Below are positions 1 through 64,000 of a stretch of DNA of 64,000 nt, one piece after another (the stretch's first letter is position 1; every line of letters begins with the position of its first letter). Under the pieces are notes generated by a model. It was not told the origin of the DNA and searched no databases. It worked only from the letters and a program-made list of their open reading frames with translations. The position numbers and the translations under genes are program-made. The DNA is from Neofusicoccum parvum (taxonomy: Eukaryota > Ascomycota > Dothideomycetes > Botryosphaeriales > Botryosphaeriaceae), in NCBI GenBank assembly GCA_020912385.1, contig CP087209.1, positions 1,116,001-1,180,000 of the forward strand. Direction: 5' to 3'.

Positions 1-493
1 GGAAACTTCAGACAATCTTGGGGATTGGTGTCTGGCAAGGAATTCAGCAAATTGTGTGGGACTCGCGAAAGTCCGAGCCAGGCTGGGCGGGTCCGTTGGC
101 CGTCCCCTGGCTTTCCGCCCGCCATCTCAACAAACCTTGTGTTGCTTGTTCTGAGCTAAAGTGGGCTTGCACAACTCCTCCCCAGGCACAGCCGGTTTAG
201 CAAAAAGAATTACCGACATCCTGTAACTTGATTGGCGCCCTGCAAAGTTCTATGCCCCTGGTGTGGTCACAGCCACGCAGTCACTGTCATCTCGAAGAAC
301 TGCAAAAGCATCAAGCCGAAAGACGGGACTGCAAATCTGCTGTTCCACGGTCCCTCTCCATCTCTCTGCCGCGCGCCACACGCCCCAGAACAGCCTGCCC
401 CACCCTCCCTGCATCCCACGTGCTCAATCAAAAAAGCTCTCCACGCACCACCATAGCAAGCAGCAAGCAGCGGCCCTGGCCAGAGCAAAAGAG
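1..493. other. intergenic, no gene seen
   Basis: Only short overlapping open frames with no family resemblance. I see no gene here. It lies downstream of the minus-strand tRNA-Met. Confidence 0.5.
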
Positions 494-600
494 TGTCCCT
501 ACGCAGAATCGAACTGCGGACCTTCGGATTGCCACTTCTGGGAAGAGGTCACATTCAAGGAATATGAGACCGACGTCATAACCGACTAGACCACAGAGAC
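494..600 (-). tRNA. tRNA-Met(CAT), elongator type, with 33-nt intron
   Basis: Read on the minus strand, the 7-bp acceptor stem pairs (GTCTCTG with TAGGGAC, two G-T pairs) before discriminator A. The D-arm contains GGTCTAGTCGGTT, and the T-loop reads TTCGATT between CGCAG and CTGCG. The anticodon loop is CTCATAA (CAT anticodon), and the T31-T39 mismatch matches yeast elongator tRNA-Met. A 33-nt intron sits at the canonical position after base 37; the mature tRNA would be 74 nt. The internal A and B boxes serve as the pol III promoter. Confidence 0.93.
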
Positions 601-1254
601 TGGAGGTGAAGGCCTTGGACCTTCTCCGTGAATTCGGGTGGCTGTACCACCCTAGTCGTGGGGAAGAAAGTCCTGTGTTGTGTATATAATCTGTAAGCTT
701 GCTGATCTCCCAGCGGCCTAAACTTATCGAAGACCCCACCAAATCGCTTCACAAGTACGTGCTTCATCGGACAGTAGAAGGACTGATTACTGCACCAACC
801 GAAAAAGAGGCGAAGTAGGTGTATATAATCCTCATACGACAGGCTGTTATCTTTGAAGTGTATGCTGGACACTCTTATAATCTTCTCCTCGTCGTACGAG
901 TGCTTGCTCTGTGTGCCTCTCCAACAGCAACAAGAAAGTGTACATTCTCAACTGTGTAGCTTGAAATACTCCAAATGTAAAGAACTATGGGTTTGCAGGG
1001 GAACTCATTTGCAGCCACTGGCGGGATTGTACAGTCATTCACTCTGCGGAACCCCTACGGATACGTGGCAAAAGAACAACGCCTCGCGACGAGCCGAAGT
1101 GACAACGCTGGAGACGAACGGTAGTGTTTCGTCGGTACACTCTCGACCGCTTAACAACCCACATCGGCGCGCCACCAACCCCTTTCGGCCTCTCCCACTC
1201 CACAACAACGCCGAAGCCCCCTCCCATTGGGCAAAAGCAAAAGAAATGAGCTTG
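601..1254. other. spacer between two tRNA genes
   Basis: About 650 bp between the two minus-strand tRNA genes. No supported coding region; the open frames lack family resemblance and usable splice structure. Confidence 0.5.
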
Positions 1255-1381
1255 TACGACGGCCGGGACTTGAACCCAGGACCTTCAGTGAACTACCAGG
1301 GACTCGTGAACTCGTGGTTGACGATGCTCGGTCGAGGCTCCTCTGTTAGACTGACGTGATAACCAACTACACCACCATCGC
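1255..1381 (-). tRNA. tRNA-Val(AAC) with 53-nt intron
   Basis: On the minus strand the acceptor stem GCGATGG pairs with CCGTCGT before discriminator A. The D-arm carries GTGTAGTTGGTTATCAC, the T-arm is CTGGG-TTCAAGT-CCCGG, and the anticodon loop CTAACAC gives anticodon AAC. A 53-nt intron separates positions 37 and 38; the mature form is 74 nt. It is on the same strand as the tRNA-Met 650 bp away. Confidence 0.93.
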
Positions 1382-2760
1382 AGATTGCCCGATCAGGCAG
1401 CTCGTGGACTGATGGTGGACTAACAGTCAACTGGAACTTAAGTAGTGTACAGCAAGCCGTGTTGCGTCTCAGAGCCCCAGTTCTGCTGAGTGTCTGCCAT
1501 CGAGGGAGGGGAGAAAAGAACGAGAAAACAGATTCCATGGCTCTCCGGATCTGTTGTCTCGTTCTTGCCACGCTGTGTCTCAGAGCATTAATGATCCCTT
1601 GGCTAAGGACGGGGGATGCAGCTTCAATCACGATGCAAAGCAAGGCACTTGGTGGGTCTCACGGCAGGTGGGTGGCGCAATGGCGACGCTGGCACGCAAC
1701 GAGAACGGCAGGATATCAGAGTGCTTCTGAAAATAGATCTTTCGATATATTGGGGGTCGGTATGGTTGCCGTAAGTGGGAATACCTGAAGAATGTTAAAG
1801 CTGACCTCCACGTGGAGGCGCGGCAAGTTCCCCAACGGCCAGCTGGCCTTGCTGGCCTGAAGAATTCGCCAATTCCTCTTGGAATACATCATGCAAGCCG
1901 GGATTGCACAAAACTGTTATGCAGCGGGCTGACACGATTCAAGTGGCATCGTTGAAAGCAAGGGCAGGCGGTGATGGTCGATGCCCATGGGCAAGAGAAA
2001 GCTTCGGCTGCGCTACGAACTCTAACCGCATCATCAAGCGAGCACGGGAAACTGCCTTTCACCCGACAGATCCTTCGAGAGAGCATTGAATCAAAGGCAT
2101 ACGTGTTCTGCCACACGCGGCGCAGGCCGGCGGCGGTTGCGGCAACGACTTCCAACTAAGCGCCGACCAGCCAGCGACAGACAGGCAACCAACCGTCACC
2201 ACCGGACGCCAAACAGCCAATCGACCGGTCAACCGCTCCAACAAAGCGCGCGCGGTGTGTCAAGCCGTCTCTTCGCGATGCAGTGCCCCGCGCACGATCT
2301 GGAAGTGACCTCACCACTGGCGTCATCCCTAGCGCAGCCATCGGGCGGCCGCGCCAGGCGCCTCGCAAGCGTCCCATGAATCACGGCCGTGCAAGCACCT
2401 TCCAAGGCAATCCGGGGCCGCCGAACATTCAGCTCGGCAGGCATCCGAGCCCATCGCGCCTGTCTGCAAGCGTGGGCAAGCCTCCGCAGCTGCTGCAGGG
2501 GCGCGAGCAGCCGGCGGGGTGTGTGGACTGGCGGACGGCGGATCAGGGTCTGGCATCTCGAGCCGATGATGTCATCCTACGTTATCGCAGCTCTCTTGCG
2601 CAACCCCCCGCGCCGTTCGCAGCTGGCGCAACTGCTTGTCAGATCGAGGCAAGCTATCAACCCGGCTGGCGTCACTCCTGTGCCAAGTTTTGCGCGATGA
2701 TTTATCCGGATAGCGGGTGGTGCACGCAAAGAAGAGCCCAGGACTCGAGCGGGAGGCACC
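1382..2760. other. intergenic region upstream of small hydrophilic protein gene
   Basis: Numerous short overlapping open frames on both strands around 1.9-2.7 kb, none with family resemblance. Probably the promoter region of the plus-strand gene starting at 2862. Confidence 0.4.
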
Positions 2761-2766
2761 TATAAA
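2761..2766 (+). promoter_or_regulatory. TATA box of the 2862 gene
   Basis: TATAAA lies about 95 bp upstream of the ATG at 2862, followed by a pyrimidine/CA-rich leader typical of strongly expressed fungal genes. Confidence 0.7.
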
Positions 2767-2861
2767 GTAGCCCAGATTCCGCACGCTGAACCAGCATCAC
2801 ATCGCTCAACTTAAACATCTCCACCTCACTACACACATCTACACCACACAAATCAACCATC

Positions 2862-3225
2862 ATGGACAAGCTCACTTCCAAGCTCGGTGGCGGTTCTTCC
2901 ACCAGCAACACCTCCGGCGGCGCCCAGAACGAGGACTACCTCGACAAGGGTGAGTCCACATCTCTCCTTCACCCGTCCCCACCACAGTCGACACTAACAC
3001 GCCTCCGCAGGTCTTGACTCCGTCGAGAAGAAGTACGGTGGCTCCATGGGCCAGAACACCGAGAAGAACCGCGCCATGAACGAGAAGATTGTACGCCAAC
3101 CCACACCCTGGCCTCCAACACCTCATCACAAGTAACCCACGCTAACCAACGCTCAGACCGACACCGCTCGCGAGAAGTTCGAGTCGCTCACCGGCAAGAA
3201 CGTTCCGGACAAGTTCTCCAACTAG
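2862..3225 (+). CDS. small hydrophilic conserved-type fungal protein (78 aa)
   Basis: Three exons: 2862-2949, 3011-3090 and 3157-3225. Donors are GTGAGT and GTACGC; acceptors are CCGCAG and GCTCAG. The joins are in phase and give a 78-residue protein beginning MDKLTSKLGGG and ending GKNVPDKFSN. It is highly charged, with no signal peptide or membrane segment, and has repeated short segments (EDYLDKGLD, EKKYGG, NEKITDTAREKFE) suggesting amphipathic helices. From memory it resembles a family of very short, abundant, stress- or conidiation-associated Pezizomycotina proteins, but I cannot name a biochemical function. The clean TATA box and compact introns suggest high expression. Confidence 0.85.
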
Positions 3226-5298
3226 GGAGTTAAAGCGGTTAAAGGAAGGGAGTGCAAGATCTCCCAACCACCAGCTACTGGTAATGAGGACGACATTTGA
3301 CGAGATACCATGTAATAACTCCGCCGCCGGCTAGAAAGGCGAGCAATAGTAATGAAGAATACGTTCACAAAAACAAAAGAACCAAGCATTTTTCGAATTT
3401 TCACCCGTGAACGAACACCCTCAGCATCCGTGTGCCTGATCATCATCATTTCACGCACGTTTCGGATGGGGCCTGAACAAAATGAACCCTCGCCGTGCTC
3501 CAGCCACAACCTGATTTCCCCATATGATTACCGGCGCCCAGCCCACTGTGGCACATGCGGCCTCCGCCCGGGTGCGACCTCATTTCTCCCCTCCCTCCCT
3601 CTCCCCTCCTTCTCCCCCTCACCGGTCATTCCTGGGCGCGCCGAGCTGCCGCGCTGCGTTGTGGCTGAAGCTCGCGTCCCGGCCGTTTCCCTCATCAGAC
3701 GATTATTTGCGACGCTCAGCCCCCCCTCCCGGACACCAGAGAGAGAGAGGAGTCTTGGACGGTCCCCGTGCGCCGCCCGAAGCGAGATGGGCAGCCCAGC
3801 AAAAAAAAATTGAGAGATCCTATCACGCGCCGCTCTGTACGCCTCAGTGGGTTGGAGGGAGGGGTGGCCCATGCGACCCGGTGTTGGCAGGAGGCAGAGC
3901 AAGGGCAGGAGATGGTTGTGAAGAGGCAAGAAGAAAAAAAAAGACCCGGGGCCTAGATGCCCGCTGGAAAGTTGGATGACACACGGACGGTTCCGCCAGG
4001 CCTGTTCAGCTGAGCAGAGGGCAGGGGCTTTTTGCTGCTGCTGTCATGTCCTAGTGCAGAACCGACTCGCGGGAATGTGTGGTAGCGCGCGTTTTGCTTC
4101 GTCTCTCTGCTTCCCGGCCACCAGGGCACGTCGCCTCCACAATCGCCGCATCTCCCGGATGGGCGCGCAATTACGTGCAGCAGCTCTGCTTCCTGCCCCG
4201 CTCGCTCGGCCTGGCCGAACGCCAACCAGAAAAATGCGCTGCGCTGAGGCGCCTACCGTTGCGGAACGACTGGCTGTCGGCCAACCCTGTGAATCCTGCT
4301 TTCTGGTACTCCTCTTGATTCGCCCATGTGCCAGACCAATCACGACGCAGAGGCGGACTGTTCAACCTCACTTCATAGACGCCCTTCGAGATCTTCGAAA
4401 AAATATTGCTATCAAAGTGTTCTCCATTTCGTAGTTACAGCGTCTTCCGGGTATTGCAAATCCGACCCGCCCGAGGCTTTAACTTCCGACTTTCGCGAAT
4501 GTTGGTTAGATGTAATAAAGGGGAAAAAAGCCTATCACAACCCCCCACCCTACCGACACCATGCTGGGGATAATTCAGAATTGTAAGGAAAAAAATTAAA
4601 CGCAAATAGTGGCCAAGGAAGATGCTTCGGAGTCGTGTGCCAGCCACTTCCTCCACCACTACTCGGTCCACCGGTATGAGAGAAAAGACGAACAATGAAA
4701 CCAGCTGAGTTAGTTTTCTGCGTGCCGGGCTGAGGTTGAACACCGTTGCCCGAGCACGAGCTTCCATATCAGACCTCGGGTGATGACCTCCGGGTTGATA
4801 GCGGGGGTACCATTCCGGCACGTAAGGAGAGTGAGGTGGAAGGAGTGACAGCGACAGCCGCCTCGGTCGAGAAGTGGAGGGAGGCAGTCGAAGAAAAAGA
4901 GAGACCATGTGCCGAATGTTGAACGAGCCGCTTCCCGAAAATAACGCCTTTCTACCCAGGCTATGAAAAAGAAGCCCCGAATAATATGTGACAGAGAAAT
5001 GCACGCGACGTCATCATCGTCGAGAGCGAGGTATCGAATTGCGGGCCGTTCTTGCGCTTCCAGGCTTCGGCGTTGAGGAAGGCTTTGGGAACAGCCTCTG
5101 GGTGTTTTCTCTCGTCAAGCACATTTTACGCCGGTAGTGGAACCGAAAAAAACCCAAAGACATAATACAAGAGATGAGGAGACGAGGCCGGCTATTCCAT
5201 CGATGGAGATGGCCGACAAGAGGAGCGCGCGGAGGTGGTGGAGGAGGGCGGAAAGTCAAGTGATTCGAGGGAGATTCGTAATCGTGACAGCGCGTCAT
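3226..5298. other. 2-kb intergenic region, no gene seen
   Basis: Contains a pyrimidine-rich plus-strand tract around 3580-3640 and a short GA repeat near 3740. Several open frames reach 130-190 aa, but they are low-complexity or frame-shadowed with no recognisable domain. Downstream sequence for both flanking, convergent genes. Confidence 0.45.
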
Positions 5299-6252
5299 CT
5301 AGTCGTCGTCGGGGTTTCTCACCTGGAGACGGTCAGCAAAGTCAGGCGCAACCGCGGGCTTGAAAGCACAATCATACCTGGAGGATCCTTCTCGAGTAGT
5401 CCTGGTTGTCGGCAACGCTGCCGTTGCTCATCCTCCGTGCGAACGCGGGGTCGAGGATGGTGTCGTTCATGGAGGTGCCGGGCGCCTTTCCGCCAGCGAC
5501 GAAGTTGTTCATGCTCTGGCGCTGGCGGTACTCCTCCTCGACCTGCTTTCTGCGCCTGTGCCTCAGGAACAGGATGACACCTCCAATGATCGCGGTCATA
5601 ACCACTACACCGACAACGACGCCTGCGGCGATGCCGGCCTTGCTCGGTCCGTCTGAACTGGAACTTTTATCCGAGGCTTCGGCGCCCTTGGTAACGATAA
5701 CGGTCTGTCCACCTCCCACGGTAACGACGACAGGTGTGCCCTGTGTGCTGCTGGAGGACGAGGATGATGAGGAAGAACCGCCATCGAAGTACTCGACTTC
5801 ATTGTTGTTCAGACCGGTCAGAGAGACCTGCCAGTAGTTGTTGCCACCACCTGCATCAATCCATCAGCATTTCCATCATTTCATCAAAGGCGATAGCACA
5901 TACAGTTGTCTTGAGGGTAGCCGTTACACGGCGTGTTGCACTTGTCATCGTCGACCAGAGATGACTTTGCCGGGAGCTTGTTTCCGCAGTAGCAGTTGCT
6001 TCCGTTGACGAGACCCATCACAGCGAAATCGAGGCCGACGCAGATTGGTTGACAGTTACCCGAAGTCTGGAAGGTGTATTCTCCTTGGTCCTCGAGGGGC
6101 TCGTATGACGAGAAGCATCCCTTGTCCGTCATGGAGTGCAGCGAGCCCGTGTAGGTCGGGGTCGATGACTGGGTCTTGGTGCCTGGTATCGCAGCGACGG
6201 TAGACAGAAGAGAGCCTGCCGCGACGGCGGCGATGAAGAGTTTCGAGACCAT
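5299..6252 (-). CDS. WSC-domain, single-pass plasma-membrane protein (cell-wall stress sensor type, 281 aa)
   Basis: Exons on the minus strand: 6252-5904, 5850-5378, 5322-5299. A signal peptide (MVSKLFIAAVAAGSLLSTVAA) is followed by a WSC domain (about residues 35-125) with the Cys pattern including GCFSSYE, NCQPIC, NCYCG and the CNGYPQDNCGG end, which is restored only after splicing intron 1. Next come a short Ser-rich stretch, a transmembrane helix (AGIAAGVVVGVVVMTAIIGG), a basic stop-transfer (RHRRRK) and a cytoplasmic tail. Intron 2 leads to a tiny last exon coding VRNPDDD. WSC proteins act as cell-wall integrity sensors or bind glycans. The Ser-rich stalk is much shorter than in yeast Wsc1, so a smaller WSC membrane protein is an alternative. 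Confidence 0.9.
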
Positions 6253-9200
6253 GGTTGCGGGTAGAGGTTGGGTTGATGGAAGATAGGAACTGATGGGTTG
6301 AGAGCCTGGCGGGCGGTCGGTTAGTCAGGAGCAGCAGCGGCACGGTCGGAAGTCGCTCAGCGAGCACACGAGCGGCACGGTCGGCGACGTACTCCTGGGG
6401 GAGGTGGTGTTGATGAAGTCGCGTTCAGACCCCAGCAGCCTGCCTGCGATCGCTGGGCGAGAGACTCTCGTGGGGTCGGGGCGTAGGGCTCTTGTGGAGA
6501 GTAGGGCGTCAGGCGTGACACTCGGTCGGGGTCGCTATGCCGTCGGGACGGGCAGCAGAAACGCGATGCGGTGGAAAAGGAGCTGGTGTCGCGGTGACCG
6601 GAGGCTGGCAGCGAGAGTAGCAACGGCGTCGTTCCAGCGCTGCGCTCGGCGGAGGCTGAAACGCCAGGCGTTGGAATTGAAGGTCACGTCGGGCGGCTTG
6701 GTGTGGAATGTGTGTTTCAGCGGGCGGGCGTTTGATGGGCCCCTTTCCCGGCAGACTGAGGGCACACGCGTTTCAAGGAGCGGGTGGGCAAAGAGCGTGG
6801 AGTCGTTGGCGGTGGGAGGGGACAACGACAGGAAGGTTGGGTAAAGAGCGTGGGCGGGAAGTTAACGGAAGCAGAACATGGCGATGCTGGCGAAAGGTGG
6901 AGCAGCAGGGCAGCGCGAGGCGTATCACTACTGGCTGTCAGGAGAGCGCTGGAGGGTTTAATCTCGCGCGCGGGCTTCGCGCGGGCGCGGGCCACAACGC
7001 GCCCCGGCCGCGCGGTGCGGCCGTCACGCAGCAGCCGGGCCAGCGCGCCCACCACCCGCCTGCATGAATTATTGCCCACCCTCGCGCCGTGCCTATTAAT
7101 ACGCGCATCCTCCGCGATTCGGCCTCCCTATCGGCGGCGCTGCTGCAGCCCCAGTGCGCGCGCGCTGCACTCAAGCGCGCGATGTGCTCCGCCGCCCCAA
7201 CGGCCGGGAGGCGGAGAGGCGCCAGGGCAACGCTCCCAGGGTGGCGCCAAGGCTGCCGCCGCCGTGGGCTCGCTGTTTGAGGAGGCCAGAAACGGACCTG
7301 ATGGCCGCCGCGCGCAAGGGTGCCGCGCCAGCTAATGCAGGAACCGGCTGCACAGCACAAGCCCCGCACGTGACCGCGGCCTGCACAACTCGCCGCCCAC
7401 TCACGCACGCCGCCCGCCCACCACGCACTTGCCGTGCAGCCAGCGCGAGGCGACGCGGCCTGCGCCCTCGGCCGTCCGCCGCCGCCGTCACCGTCGCCCG
7501 CGATCGAGCCTCCAGCGCTCCGCCGCCCCGTCTGCTCGCCGTCCCTGAAGATCCTGCGGGCGAGACGCCAACAGCGTTCGCGCCGCCGTTCCAGCCTTAG
7601 GCCGCCCGCCTGCGGTTGCATCCCGCGGGAGTCGCGAGGTCCTCTCCACACAGCCACGCACGCATAACAGATAGACAGGCGTTTGCCGGATTGCCGTCCG
7701 CGACCCCAGCCCGCCCCGGCACGCCGTTTTGCCGGCAGGGAAGCGTCCTTGGTCCGCTCGCTCGCCGTTGTGCCTGCGCGTAATCCGTACCTGTCGGCAA
7801 TCGGCGGGCATGTGAGTCCGAGGGGAAGTGGCCCGCGTCGAGCTGTCGCGTTTCTCTCGCCGAGCCTTCCGCGAGCCGCTTGCGTCGCTAGGAACTGCTA
7901 GCTCTTCCAACACGAGCTGGGCGGCTGAGGCTGTTGCCTGCGCTGGGCGAAGGCGAGTTCTCGGACTTCCTTTTTCCGCTACGCCTGAATCAGTCCTTGC
8001 GGGGAGCCCACGACCTTCCAGAGTCCAGACTCGACCCTGGAGCCGATCCTCTTGCGTAATCAGTGCTGTGTGCGAGTGCGTTGCCTTCGGTGGCCGTGGT
8101 ACTATAAAAATCCTGCGGCGATCGTCGCGACGGATCCCTCTACCGCGACAGCTCACTCGCGTGGGATACGATCCTTAGACCACTCTGTTGGGTCTGCACG
8201 TTTTCCCCATATGTGGCAGCAGCGGCGCAGTCGTCAGCAGTCCCGGCGCAGCCAGCATCCTCCTCGCGAGCATTCTTGACGCTGTCTTACCTCTCACCCA
8301 CCGGCCCAGGGACGACTTAGCCGCGTGTCTTATGTTTTTGGAGGGCCACCTCGCCTTCGATATTGACTCGGCCAGGCGACGCAAAGGCCGCCATGTCTCG
8401 GCTGATGTCCTCAAACAGGAAGTTCTGCTTAGTGTATCCAAACCTTGACAAGACAAATCAGATTGCACAAGCCACAGCTGGCATCGAGCTCCTGCTGCAG
8501 CGGATAGATTGAACAGCCACGCGCGTGTGAACCCACACATTGTGTCGCCTCTGTTGTCAACACATGTATTCCCAGCCACGATGGCTTGCATCATGTGCGC
8601 TGTGCCATGACCTGATTGAGGTATATTGTAGAGGGACGCCCGGCGGACGCCTTGCGTGAAATGCTCGGGATACCATTAATTAACACAACCACGTAGAGGC
8701 TTGAGGCGTCTATCCTCAAGACTGCGCATGAAAGCTATCCTACTCTGTCTACAGAGGAACTCTCCGTAACAGCCACGTCCAACAGTTTTTCCTTCAGTGA
8801 CCAAGCTTAAGGCCTCCTCAATTCAGCCTGTCGAACTCTCCACCAACATCGTGTTTGTCTCTAATCTGCCTCCTCTCAGCATTTCCTGGAGCAACCCCAG
8901 CAAAAACGGTTTGCACACTGGCAGCGTCACCCATGCAGACAGACTCCGTGGGAGAGTTCTCCGCTTTGTTTGTTTCGTAGCAACGTTCATCGAGCGAGCG
9001 GACCGAATATGTCTCAACCAAGTCACCGTCGGCCGAGGCCCGACCAATGGAGAGGTTCCACCCTGTAGGTCTCTGTCAATCTGAAGTTCGGCCTACAGCA
9101 TTACGAAGAGCTTTTGAACCCTCTTGTATTTCCAATTCGTTTGTGACCGGTGGCAGCAGGCTTGGGTACTAGTTCAACAGGAAAGTAGGATGAAGCCGTT

Positions 9201-9330
9201 CCGCATCGGAAGTTTCATTTAAATCTGCTCTCTACAGTTGGGAAAGTATAGCGTAAAAAGTAATGTGTCGTCCTGATGAGGCTGTTCCGCTCTCGCGATT
9301 GGCTAGTCAAGCGCCCAGTCTCGGATTTTT
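6253..9330. other. 3-kb gene-free GC-rich region
   Basis: Roughly 6.9-8.0 kb is extremely GC-rich, which opens long frames on both strands (for example 6938-7657 minus) that are Arg/Ala/Gly/Trp-rich and unlike real proteins. It should include the WSC gene promoter. I see no supported gene. Confidence 0.45.
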
Positions 9331-9410
9331 GGGACTCTGGTTTTAGGGCGTAGCAAAACATAGGGCTCGAAGCCGCAATGGTTGCGGCTGCTGCGCCCTA
9401 AAACCAGAGC
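9331..9410. repeat. nested inverted repeat (hairpin within hairpin)
   Basis: A perfect 16-bp inverted repeat (9335-9350 against 9394-9409) encloses a 43-nt loop. The loop itself contains a perfect 8-bp inverted repeat (9371-9378 and 9382-9389) around TGG. With one bulged base the outer stem extends towards position 9331. It could be a transcription terminator-like or structured RNA element, or the remnant of a small foldback element. No tRNA or snoRNA identity was recognised. Confidence 0.8.
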
Positions 9411-9817
9411 CCAATGAAAATTGAGATTCTTGTCTTAGCGAATCTAGCACATTGCCAATGGAAACACAATAACCACTGACGAGGCTATCTGCGCTTTGGA
9501 GTTCGAGCCCGAAATTTGAGAGGCAGGACTTATTCATCGAGCAAGTCTCGAAGTCCCTTGCTATAGTGTGTTGCGAGCAGCCATCTGCCGTCTTTGAACG
9601 CAACTACTCGTCAAAGACTCCTCCGCATAATGAGCGATAGTTAGTTTGATAACTGGAGAGATCTTAGTGGAAAGGCAGGATGCGTAAGGGCGGACATGTG
9701 ATTGGCTGGAGGCAGAATTACGCGATGACAAAGCAGTTGAACTTCCGACGCGACCCTCAACCTCGACCGCCATCGACGAGCTCGCGCATGCACGCATGAG
9801 GTCATTCCCCACCGTTC

Positions 9818-12461
9818 ATGCCCCCACGAACAACTGCCTGCCGCAGTGCAGTGCAGCACGCCATCACCCGACAGCCGCAGCCGGTCTGGATCACCGACGA
9901 TGTCCTCGCCGACGCTTTCCATCGCTATCTCAGAATCTCCAACGCGAGCCGCAAGCGCTATGGCAGCAACGTGCCGGGCCCATTGGAAGCTAGGAGGCGA
10001 GCATCCAAGAGGCGCATAATGGGTCTCGCAACTGCGAGCCCCGGAATTGGCCCAGACTGGGGCGCGTTGTTTGGTGCAGATAAGCCGGGACACCAGGCTT
10101 GGACGTGGGAGGCCCCCAAGAGCGTCGACCAGCCATTGAAATCCGGGAGTACGTTGCGGCTTGAATATACTCACCCTGTCAGAAGCTCCGCTAACGGACC
10201 TGGTAGAACCGCAACCTCCTACCCTACCGCAATGGCTGTCCAATTTCGAACAAGTCAACGAGGAGCAACAGCCCCGCAAGATCAACCCTGTTGAAGAATA
10301 CCAATCCCGTTTGGTCCATGTTCGCAATGTCAGCGATCTTGAAACACTCTGGTCAGACATTGGTGTAGAGCCACAGCACATGGTTCTCCTTAGCCAGATG
10401 GCTAGCACGCATTTTCTGGACAACTTATTCACGGATGGAATGGGATATGCGTCCCTCTTTGGATTCTTGCAAAATCCAAGACTGAACGTTCCCGAGGCAA
10501 GAAATATAATGGCTCTTGTGGAGCACACGAAAAAGGAGGGTATACCAGCAGGACGGCTTGGTGAGCTCATAAACACGATACGAGATTCTCTCCGGCTTGG
10601 AACGATGGTGGCGTCCGAACTGCACGCCATTGTGGACATCATACCTGCATTATCCGCCAAGGCTTTTCGTTTTCCCACAATCCAGGCAAACTGGCAATTT
10701 GGAGCGTACTGGGAAATTTGGAGGGGCCTGACGTCGTGCAAAATCTTACCGGTCGAGAATGTCGACGACGCCATCATCCGCAAAATGGCCATGCGGATAC
10801 TGTTACTCAACGATCCGCCCGCAATTTCTAATACTGCGAAACTGAAGAAGTTGGCCATAGCAAGCCATACCGATCCCGCGCTTTTCCGGCTCGAAATTTA
10901 TAGCCGCCTTTGGCCTGTCATGGAGGATGCTCAGCCACACAACTTTGCGGATCATTTCGCTGGTTGGATCCGGAAGCTCGCTGAGCTTGACGTTCACCAC
11001 TCGGACCAAGCACCTGATGGGCTAGGTTGGCTGGCGTTGCAAAGCGTGCTGAATTCTATGGATGTTGATAGAGCGCGGGAAGTCATGGCAACAACCACAT
11101 CGGCATTACTTCCAGAAACCCAGAATACACCTCTAGACGAAAATACCCGGAAGACCCTGCGACACTGGTTCACCTGTATTTCCGACACTCGATTCTTTCA
11201 ATCTGGCCGCAAGGAGCAATTGGACATTTTTGCTGAAGATCCTTCACTCGCCCTTCGAATCGACCCAATCCTGGCTGGCCCGTATCTCAGTAGATTTCCT
11301 CTCTACCCCGTTTGTCGTCTTTGGATGTGCCATTGGCTACCCCAATACGTCGCGATGGATGGTGGAGCTCCTCGTTGGGATCGGATGAAAAAGCGAGTAC
11401 AGCAATCATTTCAGAACAGGAGAATTGTTCCAAAGAAGATGCTGGGTAAAGCCGAGGACCAACGAGTCAATTTCTTCTTTCATGTGATCAAGGCACTCAA
11501 GGCTATGGGTTTGCCATACGAGACCGCACTTTCGAAGGCCGCGGAGTTCATTCTGGCCATGTATGGCCATGTTGCTATGCGGGAGTTCTGCACAAAGTCC
11601 ACTCTTGCAAGGCTCAAGTTCCAAGACCCGTTGCCTTTCGCCGCCGCCATCGAAGCCATGTGCGAGACGAACCCGATGGAGGCGCTCAAGTACTTCAAAA
11701 GCTTCCCTGGCGTCTGGCTGAGCCTCTGCCCCAAGCTCCCGATCACCCTCATCGAGCACGACTCGCTCCCCCTCGACGAGCTCTTCGCTCTCCTCGACCA
11801 CCACGACCCCGTCAACCGCGTGCCGCCGTCGTCCCGCGCGACCATGACCAACACCCTCTCCTCCCTCCGCGTCGACCTCATCCACCTCATCGCCTACGCC
11901 TACGCCAACCAGTCCTCCCACCCCACCCGCACGCGATTCCGCAACGTCTACTTCTGCTACCTCTACCTCCGCGACCGGCAAGCGCCGCTGCAGCCCCTCC
12001 TCGCCAAAGCCCTCGTCCGCGCCGCCGTCACCGCGCCGCTCGAGAACAACGAGTGGGTCTCGACCAAGAAGCTCGCCTGGGTGCTGCGCTTCGTGCGCGC
12101 GCTCGAGGGCGCCGCCGTCGCCGACCGCCTCGACCGCCTCGTGTGGCGGTGGCGCGGCGCCGTCATCAACGAGGCTCGCCGCCGCTGGGACGCCGCCGGC
12201 CTGAACAGGCGCCGCGGCGTCAGCACCGTCGCCGACGTGCGCCGCGCCGGCCTGTTCGACCACGACTTCCCGCGCGCGCACCGCAAGGTCGTGGTGCCCG
12301 CGGCGCTCCTGGCGTCGGAGTGCGCGCCGAGGGGCGGGGGCGGCAGGGTTTGGGGACGGTTGGGGAGGGGCGTGGGCGGGAGGGACGGCGCGAGGAGGCC
12401 GTACAGTCCGTACAGCGAGACGAGGTGGCGGTCGGTGAGGATTGGGTGCGCGGGGCTGTGA
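9818..12461 (+). CDS. large unknown protein, probably mitochondrial (861 aa)
   Basis: Two exons: 9818-10148 and 10207-12461. The 58-nt intron has donor GTACGT, branch GCTAAC and acceptor GGTAG, and joins the first 110 codons in phase to the long frame. The N-terminus (MPPRTTACRSAVQHAITRQP) is Arg-rich, without acidic residues, and could be a mitochondrial presequence. The rest is mostly helical with Trp- and Arg-rich segments and no motif I can assign; the helical, repeat-like texture recalls organellar RNA-binding or PPR-like proteins, but this is inference. The last 40 residues are Gly/Arg-rich. Third-position GC rises abruptly after about position 11650. Long antisense frames at 9641-10858 and 11406-12692 are shadows. 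Confidence 0.8.
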
Positions 12462-13040
12462 GGTAGGGTGGTGCGGGAGCGAGCGAGCGGTGTTTGGCCG
12501 TGGGCTCGGTGTTGTGGGGAGGGCTGGGAATAAATGAATGGATTCGGTGGATTGGCACGAGGGGTGCTGTGAGAATGTGCGACTGCTCTGTGCTTGTGAC
12601 TGCTGCGCCGTCTGTCTAGAATGCAATTCATGCAGATCACGAGAGGAGGCATGTGGTCCTGCCGTGACTTGGTTTTTTTTTTTTTTTTTCAAGCGCGTTC
12701 GTAGGGCAATGCCCTGCCCATGGAACTATACGTCCCAGGGGAATCACACGTCATTTCTGGATGGGTTTCCTCGTTTTTGGTATGTCCGGTACGACGCGCT
12801 TGCACTGTTGTTTCTTCACACTTGCAACTGGTGTAAGGGCCAAGGGACCAGGCACGCTTGGCTTGGTATCGCGTTTCGACAGCAGTTTATTCGAGAGATC
12901 ATTTGATCAAACGGTCGGCAGAGAAACATAGCATGGTTAGGTTCATGGTCAAAGAGCATTACATCCTCATGAATTCATATATTTACACTACATTATAATG
13001 ATTTTCATCCTTCCGGATTCCCCTCGAATCGAATGCTCCT
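12462..13040. other. convergent 3' intergenic region with poly-T tract
   Basis: Contains an uninterrupted run of T near 12671-12689 on the plus strand, and AT-rich sequence near 12970-13000 that probably holds the 3' end of the minus-strand esterase mRNA. No gene seen. Confidence 0.5.
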
Positions 13041-14949
13041 CTAGCGGTGGTACACGCCAGCAGAGTTATCCTTGATCAGCTTTATGCCAGCCGCCCTGTA
13101 GGTATCGGGCTCGATGTAGCTGGTCACATTGGCATGGAAGACGATGTCCTTGGGGTCGGCGACGTCGTAGGCGGGCCAGTTCTCGACGGTGGCGTTGCCC
13201 TGGCGGTTGTAGCCGTTGGGGTCGAGGTCGACGAAGAAGGAGGCCCAGCTGGACGCCATGAACTTGGCCAGGTCGACGTAGTTCTGGCCGCGGTTCTCGA
13301 ACGGCTTGCTGGAGATGGGCGGGTTGTAGCCGGTGCCGAGGATGTTGTCGAACACGAAGGCCACCTCCTGGAAGTGGGCAGCCGCCGTCGCGCCGTTGGG
13401 GATGGCGTTGAAGCGGAAGCAGTACGCCTTCAGCCCGTGCTCGGCCCAGCGCTCGCACGTGATGCGGCGGTTGGCGACGAAGTAGTGGTCGCCGTAGTAG
13501 GCGGCGCTGCGCCGGTACTGCGCGCCCTGCGGCGAGCCGTAGCGGAAGTCGGGCGGCAGGAAGCCCAGCGGCGGCGAGCCAGGAATACCCTCAGCCGGGA
13601 TGTCGGGGTAGGCCTGAAGGATGGAAGAGGTGAAGTTGGAGGGGATGCCAGAGGCTGGGTCAGGAACGCATGAGCCCGGGTCGTTCTTTGCGTTAGCAGA
13701 GGGACGGGTAGACGTACACAGAAGAACATTCACGAAGTCCTCCGTTTTGTTGATGCCGACGGGGCCGAACGACTGGCCCTCGTCTGAGTTGGCACCAATG
13801 ATGATGGGCACTTGAACGAAGTCACCCTTGATGAGCTGCTCAGAAGTCTTGCCCTGAATGAAGTCGTAGTCGATGGCTGGCCCCCAGCTCTGGAACACGG
13901 TCTGGTTGATAACCGCATTCAGGTCCTCGTAGGACAGATCGCGCAGACAGTCGAGGCCGTCAGTAGCGTTGGAGCAGCCAGCCTGAGAGAGCAGAGAGTC
14001 ATACTTGCTCTGGAAGCCAGTGCTGTCGTTCAGGCTACCGTAGTAGATAGGGCTTCCAGACTCCATAATAGCACCGCGGAAGAGGCTGTCGTCACGGCCA
14101 TTGTAAGCGGTGAGCTGGAAGCCGACAGAAGAACCGCCTGCAGACTCGCCGAAGATGGTCACCTTCTTAGAGTCACCTAGCATTTGTCAGTAGGCTACCG
14201 AGAAAGAATGATTGAAGAGGCTTACCGCCGAAGGCTTCGATGTTCTCCTGGAGCCAGTGGAGGGCCAAACGCTGGTCGCGGAGACCGAGGTTGGTGTTGC
14301 CAGACTCCTGAACATCGTCACCGTTCAAGAAACCCCAAGCGCTGAGGCGGTAGTTGGTCGAGACACCAATGAAGGGCTTGCCAATCTCAACGCCGTTTTG
14401 CACAATGAAAGAGAGGTTGTAGCGGTGGTCACCGCCGCCGCCCTGCAGACGTGTTAGCTGAGGAAAAGTTCAGAGAAACAAGGGACCGGACCTGTGTGTA
14501 GCCGCCACCGTGGATCCAGAAAGCCACAGGCAACGTCTGGTTCTCGTAGCCTGAAGGCCTCACGACGTTCAAGTACAAGCAGTCCTCGGAGATCTCGTAA
14601 CCGAATTGGTCAGACTGCTGCTGCGTCAGTTCTCCACTCCATTTTTCTTTGCTTTAGGGAGAAGCGGACGTACGCCGTAGCCGATGCAGGAGGCGGCATA
14701 GTCGGTAGCAGACTTGGTGGCGTCCCAGGAGCTGTTGAGAGACTGGGGGACGCGGAACCTCAGCTCGCCGGTGGGAGGCTGAGCGAAGGGAACGCCGAGG
14801 AAGAAGTCCTGGTTGTACTCGGAAGAGTGGACGCCCTCAAGGGTTCCGTTCTTCACGACAGCAGTGGGGGCAGCGGCCCTGCGCGAGGCAGGGGCGGCAA
14901 GTGCCTCAGACGCAGCGAGCAAGAGCGCGCTGGTGTAGCTGTAGCGCAT
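13041..14949 (-). CDS. secreted type-B carboxylesterase / cholinesterase-like lipase
   Basis: Alpha/beta-hydrolase of the carboxylesterase B family. Minus-strand exons: 14949-14674, 14614-14492, 14442-14226, 14176-13041. The signal peptide is MRYSYTSALLLAASEALA. Family landmarks are the EDCLYLNV motif, the oxyanion-hole WIHGGGY, the nucleophile elbow GESAGG (Ser), the acidic residue in NSDEGQSF, and the triad His in AAHFQEVAFVF. The acceptor of intron 1 is ambiguous because of a CAG repeat (14614, 14617 or 14620). Inside the last exon, 13655-13717 looks like a further 63-nt intron (donor GTACGT, acceptor CCCAG) that keeps the frame; the protein is 583 aa unspliced or 562 aa spliced. It would hydrolyse extracellular esters; the substrate cannot be told from sequence. 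Confidence 0.92.
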
Positions 14950-15037
14950 GTTGGCGGCCGTTCACAGATCAGGGACAGGGAAGGCTGGGAGATCGCCTGT
15001 GGCCTCGGGACACGGCATGATGCAGAGACTCGGGGGC

Positions 15038-15043
15038 TTTATA
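15038..15043 (-). promoter_or_regulatory. TATA box of the carboxylesterase
   Basis: TATAAA on the minus strand, about 90 bp upstream of the esterase ATG at 14949. Confidence 0.65.
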
Positions 15044-16908
15044 GTGGGTGGTTCATGGCAATGATCACCGCGCTGGGGGGAAGTGCCGGCGAGCATCTCG
15101 CAAAGAGCCGAAATGGTGCCTGTTGCGAGGGCAGGCGGCATGGGCGAGTCATTAGGCTATTGTGCTCGGCGCGATGACGAGACGAAGTCGACCGGCGCAC
15201 GGGCGGGGGAGGGCCTCAATGGAGCGTGGCGGAGAAGATGGAGGTGGAGACGGGCAGCGCGCAAATGCCGGGCGGCAGCTGCACCCCGAGCTGGGCCACA
15301 GCGCTGGAAGTGGGCGGGTTTAGCGAGACGCTCCCCGCAAATGCCGGCGCGTTGGGAGCCACGGCCGCAGCGATCGTCTGCAGCTGCGCCGCGCCCAGCA
15401 CCGCCCCGGCCCAGCAGGCCAACGAGACCGGCGCTGCGAACTGCCGGCAGCTCCCTGCTGCAGCTCCCTGCCGCTGGCCGGCGCCGCGAGATGACGGGCG
15501 TGTCGATGACGGCTGTCCATCATGCGGTTCATCCTCGGAAACGGCGCTTGGCGTGCGCTTGGCCCGCAGCGCCTGCCTGCCCCGGACGAGGACACGACCA
15601 CGCCCGAGACCTGAGCCCCGTGGGGTGCATGGGCCCGTCAGTCCACGTTCCCCCAAACGCTCCATTTGCCGACCGGAAACACCTCGAGCGAGCCCGGCGG
15701 CGGATCCCGTCATCCGATGGCGCTTCGCGCGTGTCGCCCTCACGAAATCGTCGGATGTTGTGGCTTGATCCCGAGCTGACGACGGCCCAGCGTCCTTCCG
15801 CGAAGCCGCCGTTGCTGGCCAAGCTTTGTGCCTGGGAGCCTCAACGGACGGCCAAGCCTGAGTCGCGCGAGATCTAGGATTGGTGCCCGCCGACCGCTGA
15901 CCCCGAATCCAGAACCCACTCCGGAACTCAGCTTGGCTGTTTGCCCGTCCACCGCTCTACATAGCCTGCTTTGCCCCGCCCACCCTGCCTGGGAGCCATG
16001 CGCAAATTTCAGGAACGGGGCTGGGAGCCGCGCCCTCCGTTTGTGGTGCCCTTCCCGACTGCCACCCGGAAGACACCACTTCTGCGTAATTCAATCACCA
16101 ATCCCGGGACCTCCACGCTATAGCAGCCCTGCCATCCCACCGCCTGTGAAGATGGACTGCTCGCTCGAATGCGCGGACCCCTCCACAGACCGCTGCGAGA
16201 AAGCTTGTGATTGGACATGCCGAGAGGATGGACCTTCCTCCTAGCGCACGTACTACGTAACAGCTCCCTTTCTTGGCCGGTTCGGACCAACTTCAATCGG
16301 CCGACCGTACAGGTCAACCTTTCCCTCTGCTTCTCCACTTTCCTCCTGATCAGCTGCTTCCCACTTGTTCCAGGGTCTCCCGATGGCTGTTCACATCTGC
16401 ACACCTCAGGAGTTCTCGGCGAACGAAATCGACGGCTGCTGTCTCTCTCAGTGTTCCCCTGCATCTCGGAGTCTTCAGAAAATTTGCCAAATGCTGGCAT
16501 CTCTATGTGTAGAGCGTAACGTGTCGCCGCACAGAAATTCCGAACAGAGAGGCGCTCCAGTGCATAGAGCACGCCAAGTACGTAAGGCACCTACAACACT
16601 CAGATGCAAAATTTCTCTGATCCGTGCCCCGAAACCATTCGAGTGAATGCCACAACTACTCATCGCTAAGCTTTGTTTGATTCAAGACCGCCCATCTCTT
16701 GTGGGATCGACTGTCAACATACCGGTCTTAGCATGTCACTTTTGCGGTTTCGCGTTAGATGCATGTTTCAACCAGCCACGTGTGCACTTGACTACCCGCA
16801 GCTAGAATGCCACACTCTGGCGCGAAGAACCTGTGCTGAGTCAAGGCGTGTCAAGTCAAGCCACGCACGATTTAAGCATGCATGATAAGCTCAAAAGTCT
16901 GTTCCTCG
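15044..16908. other. 1.9-kb region without supported genes
   Basis: GC-rich up to about 15.9 kb with overlapping long frames on both strands that look like composition artefacts. A 30-codon Cys-rich frame at 16152-16244 is noted under findings. Nothing else is supported. Confidence 0.4.
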
Positions 16909-17506
16909 CTACCACCACACTGGAACAAGCTTCCAGTCATTCACGTCCAGAAGTATTTGCATCTCAAAAGTGGCGCCCAAAGATACCAACTTGTCCTTCA
17001 TATCCCTCTCCACCTTCTCCAAGACCTCGCAGATGGATTTAACGCGGCTTGTGCCTATACCACGAAACACTGGCTCGTGCTTTGCTCCATTGCCAGGTGT
17101 TATGATGCTTGCCCTGTCACAAGGAGCCCTGCAGCCGGTGTGACTGAGGACTTCCGTGCAAAATCTGCCCTCACCAATGTTGGCCGTGACCACTTCGTAG
17201 CGCCAGCGGCAGTCTTTCAAGATCCTGGTACATGCTTCAGGTACTTAGTCAAGACACAAACGTCATGGAGGTACAGTCACACTCACCAATGACGCGCTTC
17301 TTCATCAATTCGTACAGCTGGAACTCCAGCAGCGCAAATGCACGGACATCCTTCAGGGAATACCCAGCTTTATTTGTCTTCTTGAACTCCTCCGTGCCCG
17401 GAGAATCAGTTCGATCGGCATGCTGAGGCTCAGCCACAAAGACTTCCGGAACCGCTGCCACAGCTTTCTCCGCCAGGACCGAGGAGCGACCTTCAGGACC
17501 AGCCAT
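16909..17506 (-). CDS. small unknown protein (about 144 aa, spliced model)
   Basis: Proposed minus-strand exons: 17506-17287, 17243-17175, 17054-16909. Intron 1 has donor GTGAGT and acceptor CTAAG. Intron 2 (donor GTGAGG, acceptor TATAG) is 120 nt, stop-free and frame-preserving, so a 184-aa unspliced reading also exists. The protein begins MAGPEGRSSVLAEKAV and is helical and charged (YSLKDVRAFALLEFQLYEL, CRWRYEVVTANIGTSR, a coiled segment ERDMKDKLVSL), ending VNDWKLVPVWW. No signal peptide or membrane segment. I do not recognise the family. An in-frame upstream extension to 17614 exists but looks like leader sequence. Confidence 0.55.
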
Positions 17507-18471
17507 CGCGAGACCCGCGTTTGAAAGGAGAAAAAAGAATAAGCCACAGCAGAGACCGCCCTCCCACGCAATAAGTACCCCCCATTCGGCGGACGCCCGG
17601 AAGGCAGCAGCCACGTTTCCCCCTCACTTCCGCTTGCTCCTGCAAAACCTGCTTGTACTGCCATGCTCCGGCCCGTCACCGCCGCCTCCGTTGGTTTCCC
17701 TTCCTACAAACTCTACAGAGGAGGTGGGTACCTTTGCAAGGCGATGAGCTAGAGATCCGGGGTGGAGGCTGGGCCGTGGATGTGGGACATGGCTGTCGAG
17801 GTGTTGTTGGTGGTAGTTTGAGAAAGTGAGGCTGGTGTGGTTGTGGTTGGGTTTGGTGGCGCCGGCGGTGTTTGGGGGTTGGGTTCTTTGCGGCGGCATC
17901 GTTTGTTTGCCTAGAGGACGATAGGTAGGGGGGTTGTAATTGCTTGGGGCTCGTATGCGGAAGAGGTTGGAATCCGTGGGGCGGAAAGGTGAGGGGCCGC
18001 GCTCTTGTTGTTTGCGTCGTCAAAGTTGTGATGGGCGGTTGCGGCTGGCGGTTGAGTCTTGCGCCGCGCCCTGAACAATTACACCTTGCAATAGCGGTGA
18101 CTGGTAGAATGGCAACTGTTCTTGAAAAGGAAGTTGGCTATTGATACATGAAGTCAAGCGAGGCCTCAAACCTGTCTAAAAAGGGAAATGACGAGAGCGG
18201 ATGTTAGCTCCGTAAGGAATTAAAGCTTTGGCTAGATGTCTAAGTGAAACATAGGATATGCTGAACCTTTCCGAATTTCTTACATGTGGCTAGAATGATG
18301 TTGTAATGCCTTAAAAATTTACTAAGAATTGTGATGGTCTTTGGTATAGGAAAGTTGACGCCATAAAATTGAAGAATGGAAAGTACGGCCTGGGTATCTC
18401 AAAATCCAGCATCTATGGATGACCATGACACGAAGATACTACGTCTCCAAGATATTTTCAGGGAGAAGCGT
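17507..18471. other. intergenic region, AT-rich in its second half
   Basis: A Pro/His/Thr-rich minus-strand frame at 17624-17899 is in the same frame as the preceding gene but separated by a stop; I could not join it convincingly. 18150-18420 is AT-rich and probably the 3' flank of the minus-strand gene ending at 18472. Confidence 0.4.
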
Positions 18472-19681
18472 TCAAAACCCAAAACTACCCATGACATCAC
18501 TTATGTCTTTCTCCTTCGTGGCGCGTAGCTTGCGTTTCTTCCTTGGTGGCTCCTTCGTAGTGGAGATCCCTTCCGCCTTCGCATCTTCGTGGGTGGTAGA
18601 ATTAGACCGCCAGAGCCAGATGGTAGTGCAAGTGGAAGGCATGGGAAGAGTTGTTGCGCGTTTGAATAGCGACAGGACTGGCTCGTGGTCGGGCTGTGTC
18701 TTCTCAGGGGAAGATAAGGTTGGAGACGCTGTGCGTCGGTAATAGGCGCGCATCGCATCAAATACATTGGCGGAGAAGGTCCACTCCATGTTTAGTTCAT
18801 GACTGAGTGGTCCCCTGAGGCGAGCGTTAGCACCGTGAGTTTGCCGTGTTGCTTTTGATGCTCACTGACTCCTCACATGTCTTCCACCCGAAAGCCCTTC
18901 CCTGACTAAATTCAACAGCACAACCGGTCAAATTACAGAGCTTTAGGCCTGGCAGCATGCTTAGGTAGCGAAGCGAGCGGGTGGTGATCCATGGCACGCA
19001 TATAAGAAAGACCACGCGCAACCTTGGGAAAGCGTGGTTTTCCGTTGCAGCCTCACTCCAGCCTCTCACAACGCGGTCGTCCAGACAGCCCGATGGCCCC
19101 AGAACATTGAGAACGCCAAGATTCCGGATCTTTGCAACCTTGGCCCAGTCGGACTTGGAGAGGTCGGGGTCTTGCAGGGTCAAGTGGGTTATCCACTCGA
19201 AGCTTGGGGCGGTGATTTGCTTTACGATTTCGTCAAATTTACACTGGGCCTTGGGAGTCAAAAGTGGCACTTTGCGGGTTTCCTGGAAGGCGTCACGCTC
19301 GTCGGGATACGCCCTGACAAACAGGCGCCAGGTGCGCAGCGAGTCCAGACGGAGGTGGCGAACGCAGGCCCATATCTTCCTCCCGATGGTCCAGGGAACG
19401 CACGCAAGAGTCTCGTAATCTAGACTGTCGAGCTGCAGAAGAACAGAGCGGATGGCGACCTGCTCCAGACAGGCAGCGCCGACCGACTCGGTGTTCCGGA
19501 AGTTGACAAGATCGGCAACACTCCCGGTGGTGGCAGTGGCCCACGAGGGCACCATCGAAGTCATCCGGCAGGCTGTCTCGGAAAAGACCTGGCCGCTGCC
19601 GGGGTCGAAGTGCTCATGAGCACGCTGCACGCGGCGGCGCGACACGAGTCGCGAGAGGAAGGCGCCGGGCTGGGACTCCAT
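18472..19681 (-). CDS. unknown protein with F-box/LRR-like texture (about 375 aa)
   Basis: Exon 1 runs 19681-18866 (272 codons). It contains Leu- and Trp-rich segments such as LDSLDYETLACVPW, CVRHLRLDSLRTWRLF, ITHLTLQDPDLS and LRYLSMLPGLKLCNLTGC, reminiscent of fungal leucine-rich F-box-like proteins. The best donor is GTGAGC at 18865. Exon 2 (18783-18472) then continues in phase from a GGAG acceptor and ends in a basic patch (PRKKRKLRATKEKD) like a nuclear localisation signal. The stronger-looking CTCAG acceptor would stop the protein after a few residues, so the join is uncertain. It shares a 341-bp divergent promoter with the J-domain gene. Confidence 0.6.
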
Positions 19682-20022
19682 GTGGGCGGGGGCGATCGCG
19701 CATGGAGCGGGCGGGGCCGGGACGCGGGCGAGAATGCATCAGTCGCTGCGTGAGGGCATCCGCGCAGGTTGAAAAGCGACTGCGGGTGCAGCGGCGCTGG
19801 CGCGGCGCGGTCAGGAGAACCGCCTCATATTTGCGCGGGCGCTCGCCGGGTCTTATCGATACCCGCATCCGCGCCGCGTGCATGGCCGCCGATGCTCCCG
19901 CGCCCTCGACTTGGCTCCGCAATCGCTCAGCCGCTCGCGCTTCACCACCACCCTCCCCTCCGCCCCCGCGCCCTCCTGAGATGCTGCTGGAGCCATGTGC
20001 CGCGCAGTAACCGCCGTCGAAC

Positions 20023-20916
20023 ATGCTCATCAAGAAGCCCAGCCTGCTCCTCTGCTCGTTCCAGGGCGTCCAATGCGTCTGCAACCCGACGCCACCCTCT
20101 AGTGCGTCATCGCATCCCCGGCCGGGCCGCACACGACCGCACCCCGTCCACGCCAGGGCCTACGCCGATGTTGCCGGCGCGGGCGGCTTCTGCAGCGGCG
20201 AGCACTTCCCGTGGCCGGAAAGCTCGATTGCCGGCAGGCTGCCGACGCCGTACGAGATCTTCGACCTGCGGAAAGGCTCGCAGTACAACAAGCGCCGCTT
20301 CTTCGAGCTCGTGAAGATATACCACCCGGATCGCAACCTGCCCGCGCAAATCCGCTCCGACATCTGCCCCCACTCCGTCCGCCTCGAGCGGTACCGCCTG
20401 ATCGTCGCCGCCCACTCCATCCTGTCCGATCCGGCGAAGCGCACTGCATACGACCGCTACGGCGCCGGCTGGGGCAGCGCCCGGGAGATAAATGCTCCTC
20501 CGTACGAGCGCGCATACCGGTGGAAGCCCGGGCAGGACCCGACCGCAAACGCGACCTGGGAGGATTGGGAGCGCTGGTACAATCGGGATCAGAAGAGCGA
20601 GCAGCATCCGATTTTCCTCTCGAACGGAGCTTTCGTGGGGCTCGTAGTGCTCGCCGCTGTCCTGGGTGGCTACGGACAGGCAACGCGAGCAGGGCAATGG
20701 GGAAACACCATGGTCGAGCAAAGAGACATCGTGCACGCCGAGACGAGCAGAGAGCTGAGGCGGGTCAGACAGGCCGCCATGGCGTGCGGAGATCGCGAAG
20801 AGAGAATCCAGAGCTTCCTGCGGCACAGAGACGCGGCGACGCGTAGTGAAGAGGAGTACAGGCGGCTTCTCCCCTTCAAGGATGTTTGCGGCAGCGAGAA
20901 CGTCACGCAAACCTAA
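20023..20916 (+). CDS. mitochondrial J-domain (DnaJ-like) membrane protein (297 aa)
   Basis: Single exon. A basic, Ser/Pro-rich N-terminus (about residues 1-50) is consistent with mitochondrial import. A J-domain follows at about 72-145, with PYEIFDLRKGSQYNKRRFFELVKIYH-type helices I-II, the HPD signature at residues 101-103, and ILSDPAKRTAYDRYG marking helices III-IV. A probable transmembrane helix lies at about 197-218 (AFVGLVVLAAVLGGYG), then a charged coiled tail. J-proteins stimulate Hsp70 ATPase; with one TM segment it would recruit Hsp70 to a membrane, probably mitochondrial. It matches the general plan of fungal mitochondrial DnaJ proteins rather than Pam18, which is much shorter. Confidence 0.85.
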   Translation: MLIKKPSLLLCSFQGVQCVCNPTPPSSASSHPRPGRTRPHPVHARAYADVAGAGGFCSGEHFPWPESSIAGRLPTPYEIFDLRKGSQYNKRRFFELVKIYHPDRNLPAQIRSDICPHSVRLERYRLIVAAHSILSDPAKRTAYDRYGAGWGSAREINAPPYERAYRWKPGQDPTANATWEDWERWYNRDQKSEQHPIFLSNGAFVGLVVLAAVLGGYGQATRAGQWGNTMVEQRDIVHAETSRELRRVRQAAMACGDREERIQSFLRHRDAATRSEEEYRRLLPFKDVCGSENVTQT

Positions 20917-21698
20917 GTTGCCGGCCTGCGAGGGGCGTCGCCCTCGTGATCGGCTGCTGCGGTGGAGCTTCAAATGCCTTCACCGGTCGGGCTTTGGCTT
21001 ACGACATCTCGATATAAGCGGAAGGCGTTTTGATGGCTGGCTCGAGTGAGACTCAAGGCTTTTGGCGTTGTAGGATGCTTCAATTCCAATATTCTTAGCA
21101 AAGGACAGCTGAAGCAGGCTGAATGCGTGCAATGCTGTGAATGGCGTCCCCGCTCGGGCCTGTGTAGCTCTCTGTTGCCACATCTGACCACTGACCACAG
21201 AGAGGTCCGGGATAGAAACGGCAATGGCGAACTATTGGTTGCCGCTCGAATCCGACGTCACCCTGTTCTCAGAGGCAACAAAAGGAATCGACCGGCCGCG
21301 CAGCCCCCAATGCAACGAACACAGGACAGGATCGCGGCCATCAGCGGATGCTACCCTAACTCCACACGGGCAACGGGCATGATTCGATGCAGCGCTTCAA
21401 CGGCACGTTCGAGTGGCGCCAGCGAGTAAGATCCTCAGCCGTGCCCCGTTAAACCTGTTTCAGCTTGTGCTCGGAGAGCTCCAAGGGTCCCTCGGCCAGC
21501 TGCTGCGCCACAGCTGTGACGATGCGCTGGACACCGACCCTCTCCACCGTCACTGCCACAGCTGCCGCCGTCCTCGTCCTTTCCATATATTTGGCTCCGG
21601 CCTGCGTCTCTACCGTCACACAGCAGCTGCTCCATCCCTTCACAACACCTGCATCTGCATTCCTCCCCAGCTTCCTGTCAGGAACCGAGACATCGACA
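20917..21698. other. chitinase upstream region
   Basis: Holds the 3' flank of the J-protein gene and the chitinase promoter. A TATA-like CATATAT near 21587-21593 lies about 110 bp before the ATG. Confidence 0.5.
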
Positions 21699-23168
21699 AT
21701 GGGTGGCGGTGACGGATACAGAACTGTGGCGTACTTTGTCAACTGGGTTCGTGCAACCGTCGAGACAACATCAAGAAACCACGGGGGACGGCCAAGCTGA
21801 CACTCTCCAGGCAATCTACGGCCGTGGGCACAATCCCCAGGACCTCCCGGCTGAGAAGTTGACTCACGTGCTCTATGCCTTTGCCAACGTGCGACCGGAC
21901 AGCGGTGAAGTGTACGGCAGCTCCATATCAACGAATCCATCGGCGCTCAGAGACGGGAAGCTGACTGTCGTTCAGGTACATGACGGACAGCTGGTCCGAT
22001 GTCGAGAAGCACTACCCCAGCGACTCATGGAACGACATCGGCACCAACGTCTATGGCTGCATCAAGCAGCTCTACCTGCTCAAGAAGCGCAACCGCAACA
22101 TGAAGGTCCTCCTCTCCATCGGCGGCTGGACCTACAGCTCCAACTTCGCCGCGCCCGCGTCGACGCCGGCGGGCCGCCAGCGCTTCGCCCAGAGCGCGCT
22201 GCAGCTGGTCAAGGACCTGGGGCTCGACGGCCTGGACATCGACTGGGAGTACCCGCAGGACGACGCGCAGGCGCGCGACATGGTGCTGCTGCTCAAGGAG
22301 ACGCGCGAGGCCCTGGACGGCTACGCCCACCAGCTGCGCCAGCGCGGCCACGGCAACGCCCGCTTCCTGCTGACCATCGCCGCGCCCGCCGGCCCGCAGA
22401 ACTACCTGAAGCTGCACCTGGCCGAGATGCAGCGCTACCTCGACTTCATCAACCTGATGACGTACGATTTCGCGGGCAGCTGGGACAGCAACGCCGGCCA
22501 TCAGGCGAACTTGTTCCGGTGCAACCACAACCCGAATTGCACGCCGTTTAACGCTGAGCAGGCGATCCGGCATTACGTCCAGCACGGCGTGCCGAACGAC
22601 AAGATGGTCATGGGGATGCCGCTGTACGGACGTGCGTTCCAGAACACCGACGGGCCGGGCAAGCCGTACAGCGGCGTAGGCGAGGGCAGCTGGGAGAACG
22701 GCGTTTGGGACTTCAAGGTACCGCACACGGCTTCGCGGACGCCGGGAGCCGCATGCTGACACACCGCAGGACCTGCCGCGCCCCGGCGCCCACGAGCACT
22801 ACGACAGCGACTCCGGCGCGACGTACTGCTACGACCCGGCCTCGCGGACCATGGTCTCGTACGACACGGTCCAGATGGCCGTCAAGAAGGTCGAGTACAT
22901 CCGCGACCACCGGCTCGGCGGCACCATGTGGTGGGAATCCTCGGCCGACAAGCCCGGCAGCGAGAGCATCATCGGCAACGTGAGTGATGCTCTCTCTCAT
23001 CGACACAGTGGTTCAACGACATCATCGACTGACCGACTTTCTTCTCTTTCAAAGGTGGCGAAGCACATGTGCGGGTACGACGGCGGCAAGACGGAGTTTG
23101 TGGAGAACAATTTGCATTTCCCGGACTCGAAGTATGAGAATTTGAGGAAGGGCATGCCGGGCGAGTAA
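21699..23168 (+). CDS. GH18 endochitinase, fungal class V, non-secreted type (404 aa)
   Basis: Five exons: 21699-21746, 21811-21911, 21976-22717, 22770-22979, 23055-23168; all joins are in phase. The GH18 barrel starts at [16 protein letters not shown]. It has the substrate-binding [11 protein letters not shown] at residues 97-107, the catalytic DGLDIDWE at 134-141 (Glu141 is the acid), [11 protein letters not shown], and the late barrel strand [14 protein letters not shown]. There is no signal peptide or chitin-binding module, like the ChiB-type endochitinases linked to autolysis and cell separation in Aspergillus. It cleaves beta-1,4-GlcNAc bonds with retention. An in-frame N-terminal extension to 21465 covers the TATA-like box, so I treat it as leader. 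Confidence 0.95.
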
Positions 23169-24862
23169 GGATCGTCGTTCTGGAATGGACTGGAAGTCAG
23201 TTGCTGTAAGAGACTGCAAGGCGTCGTTGTTCACCGACGGCTGATGAGAGACGTTGAAATAGTCTTTTTTTTGTTCTGAGTTGCGCGTTATTGGTGGTTC
23301 GGCGTCCCTGATATCCTGTAGTTGTCGGCCAACAAACCGAGCCAAGAATTGAAAGAAAACTATGCCAGCGCAACCGAATGCCGAGATATCTGTGTCAGAG
23401 AGGCTTGCCGATAGATAGAGTGGAGGTCTGATCAGACTCTGACGGCGTGATCTGTTGGCTTACGTTACACAGCATCGACGATTGGCGGTCTCACAACGCA
23501 TCCTGCAAGCCGCGAGTTCGCTTCCGATGCTTCCGTATTCTTATACGTAGGCTGTTTATGACGTTCCACGTGTAATCTGACTCTGCGATAGGAGACTCTC
23601 TTGGAAGCGGCCCCGGCTGAAAATAGACCCGGATAAACAGCTCGTTGATGTATCACAGGCATCAAGAGTTAAATGATATTTATCTAGATTTGTAATGCCC
23701 AATGCAATCTTCAAACTTTCCATGTTGCTTTGCTGCGCGGGTCTGATCCACCTAAAGCGGACTCCAACCAGTTACTCACCCCGAAAATGGGCCTTTTGTA
23801 ATCGTTACACTTTATGCCATCCCATGAGATGCAGGTTGAGACGATAGAGTTTCCAACCCTGGAGTTCCGGCGCCGCCGAAAAACAAGCTTAATTCACGCC
23901 GTCCACGCAAACTTTTCTCCACACAGGCGACACAGTAGAACGATGTGTGTACAAGCTTTGATCCTGAAGGAGTCGTTCTCGGTCGGAGATTTCGTAAAGA
24001 AAAGATGCAGCGCAGCGGATGATGCGCATTACTGCCCCGCTTCTCTCGCCAAGGGCAACATTCTCGCGAAGGATTCCTCGCGCAATCAGCGCCAGAAGCA
24101 GTAAAGTAGGGGCACGCCCGCCGCGGCGACAAGAAGCCTGCGGCTGCTCGAGCCTCGTACCGACGCCCGCGGGACCACAGGCGCCAGCATGTGGCCGCCG
24201 GACGAACATGCACGACCGACCGAGCAGGAGGAGGCGCCGGGAGGAATCAACGCGCCGGTTCCGAACGGGCTAGAGACGCGTGCCCTGGTCGATGTCTTGC
24301 CCGGCCGCCCAATCAGGGCAGCTGGAATGTGGTGGCACTAGCCTCGGCCTGCTGCTCATCCTCTACGTCAGTCGAGGTCCACGCAGCTCTCGCATCTGCA
24401 GGTTCCACAGCAATTCCGCCGCATCAACGTCGAGTCTGCCATCGGGAAAACGGCTGTTGCCTCGCTTGTCGCCCTTCGCTGTGGCGTCGGTCTGCTCACA
24501 GCCAAACGCCGCCGCAACGTTCTCTCCCTTCTTAGTCTAGCTCTTACACACCAGCACCGCCCCGTCCCCGCAGATATGTCTGGCTATTTCCCTCGTCATT
24601 GATTAGCTGCTCGACCTCCTCCACGCTTCCAAGCACCTGCATCTCGTGTGATGCTCCGCCGGTCATCCATTAGACCGAAGAAGAGAGGAACAACCTTATA
24701 CGCTGTCCCCCTGCACGGCTCCAGGCAGCCGGTATCAGAATTGACATAGAATCATAAAACCCACCTGCCTTCCCGACCAACATCTATCCACCCAAGCAAA
24801 CACATCCAGCACCTCCACAGTCCAGCCGACCAATCAAAAGCAGCAACACAATCCCCGCAAAG
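23169..24862. other. 1.7-kb intergenic region
   Basis: AT-richer from 23.2 to 23.9 kb, then GC-rich. No supported gene. The last 300 bp (CA- and pyrimidine-rich) is the probable leader and promoter of the P450 gene. Confidence 0.45.
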
Positions 24863-26536
24863 ATGCAACCCACCGTCTTCCTCGGCCTCTGGGCCATCGC
24901 AGCCTTCGCCCTGTACCGAGCCATCGCCTACGCGGCGACGCGGCGGGCGCGGGCGCGGCGGGCGCGCGAGCTGGGCTGCAAGCCGGCGCCCATGTTCAAC
25001 CGGGGCGACCCGCTGGGCATCGGCAACGTGCGCAACCTACTAAAGGCGGACCGGGAGAAGCGGCTGCCCGAGTACAGCGAGGAGCGGGTGCGCGAGATCA
25101 GCGCGCGCGAGGGCCGGCCCGTCACCACGATGCGCAACGTCATCGCCGGCGAGCAGAGCTTCTTCACCATCGAGCCCCGCAACATCCAGGCGCTGCTGGC
25201 GACCAAGTTCAAGGACTTCGAGCTGGGGAAGAGCAGGGGCGGGAACTTCAGGCCGCTGCTGGGGCACGGGATCGTGAGTGTCTCTGGGGAGGGGAGGGGG
25301 GGGAGAGCGTGTGAGGGCTGACGGGTGCGTTTCTAGTTTGCGAGCGACGGCAAGCAGTGGGAGCACTCCCGGGCGCTGCTGCGGCCGCAGTTTGCGCGCG
25401 AGCAGATCAGCGACCTCAAGCTGGAGGAGGAGCACGTGCAGAACATGTTCAAGGCGCTGCCGGTCAACGCGGACGGGTGGACCGACATCACCGACATCCA
25501 GGTGCTCTTCTTCCGGCTGACCATCGACTCGGCGACCGAGTTCCTGTTCGGCGAGAGCGTCGACAGCCAGCTGAACGCGCTGCCCAACCACGCCGCGAAG
25601 GAGGACGTGCCGCCGGAGCGCGACGAGCGGCTGTTCGCCTTCGCCTTCGACAAGGCGCAGTGGCACCTGGCGCGCGCCGGTCGCTTCGGCGCGCGCTACT
25701 GGGTCGCCCACACGGCCGACTTCAGGAAGCAGTGCCGCGACGTGCACGCCTTCGTCGACTACTTCGTGCAGCTGGCGCTGCGCAAGGAGGCGCGCGAGAA
25801 GGAGCTGGAGAAGGGCACCGGCCGCCGCAAGGAGAAGTACGTCTTCCTCGACGAGCTGGCCGCCCAGACGCGCGACCCCGTCGCCCTGCGCGACCAGCTG
25901 CTCAACATCCTGCTCGCCGGCCGCGACACCACCGCGTCGCTGCTGTCCTGGCTCTTCCGCCTGCTGGCCCAGCACCCGGCCACCTTCGCCAAGCTGCGCC
26001 GCGTCGTGCTGGACGAGTTCGGCGACTACGCCGGCTGCGACCCGGCCGACATCACGTTCGCGCGCCTGAAGGGCTGCTCGTTCCTGCAGCACACGCTCAA
26101 CGAGACGCTGCGGCTGTTCCCGGTCGTGCCGCTCAACTCGCGGCGCGCCGCCGTCGACACGGCGCTGCCGCTGGGCGGCGGCCCGGACGGCCAGGCCCCC
26201 GTCTTCGTGCCCGCCGGCACCGAGGTCGGGTACAGCGTGCACGTCATGCAGCGCCGCGCCGACGTCTGGGGGCCCGACGCCGCCGAGTTCCGCCCCGAGC
26301 GCTGGGACGGCCGCCGCGTCGGCTGGGAGTACCTGCCCTTCAACGGCGGCCCGCGCATCTGCATCGGCCAGCAGTTCGCCCTGACCGAGGCCAGCTACGT
26401 CGTCGTGCGCCTGCTGCAGCGGTTTGACTCCCTCGAGGGCGTGGGCATGGGCGGCCGCGTCAGCCACGGGCTCACGCTGACGAGCTGTCCGGGTGAGGGC
26501 GTGAAGGTGAGGATGAGGGAGGCGAAGGCCGCGTGA
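24863..26536 (+). CDS. cytochrome P450, CYP52-type (alkane / fatty-acid hydroxylase family), 536 aa
   Basis: Exons 24863-25273 and 25337-26536, with one 63-nt intron (GTGAGT...TTCTAG). An N-terminal membrane anchor (TVFLGLWAIAAFALYRAIAY) is followed by a basic Arg/Ala stretch facing the cytosol. The I-helix motif is AGRDTTAS (about residue 330), the K-helix ExxR is ETLR (about 392), and the heme-binding loop FNGGPRICIGQQFALTEASY has Cys479 as thiolate ligand. The ICIGQQFALTEASY wording is characteristic of the CYP52 group, ER-bound terminal hydroxylases of n-alkanes and fatty acids that work with NADPH-P450 reductase. Very high GC at third positions. Confidence 0.93.
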
Positions 26537-28966
26537 GGTGGGGAGCTCTTTTCGTGTGCGGGTGGGTTGTGATCGGGCGTTGGGTGGACACGGGGTTTCT
26601 GTGATGTGTTACGGCATTTTTTTAATAGGCATGTCTCTGCTGTGTTAATTCGTGGTGTCTGTCTGCACGACGGAGTAGTATCGAGACGCAAAGTCTGATT
26701 GCAAAAGCACTTCCTCCAGCCGACAGCGCGCCCTATGCTCCGTGTTTTGCTCTATTCCTCTGTGCATTCCGCTATGACGGCGGTTTCTGCCATTTGCCGT
26801 ACGCATCCCGCTGCATTGCGTCTGCCTAAACGGCATGAGCACGTTGCAAGCCCTTCTCGAGAGAGAGCTTCCCCCATCCTCTGCTGCCTAGCACCACGCT
26901 GCCGACGCCGCGCGGCCACCCGCCTAGTATTCCATCATCGAGACAACAGATATGACCAACCAAGGTGGCCAAAGAGCCGCGGTGAGCAGCGATGGTGTAT
27001 CTGACGCGTCGTCGCGCAGGTGGGGCGCTTGAGGTGGCGTTCGGGGCGGGTGGTTGGCCACCAGGCTGGACAGCGAGCTTGGGAGCGGGGTTGCACGAGC
27101 TACTGCCGTCGGATGCACTCGACAGCAGGGCTGGAGATGGATGGATGGGCGCCGAAGATGCTACGAGGACGGCGGTGGTGGTGGTGGGAGGCGCGGTCGC
27201 GGTCGCAGGCGTGGCCGGAGGGCGACTGGCAACGGCGCCACGACGCGTCCCGCCGCTGGCGGCACCGCCGTCGAAAACGTCGGATTGCGACCGTGGCGAC
27301 AGCAGGCTGCCCGGCGGGAGGCTCACGTAGGCAGCAGAGCGAGTTGGTAGGCAGGCGAGCCGGCGTGAAGGGTGTGCAGGGCGGGCGTTCTGTTCGTCAG
27401 GGCGCGACAAAAATTTACGCAGCGACGTTGGAAATGCGAACGGCGACGATGGAACAACGTCAACACGGCTGAAGGCGCGTCTCATTCCGTTCAGACTATG
27501 TTGGAGACCATCGGCACTTCATCAGCAACGTCAAGCCAAGTGAGGCACTGTGGAAGGCACCTTTGCCCGGCTGTCCCGTCATCCCTCGCCTCTTCCTCAC
27601 GGTCCCGCGCATGGCGAGCGTCGCAACGAAAAGGATCTGGCTGTACCAGTTGTGTTCCAAATATTCCGTGCCGACCCGAAGGCCAACACAAGCGGTCAGT
27701 AGTTGTAGTTTTCAACTAGCAAAAACGTCACCTCAGGAAACCCTTCACTGGTAGACGTCATGCCCATGCACCTGGATGTTTTTTGGAAGAGGTTCCAAGG
27801 GAGGGCGAGATTATATACCCGTCGGGCACCGTGCACGGTCCTCCTCGCTTAGGTTCGGCTATACTCCGGCAGCCCAGGCAGGCGCGCAGGACGGGCAGCT
27901 GCCTGGCACACGCGGAATGCTCCATCGCTGTGCAGGCAACAGCGTCCCGTCCAGATGCGCCATGAGGTAGTCGCTGTTGCATGTAGCCGTAGAAGGAAAG
28001 CGCAAAACTTAGCTGCAAATCCAATCTTAGACTTCCCACTCTCAAGATGGGAGTCTGGTGAAGGCTTGGTCACTACACTCCATGCTCAAGAATGTGTACC
28101 TGTTCAGAAATAGGCAGCTCGTCCAATTCACTTGACCGACCGAGGAGAATGGATAATTAAAGTCTCAGAAAACTGTATTCCACCGCAATTGTTCTCCGGC
28201 TGCTATCAGAAATATCTTCTCCCATGTGCCTTGATGCAGAATGCCTTGACTGTGAGAGTAGAACCCTATCGTTTTCACCAAGGCTGTCTGCGCTGTGTTC
28301 AGAAGTGACCATGTCCGTAGTATGTACGCCGACCATTGCGCTTCGCAGTTGCAAGCTCACCCGTGAAGTGAGGGAGCGTCACGAGCGAGCCATTCCGCTT
28401 CTTCCACGTTCTGGCTCGTTTCCGCATCATCTGTCGACCCGTTGCTGTCGCCCTTTGCCTCGTGCAGCTCCCGCAGCCCCTTCCGATGCTTCGCCGTCTT
28501 GGTCCTCAGCTCCGATATCTGCTCACTGTCCACAGATTCCTTTGGACTTCCTCTCTTTTTCTCTGCGTTATGAAAAGTAGATGAAATAGAAAGTTAGGGT
28601 ACGGCGAAGGTGGCTCTGTCCCTAGGAATTCTACTTCCATCGTAGAAGGAATGGATGGCACTGATCAGAATCCTGTTGTCGTGCGTTCCATGGAGATGCG
28701 GCAACGAATTGTCATCATGAAGTAGCATAGAATCGGAGCATTGGATTGTCAACGTCCACGTACTATCCTCGCTGCTGCCATGTCTACAACGCAGAATCCA
28801 ACAAGCAGTACTGCGGTCTTACACCAGCGCTACTGGTGCCGAACCCAACCCGCTTTCAATGCCGACGATGCCTCCATGACCATGCCCTCTACTTCAGCCG
28901 CAACTGAAAAGCCAACTACCACCCAAACTCCGCCCCAAAAAGACACAACCACCGCGCCAAACCATT
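26537..28966. other. 2.4-kb region without confident genes
   Basis: 26.8-27.5 kb is GC-rich and open on both strands (219 aa minus, 150 aa plus). Neither product looks like a conserved protein, so I leave them uncalled. 27.7-28.7 kb is moderate GC with nothing recognised. Confidence 0.35.
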
Positions 28967-29761
28967 TCACTCCACCAAAGACCCCAGCGCACCCTTCTCT
29001 CCAGGCGCCTCGCACCCCTCCTCAGACCCATACCCCTCATCCGCCCCCTTCCCTTCCCTCCCCTCCTCCCCCACCACCGGCTGCTGCAGCCGCTGCTCCC
29101 GCATCCACCTCTGAATCCCCTCCGCCCTCTCCCCATCCCCATCCCGCTCCCGCTCCCGCTCCCCCTCGCTCTCCCCCGCCGCCCTCTCCCCCAGACTCTC
29201 CAGATCGGACGACTCCCCCTCGCCCGCCTTCGCCCCGGCAGACACGCTCCTCCCCGCGAACCCCGCCCACAGCCCCGCCGTCGGACTAGTTGCTCCGCCG
29301 CCGCTGCTCGCCGCCGACGCCATGCTCCGCCGCGTCCGCCGCCGCAGCGCGCTGCGCGACGGCAGCGCCACGTCCGGTGCGTGCGGGGCCGTCGGCGACC
29401 GCGAGGTGTCGGCCAGCAGCGCGGCGGGCGGGTCCGAGCCTGCGCGGAGGGAGGAGAGGAGCTCGTCGGAGGAGAGGGTGAGGCGGGTGGGTTTGGAGGC
29501 GCGGCGGGGGGCGGGGGCGGGGGCGGCGGTTGTGGAGGGTTGGTGGTGGTCGTTGGAGCTGTGTGCGGAGTGGGGGGGTTGTTGGTCCGGGTCGGGCTGG
29601 GGGTTTGTTGGCGCTTGGGTTGGAGCGGTGGTGGTGGCGGCGGGGTCGTCGCTTTGCGAAGATGTTGGGACGGGGGGTGCGGGCGCGTTGGTGTCGTCGT
29701 GGTCGTCGTGGTCGTTGGACGGCGGCGCGTGCGGCGGCGCGACGTCTACATCTGCATCCAT
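28967..29761 (-). CDS. low-complexity, probably disordered protein (264 aa)
   Basis: Single open frame from ATG at 29761 (MDADVDVAPPHAPP). The N-terminal half is Pro/Thr/Asp/His-rich. A more ordered middle segment has KPTRLTLSSDELLSSLRAG and LPSRSALRRRTRRSMASAAS, then SPTAGLWAGFAGRS. The C-terminal half is Gly/Glu-rich with a run of alternating Glu-Arg and Asp-Gly, then IQRWMREQRLQQ. There is no signal peptide or membrane helix. The conserved-looking SSDELLSSLRAG and AGLWAGFAGRS segments argue for a real gene; function unknown. The strand shows a marked skew flip (C-rich first half, G-rich second half). Confidence 0.5.
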   Translation of the reverse strand: MDADVDVAPPHAPPSNDHDDHDDTNAPAPPVPTSSQSDDPAATTTAPTQAPTNPQPDPDQQPPHSAHSSNDHHQPSTTAAPAPAPRRASKPTRLTLSSDELLSSLRAGSDPPAALLADTSRSPTAPHAPDVALPSRSALRRRTRRSMASAASSGGGATSPTAGLWAGFAGRSVSAGAKAGEGESSDLESLGERAAGESEGERERERDGDGERAEGIQRWMREQRLQQPVVGEEGREGKGADEGYGSEEGCEAPGEKGALGSLVE

Positions 29762-30460
29762 CACGGGCGACAGGTGGGTTTGGGAGCAGGACGTTCAGAT
29801 TAAGTGTGGCAAAAAAGGTCAAGTCGCAAAGTTGAGGATTGAGGATTTGGTCTGAAACGCACTCGGCGATGATGGGAACCCGAACCGCCCCCACCATTGG
29901 CCTAAGTTGTGTAGCTGCTCTCGGTTTCCTGTGAGTTTGCGGTGTTCCCTCCTCCCAGACCTCGCTAACGAATTAAACCACCAATGATGTCACGCTTTCC
30001 CGATGCTGCCGCCGCCTTCTGATACGCGGCGCGTGCAACCATCCCTGCAGCCTTCTTTCACCTCCGCACACCAATCAACCTGATTAAACTCGTGGCTTCC
30101 CCTACAGATTAGAAATGCGCATGCCCCACGAAGCACAAAGAATATCCTGGAATGATCAGAAGACATTGGGCCAGTCAATCCTGCGTCGGGGCAGCTTTAA
30201 GCACAAGCGCGAACATGCGAGTACGTGATAGATCTCCAGGGATTGCAACTGCACATCCACGAGGAGTTGGAGCAGTCATCTGGATGCGAAAGTGCAGTAA
30301 GAAGCAGGTCAAGCCCAACCCGACGACCACCCCAACTCCCCACGGGAAGTGCAAACCGGGCCATGCACCGCCCTCAAAGAACCGCAAAGACGAGGAATCA
30401 AAACCTGCAAAACACCTTACAACACCACAGTCAAGTTAAGCGCTGCCGGCAGCCGTTACG
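29762..30460. other. intergenic region
   Basis: Upstream of the disordered-protein gene and downstream of the GPI-protein gene, both on the minus strand. No supported gene seen. Confidence 0.5.
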
Positions 30461-32541
30461 TTAGCACATGAACACTCCCACAAGAACAAAGCACGCCAGG
30501 ACGCGCTCAACGAGACACAAAACCGCACCTGCTCCGGACGATGATCCGCCACTCAGCCCGCCCCTCTCCTCCTTCTCCCTCTTCATGGCCGCCATCTTGG
30601 TGGCGGCGGGCGTGAAGGCCGCGCCGGCGGGCGCGTCGGTCTGGTACACGAGGCAGGCGGTCGGCAGCGTGGTGGCCGGCATGGACGCCAGGTTCCAGGT
30701 GGTGACGAAGACGGGGTCCTTGAGGACGGGCACGTCGGCCTGCATGCGCACGTCGACGCCCGCGCCCACGTCGACCGCGCCGCTGATGTGCGTCAGGTTC
30801 GTGAACGCCGCGGCGAAGTCGGCCTCGTCCGCCGCCGCCTCGGACGTCGTCTCGCAGTTCGCGTTGACGTGCGACGACGACAGCTGCGTGACGTTGACCG
30901 TCGCGATCGGCAGGTCGAGGTACGTGCCGGCTTCGGCGAGGAGCTCGTTGTCGAAGAGCCCGAAGGCCAGCTCGATGCGCGGGCGCAGCGCCATGGTCAG
31001 TTGGAGCTCGATGTCCGACATGTTGGCTTGGAAGGGGAGCGCGTTGAGCGTGTAGTTATCGCTGTGAGAGTGAGTGGGGACGGGCAGGAAATCGGGGTTC
31101 TGGGGGCTACTGACAGGCCGGTCGCGGCGGACGACTCGAAGTCTGTGAAGTTGAGAGTGGCGATGACCTCTGGGATCTGGAACGGTGTCAGTCGCCTGAT
31201 ATCAGTGCAACCAACGCTTTCTCCAGCTTACCTCAAGGTTGAATCCGTAGGAAATGCGCATGCCGCCGGTCAGAGCCCAGTTGAAGGTCAGAGCAGGCTC
31301 GAACATGACACCAGCTGTGCCCAACTCGGGGATCTGTAGGCAGGACGTCAGCTCTTTGGATTCGAACATCATCAACTACAGCAGACTCACTCTGAACCCA
31401 ACAGCGGGGGCAGTGAAAAGCGGAAGAACCAAAGCGCCGGACTGAGCGGGCGTTGCTGAGAGCTCGATGTAAGCGGAGAAGTTGGACAGCGACATCTGCA
31501 CGTATCCCGCCTTAAGGATGTCGGCAACGGAGTCAATCTGAGTGATCTCATCCATGTCAGGCCAGTCAAACTCCCATTCACCCTGTGTGAGGTTCAGGTG
31601 ACCGGTGGTCTTGCAGTGCCTGCATCCAAGGTTGATGGGAGCGGTCAGTTGGACGCCAGGAGGCATTGAGAAGGTCGTGTTCGCCTCCTCGTGAAACAGG
31701 CTGAGCGCGACAGAGGTGGCGGTAGCCTGAGAAGAGTTGGCAGGAATGAGAGTGGAGTGGCTCAAGAAAGCGGATGTAGATGAGGTGGCGGCAGTGGAAG
31801 TAGTGGCGCCTGGAGTCGCAGGGGCTTGTCTGCGCTGGAACTGGTGGCGACGTAGTTCATGGTGCTCCTGAGAATATCCGTACTCGATGTTGAAGTGGTT
31901 AAAGGCTTCCTTCCAGTGCTTCTTCGTCGTAGAGAGAGTGATGGACTTTGTGTCTTCCGAGGCAGTCACGTCGTCAACCCTTATTTGTGAGTCTTCTGGG
32001 AAACTTTAAGGTCTCGGCCATGGCTCAACTTACAGGAACACTGCGCGCGAGCCCTCATCGTTGCAGCCCGCATGAGAGGCAACGACATAGTTGCCCTCCA
32101 GATCCGACATCACCTTCTCAACATCAGCAAAGACATCAGCGCTACGGAACTCTAGCTCAATGCCCGAGCCCGTGCACTCGATGTGGTTCAGCTGATCCTC
32201 GATGTCTTCGAGCATGAGAACCTGCTTGCTCGACTGGGCCTGCACACGGGAGAAGAAAACGGATTTTTGGCTTCCGGAGTTGTCGGCTGTTGCACCGTTA
32301 GCATGCAACTTGCGTGCAAGAAGGCAAACCAACCATCCGCGTAGAGCAAGTCAACAAAGTGAGTTTTCCTGATGTTCTCGTTACGGCGAAGGGTGTCGGA
32401 GCGTCTCGTAGCCGCTTTCAAATCAAGCATCGGCGCAGCCGCAGCACCCCGAGAGGGGCCCGCGGTGGACACGGCTCCATGGGGGAGACAAGCAAGTAGC
32501 CAGACGGCGTAAAAAACGAGTGTGGGCTTGAACGGACCCAT
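30461..32541 (-). CDS. GPI-anchored secreted fungal protein (604 aa)
   Basis: Six minus-strand exons: 32541-32334, 32286-32034, 31979-31391, 31333-31232, 31176-31115, 31061-30461; all phases fit. The signal peptide is MGPFKPTLVFYAVWLLACLPHGAVS. A first domain (about residues 65-180) has FVDLLYAD, LNHIECTGSGIELEF and VASHAGC. A Thr/Ser/Ala linker and a beta-rich domain follow, with repeated ITLSTTKKHWKEAF-, NFSAYIELSATP- and IPE-type segments. The C-terminus GGLSGGSSSGAGAV followed by a hydrophobic tail is a GPI-attachment signal. From memory the layout resembles fungal secreted proteins carrying DUF7029/DUF7223; this is not verified. It probably sits in the plasma membrane or cell wall; function unknown. 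Confidence 0.85.
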
Positions 32542-32629
32542 GATGCTGAGGGTAAAGTTAAAGAAAGTAATTCAGCAAGGTGCCGCGAACAACGTGCAAA
32601 AGCTGCGAGAAAATCCATTGCGACGGTCC

Positions 32630-32636
32630 AAATATA
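32630..32636 (-). promoter_or_regulatory. TATA-like box of GPI-protein gene
   Basis: TATATTT on the minus strand about 90 bp upstream of the ATG at 32541. Confidence 0.5.
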
Positions 32637-34565
32637 TCATAAAACAGAGGCCGTCTGACCTTGCATGCAAGGCTGCGGCGTTGTCCTGAGCAAAGTATTC
32701 AGATCTGCTTTGGGAAATCATGGGGTGGGGTCTCTTTAATTTGGCCCCTATCTGAGACAATGGGAATGGGTCGCTCGCTGCGCAAGGCTGAGCTCGTCCG
32801 TGGGGTTGCTCGCTAGCACAGTTGTGGCTGCAGATTTGCGGTGCATACTGCAAGTAACAAGTGCTCGGGGCGAATGGTGTTTGCTCAAGACGCACGCGGC
32901 ATTCGTAGTACTCGTTGGCGTTGAGTTGAAAATGGTGGTTCCACGAGAGCGGCACTTGCGGCGTAGCACTGAAGGGTGTTGGGTGCGCTTAATTCCTCCT
33001 ATAATTGGTCAGTCCGTTGTTGGTGCCGCACGATGCTTTCTGCATGGCCACAATGACTGCCTCGTGGATTAACACAGCCAAGACCATGATTGTCATCAGG
33101 AACTCAGGAGACTCGGTGTGACGAGGCCCAAATTCTAGCAGGATTCCCATGACTCCACAGCACGTAGATGATCAGCTCGCTCAAAAGCATCGTGTTCGAC
33201 CCAAAGTCTTCTGCGAGATGCAGTTTCATAAGGCTGAGAATGCGGTCATGGACCCCTTGTGTTGGGAATTGAAACCATCCCCTTTTCCGAGCTCTTGCGC
33301 GAGTTTAATGATTCAAAGGCTATAAGGCGTGCATGATCTTCGCCCGCTTGGACCAGCGGATTTATCAAAACCACGCGAGCTGATCTTGACCGAGGACGGG
33401 GTCGGAAGAGGCCGGCGAGGAGTGGGGAAAGGAAGTCCGACCGAGAGGTTTCGGTAGCAGCTGCGGAGAGGGAAAGAATCATCGAGGGTCCATTGTATCA
33501 AGTTGATCGTCGAGTTCGTCAGCGGGAGGAACGCGTAACACCAGTGCGGCGTCGAAGAGAGCGTGGCAGTGTTGCCGAAATGACTCAGCAAGGCCGAGCA
33601 GCAGATACAGTCGTCGGCGAAGAAGATGTTTGGATGACAAGTGTGGGTGCTGATCGCGGAACTGTGGATGAAAGGGACGCACAAGGTCGCAGAAATCGTA
33701 GGCCACTGCGCTGGAAAAGGGTTGCCGCATGCTCTCCGTCACACGCGTGCGACACGAGCTGTACGCGGCCAGGACTTATCTGGCCCACTCGGCGCTATGG
33801 GTTCCCAGTAGCGTCCGAGCGTCTCAACACCAAACCAAACGACATCTCTTCCATCACCAGAGCAAACATCGAAATGTGTCCCCCAAAGAATCATCACTCT
33901 TTACGCCCATTCCTTAGGCTAGAAGAGTCTTGGGCCTGACATTCTGTCACCCTCAGATCACGCTGAAGCGGGTGGAAGCGAGAAGTAATGGTGACTCTCC
34001 GCAGAAATTAAGGGAAGTTACGTCAGATTGTTTCCCAAGTAGGCGAAGAATGAGAAGTACGTGGTATACTTCTCTTCCAATATTCTTTTTACGTTATTGT
34101 CCCTCCATAAGCAACATCTGCCACGTCTTGTTCGTTTTCCATCAGAATTTGGTGGCGCTCTTGGAATCTTCAAATGGCGAGGGCTTAATAACTCGTCCAG
34201 CACTGGCCCTTGTAGATATTGTAATTGGTTAGTTTGCTTATATTTCTCCCCTATTGATTTATGCTGTTGTGAAAGGCCGGTGTACTGTCAAAGTTTCCTT
34301 CTCGGGCAATTTTCTTGTCTTCGGCATCATGCATGCCGCAAACCAATTTGTCCTTTGCACTGAAAAAATTATTGTCCGGGTAGCCTCAACATATGTCCGC
34401 TAGATTGCTAGCCTTGCATAAGAAAGAACTGAATCCATTCCCCATCTCACCTTGATGGCCCGCTATCAGTCGAACAGTTTCACTTTGGGCAGCACTTGAC
34501 TTCACTTTTCTTCCTTGCCCGACTCCCTCTCGTGCCAAAGACGTCTGTGCGCCCTACTTGTTTGT
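32637..34565. other. 1.9-kb intergenic region
   Basis: Short frames only on both strands, no family resemblance and no convincing exon chains. The promoter of the small gene at 34676 occupies its end (CT-rich sequence from about 34500). Confidence 0.45.
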
Positions 34566-34574
34566 CTATTTAAA
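34566..34574 (+). promoter_or_regulatory. TATA-like element of the split-start gene
   Basis: CTATTTAAA about 105 bp upstream of the presumed split start codon, followed by a pyrimidine-rich stretch typical of a fungal transcription start. Confidence 0.45.
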
Positions 34575-34675
34575 GAGAGCCTCCAGAGCTATCCCTCTGT
34601 CTCTTTACCCTCACCTCATCGCCTCTCTCGTCCACAGTAACCTACATCGAGACCGCCAGCGCGCAACCCAGCAGC

Positions 34676-35212
34676 ATGTAAGACCCGTCGTCCGCTTCCA
34701 GAAACATGCGAGCCACCTTAAATAACGTAAAGGATCTCTCCTAGTCTCATTGACCGTCCAACGGTTTTCATAAACCTCGATTACCACAACATGGACGTCG
34801 CAGAGTTGTCCATGCCCACCAGCGAACAGCTCGAACAGTTGCGCATCGCACAGCTGCTCATCGAGCGCATCCTGGGTAAGCTACTTCCGTCTTAACTAAC
34901 TTACGAGTCTCGAAACTAACCGTTGTTCTAGCTATCGCGCGCAGCCTCCTGGGCAGCAACCGCTTCGTGGACGTCGTCACCTACCGGGTCGGCACGTCCC
35001 AGGACCCCGACTACATCGCCGAGCTGATCGAGCACACCGGCCCACGCGACGCTGTTACTGTCATCCTCGGACGTGGCGGCTCTCGCAACGTCGCGCTCTG
35101 GCTTCTACTTGATAGGACCGAGCGCGAACTCAACCGCACCATGGTCGGGAGGTCCTCTCAGCACGGCGCCGGTCACATCAACACCCGCCGCATGGGAAAC
35201 CCGTCAGCTTAA
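34676..35212 (+). CDS. small orphan-like protein with a start codon split by an intron (141 aa model)
   Basis: Preferred exons: 34676-34677 (only AT of the start codon), 34733-34875, 34932-35212. Splicing 34678-34732 (donor GTAAGA, 55 nt) rebuilds ATG and opens MISPSLIDRPTVFINLDYHN in frame with the downstream coding sequence. A second acceptor at 34744 would skip this, and translation would begin at the ATG at 34791 (121 aa). Intron 2 (34876-34931, GTAAGC...TTCTAG) is clear. The protein is helical early (SEQLEQLRIAQLLIERILAIARSLL), then VTVILGRGGSRNVALWLLLDRTERELN. No signal peptide or known domain. Function unknown. Confidence 0.65.
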
Positions 35213-35997
35213 ACACGAGACATGATCCGCACTTCACGGCCCAAGGAGGAACGGCGTTATGGTTTATGGTCGAAACAATGAACAGCGGAGCAAGGGATCT
35301 GAATTCATGGAGAACCCAGTGTAGTAAATCAATTAATTTAACCTGGTCATCGTCTTTCCGAACTTGAAGAAATCTGCCTAGTGTTCGTGAACTGCACTGC
35401 ACCGATTGATTTTACCGATGCCTGCCATCATTATCACTGGATGCTCGTAGCAAGATCCCTAGAATCACCAAGCCCGGCTTTCTTGAAGGTAGCTTATCAT
35501 GAATCTGCTGGTGATTTCCGTATATTTCTTAAAAGGTAGCATGAAGCCGTGACAAAAGTTCGCCAGCACACTGTTCTCTTAGCCAGAAAAGCAGCCAGAG
35601 GAGAAGGAGAACTGGTTCTGGCAAGCGGAGACGATTCGAGGCGAATCGGTAACGCGCTGGTTTGCAGCATGCCACTGAGTCAGTTATTTATGGAGCAAGG
35701 CGTTAGCATTCGAGGGTCTTCGAGCCGACTTCCGCGGGCAGTTGTTAAAGAGGCGCCGATGCACCACGCGAAAAGTACGGACGAAAGGGGACGACGGCGC
35801 CTCGCTCTTCTCGCAAGGCAATGCTCTGAGAACTGTATTTACGAAAATTTAGTTGATGGTACACTGTTCTAGAACACCCGTGGTCTACGCCAAAAAGAAT
35901 TTTTTCGAGCGCGACAAATGGAAAAACAAAATGGATGCCTGAATGCTGCCTGACTGACTGTCTGACCTCTCCCTGAATTGCTTTACCGCTTTTTCAT
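35213..35997. other. convergent 3' intergenic region
   Basis: Lies between the 3' ends of the split-start gene and the MICOS gene. A 107-codon plus frame at 35549-35872 has no supporting features. Confidence 0.5.
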
Positions 35998-36841
35998 TTA
36001 TTTGCCCTTCTTCACCCAGTCCTCGACGTATTCCCTCGCCTCGCCAATCTTCTCCTCCAGCATGGCGGCCGACATCTTGCTGTGCGCAATGCCCGTCTGC
36101 ACAAACCTGGTCACCCGCTCCTTGACCCTGAGGTGGTTTTCGGCAATGACGGGGTAGCGCTCCTCGTAGGTCCAGACCAGGTCGCCGACGTTCCTGGTGG
36201 TAAGCGGGAGGATGGCGTAGGAGGCGGCAATGCCGACGGCGACGGGCACGGTGGTGCGGAGCAGGATGTTGCGGTTGCGAGTGACGATGCTGCCGGCCAT
36301 GGCGGAGACGAGCACGTAGATGGCGCCGGGCATGACCTTCTCGCCCGACTCCTTGGGCGGAGCCAGCGACGCAATGGTGCCGGTGAACGAGTTCTCCAGG
36401 CGCAGCGCCTCGGTCAGCGCATCGTTGACCTTGTCCTCGCTCTTGGCGGCGTAGCCGTGCAGGAACAGACGCGCCTGGGCGATCTGAGAGGCCAGGCGGT
36501 CGGTGTAGGTGGGCGTCGAGGGCTTCGGGGCCTGCTTGGGTGGGCTGATAGGCTCTTGCGGCACGGGCTTGAAGTCGTCGTAGATGGGCTTGCGGAGGTG
36601 CTGGGCGGAGGTCAGCAGTGTCGAGCCGCTTGCAGCAGGGTCCCGTACCGCTTCGAATTGGCTTTCCGACGTCTGAGGAGCTTCGGCGTGGACGTTGCGG
36701 AGCGGGTAGAGCGACAGGCCGGCAGCAAGAATTGCGGAGGTCGCAGGCACGACGGCGCGCTGGCATTGGTGAGCAGGGCAACGGGCATTAGCTGGCTGGC
36801 GCGAGGGGACTCACCTGCCGTAGGAGCGGTCGGAAAGCCAT
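35998..36841 (-). CDS. MICOS complex subunit, MIC26/MIC27 (apolipoprotein-O-like) family, 262 aa
   Basis: Exons 36841-36815 (MAFRPLLRQ) and 36759-35998, with a 55-nt intron (GTGAGT...GCCAG). The N-terminus [20 protein letters not shown] is basic and amphipathic, followed by a hydrophobic segment and [14 protein letters not shown]. This fits a mitochondrial presequence and inner-membrane sorting. The ApoO core includes KPIYDDFKP, a helical stretch [18 protein letters not shown], and two membrane segments ([40 protein letters not shown]). The C-terminal [14 protein letters not shown] and helical tail match the family. It acts at cristae junctions of the inner membrane. It is divergently transcribed from OCT1. 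Confidence 0.88.
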
Positions 36842-37063
36842 TGGGGGCGACGGGGTGTTGGCAATGGGTGGTCGACGGGCGGGAGCTGCACGCGAGGTGT
36901 TGAAGACGGACGTCGCTTTCCGCAAACAAGCCGAGAGCCGCAGCGTCATCTGCCCTCCGCCCGCCCAATCCACCACGCTTCTCCACCTCTCCGCCCGCGA
37001 GCACTCTCCACCCTCCTGCTCCCCTCACTCCCCACCCCTCCCTCCGCCCCGAATCGCGCCACC
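36842..37063. promoter_or_regulatory. bidirectional promoter between two mitochondrial genes
   Basis: 222 bp separates the ATGs of the MICOS subunit and OCT1. The plus strand is pyrimidine-rich approaching OCT1. No TATA box is evident; shared regulatory sites are inferred only from the geometry. Confidence 0.6.
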
Positions 37064-39424
37064 ATGCTGCGGCGCACCGGGCGACAGGCGTGGACATGCG
37101 CGCAGTGCCTGCGCCTGCAGCAGCGGAGATGCGGAAGCACCATCGCCGCAACCGCCGCCGCTGAAATCTCGCCCGCCAGCCGCGCCGCGCCCGGCCAGAA
37201 CCACGACGATCGCGTGCTGCGCCAAATCTTCGACTCGCCGCGATTCTGGAAGGACTTTTCCGCCAGCACCAAGCACCAGCCCCAAGCCGTGTCCCAGGGC
37301 CTCTTCCAGAACCGCTACCTCACCCGCCCGGAGGGCTTCCAGCACTTTGCCGAGGTCACGCTACAAAAATGCATGAAGATCGTGGACAAGGTGCTGGGCG
37401 CCAGCACCGTCGAGGAGTACAGAATGCTCGCGAGGGATCTTGACCGTCTGAGCGACCTGCTCTGTCGCGTCATTGACCTGGCCGACTTCGTGCGCTCGAC
37501 CCACCCGGACACGAAGATTCAGGCCGCTGCATCCCAGGCTTACGCCATCATGTTTGAATACATGAACCGGCTCAATACCACCACCGGATTGAACGACCAG
37601 CTGAAAAAGGCGGCTTCAATCCCCGAGGTCTGGGAGTCGTGGGGCGAGGAAGAACAGGTCGTCGCCCAAATCTTGATGAGAGACTTTTCCAAGTCGGCCA
37701 TAGACCTGCCCGACGAGACACGGCAGCGCTTTGTCGATCTTTCCAACGACATCACGCATACTGGGAACGACTTTGTCGACGGCATGGCGCCTGAAAAGCC
37801 GTACCTCAAATTCGACAGCAGCAGGATGAGGGGCATGGATCCCAACTTGGCAAAGAACTTGACCAGATGGGGCAAGGTCACGCTGCCAACGATAGGGCTG
37901 CCCGCGATGATGGCCTTGAGGACTGTTGAGGACCCCGATGTTAGGAGAGAGGTCTATGTGGCGAACCGAACTGCATCGAGGGTAAATATTTCTAGACTGG
38001 AGAGCATGTTGAAGAAAAGAGCAGAGCTTGCAAAGCTCTCTGGATACGACACTTTTGGGCACCTGGCATTGAGTGACAAGATGGCAGCAACTCCGGAAGC
38101 CGTGAATCAGTTCCTGGGGGCATTGATCGAGGACAATCACATCCAGGTCAACAATGAGCTCCAGGAGCTTCTGGAATTCAAGAAGTCCGACGCCCGAAAT
38201 GACAACTTCCCCGGCCGCTTGAACGCCTGGGACCGCGACTACTACACACAGCAACTTCTTTCTTCTCTCCGCACTCGCATTCGTTCTCCTGACTTCCTAT
38301 CTTCCTTCTTTTCCCTTGGCACTGTCATTCAAGGACTTTCTCGACTCTTCACTAGACTCTACGGTATCCGTCTTGTCCCACACGAGACACTACCAGGCGA
38401 GACCTGGAATTCCGATGTTAGACGACTGGATGTGGTTGATGAGAACGAGGGCCACATAGCTGTGGTTTACTGCGATCTTTTTTCTCGACCCGGCAAGAAT
38501 CCCAATCCTGCGCACTTCACTCTCCGCTGCTCTCGTCTTATCTCGGGCGAAGAAATCGCAGAGGCAGCTGAGACATCACATCCCTTCTCCTCCGCTATCG
38601 AAGCTGCTACGGATGGCATGGCGTCTGCCGCCAATCCCGCGGATAAGACTGGCAACTCGGTCTACCAGCTTCCCACTATTGCTTTGATCTGCGACTTCGA
38701 CACCGCCGGCCAGAGCCCACACAGCGCACGACCGACGCTCCTCTCCTTCCGCGAAGTGCAAACCCTCTTCCACGAAATGGGCCACGCGCTCCACTCCGTG
38801 TGCGGGCGCACGCGGCTCCAGAACGTCAGCGGCACGCGCTGCGCCACCGATTTCGCGGAGCTGCCGTCGGTGCTGATGGAGCACTTCGCGGCGGCGCCCG
38901 AGGTGCTCGGGCTCTTCGCGCGCCACTTCGAGACGGACGCGCCGCTGCCGTACCGCATGGTCGAGGAGCGCGTGGCCATCGACCGGCGCATGAGCGGCGC
39001 GGAGACGGAGGCCCAGATCCTGCTCGCCATGCTCGACCAGGCCTACCACTCGGCCCTGCCGCTCCAGCCCGGATTCGACTCCACGAGCACCTACCACGAC
39101 ATCTACAACGCCCACCAGACCGTCCCGGAGCCCGCCGGCACCGCTTGGCAGGGTTTCTTCGGCCACTTGTTCGGGTATGGCGCCACGTACTACTCGTACC
39201 TGTTCGACAGGGCGATTGCGGGCAAGGTGTGGAAGGACGTGTTCCAGGAGGGCCGGAAGAGCGTTGACAGGGAGGCGGGAGCGCGGTATAGAGAGGAGGT
39301 GCTGAGGTGGGGTGGGGGGAGGGATGGGTGGAGGTGCGTGGCGGGCGTGCTGGGAAGGGAGGAGTTAGCTGAGGGCGGAGAGGAGGCGATGAAGGAGGTG
39401 GGGAGGTGGGGCGTGCATGACTAG
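37064..39424 (+). CDS. OCT1: mitochondrial intermediate peptidase (M3 family), 786 aa
   Basis: Single exon. The Arg-rich presequence [20 protein letters not shown] targets the matrix. The long helical M3 body is followed by the catalytic zinc motif [10 protein letters not shown] (HExxH at residues 570-574), with the downstream glutamate helix and the conserved [20 protein letters not shown]. The late domain has DQAYHSALP and [16 protein letters not shown], as in yeast Oct1 (about 770 aa). The enzyme removes an octapeptide from a subset of imported precursors after MPP cleavage. The middle (about 38.2-38.65 kb) has lower GC at third positions than the two ends. Confidence 0.95.
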
Positions 39425-40197
39425 AGGTGTGTAAGAGATGCATCTGGGTATATATGGATGTAATAGACGCATTTCATGGTCGCGTTTCGGGTCCGGGTTT
39501 CTGGAGACAGACGAATGGGTAAAAGGACTTGACGTCCGGTAAGAGGACTTGTTCGGTGTATATCTCTTTGGAAGACATGGTCTGTATATTTTTGTCGATA
39601 TACCGCTGTATTGAAGATCGTCTTGAAGACGCATCGTTAGACCTCTGGTTCCTCTCTTTATTATTCCCCTCCTTCACTAATTGCACTGCTAAATCATCGA
39701 AGGTATAGCTAGTTGTGAATAGAGTCTACCAGTCTCCATGATGATCCAGTCAAAGAACCATACCAACGAAGTTAGCGAAGCCGTAAATATCGAAAAGAGC
39801 ATCCTGGAGGGCTTTGAGTACATCGCCGATGCTGAAAGCTTTCTCTGGGGGGCGGGAGAAGGAGGGTTCTTGTTCAGCTACTTCCTATGGCTTACCGTTT
39901 TCTTTGGTTATTATCACTTGTCTAATTCGAATTCCAACACAAGATGTCATTTGTACGAGAATAGAAGCTTTTTTTTTTTTTTAGATAATATACATTAGGA
40001 TTGTAATCGGAGATACTATATTGTGAGCAGATGTAAATTTTTTGAGACCGGTGAATGAATAGAGTAGTAATCAAACCACATCCGCGTTATTTAGAATGAA
40101 ACAATTAATACGAAGCACGCCGACCTTTGAAAAAACTATATGCTCAGCAATTCAGGGTTTATCTACAGCTGGGGACTCGAGGAGAAGTGTGCTGAGA
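39425..40197. other. AT-rich convergent intergenic region
   Basis: Between the OCT1 and STAND-receptor 3' ends. Distinctly AT-rich, with a run of T near 39970-39982. An 86-codon frame at 39738-39998 has a hydrophobic stretch but no other support. Confidence 0.5.
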
Positions 40198-42777
40198 TTA
40201 GGGCCAAGATATCCCTGTCCACGTACGAAATTGAGATCGCTTGGCGCTGGATAAATGTGGATGGACACCGCATGAAGCTAGAATTTTGGGGGAATGTATT
40301 TGAGAAGCTCCTTTCTCTCTTGCTCGTCTTTTAGGTAAGAATGATATCACCCTTTCAATCAGACGACGTCTCCATGGAATAGATTTGCGGTTACTTGCAA
40401 GCCGACCTTCGAATTCTGGAAGCTGGTGGTGATACTCCGTGCCATGTGCTCTCATGATACTTACCATTTCTTCGAGCGTTTTTGCGGCTTTGTCAGGCCG
40501 ACCGACCTTCTCATATATACTAGCAAGCCAGGACTGAGTGGCAAGAATACTAGCGTAATACGGGGGGTCGATCTCTTTTTCTGTCCGTAATACGTTTTCG
40601 AACAGACTCAGGGCCTGTTTTGTTTCTTGAGCCTCAAAGTAAGCTCTTGCCAGCATATGCTCGGAAGACAAACGGAAAGGATGTTTTGGCTCAAGCCTTT
40701 TCTTGTTTACATCAGAAATTCGCTTGAAGTGACGAATAGCGTCCGATGCTTGGCCCTTCTTCAAATATGCCCTTGCAAGCTCATCTTCTGATTTCAAAAC
40801 GGCCGAATCGTCTTCATGGAAGCTTCTTTTTTGCATTTTGAGAGCTTCTTCCAAGTTTGATATGGCTTCGGAATGCTGCCCATTTGCCAAATTTGCTTTT
40901 CCGATCCCTTGAAGAGAAGATGCACGTTCGGGATCGTTTTCCGGCAATTTTCTTTCAATTTCTTGAATTTTGCGCCAAAGTTCCAAAGAGGAAGACAGTC
41001 GACGAAGATTTGCGAGGTTTTGTGCTCTTTCTTTGTACAGTTTCAATGTTGCAAGGTCTTTTGGATTGTCGGGGTCCTTCTGATGTCTTTTGAAAACATG
41101 AGATATGTAATTCTCGAGCTTCACATGTTGGCCCAGCGCAGCGAGAATCTTTGCACACCTGTAGCTGATCTTTTTTACCAGTGGCATGCGATCTTCTGGA
41201 AATACATGGCCCATTTCGTTGTCCACCAGAGAAAGGATATGTGGCTGAAGCTGCCGTTCGAAATCTAGCCAGGTTCTGGAATAGAGTGGTGCATTGTCCG
41301 GAGATGATTCTGTGGAAAGAGCCATGATCGCCCCAGCCGTAAGACATGCCATTGTTTGAAGGTCTGAAGGAAGCCTGTCTTTGGCCCAAGCATGCACGAG
41401 GGGATGCATGGATACCATCGCTGTACCACTCTCATCCTCCGTCTTTCTGATCAACGCGAGAGAGTGGAGGCGATTCAGAGCTCTTTTCAGGCGTCCGTCT
41501 TCCCATTGGAATGATTGGAATGAGAAATATCTGGAGACTTCGCGGTGGTGGTCTTCCTCTAGGCACTGGACATCCTGGCGGTGTATGTCGACTTCTGAAA
41601 TGGACGAAGCATTGGTAACATTACATGAGCCTTCCCAGGCTTCTTTGAAAATTTCCACTGGAAGGCAAGTATAGTTGAACATTGACAGGATATTCAGGAG
41701 ACATAACGCATCATGAGCCACCGCATCTCCTTTAGCAGATTCCAGTTGACGCGCTGAAGTATCGAAGGTTGCATATACATGGCGATAGTCTATGTCCGAT
41801 TTTCGTGGCTTGAATCCGAGTATCTGGCGACGCCGTTCTCGATGTAGGTCAGGATACTCTTTCAGCTCGCAGCAGTTCTCTGATACATAAGCACCAGCAT
41901 GAATCAGCGCAAGAGGATGTGATTGTAGAAGGTCAACAATGGTCCTTGCATCTTCTTCGTGTGAAGTATTTTGTCCGACGTTGGCCGCATCAAGGAAAAG
42001 TTTTATCCCATGTTTGGGATCAAGAGCTTTCACTTCAATGGACCCTATTGTGTTGTATTCCTGGGAAGCTCCAGGATTTCGAGAATTCAGTAATACGGTT
42101 GAATGAGACCCAGCAGGAGGGAAATATCTGCGGTAGGAGAAATTTGTATCATCCGCGTTGTCGAAGATGATGAGAAATTTCTTTCCGATATTTCCTAGTT
42201 CGCGAAGAGCTTCGTCGACGTCACAGTCGCCAGATCCGGGGTAGAGCGTGTGGAACAAGCTTTTGAGATCTTCTTCGACGGTTGCCGAGTCATTTGCGCA
42301 TATCCAGAAGATTCCCCAGAAGCTGAATAACAATTAGCTCTAAGTACGAGATAAATTACAGCTCACTTACTCGTCTTGCACCCGCTCTATAATATTCAAG
42401 CAAATCTCGCTTTTGCCAATACCACCCATGCCAGTGATGACATACACCTTCTGCTTTGTGGTTTCAGATCGTAATTCATCTTGAATTTTAGGCATGATGT
42501 CATCACGACCGAGGAAACGATTGCTTGTATGCCTTGGTATGTTCCAATGGAAACGTTCCTGGGTAGTTGGATGCAAAATGAAAGATCCGCCATGATTGAT
42601 GTTGAACCAAGGGTCGGCCAGATTAACTCGGTTGTGAAAGATGTTGGTCTCTGTGGGCAAGTAGTACAAGGATGTATGGTTCTCGACAGGCAATGAAACA
42701 CCTTGGAAATTGGAAGATCTAGATTGTTGGGAAACAGACCCGAAGGACTGTTTGATATGACGATGCGTGTTGGCCAT
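40198..42777 (-). CDS. STAND/NLR receptor: N-terminal short motif, NB-ARC, TPR repeats (843 aa)
   Basis: Exons 42777-42371 and 42322-40198, joined by a 48-nt intron (GTAAGT...TTCAG) that completes FWGIFWICAND. Residues 1-80 have no effector domain, but residues 8-26 carry the pattern IxQSFG-x6-RxxNxxG, shared with the divergent neighbour. The NB-ARC module has FLGRDDIM, Walker A GMGGIGKS (116-123), Walker B FLIIFDNADD (185-194), STVLLNSRNP, SHPLALIHAGAY and an MHD-like MHPLVHAWAKDRL (about 440). TPR-like repeats span about 510-720 (for example GKANLANGQHSEAISNLEEA and LARAYFEAQETKQALSLFEN), then a basic tail. It should act as a nucleotide-dependent oligomerising sensor in fungal non-self recognition or cell death. 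The ligand is unknown. Confidence 0.9.
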
Positions 42778-43384
42778 ACTAATGATATTGACGGCATTTC
42801 GACCTACGAGCTGACACCTGCAGATGTCAGAGTATTTGATTGACTGCTTAAAGACTCCGGTTACACTAGAAAACCGGCTTCTCGATTGTATCTGTACGAA
42901 TGCTTCCTCTGTACGACCTGAAGTCGGGAACGACTGGGCTAGAATGTCGTCATAAGAGTTTCACGTCGGAACCACGACGAGAAATTGACGTGCAAATTCC
43001 TAAACTGATATAAGCTGCACCCACGATAGGCGGGGTCAGCAGGTCAACCGGCGGCATCAATTGGATCATATCACAGCCTTGCGGCGAGTTATGCATGCTC
43101 CTCTTTGGTGGGGCTCGCACGACCCCATGAAAAAGTGGTGGTGGCAAGGCTGAATTATTTGCAAGCGAGCAAGGCTGATTACAACGCTTTGCATATGCAG
43201 TAATACGCGCCTCATCTCTCGCCAGCTGGCCCAAATCCATTAAATCCTTGCACCTGTCCTCGAAAAGCTGATATTTGCTGACCACCCCCCGAAACGCCAC
43301 ATTCGACACTCTTCACATGACTACTACCTTACATCTCCTCCGGGACGGATTCGAATATCAGGGACATCATAGCCAGCCTCACTG
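42778..43384. promoter_or_regulatory. divergent promoter of the NLR / HeLo-like pair
   Basis: 607 bp between the ATGs of the two divergent genes. No overlapping gene is supported. Shared control is inferred from geometry. Confidence 0.5.
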
Positions 43385-44399
43385 ATGTCAGACCCCCTCA
43401 GCATCACTGCGAGCCTGATCGCCATCCTCGGGGCGACACAAGCTCTCTGCGAGTTCATCGCACGCGTCCGCGACGCCCCACAATTTCTCCAAGATGCCAA
43501 GGGCGACGTAAAAGCCACGGAAATTGTCATCGAAGACCTCCTTAAGTACACCCAAACAGCTGGTTCAACATCAACAAACACCCAATATCTATTAAGCCAA
43601 GAATCAGCTCTGTCAGTAGTGCTATCACACTGTCAAAACAAATGCCAAAAGCTTCAAAAGAAGCTTAGTAAGTGCATTAAACACTCCGAAAAGGGTGGGA
43701 TACGTTTCCGCGATCGGCTTCTATCAGCTTTGAAGGAAAAGGATATTGTCAAGTTTCGAGAGGAGCTTGCATCCGATAGGGACATAATCAGCCTCCGAGT
43801 CTCCATCTTGAACATGTAAGTTCCCATATGGCAAGTTGAAATATTAAAGCCTTATATCTTATTTGTACCTTCGTAGCCTCAGCACCTCCGAAAACCACAC
43901 TATCCTCCTCGACTTCCGGAAAAACACCGAGATTGCAGTACGTCACATCACGAGCAAGCTCAACGACATCCAAGTCACCATCTCAAACTTGGAAAATATT
44001 TCAGGCGCATATGACAAGGCGGTAGGAAAGGCATTGCAAGAAGAAAGAGCAAGCCTTGATAGGAAGCTCCGTGTCTGCGACGAAAATATGTGTGCCGCCA
44101 AAGAATCCCCAAAATTCACCCAGAAGTGGGAGGATACGAACGTCAAAACAAGGGGGCAAAATTATCAAGGAATGGAAATTACCCAGCAGCCACAGAATAT
44201 CGAACAAAGCTTTGGCAAAACAACAATTGAGGAACGGGCAATGAACGCGACCGGAGGATTCTCTGGTCCAATATGGCAGAAATTTGTGGATGGAAACCCG
44301 GCTGAGGCTGGTCAGGGCCAATCGGAAGAAACGAGTGCCCTCCGGGGCCAGGGAGCACCTCTCAGTGAAAAAAAAACCAACAACAAGACTCCGTCTTAA
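43385..44399 (+). CDS. HeLo-like (SesA/HELL-type) helical domain protein with candidate amyloid-motif tail (317 aa)
   Basis: Exons 43385-43815 and 43877-44399; the 61-nt intron has GTAAGT and CGTAG. The N-terminus MSDPLSITASLIAILGATQA, followed by ALCEFIARVRDAPQF, is the typical first helices of the fungal STAND N-terminal HeLo-like domain family (Pfam Helo_like_N/SesA type). The helical bundle continues to about residue 200 (CQNKCQKLQKKLSKC, then a Leu/Ile-rich helix). The tail from about 225 is Gln/Asn/Gly-rich and disordered, with IxQSFG-x6-RxxNxxG at residues 252-270 matching the adjacent receptor. HeLo-like domains such as HET-S and HELLP permeabilise membranes when their C-terminal motif is templated into amyloid. 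By analogy this would be the executioner of the pair. Confidence 0.85.
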
Positions 44400-44971
44400 A
44401 ACCTTTGAGGACGTGCACATCGAGATATTGGCTGTTTGGAGTAGTTTTCTTTCCTTTTCGGGGTCTCGTCCGATTCATTTAATCAAGCTGAAAGTGTCAC
44501 GATGAATATCTGAGGGACAGTCGTTCTAACACACGCAGCAGGAAAATTTGTGTTCATTCTTGGAGGAAGTGACTGTCAATGGATTTTCTGGGACTGCTAC
44601 TTTCCTTGTGTAGCTGACTGCAAGTAGTCTATCGTTGAGAACGCGCTTGTTTAGCAGAGATAGTTTTGTCCGAGCGTGACTGGGGAATTCAAGTAGATTC
44701 GGTCTATAAAGTCGATCTTTACAATAATGAGTAAAGTGAAGACACCACTATCCATGTAGTGACCTGAGTCTTGCGTTGAGATCACAGGTCAAATATCTGG
44801 TGGCTTGCGCAAGACTTTCCGAACTTGTGAATATCTACATAGGTCAATATTACCATAGAAAAACTTACAATCATGCGGTGATGAGAGTATGCAGAACAGC
44901 ATCATACTCCTCCGCTTCGTCCTTATTCCTCAAGAGGTATGAGCGCGAGACATCATTTGTCATATCACCTT
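44400..44971. other. convergent intergenic region
   Basis: AT-rich 3' flank shared by the HeLo-like gene and the small secreted protein gene. No gene seen. Confidence 0.5.
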
Positions 44972-45567
44972 TCAATGGGACTGTTCAAGCCCTTTAACAT
45001 TCCCCTGCTTATAAGCCATTGTATCCGCAGAAAACACTAGTCGCTCTTTCATCCTTGACTTTCTCACCGGCATACTCGGGTCATCACTTATCGTAACGGT
45101 AGCGTTGAAGAAGTCGAGGTTCGACGTATAGTATTTGCTAGTTAGGGATAGGACGGTGGCGGACAGCACGGCCTCTCCCTTGGTGGAGTCGGTCGGGACA
45201 TACATGCTGAAGGGGACCTGAGTGTTGTTGTTGCCCTTGAACTCTACGTGAGGAAAAACCTTGATGTCAGCGTTTCCATTCATGTGAAGGTTGAACCGGG
45301 AGGGGAGGTCTTACGGGGTCCGAGGTAGGCTTCACGAAGGATCTCGTTGCCGAGGGTTCCAGGGGGCTCGGTTCCGATGGGAGTGAGGCCGAAAATGATG
45401 GCGATGTTTTCGATCTGCTGCGAGGTATCCTCGCTGCCGATGCTGGCGGAGAAGTTCTGGCCGGCGCCGAGGTTCTTGAGGACGGCGATGCCGTTAACGA
45501 AGGCGAACTGGGCGGAGGCCAAGGGAGTGACGGCAATGAGTGCAGCGAGGATGGTCTCGGAGAGCAT
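44972..45567 (-). CDS. small secreted protein (174 aa), unknown family
   Basis: Exons 45567-45315 and 45243-44972. The intron has donor GTAAGA, branch GCTGAC and acceptor CGTAG, and joins LGP to QFKGNNNTQVPF. The signal peptide MLSETILAALIAVTPLASA has cleavage expected before QF. The mature protein is cysteine-free, with N-glycosylation sequons NFS, NNT and NAT, and beta-rich segments (VPFSMYVPTDSTKGEAVLSA, FFNATVTISDDP). The ATVTISDDP region faintly recalls fungal TRAP-alpha/Irc22-like proteins, but the expected C-terminal membrane helix is missing. A GTGAGA donor just after DDPSMP might start another intron that changes the C-terminus. It lies beside the NLR pair. Confidence 0.7.
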
Positions 45568-48500
45568 TCTGTTGGTGCTTGGAAGTTTGGTCGTATGTAC
45601 GTTTGAAACGAGTGTGGTTGGAGTTGGAAGTGTGTTCGGCTGTGGTGGGTTACCTCCTCTTGATGCTGGAGGTGCGATGATCTTAAGTATTTTGATGAAA
45701 GCACCAAATCTTTGGGGCCTATCTCACCGCATCGAGGCGGGTGTTGCTGGGCAAGGCAGACTTGTTCTACCAAACATGAGGTCTGAATGAGGCCTCCATG
45801 GCGCAGTTTACTCCCAGCTCGCTGTTCGGTGTTTCAGGGTGTGCGTGCTGGGAGATCGGCGGAGGTCAGTGGTCTGAGTATACGAGTAGTGCTGGCAAGT
45901 GGCAGTGTCTGGAGGGTTTGCACGCACCAAAATATGGGTGCCTTGATCGGTAAAGGGTGTTTCGGCAAGGCTTTCATAGCCTGGGCTGGTATATGATGAC
46001 CGCTCAACGCCCTTTTGCGGACCGACTATGAACTACAGTTGCCCACTTTCCCATTTAAATATTTCCACCAAGCATCTAAAGAGATGAAGGAGGTAGGTGG
46101 CTATGCCGGACTTTCATCGACGATGAACAGTGCTGTAGGTCTGAACCTTGAATCAACTCCAAACAACTTGCACTTGGAACATCTAGAAATCATGAAAGTG
46201 CGCTTTTTCTGACGTTATGAAGGCTCTCAAGTACCAAGTGGTCCCGCTGGAAGGCACGCTTTCACCAGGAAAGCTTCGCCTAAAGGCTCCTTCACAGGCA
46301 AATATAGTAAAAAGGATCCCGATTTATATTGCATGTGCCCGCTCTCATTTAAGCATGACATTTGGCCAAAGCGTCACCGGTGCCGCATTAACCATGCCGA
46401 GGTCTTGTAACATACGCCAGTTTTTGCAGGACTTCGCAATCCCTTAACTTACTTGCGTGAACGCATGTTGGACTTGAGTAACAAAGACAATGATTTGGGC
46501 GAGAAAATCGTCATTGTGAGTTGGAAATAATAGCAAGGTGGAGGAGAATCCTGAGATGGAGACACATGGGTTTTGATGTTCTTCACAGGAGGGCTCGGAT
46601 GAACAGCGGCGGAGAACTGTGTCGTACCATCTTTGTGCAACACGGTCCAGATGAAGGTAGATTATCGCTCTTGAAATACGCTAGCGGGCCTTGCCCACCA
46701 TCAAGCTTTATTAATTACTGCCCTGTTTTCGGGTATGCGCTTGATGGGGCTGAGTGAAGTTCGCCTGATTCCTCACCGAAACCTGCCGAACATCCAAAGG
46801 TCACTTCCATCGGCCTTTGCTTTGATTGGTACTTGTTACTTGTTATCGCGTCATGCGATTGTGATTAAGAGACCTTCAGCTATGTTCCCGCAGATCGGTA
46901 AGGCTGAACGCGATGGATCTTCGCATGAGAGTGCCGGAGTATTCGGGGAATTCGGCAAACTCCCCGGCCGTTGAGCGTTAATACTACCCCCGTGGCTTAA
47001 AAAAGCAAGAAACGGCCTCAAACTCAAATCAACCTCGTTAATCAGGAGCCTTAGGCTGCGTTCTGATGGATCTGGAATGGAGCTGTACTTTACAGGTTTC
47101 ATTTCTCTTTCGAGAAACGCACATGCCTTCAAGGCAATCAACAGTTGAAAAGCCCCCGAGACATCCACACGCTTTCCTGGCATAGCGTTTCCCCTCGCAG
47201 CGGGAGCTAAACCCACTCGAGTTTCGGCTCATGACGTTGTCCCGCTATTCCACAACCCCTGCCGGCGATCATTTTACAGACGGGCGTGGCTGACGTGCCT
47301 CTACAATAGCTCCTGTGGATCGCATCATAGAATGCCAAAATAGGAAATGGAGGGTGGATGACAGTTGCGAGCATCTGTGCACGCAGGTGGAAACACTCTT
47401 CGACATGCGAAGTCGTGAATGCGCTTGCTCGAATCATCAACGCAGATACGCTCAAGATGACGTAGCGCACTGTTGGTGCCATTATTGATGTCCAGCAATT
47501 CGAATGATGGCGTTTCGCAGACCTTGGTGGCTACATTCGCTGTCGGGTTTGAGGATCTTATGAGGACGAGATTCTTGGGAAGTCTGACTTTGTAGGGCAG
47601 CGTGCAATGCTACTTTCTAGCGTTTGTACTAGTTATAGCATGATTTCGTGGTAATAAGATCTGTTGCTTCGCGTGATCGAAGGGCATGTTGAACCACAGG
47701 TAGCGGGCTTGGTCGGCTTTGAAAACCCCCGCATCCTTCGGTGTCATTTATTGTTTCTCATTTTGTCGGCCATGTCAACTACGCGACAGAGTAACTCAGA
47801 ATTAACGCAGCACGATCGTCAAAATGGTCGGAAGCTTCCGTAACATAATCCTCACATAGTGTCTTTGAAAGAGCGTACATGCCACTTTACTTGGGTGAGG
47901 CTAAGATTCTAGCTTGCCCAAGACGTCCTGCTAACAAGCTAGTTATGGTTTGAGTGCACCATGGCCACAGGTGCCATGGCTGTATGGAAGGCTATTAGCG
48001 TGCCGGCTGGCATCTTCCTGTGGCTCCTCGGGGTTTGGTTCTTTGCGCTGGCCAGGATCTCTGTCTTGTCTGGCTGAAGCGAAATTACGTTCACGTTGAT
48101 CCCGCAGGCCGGCTTGACGATTGCAGCCATTCAAAAGTGAATTCTCGAAGAAGCGAAAGGACTAGTGTTTTCTGGAAATGTGACTGCTCACATGCACTGA
48201 CCAATGGATAGAGTTTGGGGCTGAAGCATGCAGCCTCACCGGTACCGAATGAACTCAAGTGGATCATGCCTTCGTTCGACTTTCTTCTTTTCTTCTTCTT
48301 GTCGCGACGTTGGAGGTTGCGGACTTGTTGCCGGATCGGGGGCGATGCAGTGATCTTCTCGTGTCCCAGAGACCCACGCTGGCTGCCAAGTCGACGGCTG
48401 GGCCTCGCTGCGGGCTGCTGACGAACCGCATCAGCGTCGGCGAGTCGAATTGAGAGCGACGGCTGGCGGGCCCTGACGGGTCGAGCAGTGTGCAAACCAG

Positions 48501-49218
48501 GTGAAGTTGCAAACGGGGTGCACAGTGCCATGTGCCGAAGGCCGGGGTGGCTTCAAGCATCGAGCTTAGCCTGGACGCATGCCAGTGGGGATTCAGCATT
48601 CGCAATCGTGGGCGGGTCCCTGCTCTGGTTCGGAAAATCAGACGAGGCGGAAGGCGGTGTTCCGCTCCAGCAGGCATGGGCACAAGGGACGCAGCGGCTG
48701 GCTGGTAATCGCCGGTCTGTGCTACACCACTGGGAATGGCAGTCGAAGAGCGCGAAATCTGCGGGACGTGGAAGATTGTGGGTGTCGAGCGCGGAGTTAA
48801 GATAGCTACGCGACGGCCAGAAGTGGTTGCCACGGCCAGATGTGGCTCTTGCCAGCCCGCTCGCAACCCCATCAACCCTGCACCAACACCCTCGATCTCA
48901 TCTTGCTGTCCCGCTCCCGCGCCGGGACACGCGGACACCTCGGTTGACCTTCCGCCGCAGTGGAGATGCATGTGCCGCCGCCAATGGCCGCCCTCGCGGC
49001 CCTGCACTCCCGGTGGATCGCAGTGGGCCGGTGACGGAAATGCCAGTCATATCCCGACTCCCTATCGCCGCACCCGGCATTTGTTCGGGCTCCCACGTCG
49101 CCGCTTAGAAATGCTCCATTGCTGACCTGCAGGACCGCCCATGCTCCGGCCTTCAAATAGCCTCCTGGGCTTCCCTTTTGATCGTCACCAGCTTCCCTTG
49201 CTCCAGGACACTTGCAGC
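45568..49218. other. 3.6-kb gene-poor region
   Basis: 45.6-48.0 kb is moderate to low GC with only short frames. 48.3-49.1 kb is GC-richer, with a 247-aa minus frame lacking protein-like features. No gene is supported. The last few hundred bases are presumably the promoter of the MFS gene. Confidence 0.45.
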
Positions 49219-51059
49219 ATGCAGTCACTCCTCCAATACAGACGCATCGGCCTTGCCGCCCACGCCCAGGTCCAGCGGGACCTGGAGCAAGCCAACCGAC
49301 TCACCATCCGCCCGCCTCGGTCTTCCTTTTCGCAGTCCGGCGGAGAACAGAGAGACAATGCGGAAAAGGAGGAAGAGGAGGGCGGCCGTCTGACGCCTGG
49401 TCGGTCCCACGACTCTTCGAACTCCTCGTCCAGTAACTTATCCACATCGCAGGGGATTGAGCCCGCCGCCGTCGCCCGCGTCCACACCCAAGCCACCGTC
49501 CGAACCCAATACAGCGCCAGAGCCGCCCTTGGCCACTCCCTGACCGGCATCCACGCTCGCGATCGCCGCACCCACGAGGGTAAAGGAGAGCAGGTTTTCG
49601 TTGTGGGCTGGGAGGGCGAGTCTGACCCCCTCAACCCCAGAAACTGGCCCCTTCCAAAGCGAATAGGCACCACCCTGCAGATCTCCGCCATTGCCGTTTC
49701 TGTCTGTGCCGCCTCATCCATCGACGCTACGATTTTGCCCCAGGCCGCAGCTGAGCTCGGGGTCAGCGAGGTCGCGGAAACTCTTGCGACAGGTAGGCAC
49801 CAGAACAACCCAACGGGTAGTGTGCTGACCGTGTTCCAGGCATGTTCCTGATTGGGTTCGGACTGGGCTCTCTGATTGCTGGGCCATTCTCCGAGACATT
49901 TGGGCGAAACGCTGTTTACATTGGATCCCTCATCATCTACAGCATTTGGATCATGGCTGCTGGACTTGCGCCTAACTTCGGTGCCCAAGTTGTCTTCCGG
50001 TTCTTGGCGGGTTGCTCTGCGTCAACCCCGCTGGTGTGCGCTGGAGGGTCAGTGTCTGATCTGTACGACGGCCTCGAGAAGACTTGGGGCTTCCCTCTCT
50101 TCGCAATTGCTGGCTTTGGTGGTCCGGTCCTGGGCCCTGTCATCGGAGCCTACATCGGACCTTCGCCACTGATCAGCTGGAGGTGGACAGAGTGGATCAT
50201 GTTGATCACCGCTGGGCTTGTGCTCACTCTAGTCTTCCTCTGCATGCCCGAGACTTTCGCTCCACTTCTGCTGCAATGGAAGGCCCAGCACCTCCGCAAA
50301 ATTACAGACGACCATCGGTTCCAGTCAGGGCATGAGATTGTCGAGTCTACTCTCTTTACCCGCTTGAAGGTAGCTCTAACGAGGCCTTTCCTGATGGTCA
50401 CGGAGCCAATCATCATGCTGATGACCCTCTACCTCACCGTCATCTATATCGTCCTCTTCACATTCCTCGACGGCTACGTCTACATCTTCCAAGATACGTA
50501 TGGAATCTCCCAGGGATTGACCAACATCATCTTCACTGCCATGTTCATCGGCATAGTAATGGTGGCTTGTCTCGTACCGATTGTCTACCACCTGACAGTC
50601 AAAGAGCTCGAGCGCGTTCGTGCCAAGGGTGAGATGCTCTTCAACCCAGAGGTCCGCTTGTGGTATGCCATGCTCGGCACGGCCCCTGCAATTCCAATTG
50701 CACTCTTCTGGATGGGCTGGACTGCGTATCCTTCTGTCAGCATCTGGTCTCCCATAATCGCTTCCACGTTGTTCGGGTTTGGCATCATCGGAATCTTCCT
50801 ATCCACGTACATGTACATCATCGATTCCTACGAGACATACGCGGCCTCGGCACTTACCTTCGTTGCACTTGTGAGGTACTTGGCTGCAGGAGGCATGACG
50901 GTGGCCGGTATTCCGTTCTACGAGAATATGGGTGTGCACTACACCCTGACCATTTTGGGTTGCATTGCCGCCGTGATGGTGCCCATTCCGTATCTCTTGT
51001 ACAAGTACGGCCATCTGGTCCGGCAGAAGAGCAAATATGCGGTCTCCAGAGAGGTGTAA
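49219..51059 (+). CDS. MFS transporter, DHA1 (drug:H+ antiporter / polyamine-type), 597 aa
   Basis: Exons 49219-49792 and 49840-51059, with a 47-nt intron (GTAGGC...TTCCAG). A long hydrophilic cytosolic N-terminus of about 150 residues (Ser- and Glu-rich) precedes GWEGESDPLNPRNWPLPKR, the standard entry to DHA1 family proteins. About 12 transmembrane helices follow. Signature segments are GFGLGSLIAGPFSETFGRN (motif A-like loop 2-3), the motif C-like GFGGPVLGPVIGAYIG, and the large central loop MPETFAPLLLQWKAQHLRK. Such proteins export drugs, polyamines or organic acids across the plasma membrane. It is tail-to-tail with the acyl-CoA ligase (123 bp apart). An in-frame ATG at 49141 would add 26 residues. 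Confidence 0.92.
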
Positions 51060-51182
51060 ATGGTCCGCCGAAGGGGTGACTGGGGGAAGTCAACAAATGA
51101 AGGGGTGTGGAAACCCTTCTTTACTGGATTCAACCCTTCATCCATCATTCGGGGAGTGTGTATCTGGTCTACGGATATTACA

Positions 51183-53501
51183 CTAGAGCTTTGCAGCTAG
51201 CTCTCTCTTTGCCTGTTCTCGGAGCTCTTTCTTCAAAATCTTGCCACTCGCGTTCTTTGGAATACTCTCTACGATTCTGATACCTCCCTCCGGTCTCTTG
51301 TATCTCGACAATCGGCTAGTCACATACTCCATCACTTCTTGCTCCGTCACCTTCGTTCCAGGCTTCTGCACGACATACGCTCGCGGGAGCTCCGATTCAT
51401 TCTCCGCCAGGGTTACACCAATAACACCTGCATCTGCGATATTAGGATGGCTCAGCAAGACGCTCTCGACCTCCGTCGGAGACACTTGAAAGCCGCGGAC
51501 TTTGATCAACTCCTGTGCCTTCTGTCAGCTTTTACTCTCAACTCAACCCAACCCAATCCATAGACTGCGTTCTACCTTCTTTCGGTCAACAATATACCAT
51601 AATTTACTCTCGCGGTCACAATATGCAACGTCGCCTGTGTGAAAGTAACCGTCTTCATCCCAATCACGCTTGTTTGCCTCTTCATTCCGGTAGTAGCCCG
51701 CCACGATAATGGGGCCTCGAATGCAGAGCTCACCGCTGACATTAAAGTCACTGACATCATTCCCTGCCCACCGTCAAAGTCAGCATCCCACATACCCACA
51801 CCTTCCGATCACTCACCTCCATCATCCACAAGCTTCACATCCACCCCAGGCAGCATACGGCCGACACTCCCCGTCGCATCCGCCTCGGGCCAGTACAAAA
51901 AGCTCGCGATGCCGCTCGTCTCGCTCATACCCCACGCCTGGGTGCACGGCGTGCCGTCGGGCAGCAGCGCGGCCAGCCTGGCCTGCAGCGCGGCGCCCAT
52001 GGGCGCGGCGCCGCACCACACGTTGCGCAGCCCACCCAGCGCCGCCCGCACGCCCGCGCGATCCCCCTCCCCCAGCGCCACCACCGCGCCCACCATCCCC
52101 GGCACCACGTTCGCCTCGGTCACGCCGTGCGCGGCGACGGCGGCGACCCACGCGCGCGCCTCGAACCGCCGCTGCACGACGGCCGCGAAGCCGCCCCGCA
52201 GCGCCGACACGTGCGCGCGCGCCACCTGGCTGACGTGGAAGAAGGGCGTGCAGAGTAGTCGCCGCACGGCGTACGGCTTGCGGTGCGCGGGGTGCGCGGT
52301 CGTCAGCGTGTGCTGGGCGACGAGGTGGGCGTGGGTGAGGTCGAGGGCTTTGGGGGCGCCGGTGGTGCCGGAGGAGAAGAGGCGGGCGGCGGGGGTGGTG
52401 GCGGGGGGGAGGCGGAGCCAGGGGGAGGGGGGGTGGGCGAGGAGGGTGCGGTAGGTTGGGTGGGGGGAGGGGGATGGGGAGGGCGGGGAGGCCGCGGGGT
52501 CGAAGAGGATGACGTGGGCGTCCGGGATGGAGCAGGTGCGCGCGGCGGAGAGGACGGCGGGGAGGAGCGGCGGCTCGACGATGATGTGCTTGATGGAGGC
52601 GGTGCGGATGGCGTGGGTCAGCTCGTGCGTGGTGTAGGACGGGTTGGTGCCGGCGAAGATGCCGCCCGCGCCGATGATGCCGAGGAAGGCGAGGGGGTAG
52701 CATATCTGGGGCCGTTGGAGTCAGCGCGTGGTTGGTACAACGTTGGCTTGAGGAAACGCTAGACGGTGGTAGGCGGGCGTAGACGGCGGTAGGCGGGAGT
52801 ATGCGGCGTTGTGGGATATTAATATGCGTGGTTGGAAGTGTTTACCACCATGAAACAAAGAAAAAGCAGGAAATATGTCGTCCATGTTCATAGTTGCTCT
52901 CCACACATGGGCACGCGCGATTCTTGCCCAAACGAGACTTGAGTTCAAATGGCGGCGGTAGTCCACGGCAAGCATGACGACAGTGCTGACTCAACCCAAA
53001 AGTTTGCCTGATTGTGGGGACTTGAAGCATTCGTCTGGAAAATTGCAGTGAGACGAATGCGTCAATTCCCCGCGTAGATGCTGACGTGAGGTCATTGTCG
53101 CGCCAGCGGTCGGCTGCTGCATCAATCTGCACGCAATAGTTGCTGGGAGATGGCAAAGGTAGGAGATGGAGGGAAAGCAGCTAGAGATGAAAGGAGGTCA
53201 GGAGACAGACATCGTTGAAAGCGTGTATGCACACGCAGTCCCCCTGCTGCACGCCGGCAGCCTTGAGACCGGTGATCAGACGGCCAATGGTGTCAAGGGC
53301 TTGGCGTGCGCTTATTGTTCGGGCTGGATTTGCGGCATCGATGTATATCTGGCGGTTGCGAATCAGCATGCATGCTGTCCGGCATGCGGCAGACGGTGGT
53401 GCGCATACAGGCATGTCCCAGTCGTAGGACACATGGTCGAAAATCCACGATAAGATGTCCTCGTCGGGGATGGGGAGATGCTCTTCGGCGAGGAACGGCA
53501 T
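51183..53501 (-). CDS. peroxisomal 4-coumarate-CoA ligase-like / acyl-CoA synthetase (545 aa)
   Basis: Exons on the minus strand: 53501-53409, 53348-53211, 52705-51817, 51763-51576, 51512-51183; all phases agree. The N-terminus is MPFLAEEHLPIPDEDILSWI. Adenylate-forming (ANL) motifs follow: P-loop-like SSGTTGAPK, TPFFHVSQ, WGMSETSG, DGYFHTGDVAY, the hinge VDRKKELIKVRG, and the C-terminal catalytic lysine in PKNASGKILKKEL. It ends AKL, a type-1 peroxisomal targeting signal. It would form acyl-adenylate then acyl-CoA from a carboxylic acid, ATP and CoA. Intron 2 is 505 nt, exceptional here; intron 1 (60 nt) is stop-free and frame-preserving. The GC-rich segment 51.9-52.6 kb carries a Pro/Ser-rich insertion before the P-loop. 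Confidence 0.92.
52761..52800. repeat. two-copy 20-bp tandem repeat inside the long ligase intron
   Basis: Two adjacent near-identical units of the form TAGACGG(T/C)GGTAGGCGGG(C/A)G within intron 2 of the acyl-CoA ligase gene. Confidence 0.7.
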
Positions 53502-54761
53502 CGTGACGATGCAGAGGCGCGTGTGGGTGGTGTGGAGCTCCCCACGAGGACGGGCAGTTTCACCGTTGAGTTTTCAAGGCGCAGCATGGCGAGGATGGCC
53601 TGCCTCGGCCAACGGCGCGGGGAAGCGCGGCGGGGTATCCTTTGGGGTCGGCGCATGTATATCCTCCGACGCGCAGCGGAGCGCACTGCGACCCGCCGCA
53701 GGCAGAGCAGGAGAGCAGGAGAGCACACCCTCGCACGTGCCCAGACAAGAAGCAATGCAGTCGCCACTTGCCGCATTGGGCCGCCACGCACGGCCCCCTG
53801 GCCGCACTGGGTGCCGCGGGTGCGCGCGGGCTTGGGGAAATCCCACCACCTCCCCCGTTACTGCGCTCCTGTCATACCGCCTCACTCATCAGCAAGCTTT
53901 TGTGTTGCGCCTCTGCCGTCTCTTCGCATCCGCGGCATCCTCTTTGCGACTTGTATCCGCCTGGGCCGATCCAATCGCTGCCCGCAGCCAGCCGAAAACG
54001 GCCAAGAGTCCCTCACTCAGAGCGCCACTGCCGCCAGCTTAACCTTTGCGTCAGTATCGTGGCCTTGGCCGGCCATGGCTGTCTCCCAGCACGAAGCTCG
54101 CGAACGAAAATGTACTTTGCGGTGCTCCCGGAGCATTGACGCACTGGCCAGCTCTCTGCCGGGCCTGGGTCCGGCACTGTTTCCCACATCTGGCGGCGAG
54201 GATGGGCAGATCTATCCAACTCGCCGGTGAAAGCCAAGACTGCAGGTGTTTCTTGGGATGCAGGTAATCTGCTGCCCGCCGGTCGAGGCGTCCGGCAGAA
54301 GTGCCGAACCACACTCGGCCCACCAGCTTCGGGCAGCTTCGGACTATGCACATGCACTCTTAACTTCCCGTATTCATCCTAAACTTTACAGTTTACTACG
54401 CGTGGCCTTCTCTTACTCAGATGCCCTCCAGCGTCGCCCTCTGTTTGGCCCTCCGCGCTCCCAAGCAATGCCACCAAAGCTTGGTATGCCGGGGCACTAT
54501 CGGCGAGTATTCCTGCGCTGTGTCCGTGATAGCACGATTCATCTCGGTCCTTGGCCTCAAGCATCCGCTTGCTTTCCAAGCCTACGACACTGCCCCCGCA
54601 GTATGCGACCAAGACTTCCACGCAAGAACAGGACTGCCCGCTTGCCACTGCATCTCTCCCCGCTCTTTTCTCCGCATAAGTAGTGAGAGTTTCTTGTCAA
54701 ACACTACGTGTCCAACTTGCTCCAACACTCTCCACGGCGCCCAAGCTCTTAGCCTTCGAAT
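53502..54761. other. 1.26-kb divergent intergenic region
   Basis: Separates the ligase start from the Dal5-like transporter start. Contains several overlapping frames (to 250 aa) with no family resemblance. Presumably promoters for both. Confidence 0.45.
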
Positions 54762-56462
54762 ATGGCCGATCCAAAAACATTCACCGATGATCCGAAGCTC
54801 GAGTTCGCTGAGACGCGGTCCGATGCATCGGATATTGACTATGAAGCGGAAAAGAAACTCCTTTGGAAGATGGACTGGATCATCTTACCGACCATAGCGC
54901 CTCTGTACGTCTTCAGCTTCCTCGATCGTGTCAACATCGGTAGGTCCTAGCCCACTGGACTTCTTGATAGCACCCAGGCTCAACTTGCAAAGGAAATGCG
55001 CGGCTGTACGGACTAGAGGAAGACCTAGGTCTCAGTAGCATGCAGTTCTCTATCGCCATATCCTTGTTCTTTGTCACGTACGTATGCGTGGAGATACCCT
55101 CCAACCTGGTCATCAAAAGGATTGGTCCGTCAAGATGGATTGCGTTCATCACCTTCGTGTGGGGTATCGTTGCGACGCTCACCGGGCTGGTCCAAAACTT
55201 CGGCGGCCTGGTGGCTTGCCGTTTGGTTCTTGGTATCTTTGAGGGTGGATTCGTTCCTGGGATTATCGTCTACCTCACTCTCTTCTACACTAAAAAAGAG
55301 ATGGCGCTGAGGATAGCGTTTTTCATGGTCAGCGCTCCAACCGCAGGGGCGTTCGGAGGCCTCCTTGCGTACGGAATCGGGTAATGCTCTCGCAATCCAG
55401 GATATTGACACCATTGCTGACCCTCTGCAGTCACATGGACGGCATACTGGGCCACCGAGGATGGCGTTGGATCTTCATCCTTGAAGGCATTCCGACATGC
55501 ATCCTCGCCATCATCGTCTTCTTCATCATGGCAGACGGCCCGGAGACGGCAAAATTCCTGAGCCCGGACGAAAAGGCGCTGCTGCGACTCCGCCAAAAGC
55601 GCTGCACCGGCTGGACCGAGTCGTCCGAGGTCCTGCACAAGGAGGACGTGTACCGCGCGCTGCTGGACTGGAAGCTCTGGATGTTCTGCGTCTCCGGCTT
55701 TGGGTCCGCAACGACGCTGTACGGCTACGCCACCTTCCTGCCGACCATCATCCACGGCATCGACCCCTCGTACTCCACCGCCATGGTCCAGGTCATGACC
55801 ATCCCGTGCTACTGCGCCGGCGGCATCGTCTCGTTGTTCGTGGCCTACGCCTCCGATCGTCTCCAGTTCCGCGGAGGCATTGCGGCCGGCATGGGGCTGA
55901 TTTCCTGCACCGGCTACGTGATCCTCCTCTCGACGGACGACAGCAGCGCTGGGTACGCCGGTTGCTTCCTCATCCCGCTGGGCATATACACGATGTCGGG
56001 CCTGTCCCTGACGTGGCTGACAACCAACAACCCGCGCTACGGGAAGCGCGTCACCGCCGTAGCCATGGGGACCATGTCGGTGAACTGCGGCGGCATCATG
56101 ATGAGCTACGTAAGTCCTGCGCTCTCCGTGCTCCTTCTTTTTCACCCATCTTCCCGGTTTCCCCCCGGGCCTCTGATGGTTCGCTCTCATCTGTTGCCGG
56201 ACGCCTGGCTTGCCCTCCACGCTCACACGCTCCCTCGCAGATCTACCCCAAAGACGAAGGCCCCCGCTACCACCGCGGCCACGCCATCACGCTCAGCCTC
56301 ACCCTCGTCTCCATCTGCGCCATCGCCTTCCTGTCGTGGTACTTTGCGCGCGCCAACCGCCGGCGAGCGGCGGGCAAGGAGGACCACAAGATCGCCGGCA
56401 TGACGGACGAGCAGATCGAGGAGCTGGGCGATCGGAGCCCGCGGTTCGTGTACACGGCGTGA
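54762..56462 (+). CDS. MFS anion:cation symporter, Dal5/allantoate-permease-like (488 aa)
   Basis: Exons 54762-54939, 54993-55380, 55431-56109, 56241-56462, in phase. The N-terminal MDWIILPTIAPLYVFSFLDRVNIGNARLYGLEEDLGLS is the hallmark entry of the ACS family (allantoate, nicotinate, pantothenate and other carboxylate permeases). Next come FVTYVCVEIPSNLVIKRIGPSRWIAF and CRLVLGIFEGGFVPG, then about 12 TM helices with a central loop (TESSEVLHKEDVYRALLDWK). The tail IAGMTDEQIEELGDRSPRFVYTA is typical. It imports small organic anions with protons at the plasma membrane. Intron 3 (131 nt) is longer than the others. The neighbouring ligase and ACAD suggest a carboxylic-acid substrate. Confidence 0.93.
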
Positions 56463-57452
56463 AGGACCTGTGGCCTGCGATTGGAGGTGTCGTGCGTGTT
56501 CGCGGTGGGAGTGGAGATTGGTAATTTGCGAGGGAAGGATGCTGGCTTCTTCTGAACAATGCCCCTGGTTCCGGAGGGTCCGTAATTGGGGTCTAATGGA
56601 GCGCAAAAGCAGCTCGCGATGTTTTTTTGCTTTTTTTCCTGATTGCTTCGAGCTTCTCGATCGGCAGAAGCAGGAGAGAATGGTCTGAGAACCTGCTTAG
56701 AAACGGGAGGCGTTGTGGATAGCACGAATGAATTAGCTTGCCCTGACTCTCTGGTCTCGGAGCCAGCTTCTTGGTTTAGTAAACGGGCGTTTTCTTTCGG
56801 ACGTAAGCTGTGCGGAGAGCGGAGAGAAGGCGTGAGAGGGGGTGGAGGTGTGTGTCTGCTGGACGCGTCAGGACTGAGTCGACCAAGAGTCGAGAGCTCC
56901 CTCGAGCTTCCGGGCCCAGCGGTACGTATATATCATCGACGCGTATAGCGCAGGGAGTGCAAAGGTGTCCTCGGATCTTATCAGTAAACATGGGCGGTCG
57001 ACAAATGCAGCGACGATGGTTGGCGGGAGGACGGGCGGACGCGACAGGGGTGTCTGTAATCAAGGGGGTCTTATTGGCGGGCGGGGAAGAAGCTCTGGCC
57101 ACGCGCCAGTTGAGCCTCGGTCGACCGCCGGCTGTCTCGCAGCGCGTCCGCTGGCATTCACCCCGCTGGTTACCCCGGACGGGCTTGACTAGCTGCTCCG
57201 GAGACCCTCACCAGATGCAGAAAATGGAGTCTTGAAATATGGACTCCTGAATCCCACACCGACCGTCCCCCCCCTTCTCCCTCATCTCTCCGCCTCTCCC
57301 TCCTCTCACGCCCGGTCGATCGACCTACCTGTCTCGGAGCTCGCCGACTCAGCTACGCCAGCTGCTCTCTCCCTCCTCTCTCTCTCCCACCACCTCCCAT
57401 CCGCACCATAAGCACCCGCCTACCTCCCTACGTTGCTCTTGCCACCGCCAAC
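56463..57452. other. intergenic region and ACAD promoter
   Basis: About 990 bp without a supported gene. The 150 bp before 57453 is C/T-rich, as in a fungal promoter and leader. Confidence 0.5.
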
Positions 57453-59165
57453 ATGCCGCACCAAGTCCTCACGCGCGACGAGGTCGCCAAGCACAACTCG
57501 GAATCCGACCTGTGGTGCATCATCGACCACCGGGTCTACGACCTCAGCGACTTCCTCGACGCGCACCCGGGCGGCTCGGTGGTACTCGCGCAGATCGCCG
57601 GCACGGACGCGACGTCGGCCTTCTACAACCTGCACCGGCAGGAGGTGCTCCAGAAGTACGCGTCGCTGTGCGTGGGCGTGGTCGAGGGCGAGACGCCCGA
57701 GGTGGTCGAGCAGAGGCCCGGCGACCTGAGCCCGGTGCCGTACGCGGAGCCGCTGTGGCTGCGGCCGACGTTCCACAGCCCGTACTACGCCGACAGCCAC
57801 CGCCGGCTGCGCGAGGCGGTGCGCGTCTTCACCGACACCTACGTCACGCCCGAGGCCCAGGAGAAGGAGCGCGACGGCACCTACATCAGCCAGGAGCTGA
57901 TCGACCGCATGGCCGAGACGAACATCCTGGCCATGAAGCTGGGCCCGGGCCCGCACCTGCACGGCAGGAAGCTGCTGGGCGGTGCCGTGGATGGGAAGGA
58001 GTTCGACTACTTCCACGACCTGGTGGTGGCGCAGGAGTCGGTCAGGGCGAAGGCGCGTGGCTTCCAGGACGGGAACATGGCCGGCATGATGATCTCGTTG
58101 ACGGCGGTGAGGGAGTGGTTGGGCGACAAGCAGTTGAGGGAGAAGGTGACGGAGGAGTGTTTGACCGGGAAAAAGAAGATTTGCCTGGCCATCACGGAGG
58201 CCTTTGCTGGTATGTTGTGGAAGCCCCGAAGACACCAATTGATCGTTCTCGGCCCGGACTGACACACGTTGCAGGCAGTGATGTCGCTGGAATACGCACG
58301 ACTGCCACCAAGACCCCGGACGGGAAGCACTACATTATCAATGGCACCAAGAAGTGGATCACGAACGCAATGTTCTGCGACTATTTTGTCGTCGGCTGTA
58401 AGACGGACAAGGGATTCTCAGTCATTCTTGTCGACAAGCAAGAAGGCGTTGAGACCAAGCCGATCAAGACGTCGTACTCGACTGCGGCCGCAACCGCATT
58501 CATCCAGTTCGAGAATGTCAAGGTCCCGGTCAACCACCTGCTGGGCAAGGAGCACAAGGGATTCATGGTGATCATGAGTAACTTCAACCACGAAAGATGG
58601 GCCATGTGCTGCGGAGTCATCAGCTGGCAGCGCATCATTGTCGAAGAGTGCCTCAAGTGGGCGAACCAGCGCATCGTTTTCGGCAAGAACCTCCTTGCAC
58701 AGCCCGTCATCAGACAGAAGTCTGTGTCCCTTGCTCTTGGTGGATGTTTCCCTGTGACTAACGAGATGGCAGGCTCGCAAAGATGATCTCGCACGTCGAG
58801 GCCAATCAGGCGTGGCTGGAGCAAATCACGCATCAGATGTGTAAGATGACCTACGCACAGCAGGCGAGGCACCTGAGCGGACCCATTGGCCTGCTCAAGT
58901 CGTTTGCGACGCGTTCCGCGCATGAAGTGAGTACTCGCATCTCTTTGGCGGTGAGTTGATGCAGCGACTGACGCCCTTCCAGATTGCGGACGAGGCGGTC
59001 AACATCTTCGGCGGGCGCGGCATCACCCAAACGGGCATGGGAAGGGTGGTGGAGCACTTCCACCGATGCTACAAGTTCGACGCGATCCTGGGTGGCACAG
59101 AGGAGATCCTGGCGGACCTTGGGGTGAGACAGGCGATGAAGGAGATGCCCAAGGCCATGCTGTAG
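57453..59165 (+). CDS. cytochrome b5-acyl-CoA dehydrogenase fusion (512 aa)
   Basis: Exons 57453-58209, 58275-58719, 58773-58926, 58983-59165, all in phase. Residues 1-80 form a cytochrome b5 domain: LTRDEVAKHNSESDLWCIID, the heme-ligand motif DAHPGGS and the second axial His in YNLHRQEVL. Residues about 100-512 are an acyl-CoA dehydrogenase with the mid-domain ITEAFAGSDVAGIRTTA and KHYIINGTKKWITN (FAD/substrate site). The C-terminal helical domain has VNIFGGRGITQTGMGRVVEHFHRCYKFDAILGGTEEIL, including the usual position for the catalytic Glu (GGTEEIL). Such fusions are common in filamentous fungi; the b5 module may accept electrons from the flavin. No obvious organelle signal. Probably acts on the CoA esters made by the neighbouring ligase, but this is inference. 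Confidence 0.93.
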
Positions 59166-60286
59166 AATGCGGAGGTTCCGTGGTAGCAATGGAGCACAAT
59201 GTGCCTGCTGGTGTGTCGCGCAGCAATTGGAGTGATCTGGGCCTGATCAGGTGGCATGGGCGGCGGGAATGTCGGCGTGCTCGCCGGCACCAAGGGGATG
59301 TCTCTGGGGTCTTTAAGCTATCCCCGATGCGCCTGGCTGCCCCTGCATGGGCCTCTGGGGTCTCTCAACATATATTGGAGCGCTGGTGGCACACGAGGCG
59401 GTGACAACAAGAATGGGGTCTTCCGGCGTGCTGCATGCATGTCGTGCATTAGGGTGCATGACTGGCGCCCGGTTGGCCTGGCCGGGGTGCGTTGACGAGG
59501 CTAAAAAGACAGCGTGTGCGACAGCGCAAACAAGGGGAGGCAGCCGGAGGCTCAGGCGGCGGGCGGCGCCCTTTGACGACCCGAACACGGAACAACGGGA
59601 CGGGCTGGGGAGCGCGTGCTGGTGCGGGCCCAGGCTTGGAGCTGCAAGAGCCGCAGGACGCGAGGCGCTGGCGAGGTGGTGCGCTGCTAGGCGCGCGATC
59701 GTCGAGGCTTGCGCGCGCTCTTATCTGCGCTGGACGAATGCCCGCGGCCCGCGTGCACCTGACCGCGAGTGCTGGGCCGATACGTGGCAGGCGTGGACGT
59801 GGACCGCCAGGGCCGCCGCGGGAAGCGAGCTGGGCGCAGGTGGTGGAGCGGACGGCGACAGGCGCGGCGGCCGGCGGCGAGGCGTGGGAGCAGGCGTGTT
59901 CGGCTCGGCATCATGTCCGAATAGCGGAGGGCTGGCCAGATGATGCACAGCGCCGGGGCCCTGGAGCGTGGACGTCCATGCTTCCTAACGCTTCGCCGCC
60001 CGCGACCCTCTTCTCGTCATCAGCCCCCGGAGCCGCCTCGTCCTCCCTTTCACCGTCCCTTGATTATTCACCACCCGCCCCAGCTACTTATACCCCGGTC
60101 CGCCCGACTCCTGCGCCGTCTCCGCCTCCTCTCCCTCCCCAGCACCGCGACCCTCCCGCCCGCCCCGTCACACCTGCCTGGCACCTGTCACCCGCCCTGT
60201 CACCCGCCTCGCCCTCAGTCTCCCGCCGCACACGACACCGCCAGCCCGTCGCCTCGCGTGAGCACCCAGCCGGCCCGCCCTCCACA
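59166..60286. other. 1.1-kb GC-rich intergenic region
   Basis: High GC with long frames overlapping the next gene's first exon in frame (from 59492). These look compositional. It holds the 3' flank of the ACAD gene and a long promoter or leader for the AN1 gene. Confidence 0.45.
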
Positions 60287-60856
60287 ATGCGTTCCAACAG
60301 CATCTCCTCCATCTCGTCCGCCTCCTCCGCCTGGGACTGCGAGGACTCGGTGCAGATCTTCGTCAAGAACATTGCCGGCGAGAGTGAGTCGAGCTCCTCC
60401 CGCGTCCCCTGCCCAGGCCCCGATGCTAATGCCGCCGCAGCCTTCCCTCTCACCGTGCCGTCAGACACGTCGATAGACACGCTCAAGAGCCTCCTCGCCC
60501 TGCGCACCAACCTGCCGCCGACAGACCTGCGCCTGGTGCATGCCGGCAAGCACCTGACGTCGGCCGACTCGACGCTGACCGACTACAACATCACCCGCGA
60601 CTCGACACTGCACCTTGCTCTGCCTGTGCGAGGCGGCATGCCGCCTAAGAAGATCCGCTGCAGCTACAAGGACTGCAGGGACGCCGCCCAGCGCATCGTC
60701 GGCGACTGCGGCTTCTGCTCCGGCCACTTCTGCGGCCGTCATCGCCTGCTCGAGGACCACAAGTGCGAGGGTCTCGAGGACTGCAAGAAGGAGAGCCACG
60801 AGCGCAATGCCGACAAGCTCAACTCGGAGCGCACCGTTGCGATACGCGGCATCTAA
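60287..60856 (+). CDS. ubiquitin-like / AN1-type zinc-finger protein (170 aa)
   Basis: Exons 60287-60383 and 60441-60856; the 57-nt intron (GTGAGT...CGCAG) falls between GE and TFPLTV of the ubiquitin-like fold, which starts at VQIFVKNIAGETFPLTV after a 20-residue Ser-rich leader. The UBL continues to LHLALPVRGG (about residue 105). An AN1 zinc finger follows at about 110-155 with Cys/His ligands: CSYKDC, CGFCSGHFC, HRLLEDHKC. UBL-AN1 proteins bind ubiquitin or p97 and work in proteasomal protein quality control and stress responses. The upstream open frame to 59492 is in frame but compositionally non-coding, so I chose the ATG at 60287. Confidence 0.93.
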   Translation: MRSNSISSISSASSAWDCEDSVQIFVKNIAGESESSSSRVPCPGPDANAAAAFPLTVPSDTSIDTLKSLLALRTNLPPTDLRLVHAGKHLTSADSTLTDYNITRDSTLHLALPVRGGMPPKKIRCSYKDCRDAAQRIVGDCGFCSGHFCGRHRLLEDHKCEGLEDCKKESHERNADKLNSERTVAIRGI

Positions 60857-63800
60857 GCTGCCTGCCCGTTCTTCGTTCATCACCACCACTACTTCCGGAC
60901 ATACTTACGACATGCGCTAAGCGATAAGGGGTTATCTTTTCCATGGGAGTTCGGCGGGAGTTTATCAGTTTATGGGGATTGCTTTTTGGCTTGCTTGTTG
61001 CTGCTCTTGAGCGGTTCGTTTTGGAGGCAGGCGTTCTTCGACCACCGGGTGGCTTTGGATTGCTTTCTCCCCTGCCTTTTGATGGTCGCTGCGGACTACG
61101 TCTTCTCTGCTTTTTGCGCTTACCTCCTCCGAGCTGTAGATACGCAGCTATCGCGGCTACCGACTGCTCCGATTATTGGCAGTATACCTAGTCAACTAGC
61201 TAATCAGCGCCTCGTGCGCGCATCCACTCCGTCACATTCGTCCTCTGCTTCGTCACATTCCTTTTGCTTACGCGCTGCCCGATGACGACGCAAGGCAGAC
61301 CCCGACGCCGTTATTTCTCGTGACACCTGCATCCCGCATCCGCTGTTTCGCCGCCCCGTCGATCCCGTGCTCGGCAGATTGGTCGGTGGCGTGCTGCACC
61401 TCACACGCCCGTGGTTGTACGAAGGGCCCAGCTCACACAGCCAGGAAGCCAGCGAGCCCAGCCCCCCAGCCCCCAAACCCGCTTGCTGCTGCTGCCCCCA
61501 GTTCTGGGCGTGCAACCAACCCAGGCCAGACACAAGATCCAAGGGTAAGGCGCACTCCACAAACGGTCCTACCTGAGCGGCAAGCGAACGTACATCCAAC
61601 AACCCTGCTCCGGGAACGGAACCAAGAACCCAACAAGCGCGATGCGCGCGCCATCATCACGCGACCTTTGCTTTCTCATGCCTCGCCAACCCCCAATTGC
61701 CCTGCACCGTTCCCGGTCATCAGCGCTGTGCAATCCCGGACGACAAGGAAAACGGAGGAGTAATTAATTAAAAAGGGCCTGGCTCTTTTCGTCCTTTTTC
61801 GTTCCTGGCTGGCCGCATCATGATATATCGCATTGACCTGACCACCACGACTCTACCACAATCACTACACACCTACAACAGCACGACCTTGACCGCCTTT
61901 CGGGCGACCACCCAGCACCAACATCACATGCCACCAATGCGTTTTTCGTCCCCCCCTTTACGATCCCGCACCCAGCTCGCGACCGTTTGTTTGATGCAAC
62001 GCGAAAATGCGCGCGGCGTTGTGCCCACGCGACGCCTCGCCGTTGCGGGACGAGCCAACACCGTCGAAGCGCCGCAGAAGGGGAGCTCGCGTGCCCGCCA
62101 ATGAAGGGCGTTGCGCAAGTGCTGGCGTATGCTTATACGAGTGGCGTAGCGGATGGAATGAAAGGAACCGAACCCCCTTCGAAACGCCACAATTTCTTTC
62201 TAGAGCCGCCTCACGTTTTCTCTGGGGGGCCGGCCGCAGCCACATGGCCCTGCGTTTGTGCAAGTTCGTGCCCGTCTCTCCCCGTCGGCGGCATACCCGG
62301 CGAACAGGCGTTCGGCGACGGTTGGGGACCGACCGGATGACGGTTTGTCGTTTTTTTTGTTGTTTGCTGCGGCAGCGGCGCAGGTCGATCAGACCGGCAG
62401 CTTGCATGAACGGCGACGGCGATCTAGATTCTCGTCGGTGTTGACAGCCACCCAGGGTTCGAGCTCATCTCGCGCAGGACGGCGCTGCCGTCGCACCCCC
62501 ATCTGGGCGGCCTTCCGACGACAGGAGCCGGAGAACGATTGCCGAGGCGGGAAAGGGACGAACAGAAGCGCGGGCGGGCCGTTGGTTCACGACACGAGAT
62601 GATGGGGGAGGCAGGGCCTGTATGAGCGGGGACCCTGCTCCGCGTGTTGGCAATAATCCCGTCATCTGCCAGTCATCCGTCGTTCATTTCCCCCGTCCGT
62701 CCAGCGCGCGGGCGCGGCAGATCAATGCGTCGTCCGTCGCAAGCAGGCCAGGCCGCAAGCAGGCGGACGGGCCCCCGGCGTGGGGCTATTTTGGGTTTGG
62801 GAGCCTCATTTTCGACGGGCGCCTTGTCAAGGGTGGTGTTCAGGATAAAAGCAAGAATGGGTGCGGAAAGCAAGACGGGCAGCTGCTCACGGCCAGCGCT
62901 TGCGCTGCGCTGCGGCGCGATGACGAAAGGATGATCGGCGTGGAACGGGGCGACACGAATAATGGGCAGATGGTAGACCCTGCGTCAGGATGGGGACCTA
63001 GGATGCCGCCGAGGAGACGCCTATTCGGGAACGAGCGAATCATGCGACGCAGCTAGGACCATGGAGTCGAGGCAGGTCGAGCGAGGATGCGTGAAGACCG
63101 AATCTGCACAGGTTTTTCTTCTTCTTTCCTTTCCTTCCTCTTCTGCGGTCTGGACCCAGGTGGCCGGGCAGAGGCGCCCGTGTGTCGGTGGCGACTGACA
63201 CCCGCCTAGCCCGTTCGTCTCGAATGATCGGCCGGTCCACGGAAGGCTCTCCGCGTCGCAACGGCTGCGGCCCGGACTCGGGCTCTCGGGTCGAATGATG
63301 AAAGAGGCGGACAGGATCCTGCGATCAGAAAGGGAATTTTGTCAGCAAGAGCACATGGGAATCTGCAGCCAAACGGGCATTCGGCCTGCCTTTTCTGTGC
63401 CGTCGGGTCGTTTCCGGCGTCGCCACCTGCTGTTCTTGCCGTTCCGGGGGTCTGACGAGATGTCAGATACGCACCTACCAGCTGGTCCCTGGCGTTCGGC
63501 TCTTCTTTATCTGCTGATTGAAGGCCTTTTGACACGCCGCATCTCCCGTCACCGCTAATTCCGGCCCATCGGTGGAGCCCTTGGATCTGGATGTGGTGGG
63601 GAAGTCTGAAAAGTGTCTTCTACGGTCGTTCGAGAAGGTCGCTCGCACGTGCCGGAAGTGAGTCCTAGCTGCCGCTAGCTGACCATAGAGATTCCGTCGT
63701 GTCCGGGGCCGGACTGCTTTCCCACTTTCCGCAGTCGGCAGCCTTGTCTTGCGTCATCGGTGTTTGTTCCCGCCCACCCCAGCTCCAGCTCATGTCATGA

Positions 63801-64000
63801 CGCCTGGCAGCGAACAAGCGGTGGCAATCAGTCTGGACTGTCGTTCCGGAGAAACATTGCGGCACGTGTTGATCCGGAGAGAGGGTCGCGGCGAGACAGA
63901 TGTCCCACCCGAGCGATTGTCGGCGACTTGCGATGCACGCGATTTATCGTCGGCCTGTCGCAAGGACTGGCAACGCCGCCCGGGCCCTGCTGAAAACTCT
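60857..64000. other. 3.1-kb terminal region without recognised genes
   Basis: Contains a small AT island near 61764-61780. A CA-rich stretch at 61840-61920 looks like a fungal 5' leader on the plus strand, and several frames up to 150 aa lack any family signal. A gene with small exons cannot be excluded. Confidence 0.4.

Follow-up and report, generated by a model that had tools for sequence, protein, structure and literature searches.

Two divergently transcribed neighbour genes of Neofusicoccum parvum, located in a window of 64,000 nucleotides (the whole stretch of DNA analysed), probably constitute an amyloid-signalling pair, a cell-death switch of two genes built like NWD2/HET-S, whose shared motif would be either a strongly diverged motif of the HRAM type or a new class with an HRAM-like layout. 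The observed basis of this death-switch model comprises the structures of the two genes, the domains of their products, their divergent adjacency and three related motif copies, one (r0) in the short N-terminus of an NB-ARC/TPR receptor and two (r1 and r2) in the polar tail of a HeLo-like protein (Table 1).

Table 1 Features of the receptor and HeLo-like genes, in positions of the window.
Feature	Positions	Strand	Basis
Receptor exon 2 (remaining NB-ARC, TPR repeats)	40198..42322	-	Gene model and Pfam
Receptor intron (GT...AG)	42323..42370	-	Gene model
Receptor exon 1 (short N-terminus, NB-ARC start)	42371..42777	-	Gene model and Pfam
Motif copy r0 (receptor residues 8-26)	42700..42756	-	Alignment, leave-one-out scan
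Region separating the two divergent start codons, 607 bases	42778..43384	.	Gene models, Pfam on its ORF
HeLo-like exon 1 (most of the PF17111 domain)	43385..43815	+	Gene model and Pfam
HeLo-like intron (GT...AG; alternative AG 6 bases on)	43816..43876	+	Gene model
HeLo-like exon 2 (domain end, polar tail)	43877..44399	+	Gene model and Pfam
Motif copy r1 (HeLo-like residues 224-242)	44115..44171	+	r0+r2 score, leave-one-out scan
Motif copy r2 (HeLo-like residues 252-270)	44199..44255	+	Alignment, leave-one-out scan

The receptor gene runs on the minus strand from 42777 to 40198 and encodes 843 amino acids in two exons separated by one intron. Pfam places the NB-ARC domain at residues 92-284 (E 1.4e-12) and matches several TPR models; only about 90 residues lie ahead of the NB-ARC domain, and no effector domain is recognised in the protein by Pfam. 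Between the start at 42777 and the nearest in-frame stop upstream there is no in-frame ATG. A small spliced exon may precede exon 1; an upstream exon encoding an effector was considered and rejected, the 119-residue minus-strand open reading frame there having no Pfam match. A protein-database search with residues 1-200 returned four fungal NLRs as relatives. In two of them the N-terminus is an annotated effector domain, SesA for P0001 and PNP_UDP for P0003, at the place where the window receptor has only the motif; P0002 starts inside its NB-ARC domain and P0004 has a long N-terminus with no Pfam annotation. The presence of effector domains in two of the four would fit a modular swap between effector and motif. 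Upstream of the C13 paralogue, a hydrolase-like sequence was noted by eye.

The HeLo-like gene occupies 43385-44399 of the plus strand, has one intron and encodes 317 amino acids, or 315 through the second acceptor. Its residues 3-212 match PF17111 (PigL_N) with E 6.9e-20 and 71.8 bits, against a gathering score of 27.2. In PMC9815663 this family goes by the name Helo_like_N, and work on fungal cell death refers to it as the "HeLo-like" domain; the domain suggests a role as cell-death effector. The most hydrophobic stretch of 19 residues is 7-25 (mean Kyte-Doolittle value of 1.7), as would be expected for a membrane-attacking first helix. Searches of the protein database returned no relative, either for the whole protein (E 0.01, 1789 candidates) or for the tail (E 10, 4 candidates), and a single weak relative of the full protein (E 0.006) is present in its own genome. 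The tail has no match in the PDB, and the eight PDB matches of the whole protein (best E 0.012) were all rejected as implausible.

Copies r0 (IKQSFGSVSQQSRSSNFQG) and r2 (IEQSFGKTTIEERAMNATG) align without gaps, with 8 of 19 residues identical, and the codons at these eight residues differ in seven cases and agree in one. On these points the earlier note proves accurate, as the match is exactly the one claimed when taken on the spliced gene models and the codons are, as stated, mostly different; the divergent arrangement of an NB-ARC/TPR receptor, itself without a recognised effector domain, and a HeLo-like neighbour is likewise borne out by gene models on opposite strands and by Pfam. The NxQG-type segment reported at HeLo-like residues 239-242 is present as well, but it is not an isolated element: it closes a complete second effector copy, r1 (FTQKWEDTNVKTRGQNYQG, residues 224-242), which was found while the second half of the motif was being sought elsewhere in the tail. 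The three copies align gap-free in MAFFT, with Q3, R13, N16 and G19 invariant and an aromatic residue at position 5, and share the pattern [I/F]-x-Q-x-[F/W]-x7-R-x2-N-x2-G. Identity of r1 is 5 of 19 to either of the other two, and the pairwise BLOSUM62 sums are 40, 29 and 24. Nine residues separate r1 from r2, and r2 is followed by a GG/aromatic segment, GGFSGPIWQKF. Copy r0 has no D or E, one K and one R; r1 and r2 bear opposite charges at positions 7 and 11 and like charges at position 13. As far as sequence can tell, this arrangement of one receptor copy, two effector copies and a GG/aromatic segment matches that of NWD2/HET-S and of HRAM.

In the description of HRAM given in PMC4518210, the effector has two repeats, which are separated by a loop of 6-18 residues, oppose each other in charge and are followed by a glycine/aromatic segment, and the NLR has one repeat, which bears fewer charges. 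The preferred residues printed there are Gly19, hydrophobic residues at 5, 8, 10, 16 and 18, a positive residue at 15 and Asn, Gln or His at 3; Gln18 in HRAM4 and Gln16 in HRAM5 are among the exceptions. The window pair has the HRAM layout, with two effector copies, one receptor copy and a loop of 9; its GG/aromatic segment after r2 and the poorly charged r0 agree with the description too. Set against these printed rules, as distinct from known HRAM sequences, all three copies have Gly19, Gln3 (the polar rule) and an aromatic residue at 5 (the hydrophobic rule), position 8 is hydrophobic in one copy and position 10 in two, and none of the copies has Arg/Lys15 or a hydrophobic residue at 16 or at 18. 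Each copy agrees with four of the eight rules, a count that other windows of the same termini also reach and that one window exceeds with five. The motif is therefore not filed here as HRAM, though it is held to work like one.

Among the closest known systems, NWD2/HET-S of Podospora anserina, with HRAM1-5 as described (PMC4518210, PMC5485727), resembles the window pair in gene adjacency and a HeLo-related effector, in two C-terminal effector repeats and one N-terminal NLR repeat with a loop of 6-18, and in Gly19 and a polar position 3. It differs in that NWD2 is a NACHT/WD receptor whereas the window receptor is NB-ARC/TPR, in that HRAM is a 21-residue motif while ours is a 19-residue shared core, and in that the window motif has invariant Arg13 and Asn16 and is without Arg/Lys15 and the hydrophobic residues 16 and 18.

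That the motif is HRAM proper, diverged but folding into the same beta-solenoid as an extra sub-class beside HRAM1-5, is quite possible, and is a sub-case of the explanation that we prefer. The layout, the loop length and the aromatics after the repeats speak for it, together with Gln3 (as in HRAM2), the aromatic residue at 5, Gly19 and the charge opposition at 7 and 11; the failure of positions 15, 16 and 18 in every copy and the unexceptional rule count speak against it. PF11558 and PF17108 match neither the two termini nor the copies, a weak test because PF11558 recognises no more than 38 of the 155 HRAM proteins published (PMC4518210), so that a miss of this model means little. PF11558 also has no match in the genome, an absence that is unproven as no positive control matched either.

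The earlier note had proposed a candidate new amyloid-signalling motif unlike HRAM, sigma or PP. This stands insofar as no Pfam model, those for HET-s, PP and sigma included, matches the two termini or the copies, and the printed PUASM, GDQN and GxQxG patterns are absent. It does not stand as a separation from HRAM: r1 had been missed, and because r1 makes the layout that of HRAM, the claim "not HRAM" is unestablished and the motif may be a very diverged HRAM. A new amyloid-signalling motif is plausible from the sequences. As a tentative possibility, the motif would belong to a further family, independent of HRAM and converged on the HET-s layout, with the signature Gln3-aromatic5-Arg13-Asn16-Gly19, and hence would serve a death pathway that is private, does not cross-seed and exists alongside the PP pathways in this fungus.

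The fungal motif families listed in PMC12261475 are four (HRAM, PP, sigma and PUASM) plus the provisional GDQN, and the window pair lacks the Pfam models or printed patterns compared for those other than HRAM. Neither a match to PF17046 (Ses_B, the PP motif; PMC12261475) nor a GxQxG segment occurs in it; PF17106 (sigma) does not match; the PUASM pattern FxGxGxQxxGxGxF is absent and the effector is not PNP_UDP; and the start of the printed GDQN pattern NxxxGxQYxxxGxGDQN is absent (PMC12261475). The unnamed ascomycete motifs of PMC9815663 (NLR34, PF01048_015 and others) are given there as logos, and the window motif may be identical to one of them.

Among individual systems, HELLF/FNT1 of P. anserina also has a two-repeat HeLo-like effector beside an NLR (PMC7889193), but its motif is assigned to HRAM5, the signature of which, compared by description, is not found in ours. 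In HELLP/PNT1 of the same species, a HeLo-like effector adjoins an NB-ARC/TPR receptor with a short N-terminal motif (PMC7889193), as in the window; its PP motif has GxQxG and a single effector copy (PMC5485727, PMC4518210), whereas the window pair has no GxQxG and two copies. The GDQN pair of Fusarium oxysporum Fo5176, with the motif at an NLR N-terminus and at the C-terminus of a SesA protein, is likewise described as a single-species motif pair (PMC12261475).

A positive control is found in the same genome. PF17046 has four matches, with two on each of the contigs C1 and C3. One PP motif on C1 (E 4.8e-10) closes a HeLo protein (PF14479, E 2.4e-51), and the other (E 9.6e-7) opens an NLR on the opposite strand, next to an NB-ARC match, the two motifs lying about 1.4 kb apart. 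The fungus therefore has a receptor-to-effector motif pair of established type. In our pair statistic the C1 PP pair scores 60, reached by none of 5000 shuffles, against 40 for the window pair, reached by 5 of 5000. The three cross-pairs between window and PP proteins (C1 and C3 HeLo tails) score 15, 16 and 20, no better than shuffles. The window pair would thus behave like the C1 PP pair, weaker in any two copies and with a third copy in addition. PF17108 and PF17106 match nowhere in the genome.

How such a pair would operate can be outlined from its parts. The families of its domains suggest that the receptor uses its TPR repeats to sense a cue and NB-ARC to oligomerise. The clustered N-terminal r0 copies may then nucleate a short cross-beta fold, and this fold, in view of the motif being shared in one versus two copies, would template r1-r2 in the HeLo-like tail. 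By analogy with HET-S and HELLP, templating would free the N-terminal hydrophobic helix for attack on the membrane, with cell death as the outcome. We consider it unlikely that the copies are homologous but serve instead as a non-amyloid homotypic docking motif, for example a short linear motif bound by a third protein, that brings receptor to effector. The copies are indeed polar, and AlphaFold2 gives no strands in the HeLo-like tail when run without an alignment (pLDDT 55, low confidence). For receptor exon 1 it gives helices (pLDDT 47, low confidence), and neither prediction is usable as a model. Against docking, the shared terminal motifs of fungal NLRs and effectors are described as amyloid in PMC5485727 and PMC9815663, the one-versus-two layout, the loop and the aromatic tail are those of HRAM, and the same genome holds the PP pair.

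Chance similarity of polar, disordered protein ends is very unlikely: short copies, the low identity of r1, a biased composition, raw decoys with equally high scores and the two-copy HMMs that miss the third copy would favour it, but the shuffles, the leave-one-out scan and the cross-pairs argue otherwise. The check with shuffled tails (1000 shuffles, best ungapped BLOSUM62 segment) reached the observed score of 42 in 0.1% and an identity of 8 of 19 in 0.9%. Copy r1 was found post hoc and was therefore tested in several ways, the shuffles preserving composition. Outside r2 it has the best r0+r2 score, 53, the runner-up window having 13 (P 0.00055 from 20,000 shuffles), and the pattern Qx[FWY]x7RxxNxxG arose in one of 20,000 shuffles. 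Among all windows, r0/r1/r2 themselves make up the best triple, with a sum of 93 that none of 3000 shuffles reached in either of two runs; all three pairs at 24 or above also occurred in none of 3000. The r0-r2 pair score alone was reached by 2 of 3000, 4 of 3000 and 5 of 5000 shuffles (three runs).

A more demanding null than shuffles is given by pieces of open reading frames from this genome. Decoys came from frames of at least 200 residues, after removal of seven loci from the pair's own C4 region and of every frame with QSFG; 146 frames supplied them in both raw-decoy runs. Among the 3000 raw decoy pairs of each of two runs, 91 and 85 reached the triple sum and 27 and 19 the r0-r2 pair score, and 20 of 3000 reached the all-three-pairs score; 12 of these 20, inspected by eye, were tandem-repeat or proline-, arginine- or serine-rich frames. 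When scores were scaled by shuffles (40 own shuffles per decoy and 600 for the window pair), the all-three z of 6.0 was exceeded by 3 of 1500 decoys, each with a tail that looks by eye like tandem repeats, and the pair z of 4.9 by 7 of 1500.

The leave-one-out BLOSUM scan covered 228,547 windows, with the seven C4 loci and window pieces carrying the motif removed and the two spliced proteins and the fungal receptor relatives added. There r1+r2 ranks r0 first, r0+r1 ranks r2 first, and r0+r2 ranks r1 second with only one locus, L050, ahead; L050 was in the scan as the sole other genome match of the receptor N-terminus query. When r2 is the only query, r1 is equalled or surpassed by 14 other windows, and HMMs built from any two copies did not have the third among the best seven domain matches listed.

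When the whole genome was searched with the receptor N-terminus and the HeLo-like tail, each query returned its own gene and one weak match (E 0.18 and 0.28), neither in a gene that by eye resembles those of the pair: L050 on C10 (IDQSWGGVKEFKAPSNVTG) lies in a long open frame resembling a glycoside hydrolase, and the match at C1:463429 looks like noise. As a common element of the PigL_N proteins and NLRs of this genome the motif was rejected, since only the three copies and L050 were found at the threshold used, in loci around 12 PigL_N and 9 NB-ARC matches taken mostly with 1.5 kb flanks, so that tails and N-termini may be cut. Protein-database searches with the HeLo-like protein (whole and tail) and with receptor residues 1-200 found no orthologue, so that the case is one pair in one species. 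The three-copy profile had a single, implausible PDB match (E 0.21), NCBIfam gave nothing meaningful, and the pattern was not found in the literature searched, a weak negative as motif lists are in supplementary tables.

If the motif is a new class with the HET-s layout, it would test how far the sequence of the two-rung solenoid can change, and whether death pathways running in parallel within one cell remain separate. The window pair also shows how motif pairs can escape surveys. The 2022 screen worked with clusters of at least 20 sequences, and the HRAM survey, as described, with proteins of up to 310 residues and their last 80 residues (PMC4518210); the window effector has 317 residues, and its r1 starts 94 residues from the end.

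The genome that carries the divergent NB-ARC/TPR receptor and HeLo-like gene of the window also carries, on contig C1, a HeLo/NLR pair in which the PP motif lies at the C-terminus of the HeLo effector and at the N-terminus of the NLR. On contig C3, one of two further PP matches forms, by eye, the end of a frame resembling a HeLo protein. The M3 peptidase gene in the window is an ordinary neighbour.

Features in the genome and the window
Feature	Position	Strand or arrangement	Detail
HeLo/NLR pair (L053, L055)	G000 C1:609516-611076	divergent	PF17046 (PP) matches
Two PP matches (L054, L056)	G000 C3:3274581-3275269	one strand	PF17046; ~0.5 kb between them
Peptidase family M3 gene	window 37064-39424	+	single open frame; Pfam E 4.5e-118

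The Trichophyton receptor relative P0001 presents a Q/N/G-rich stretch, GGTQNYNNSTGNQNN (residues ~147-178), between SesA and NB-ARC. By eye, this stretch is similar to the printed GDQN motif of the Fusarium oxysporum Fo5176 NLR/SesA pair, and the receptor that contains it already carries SesA as an effector domain.
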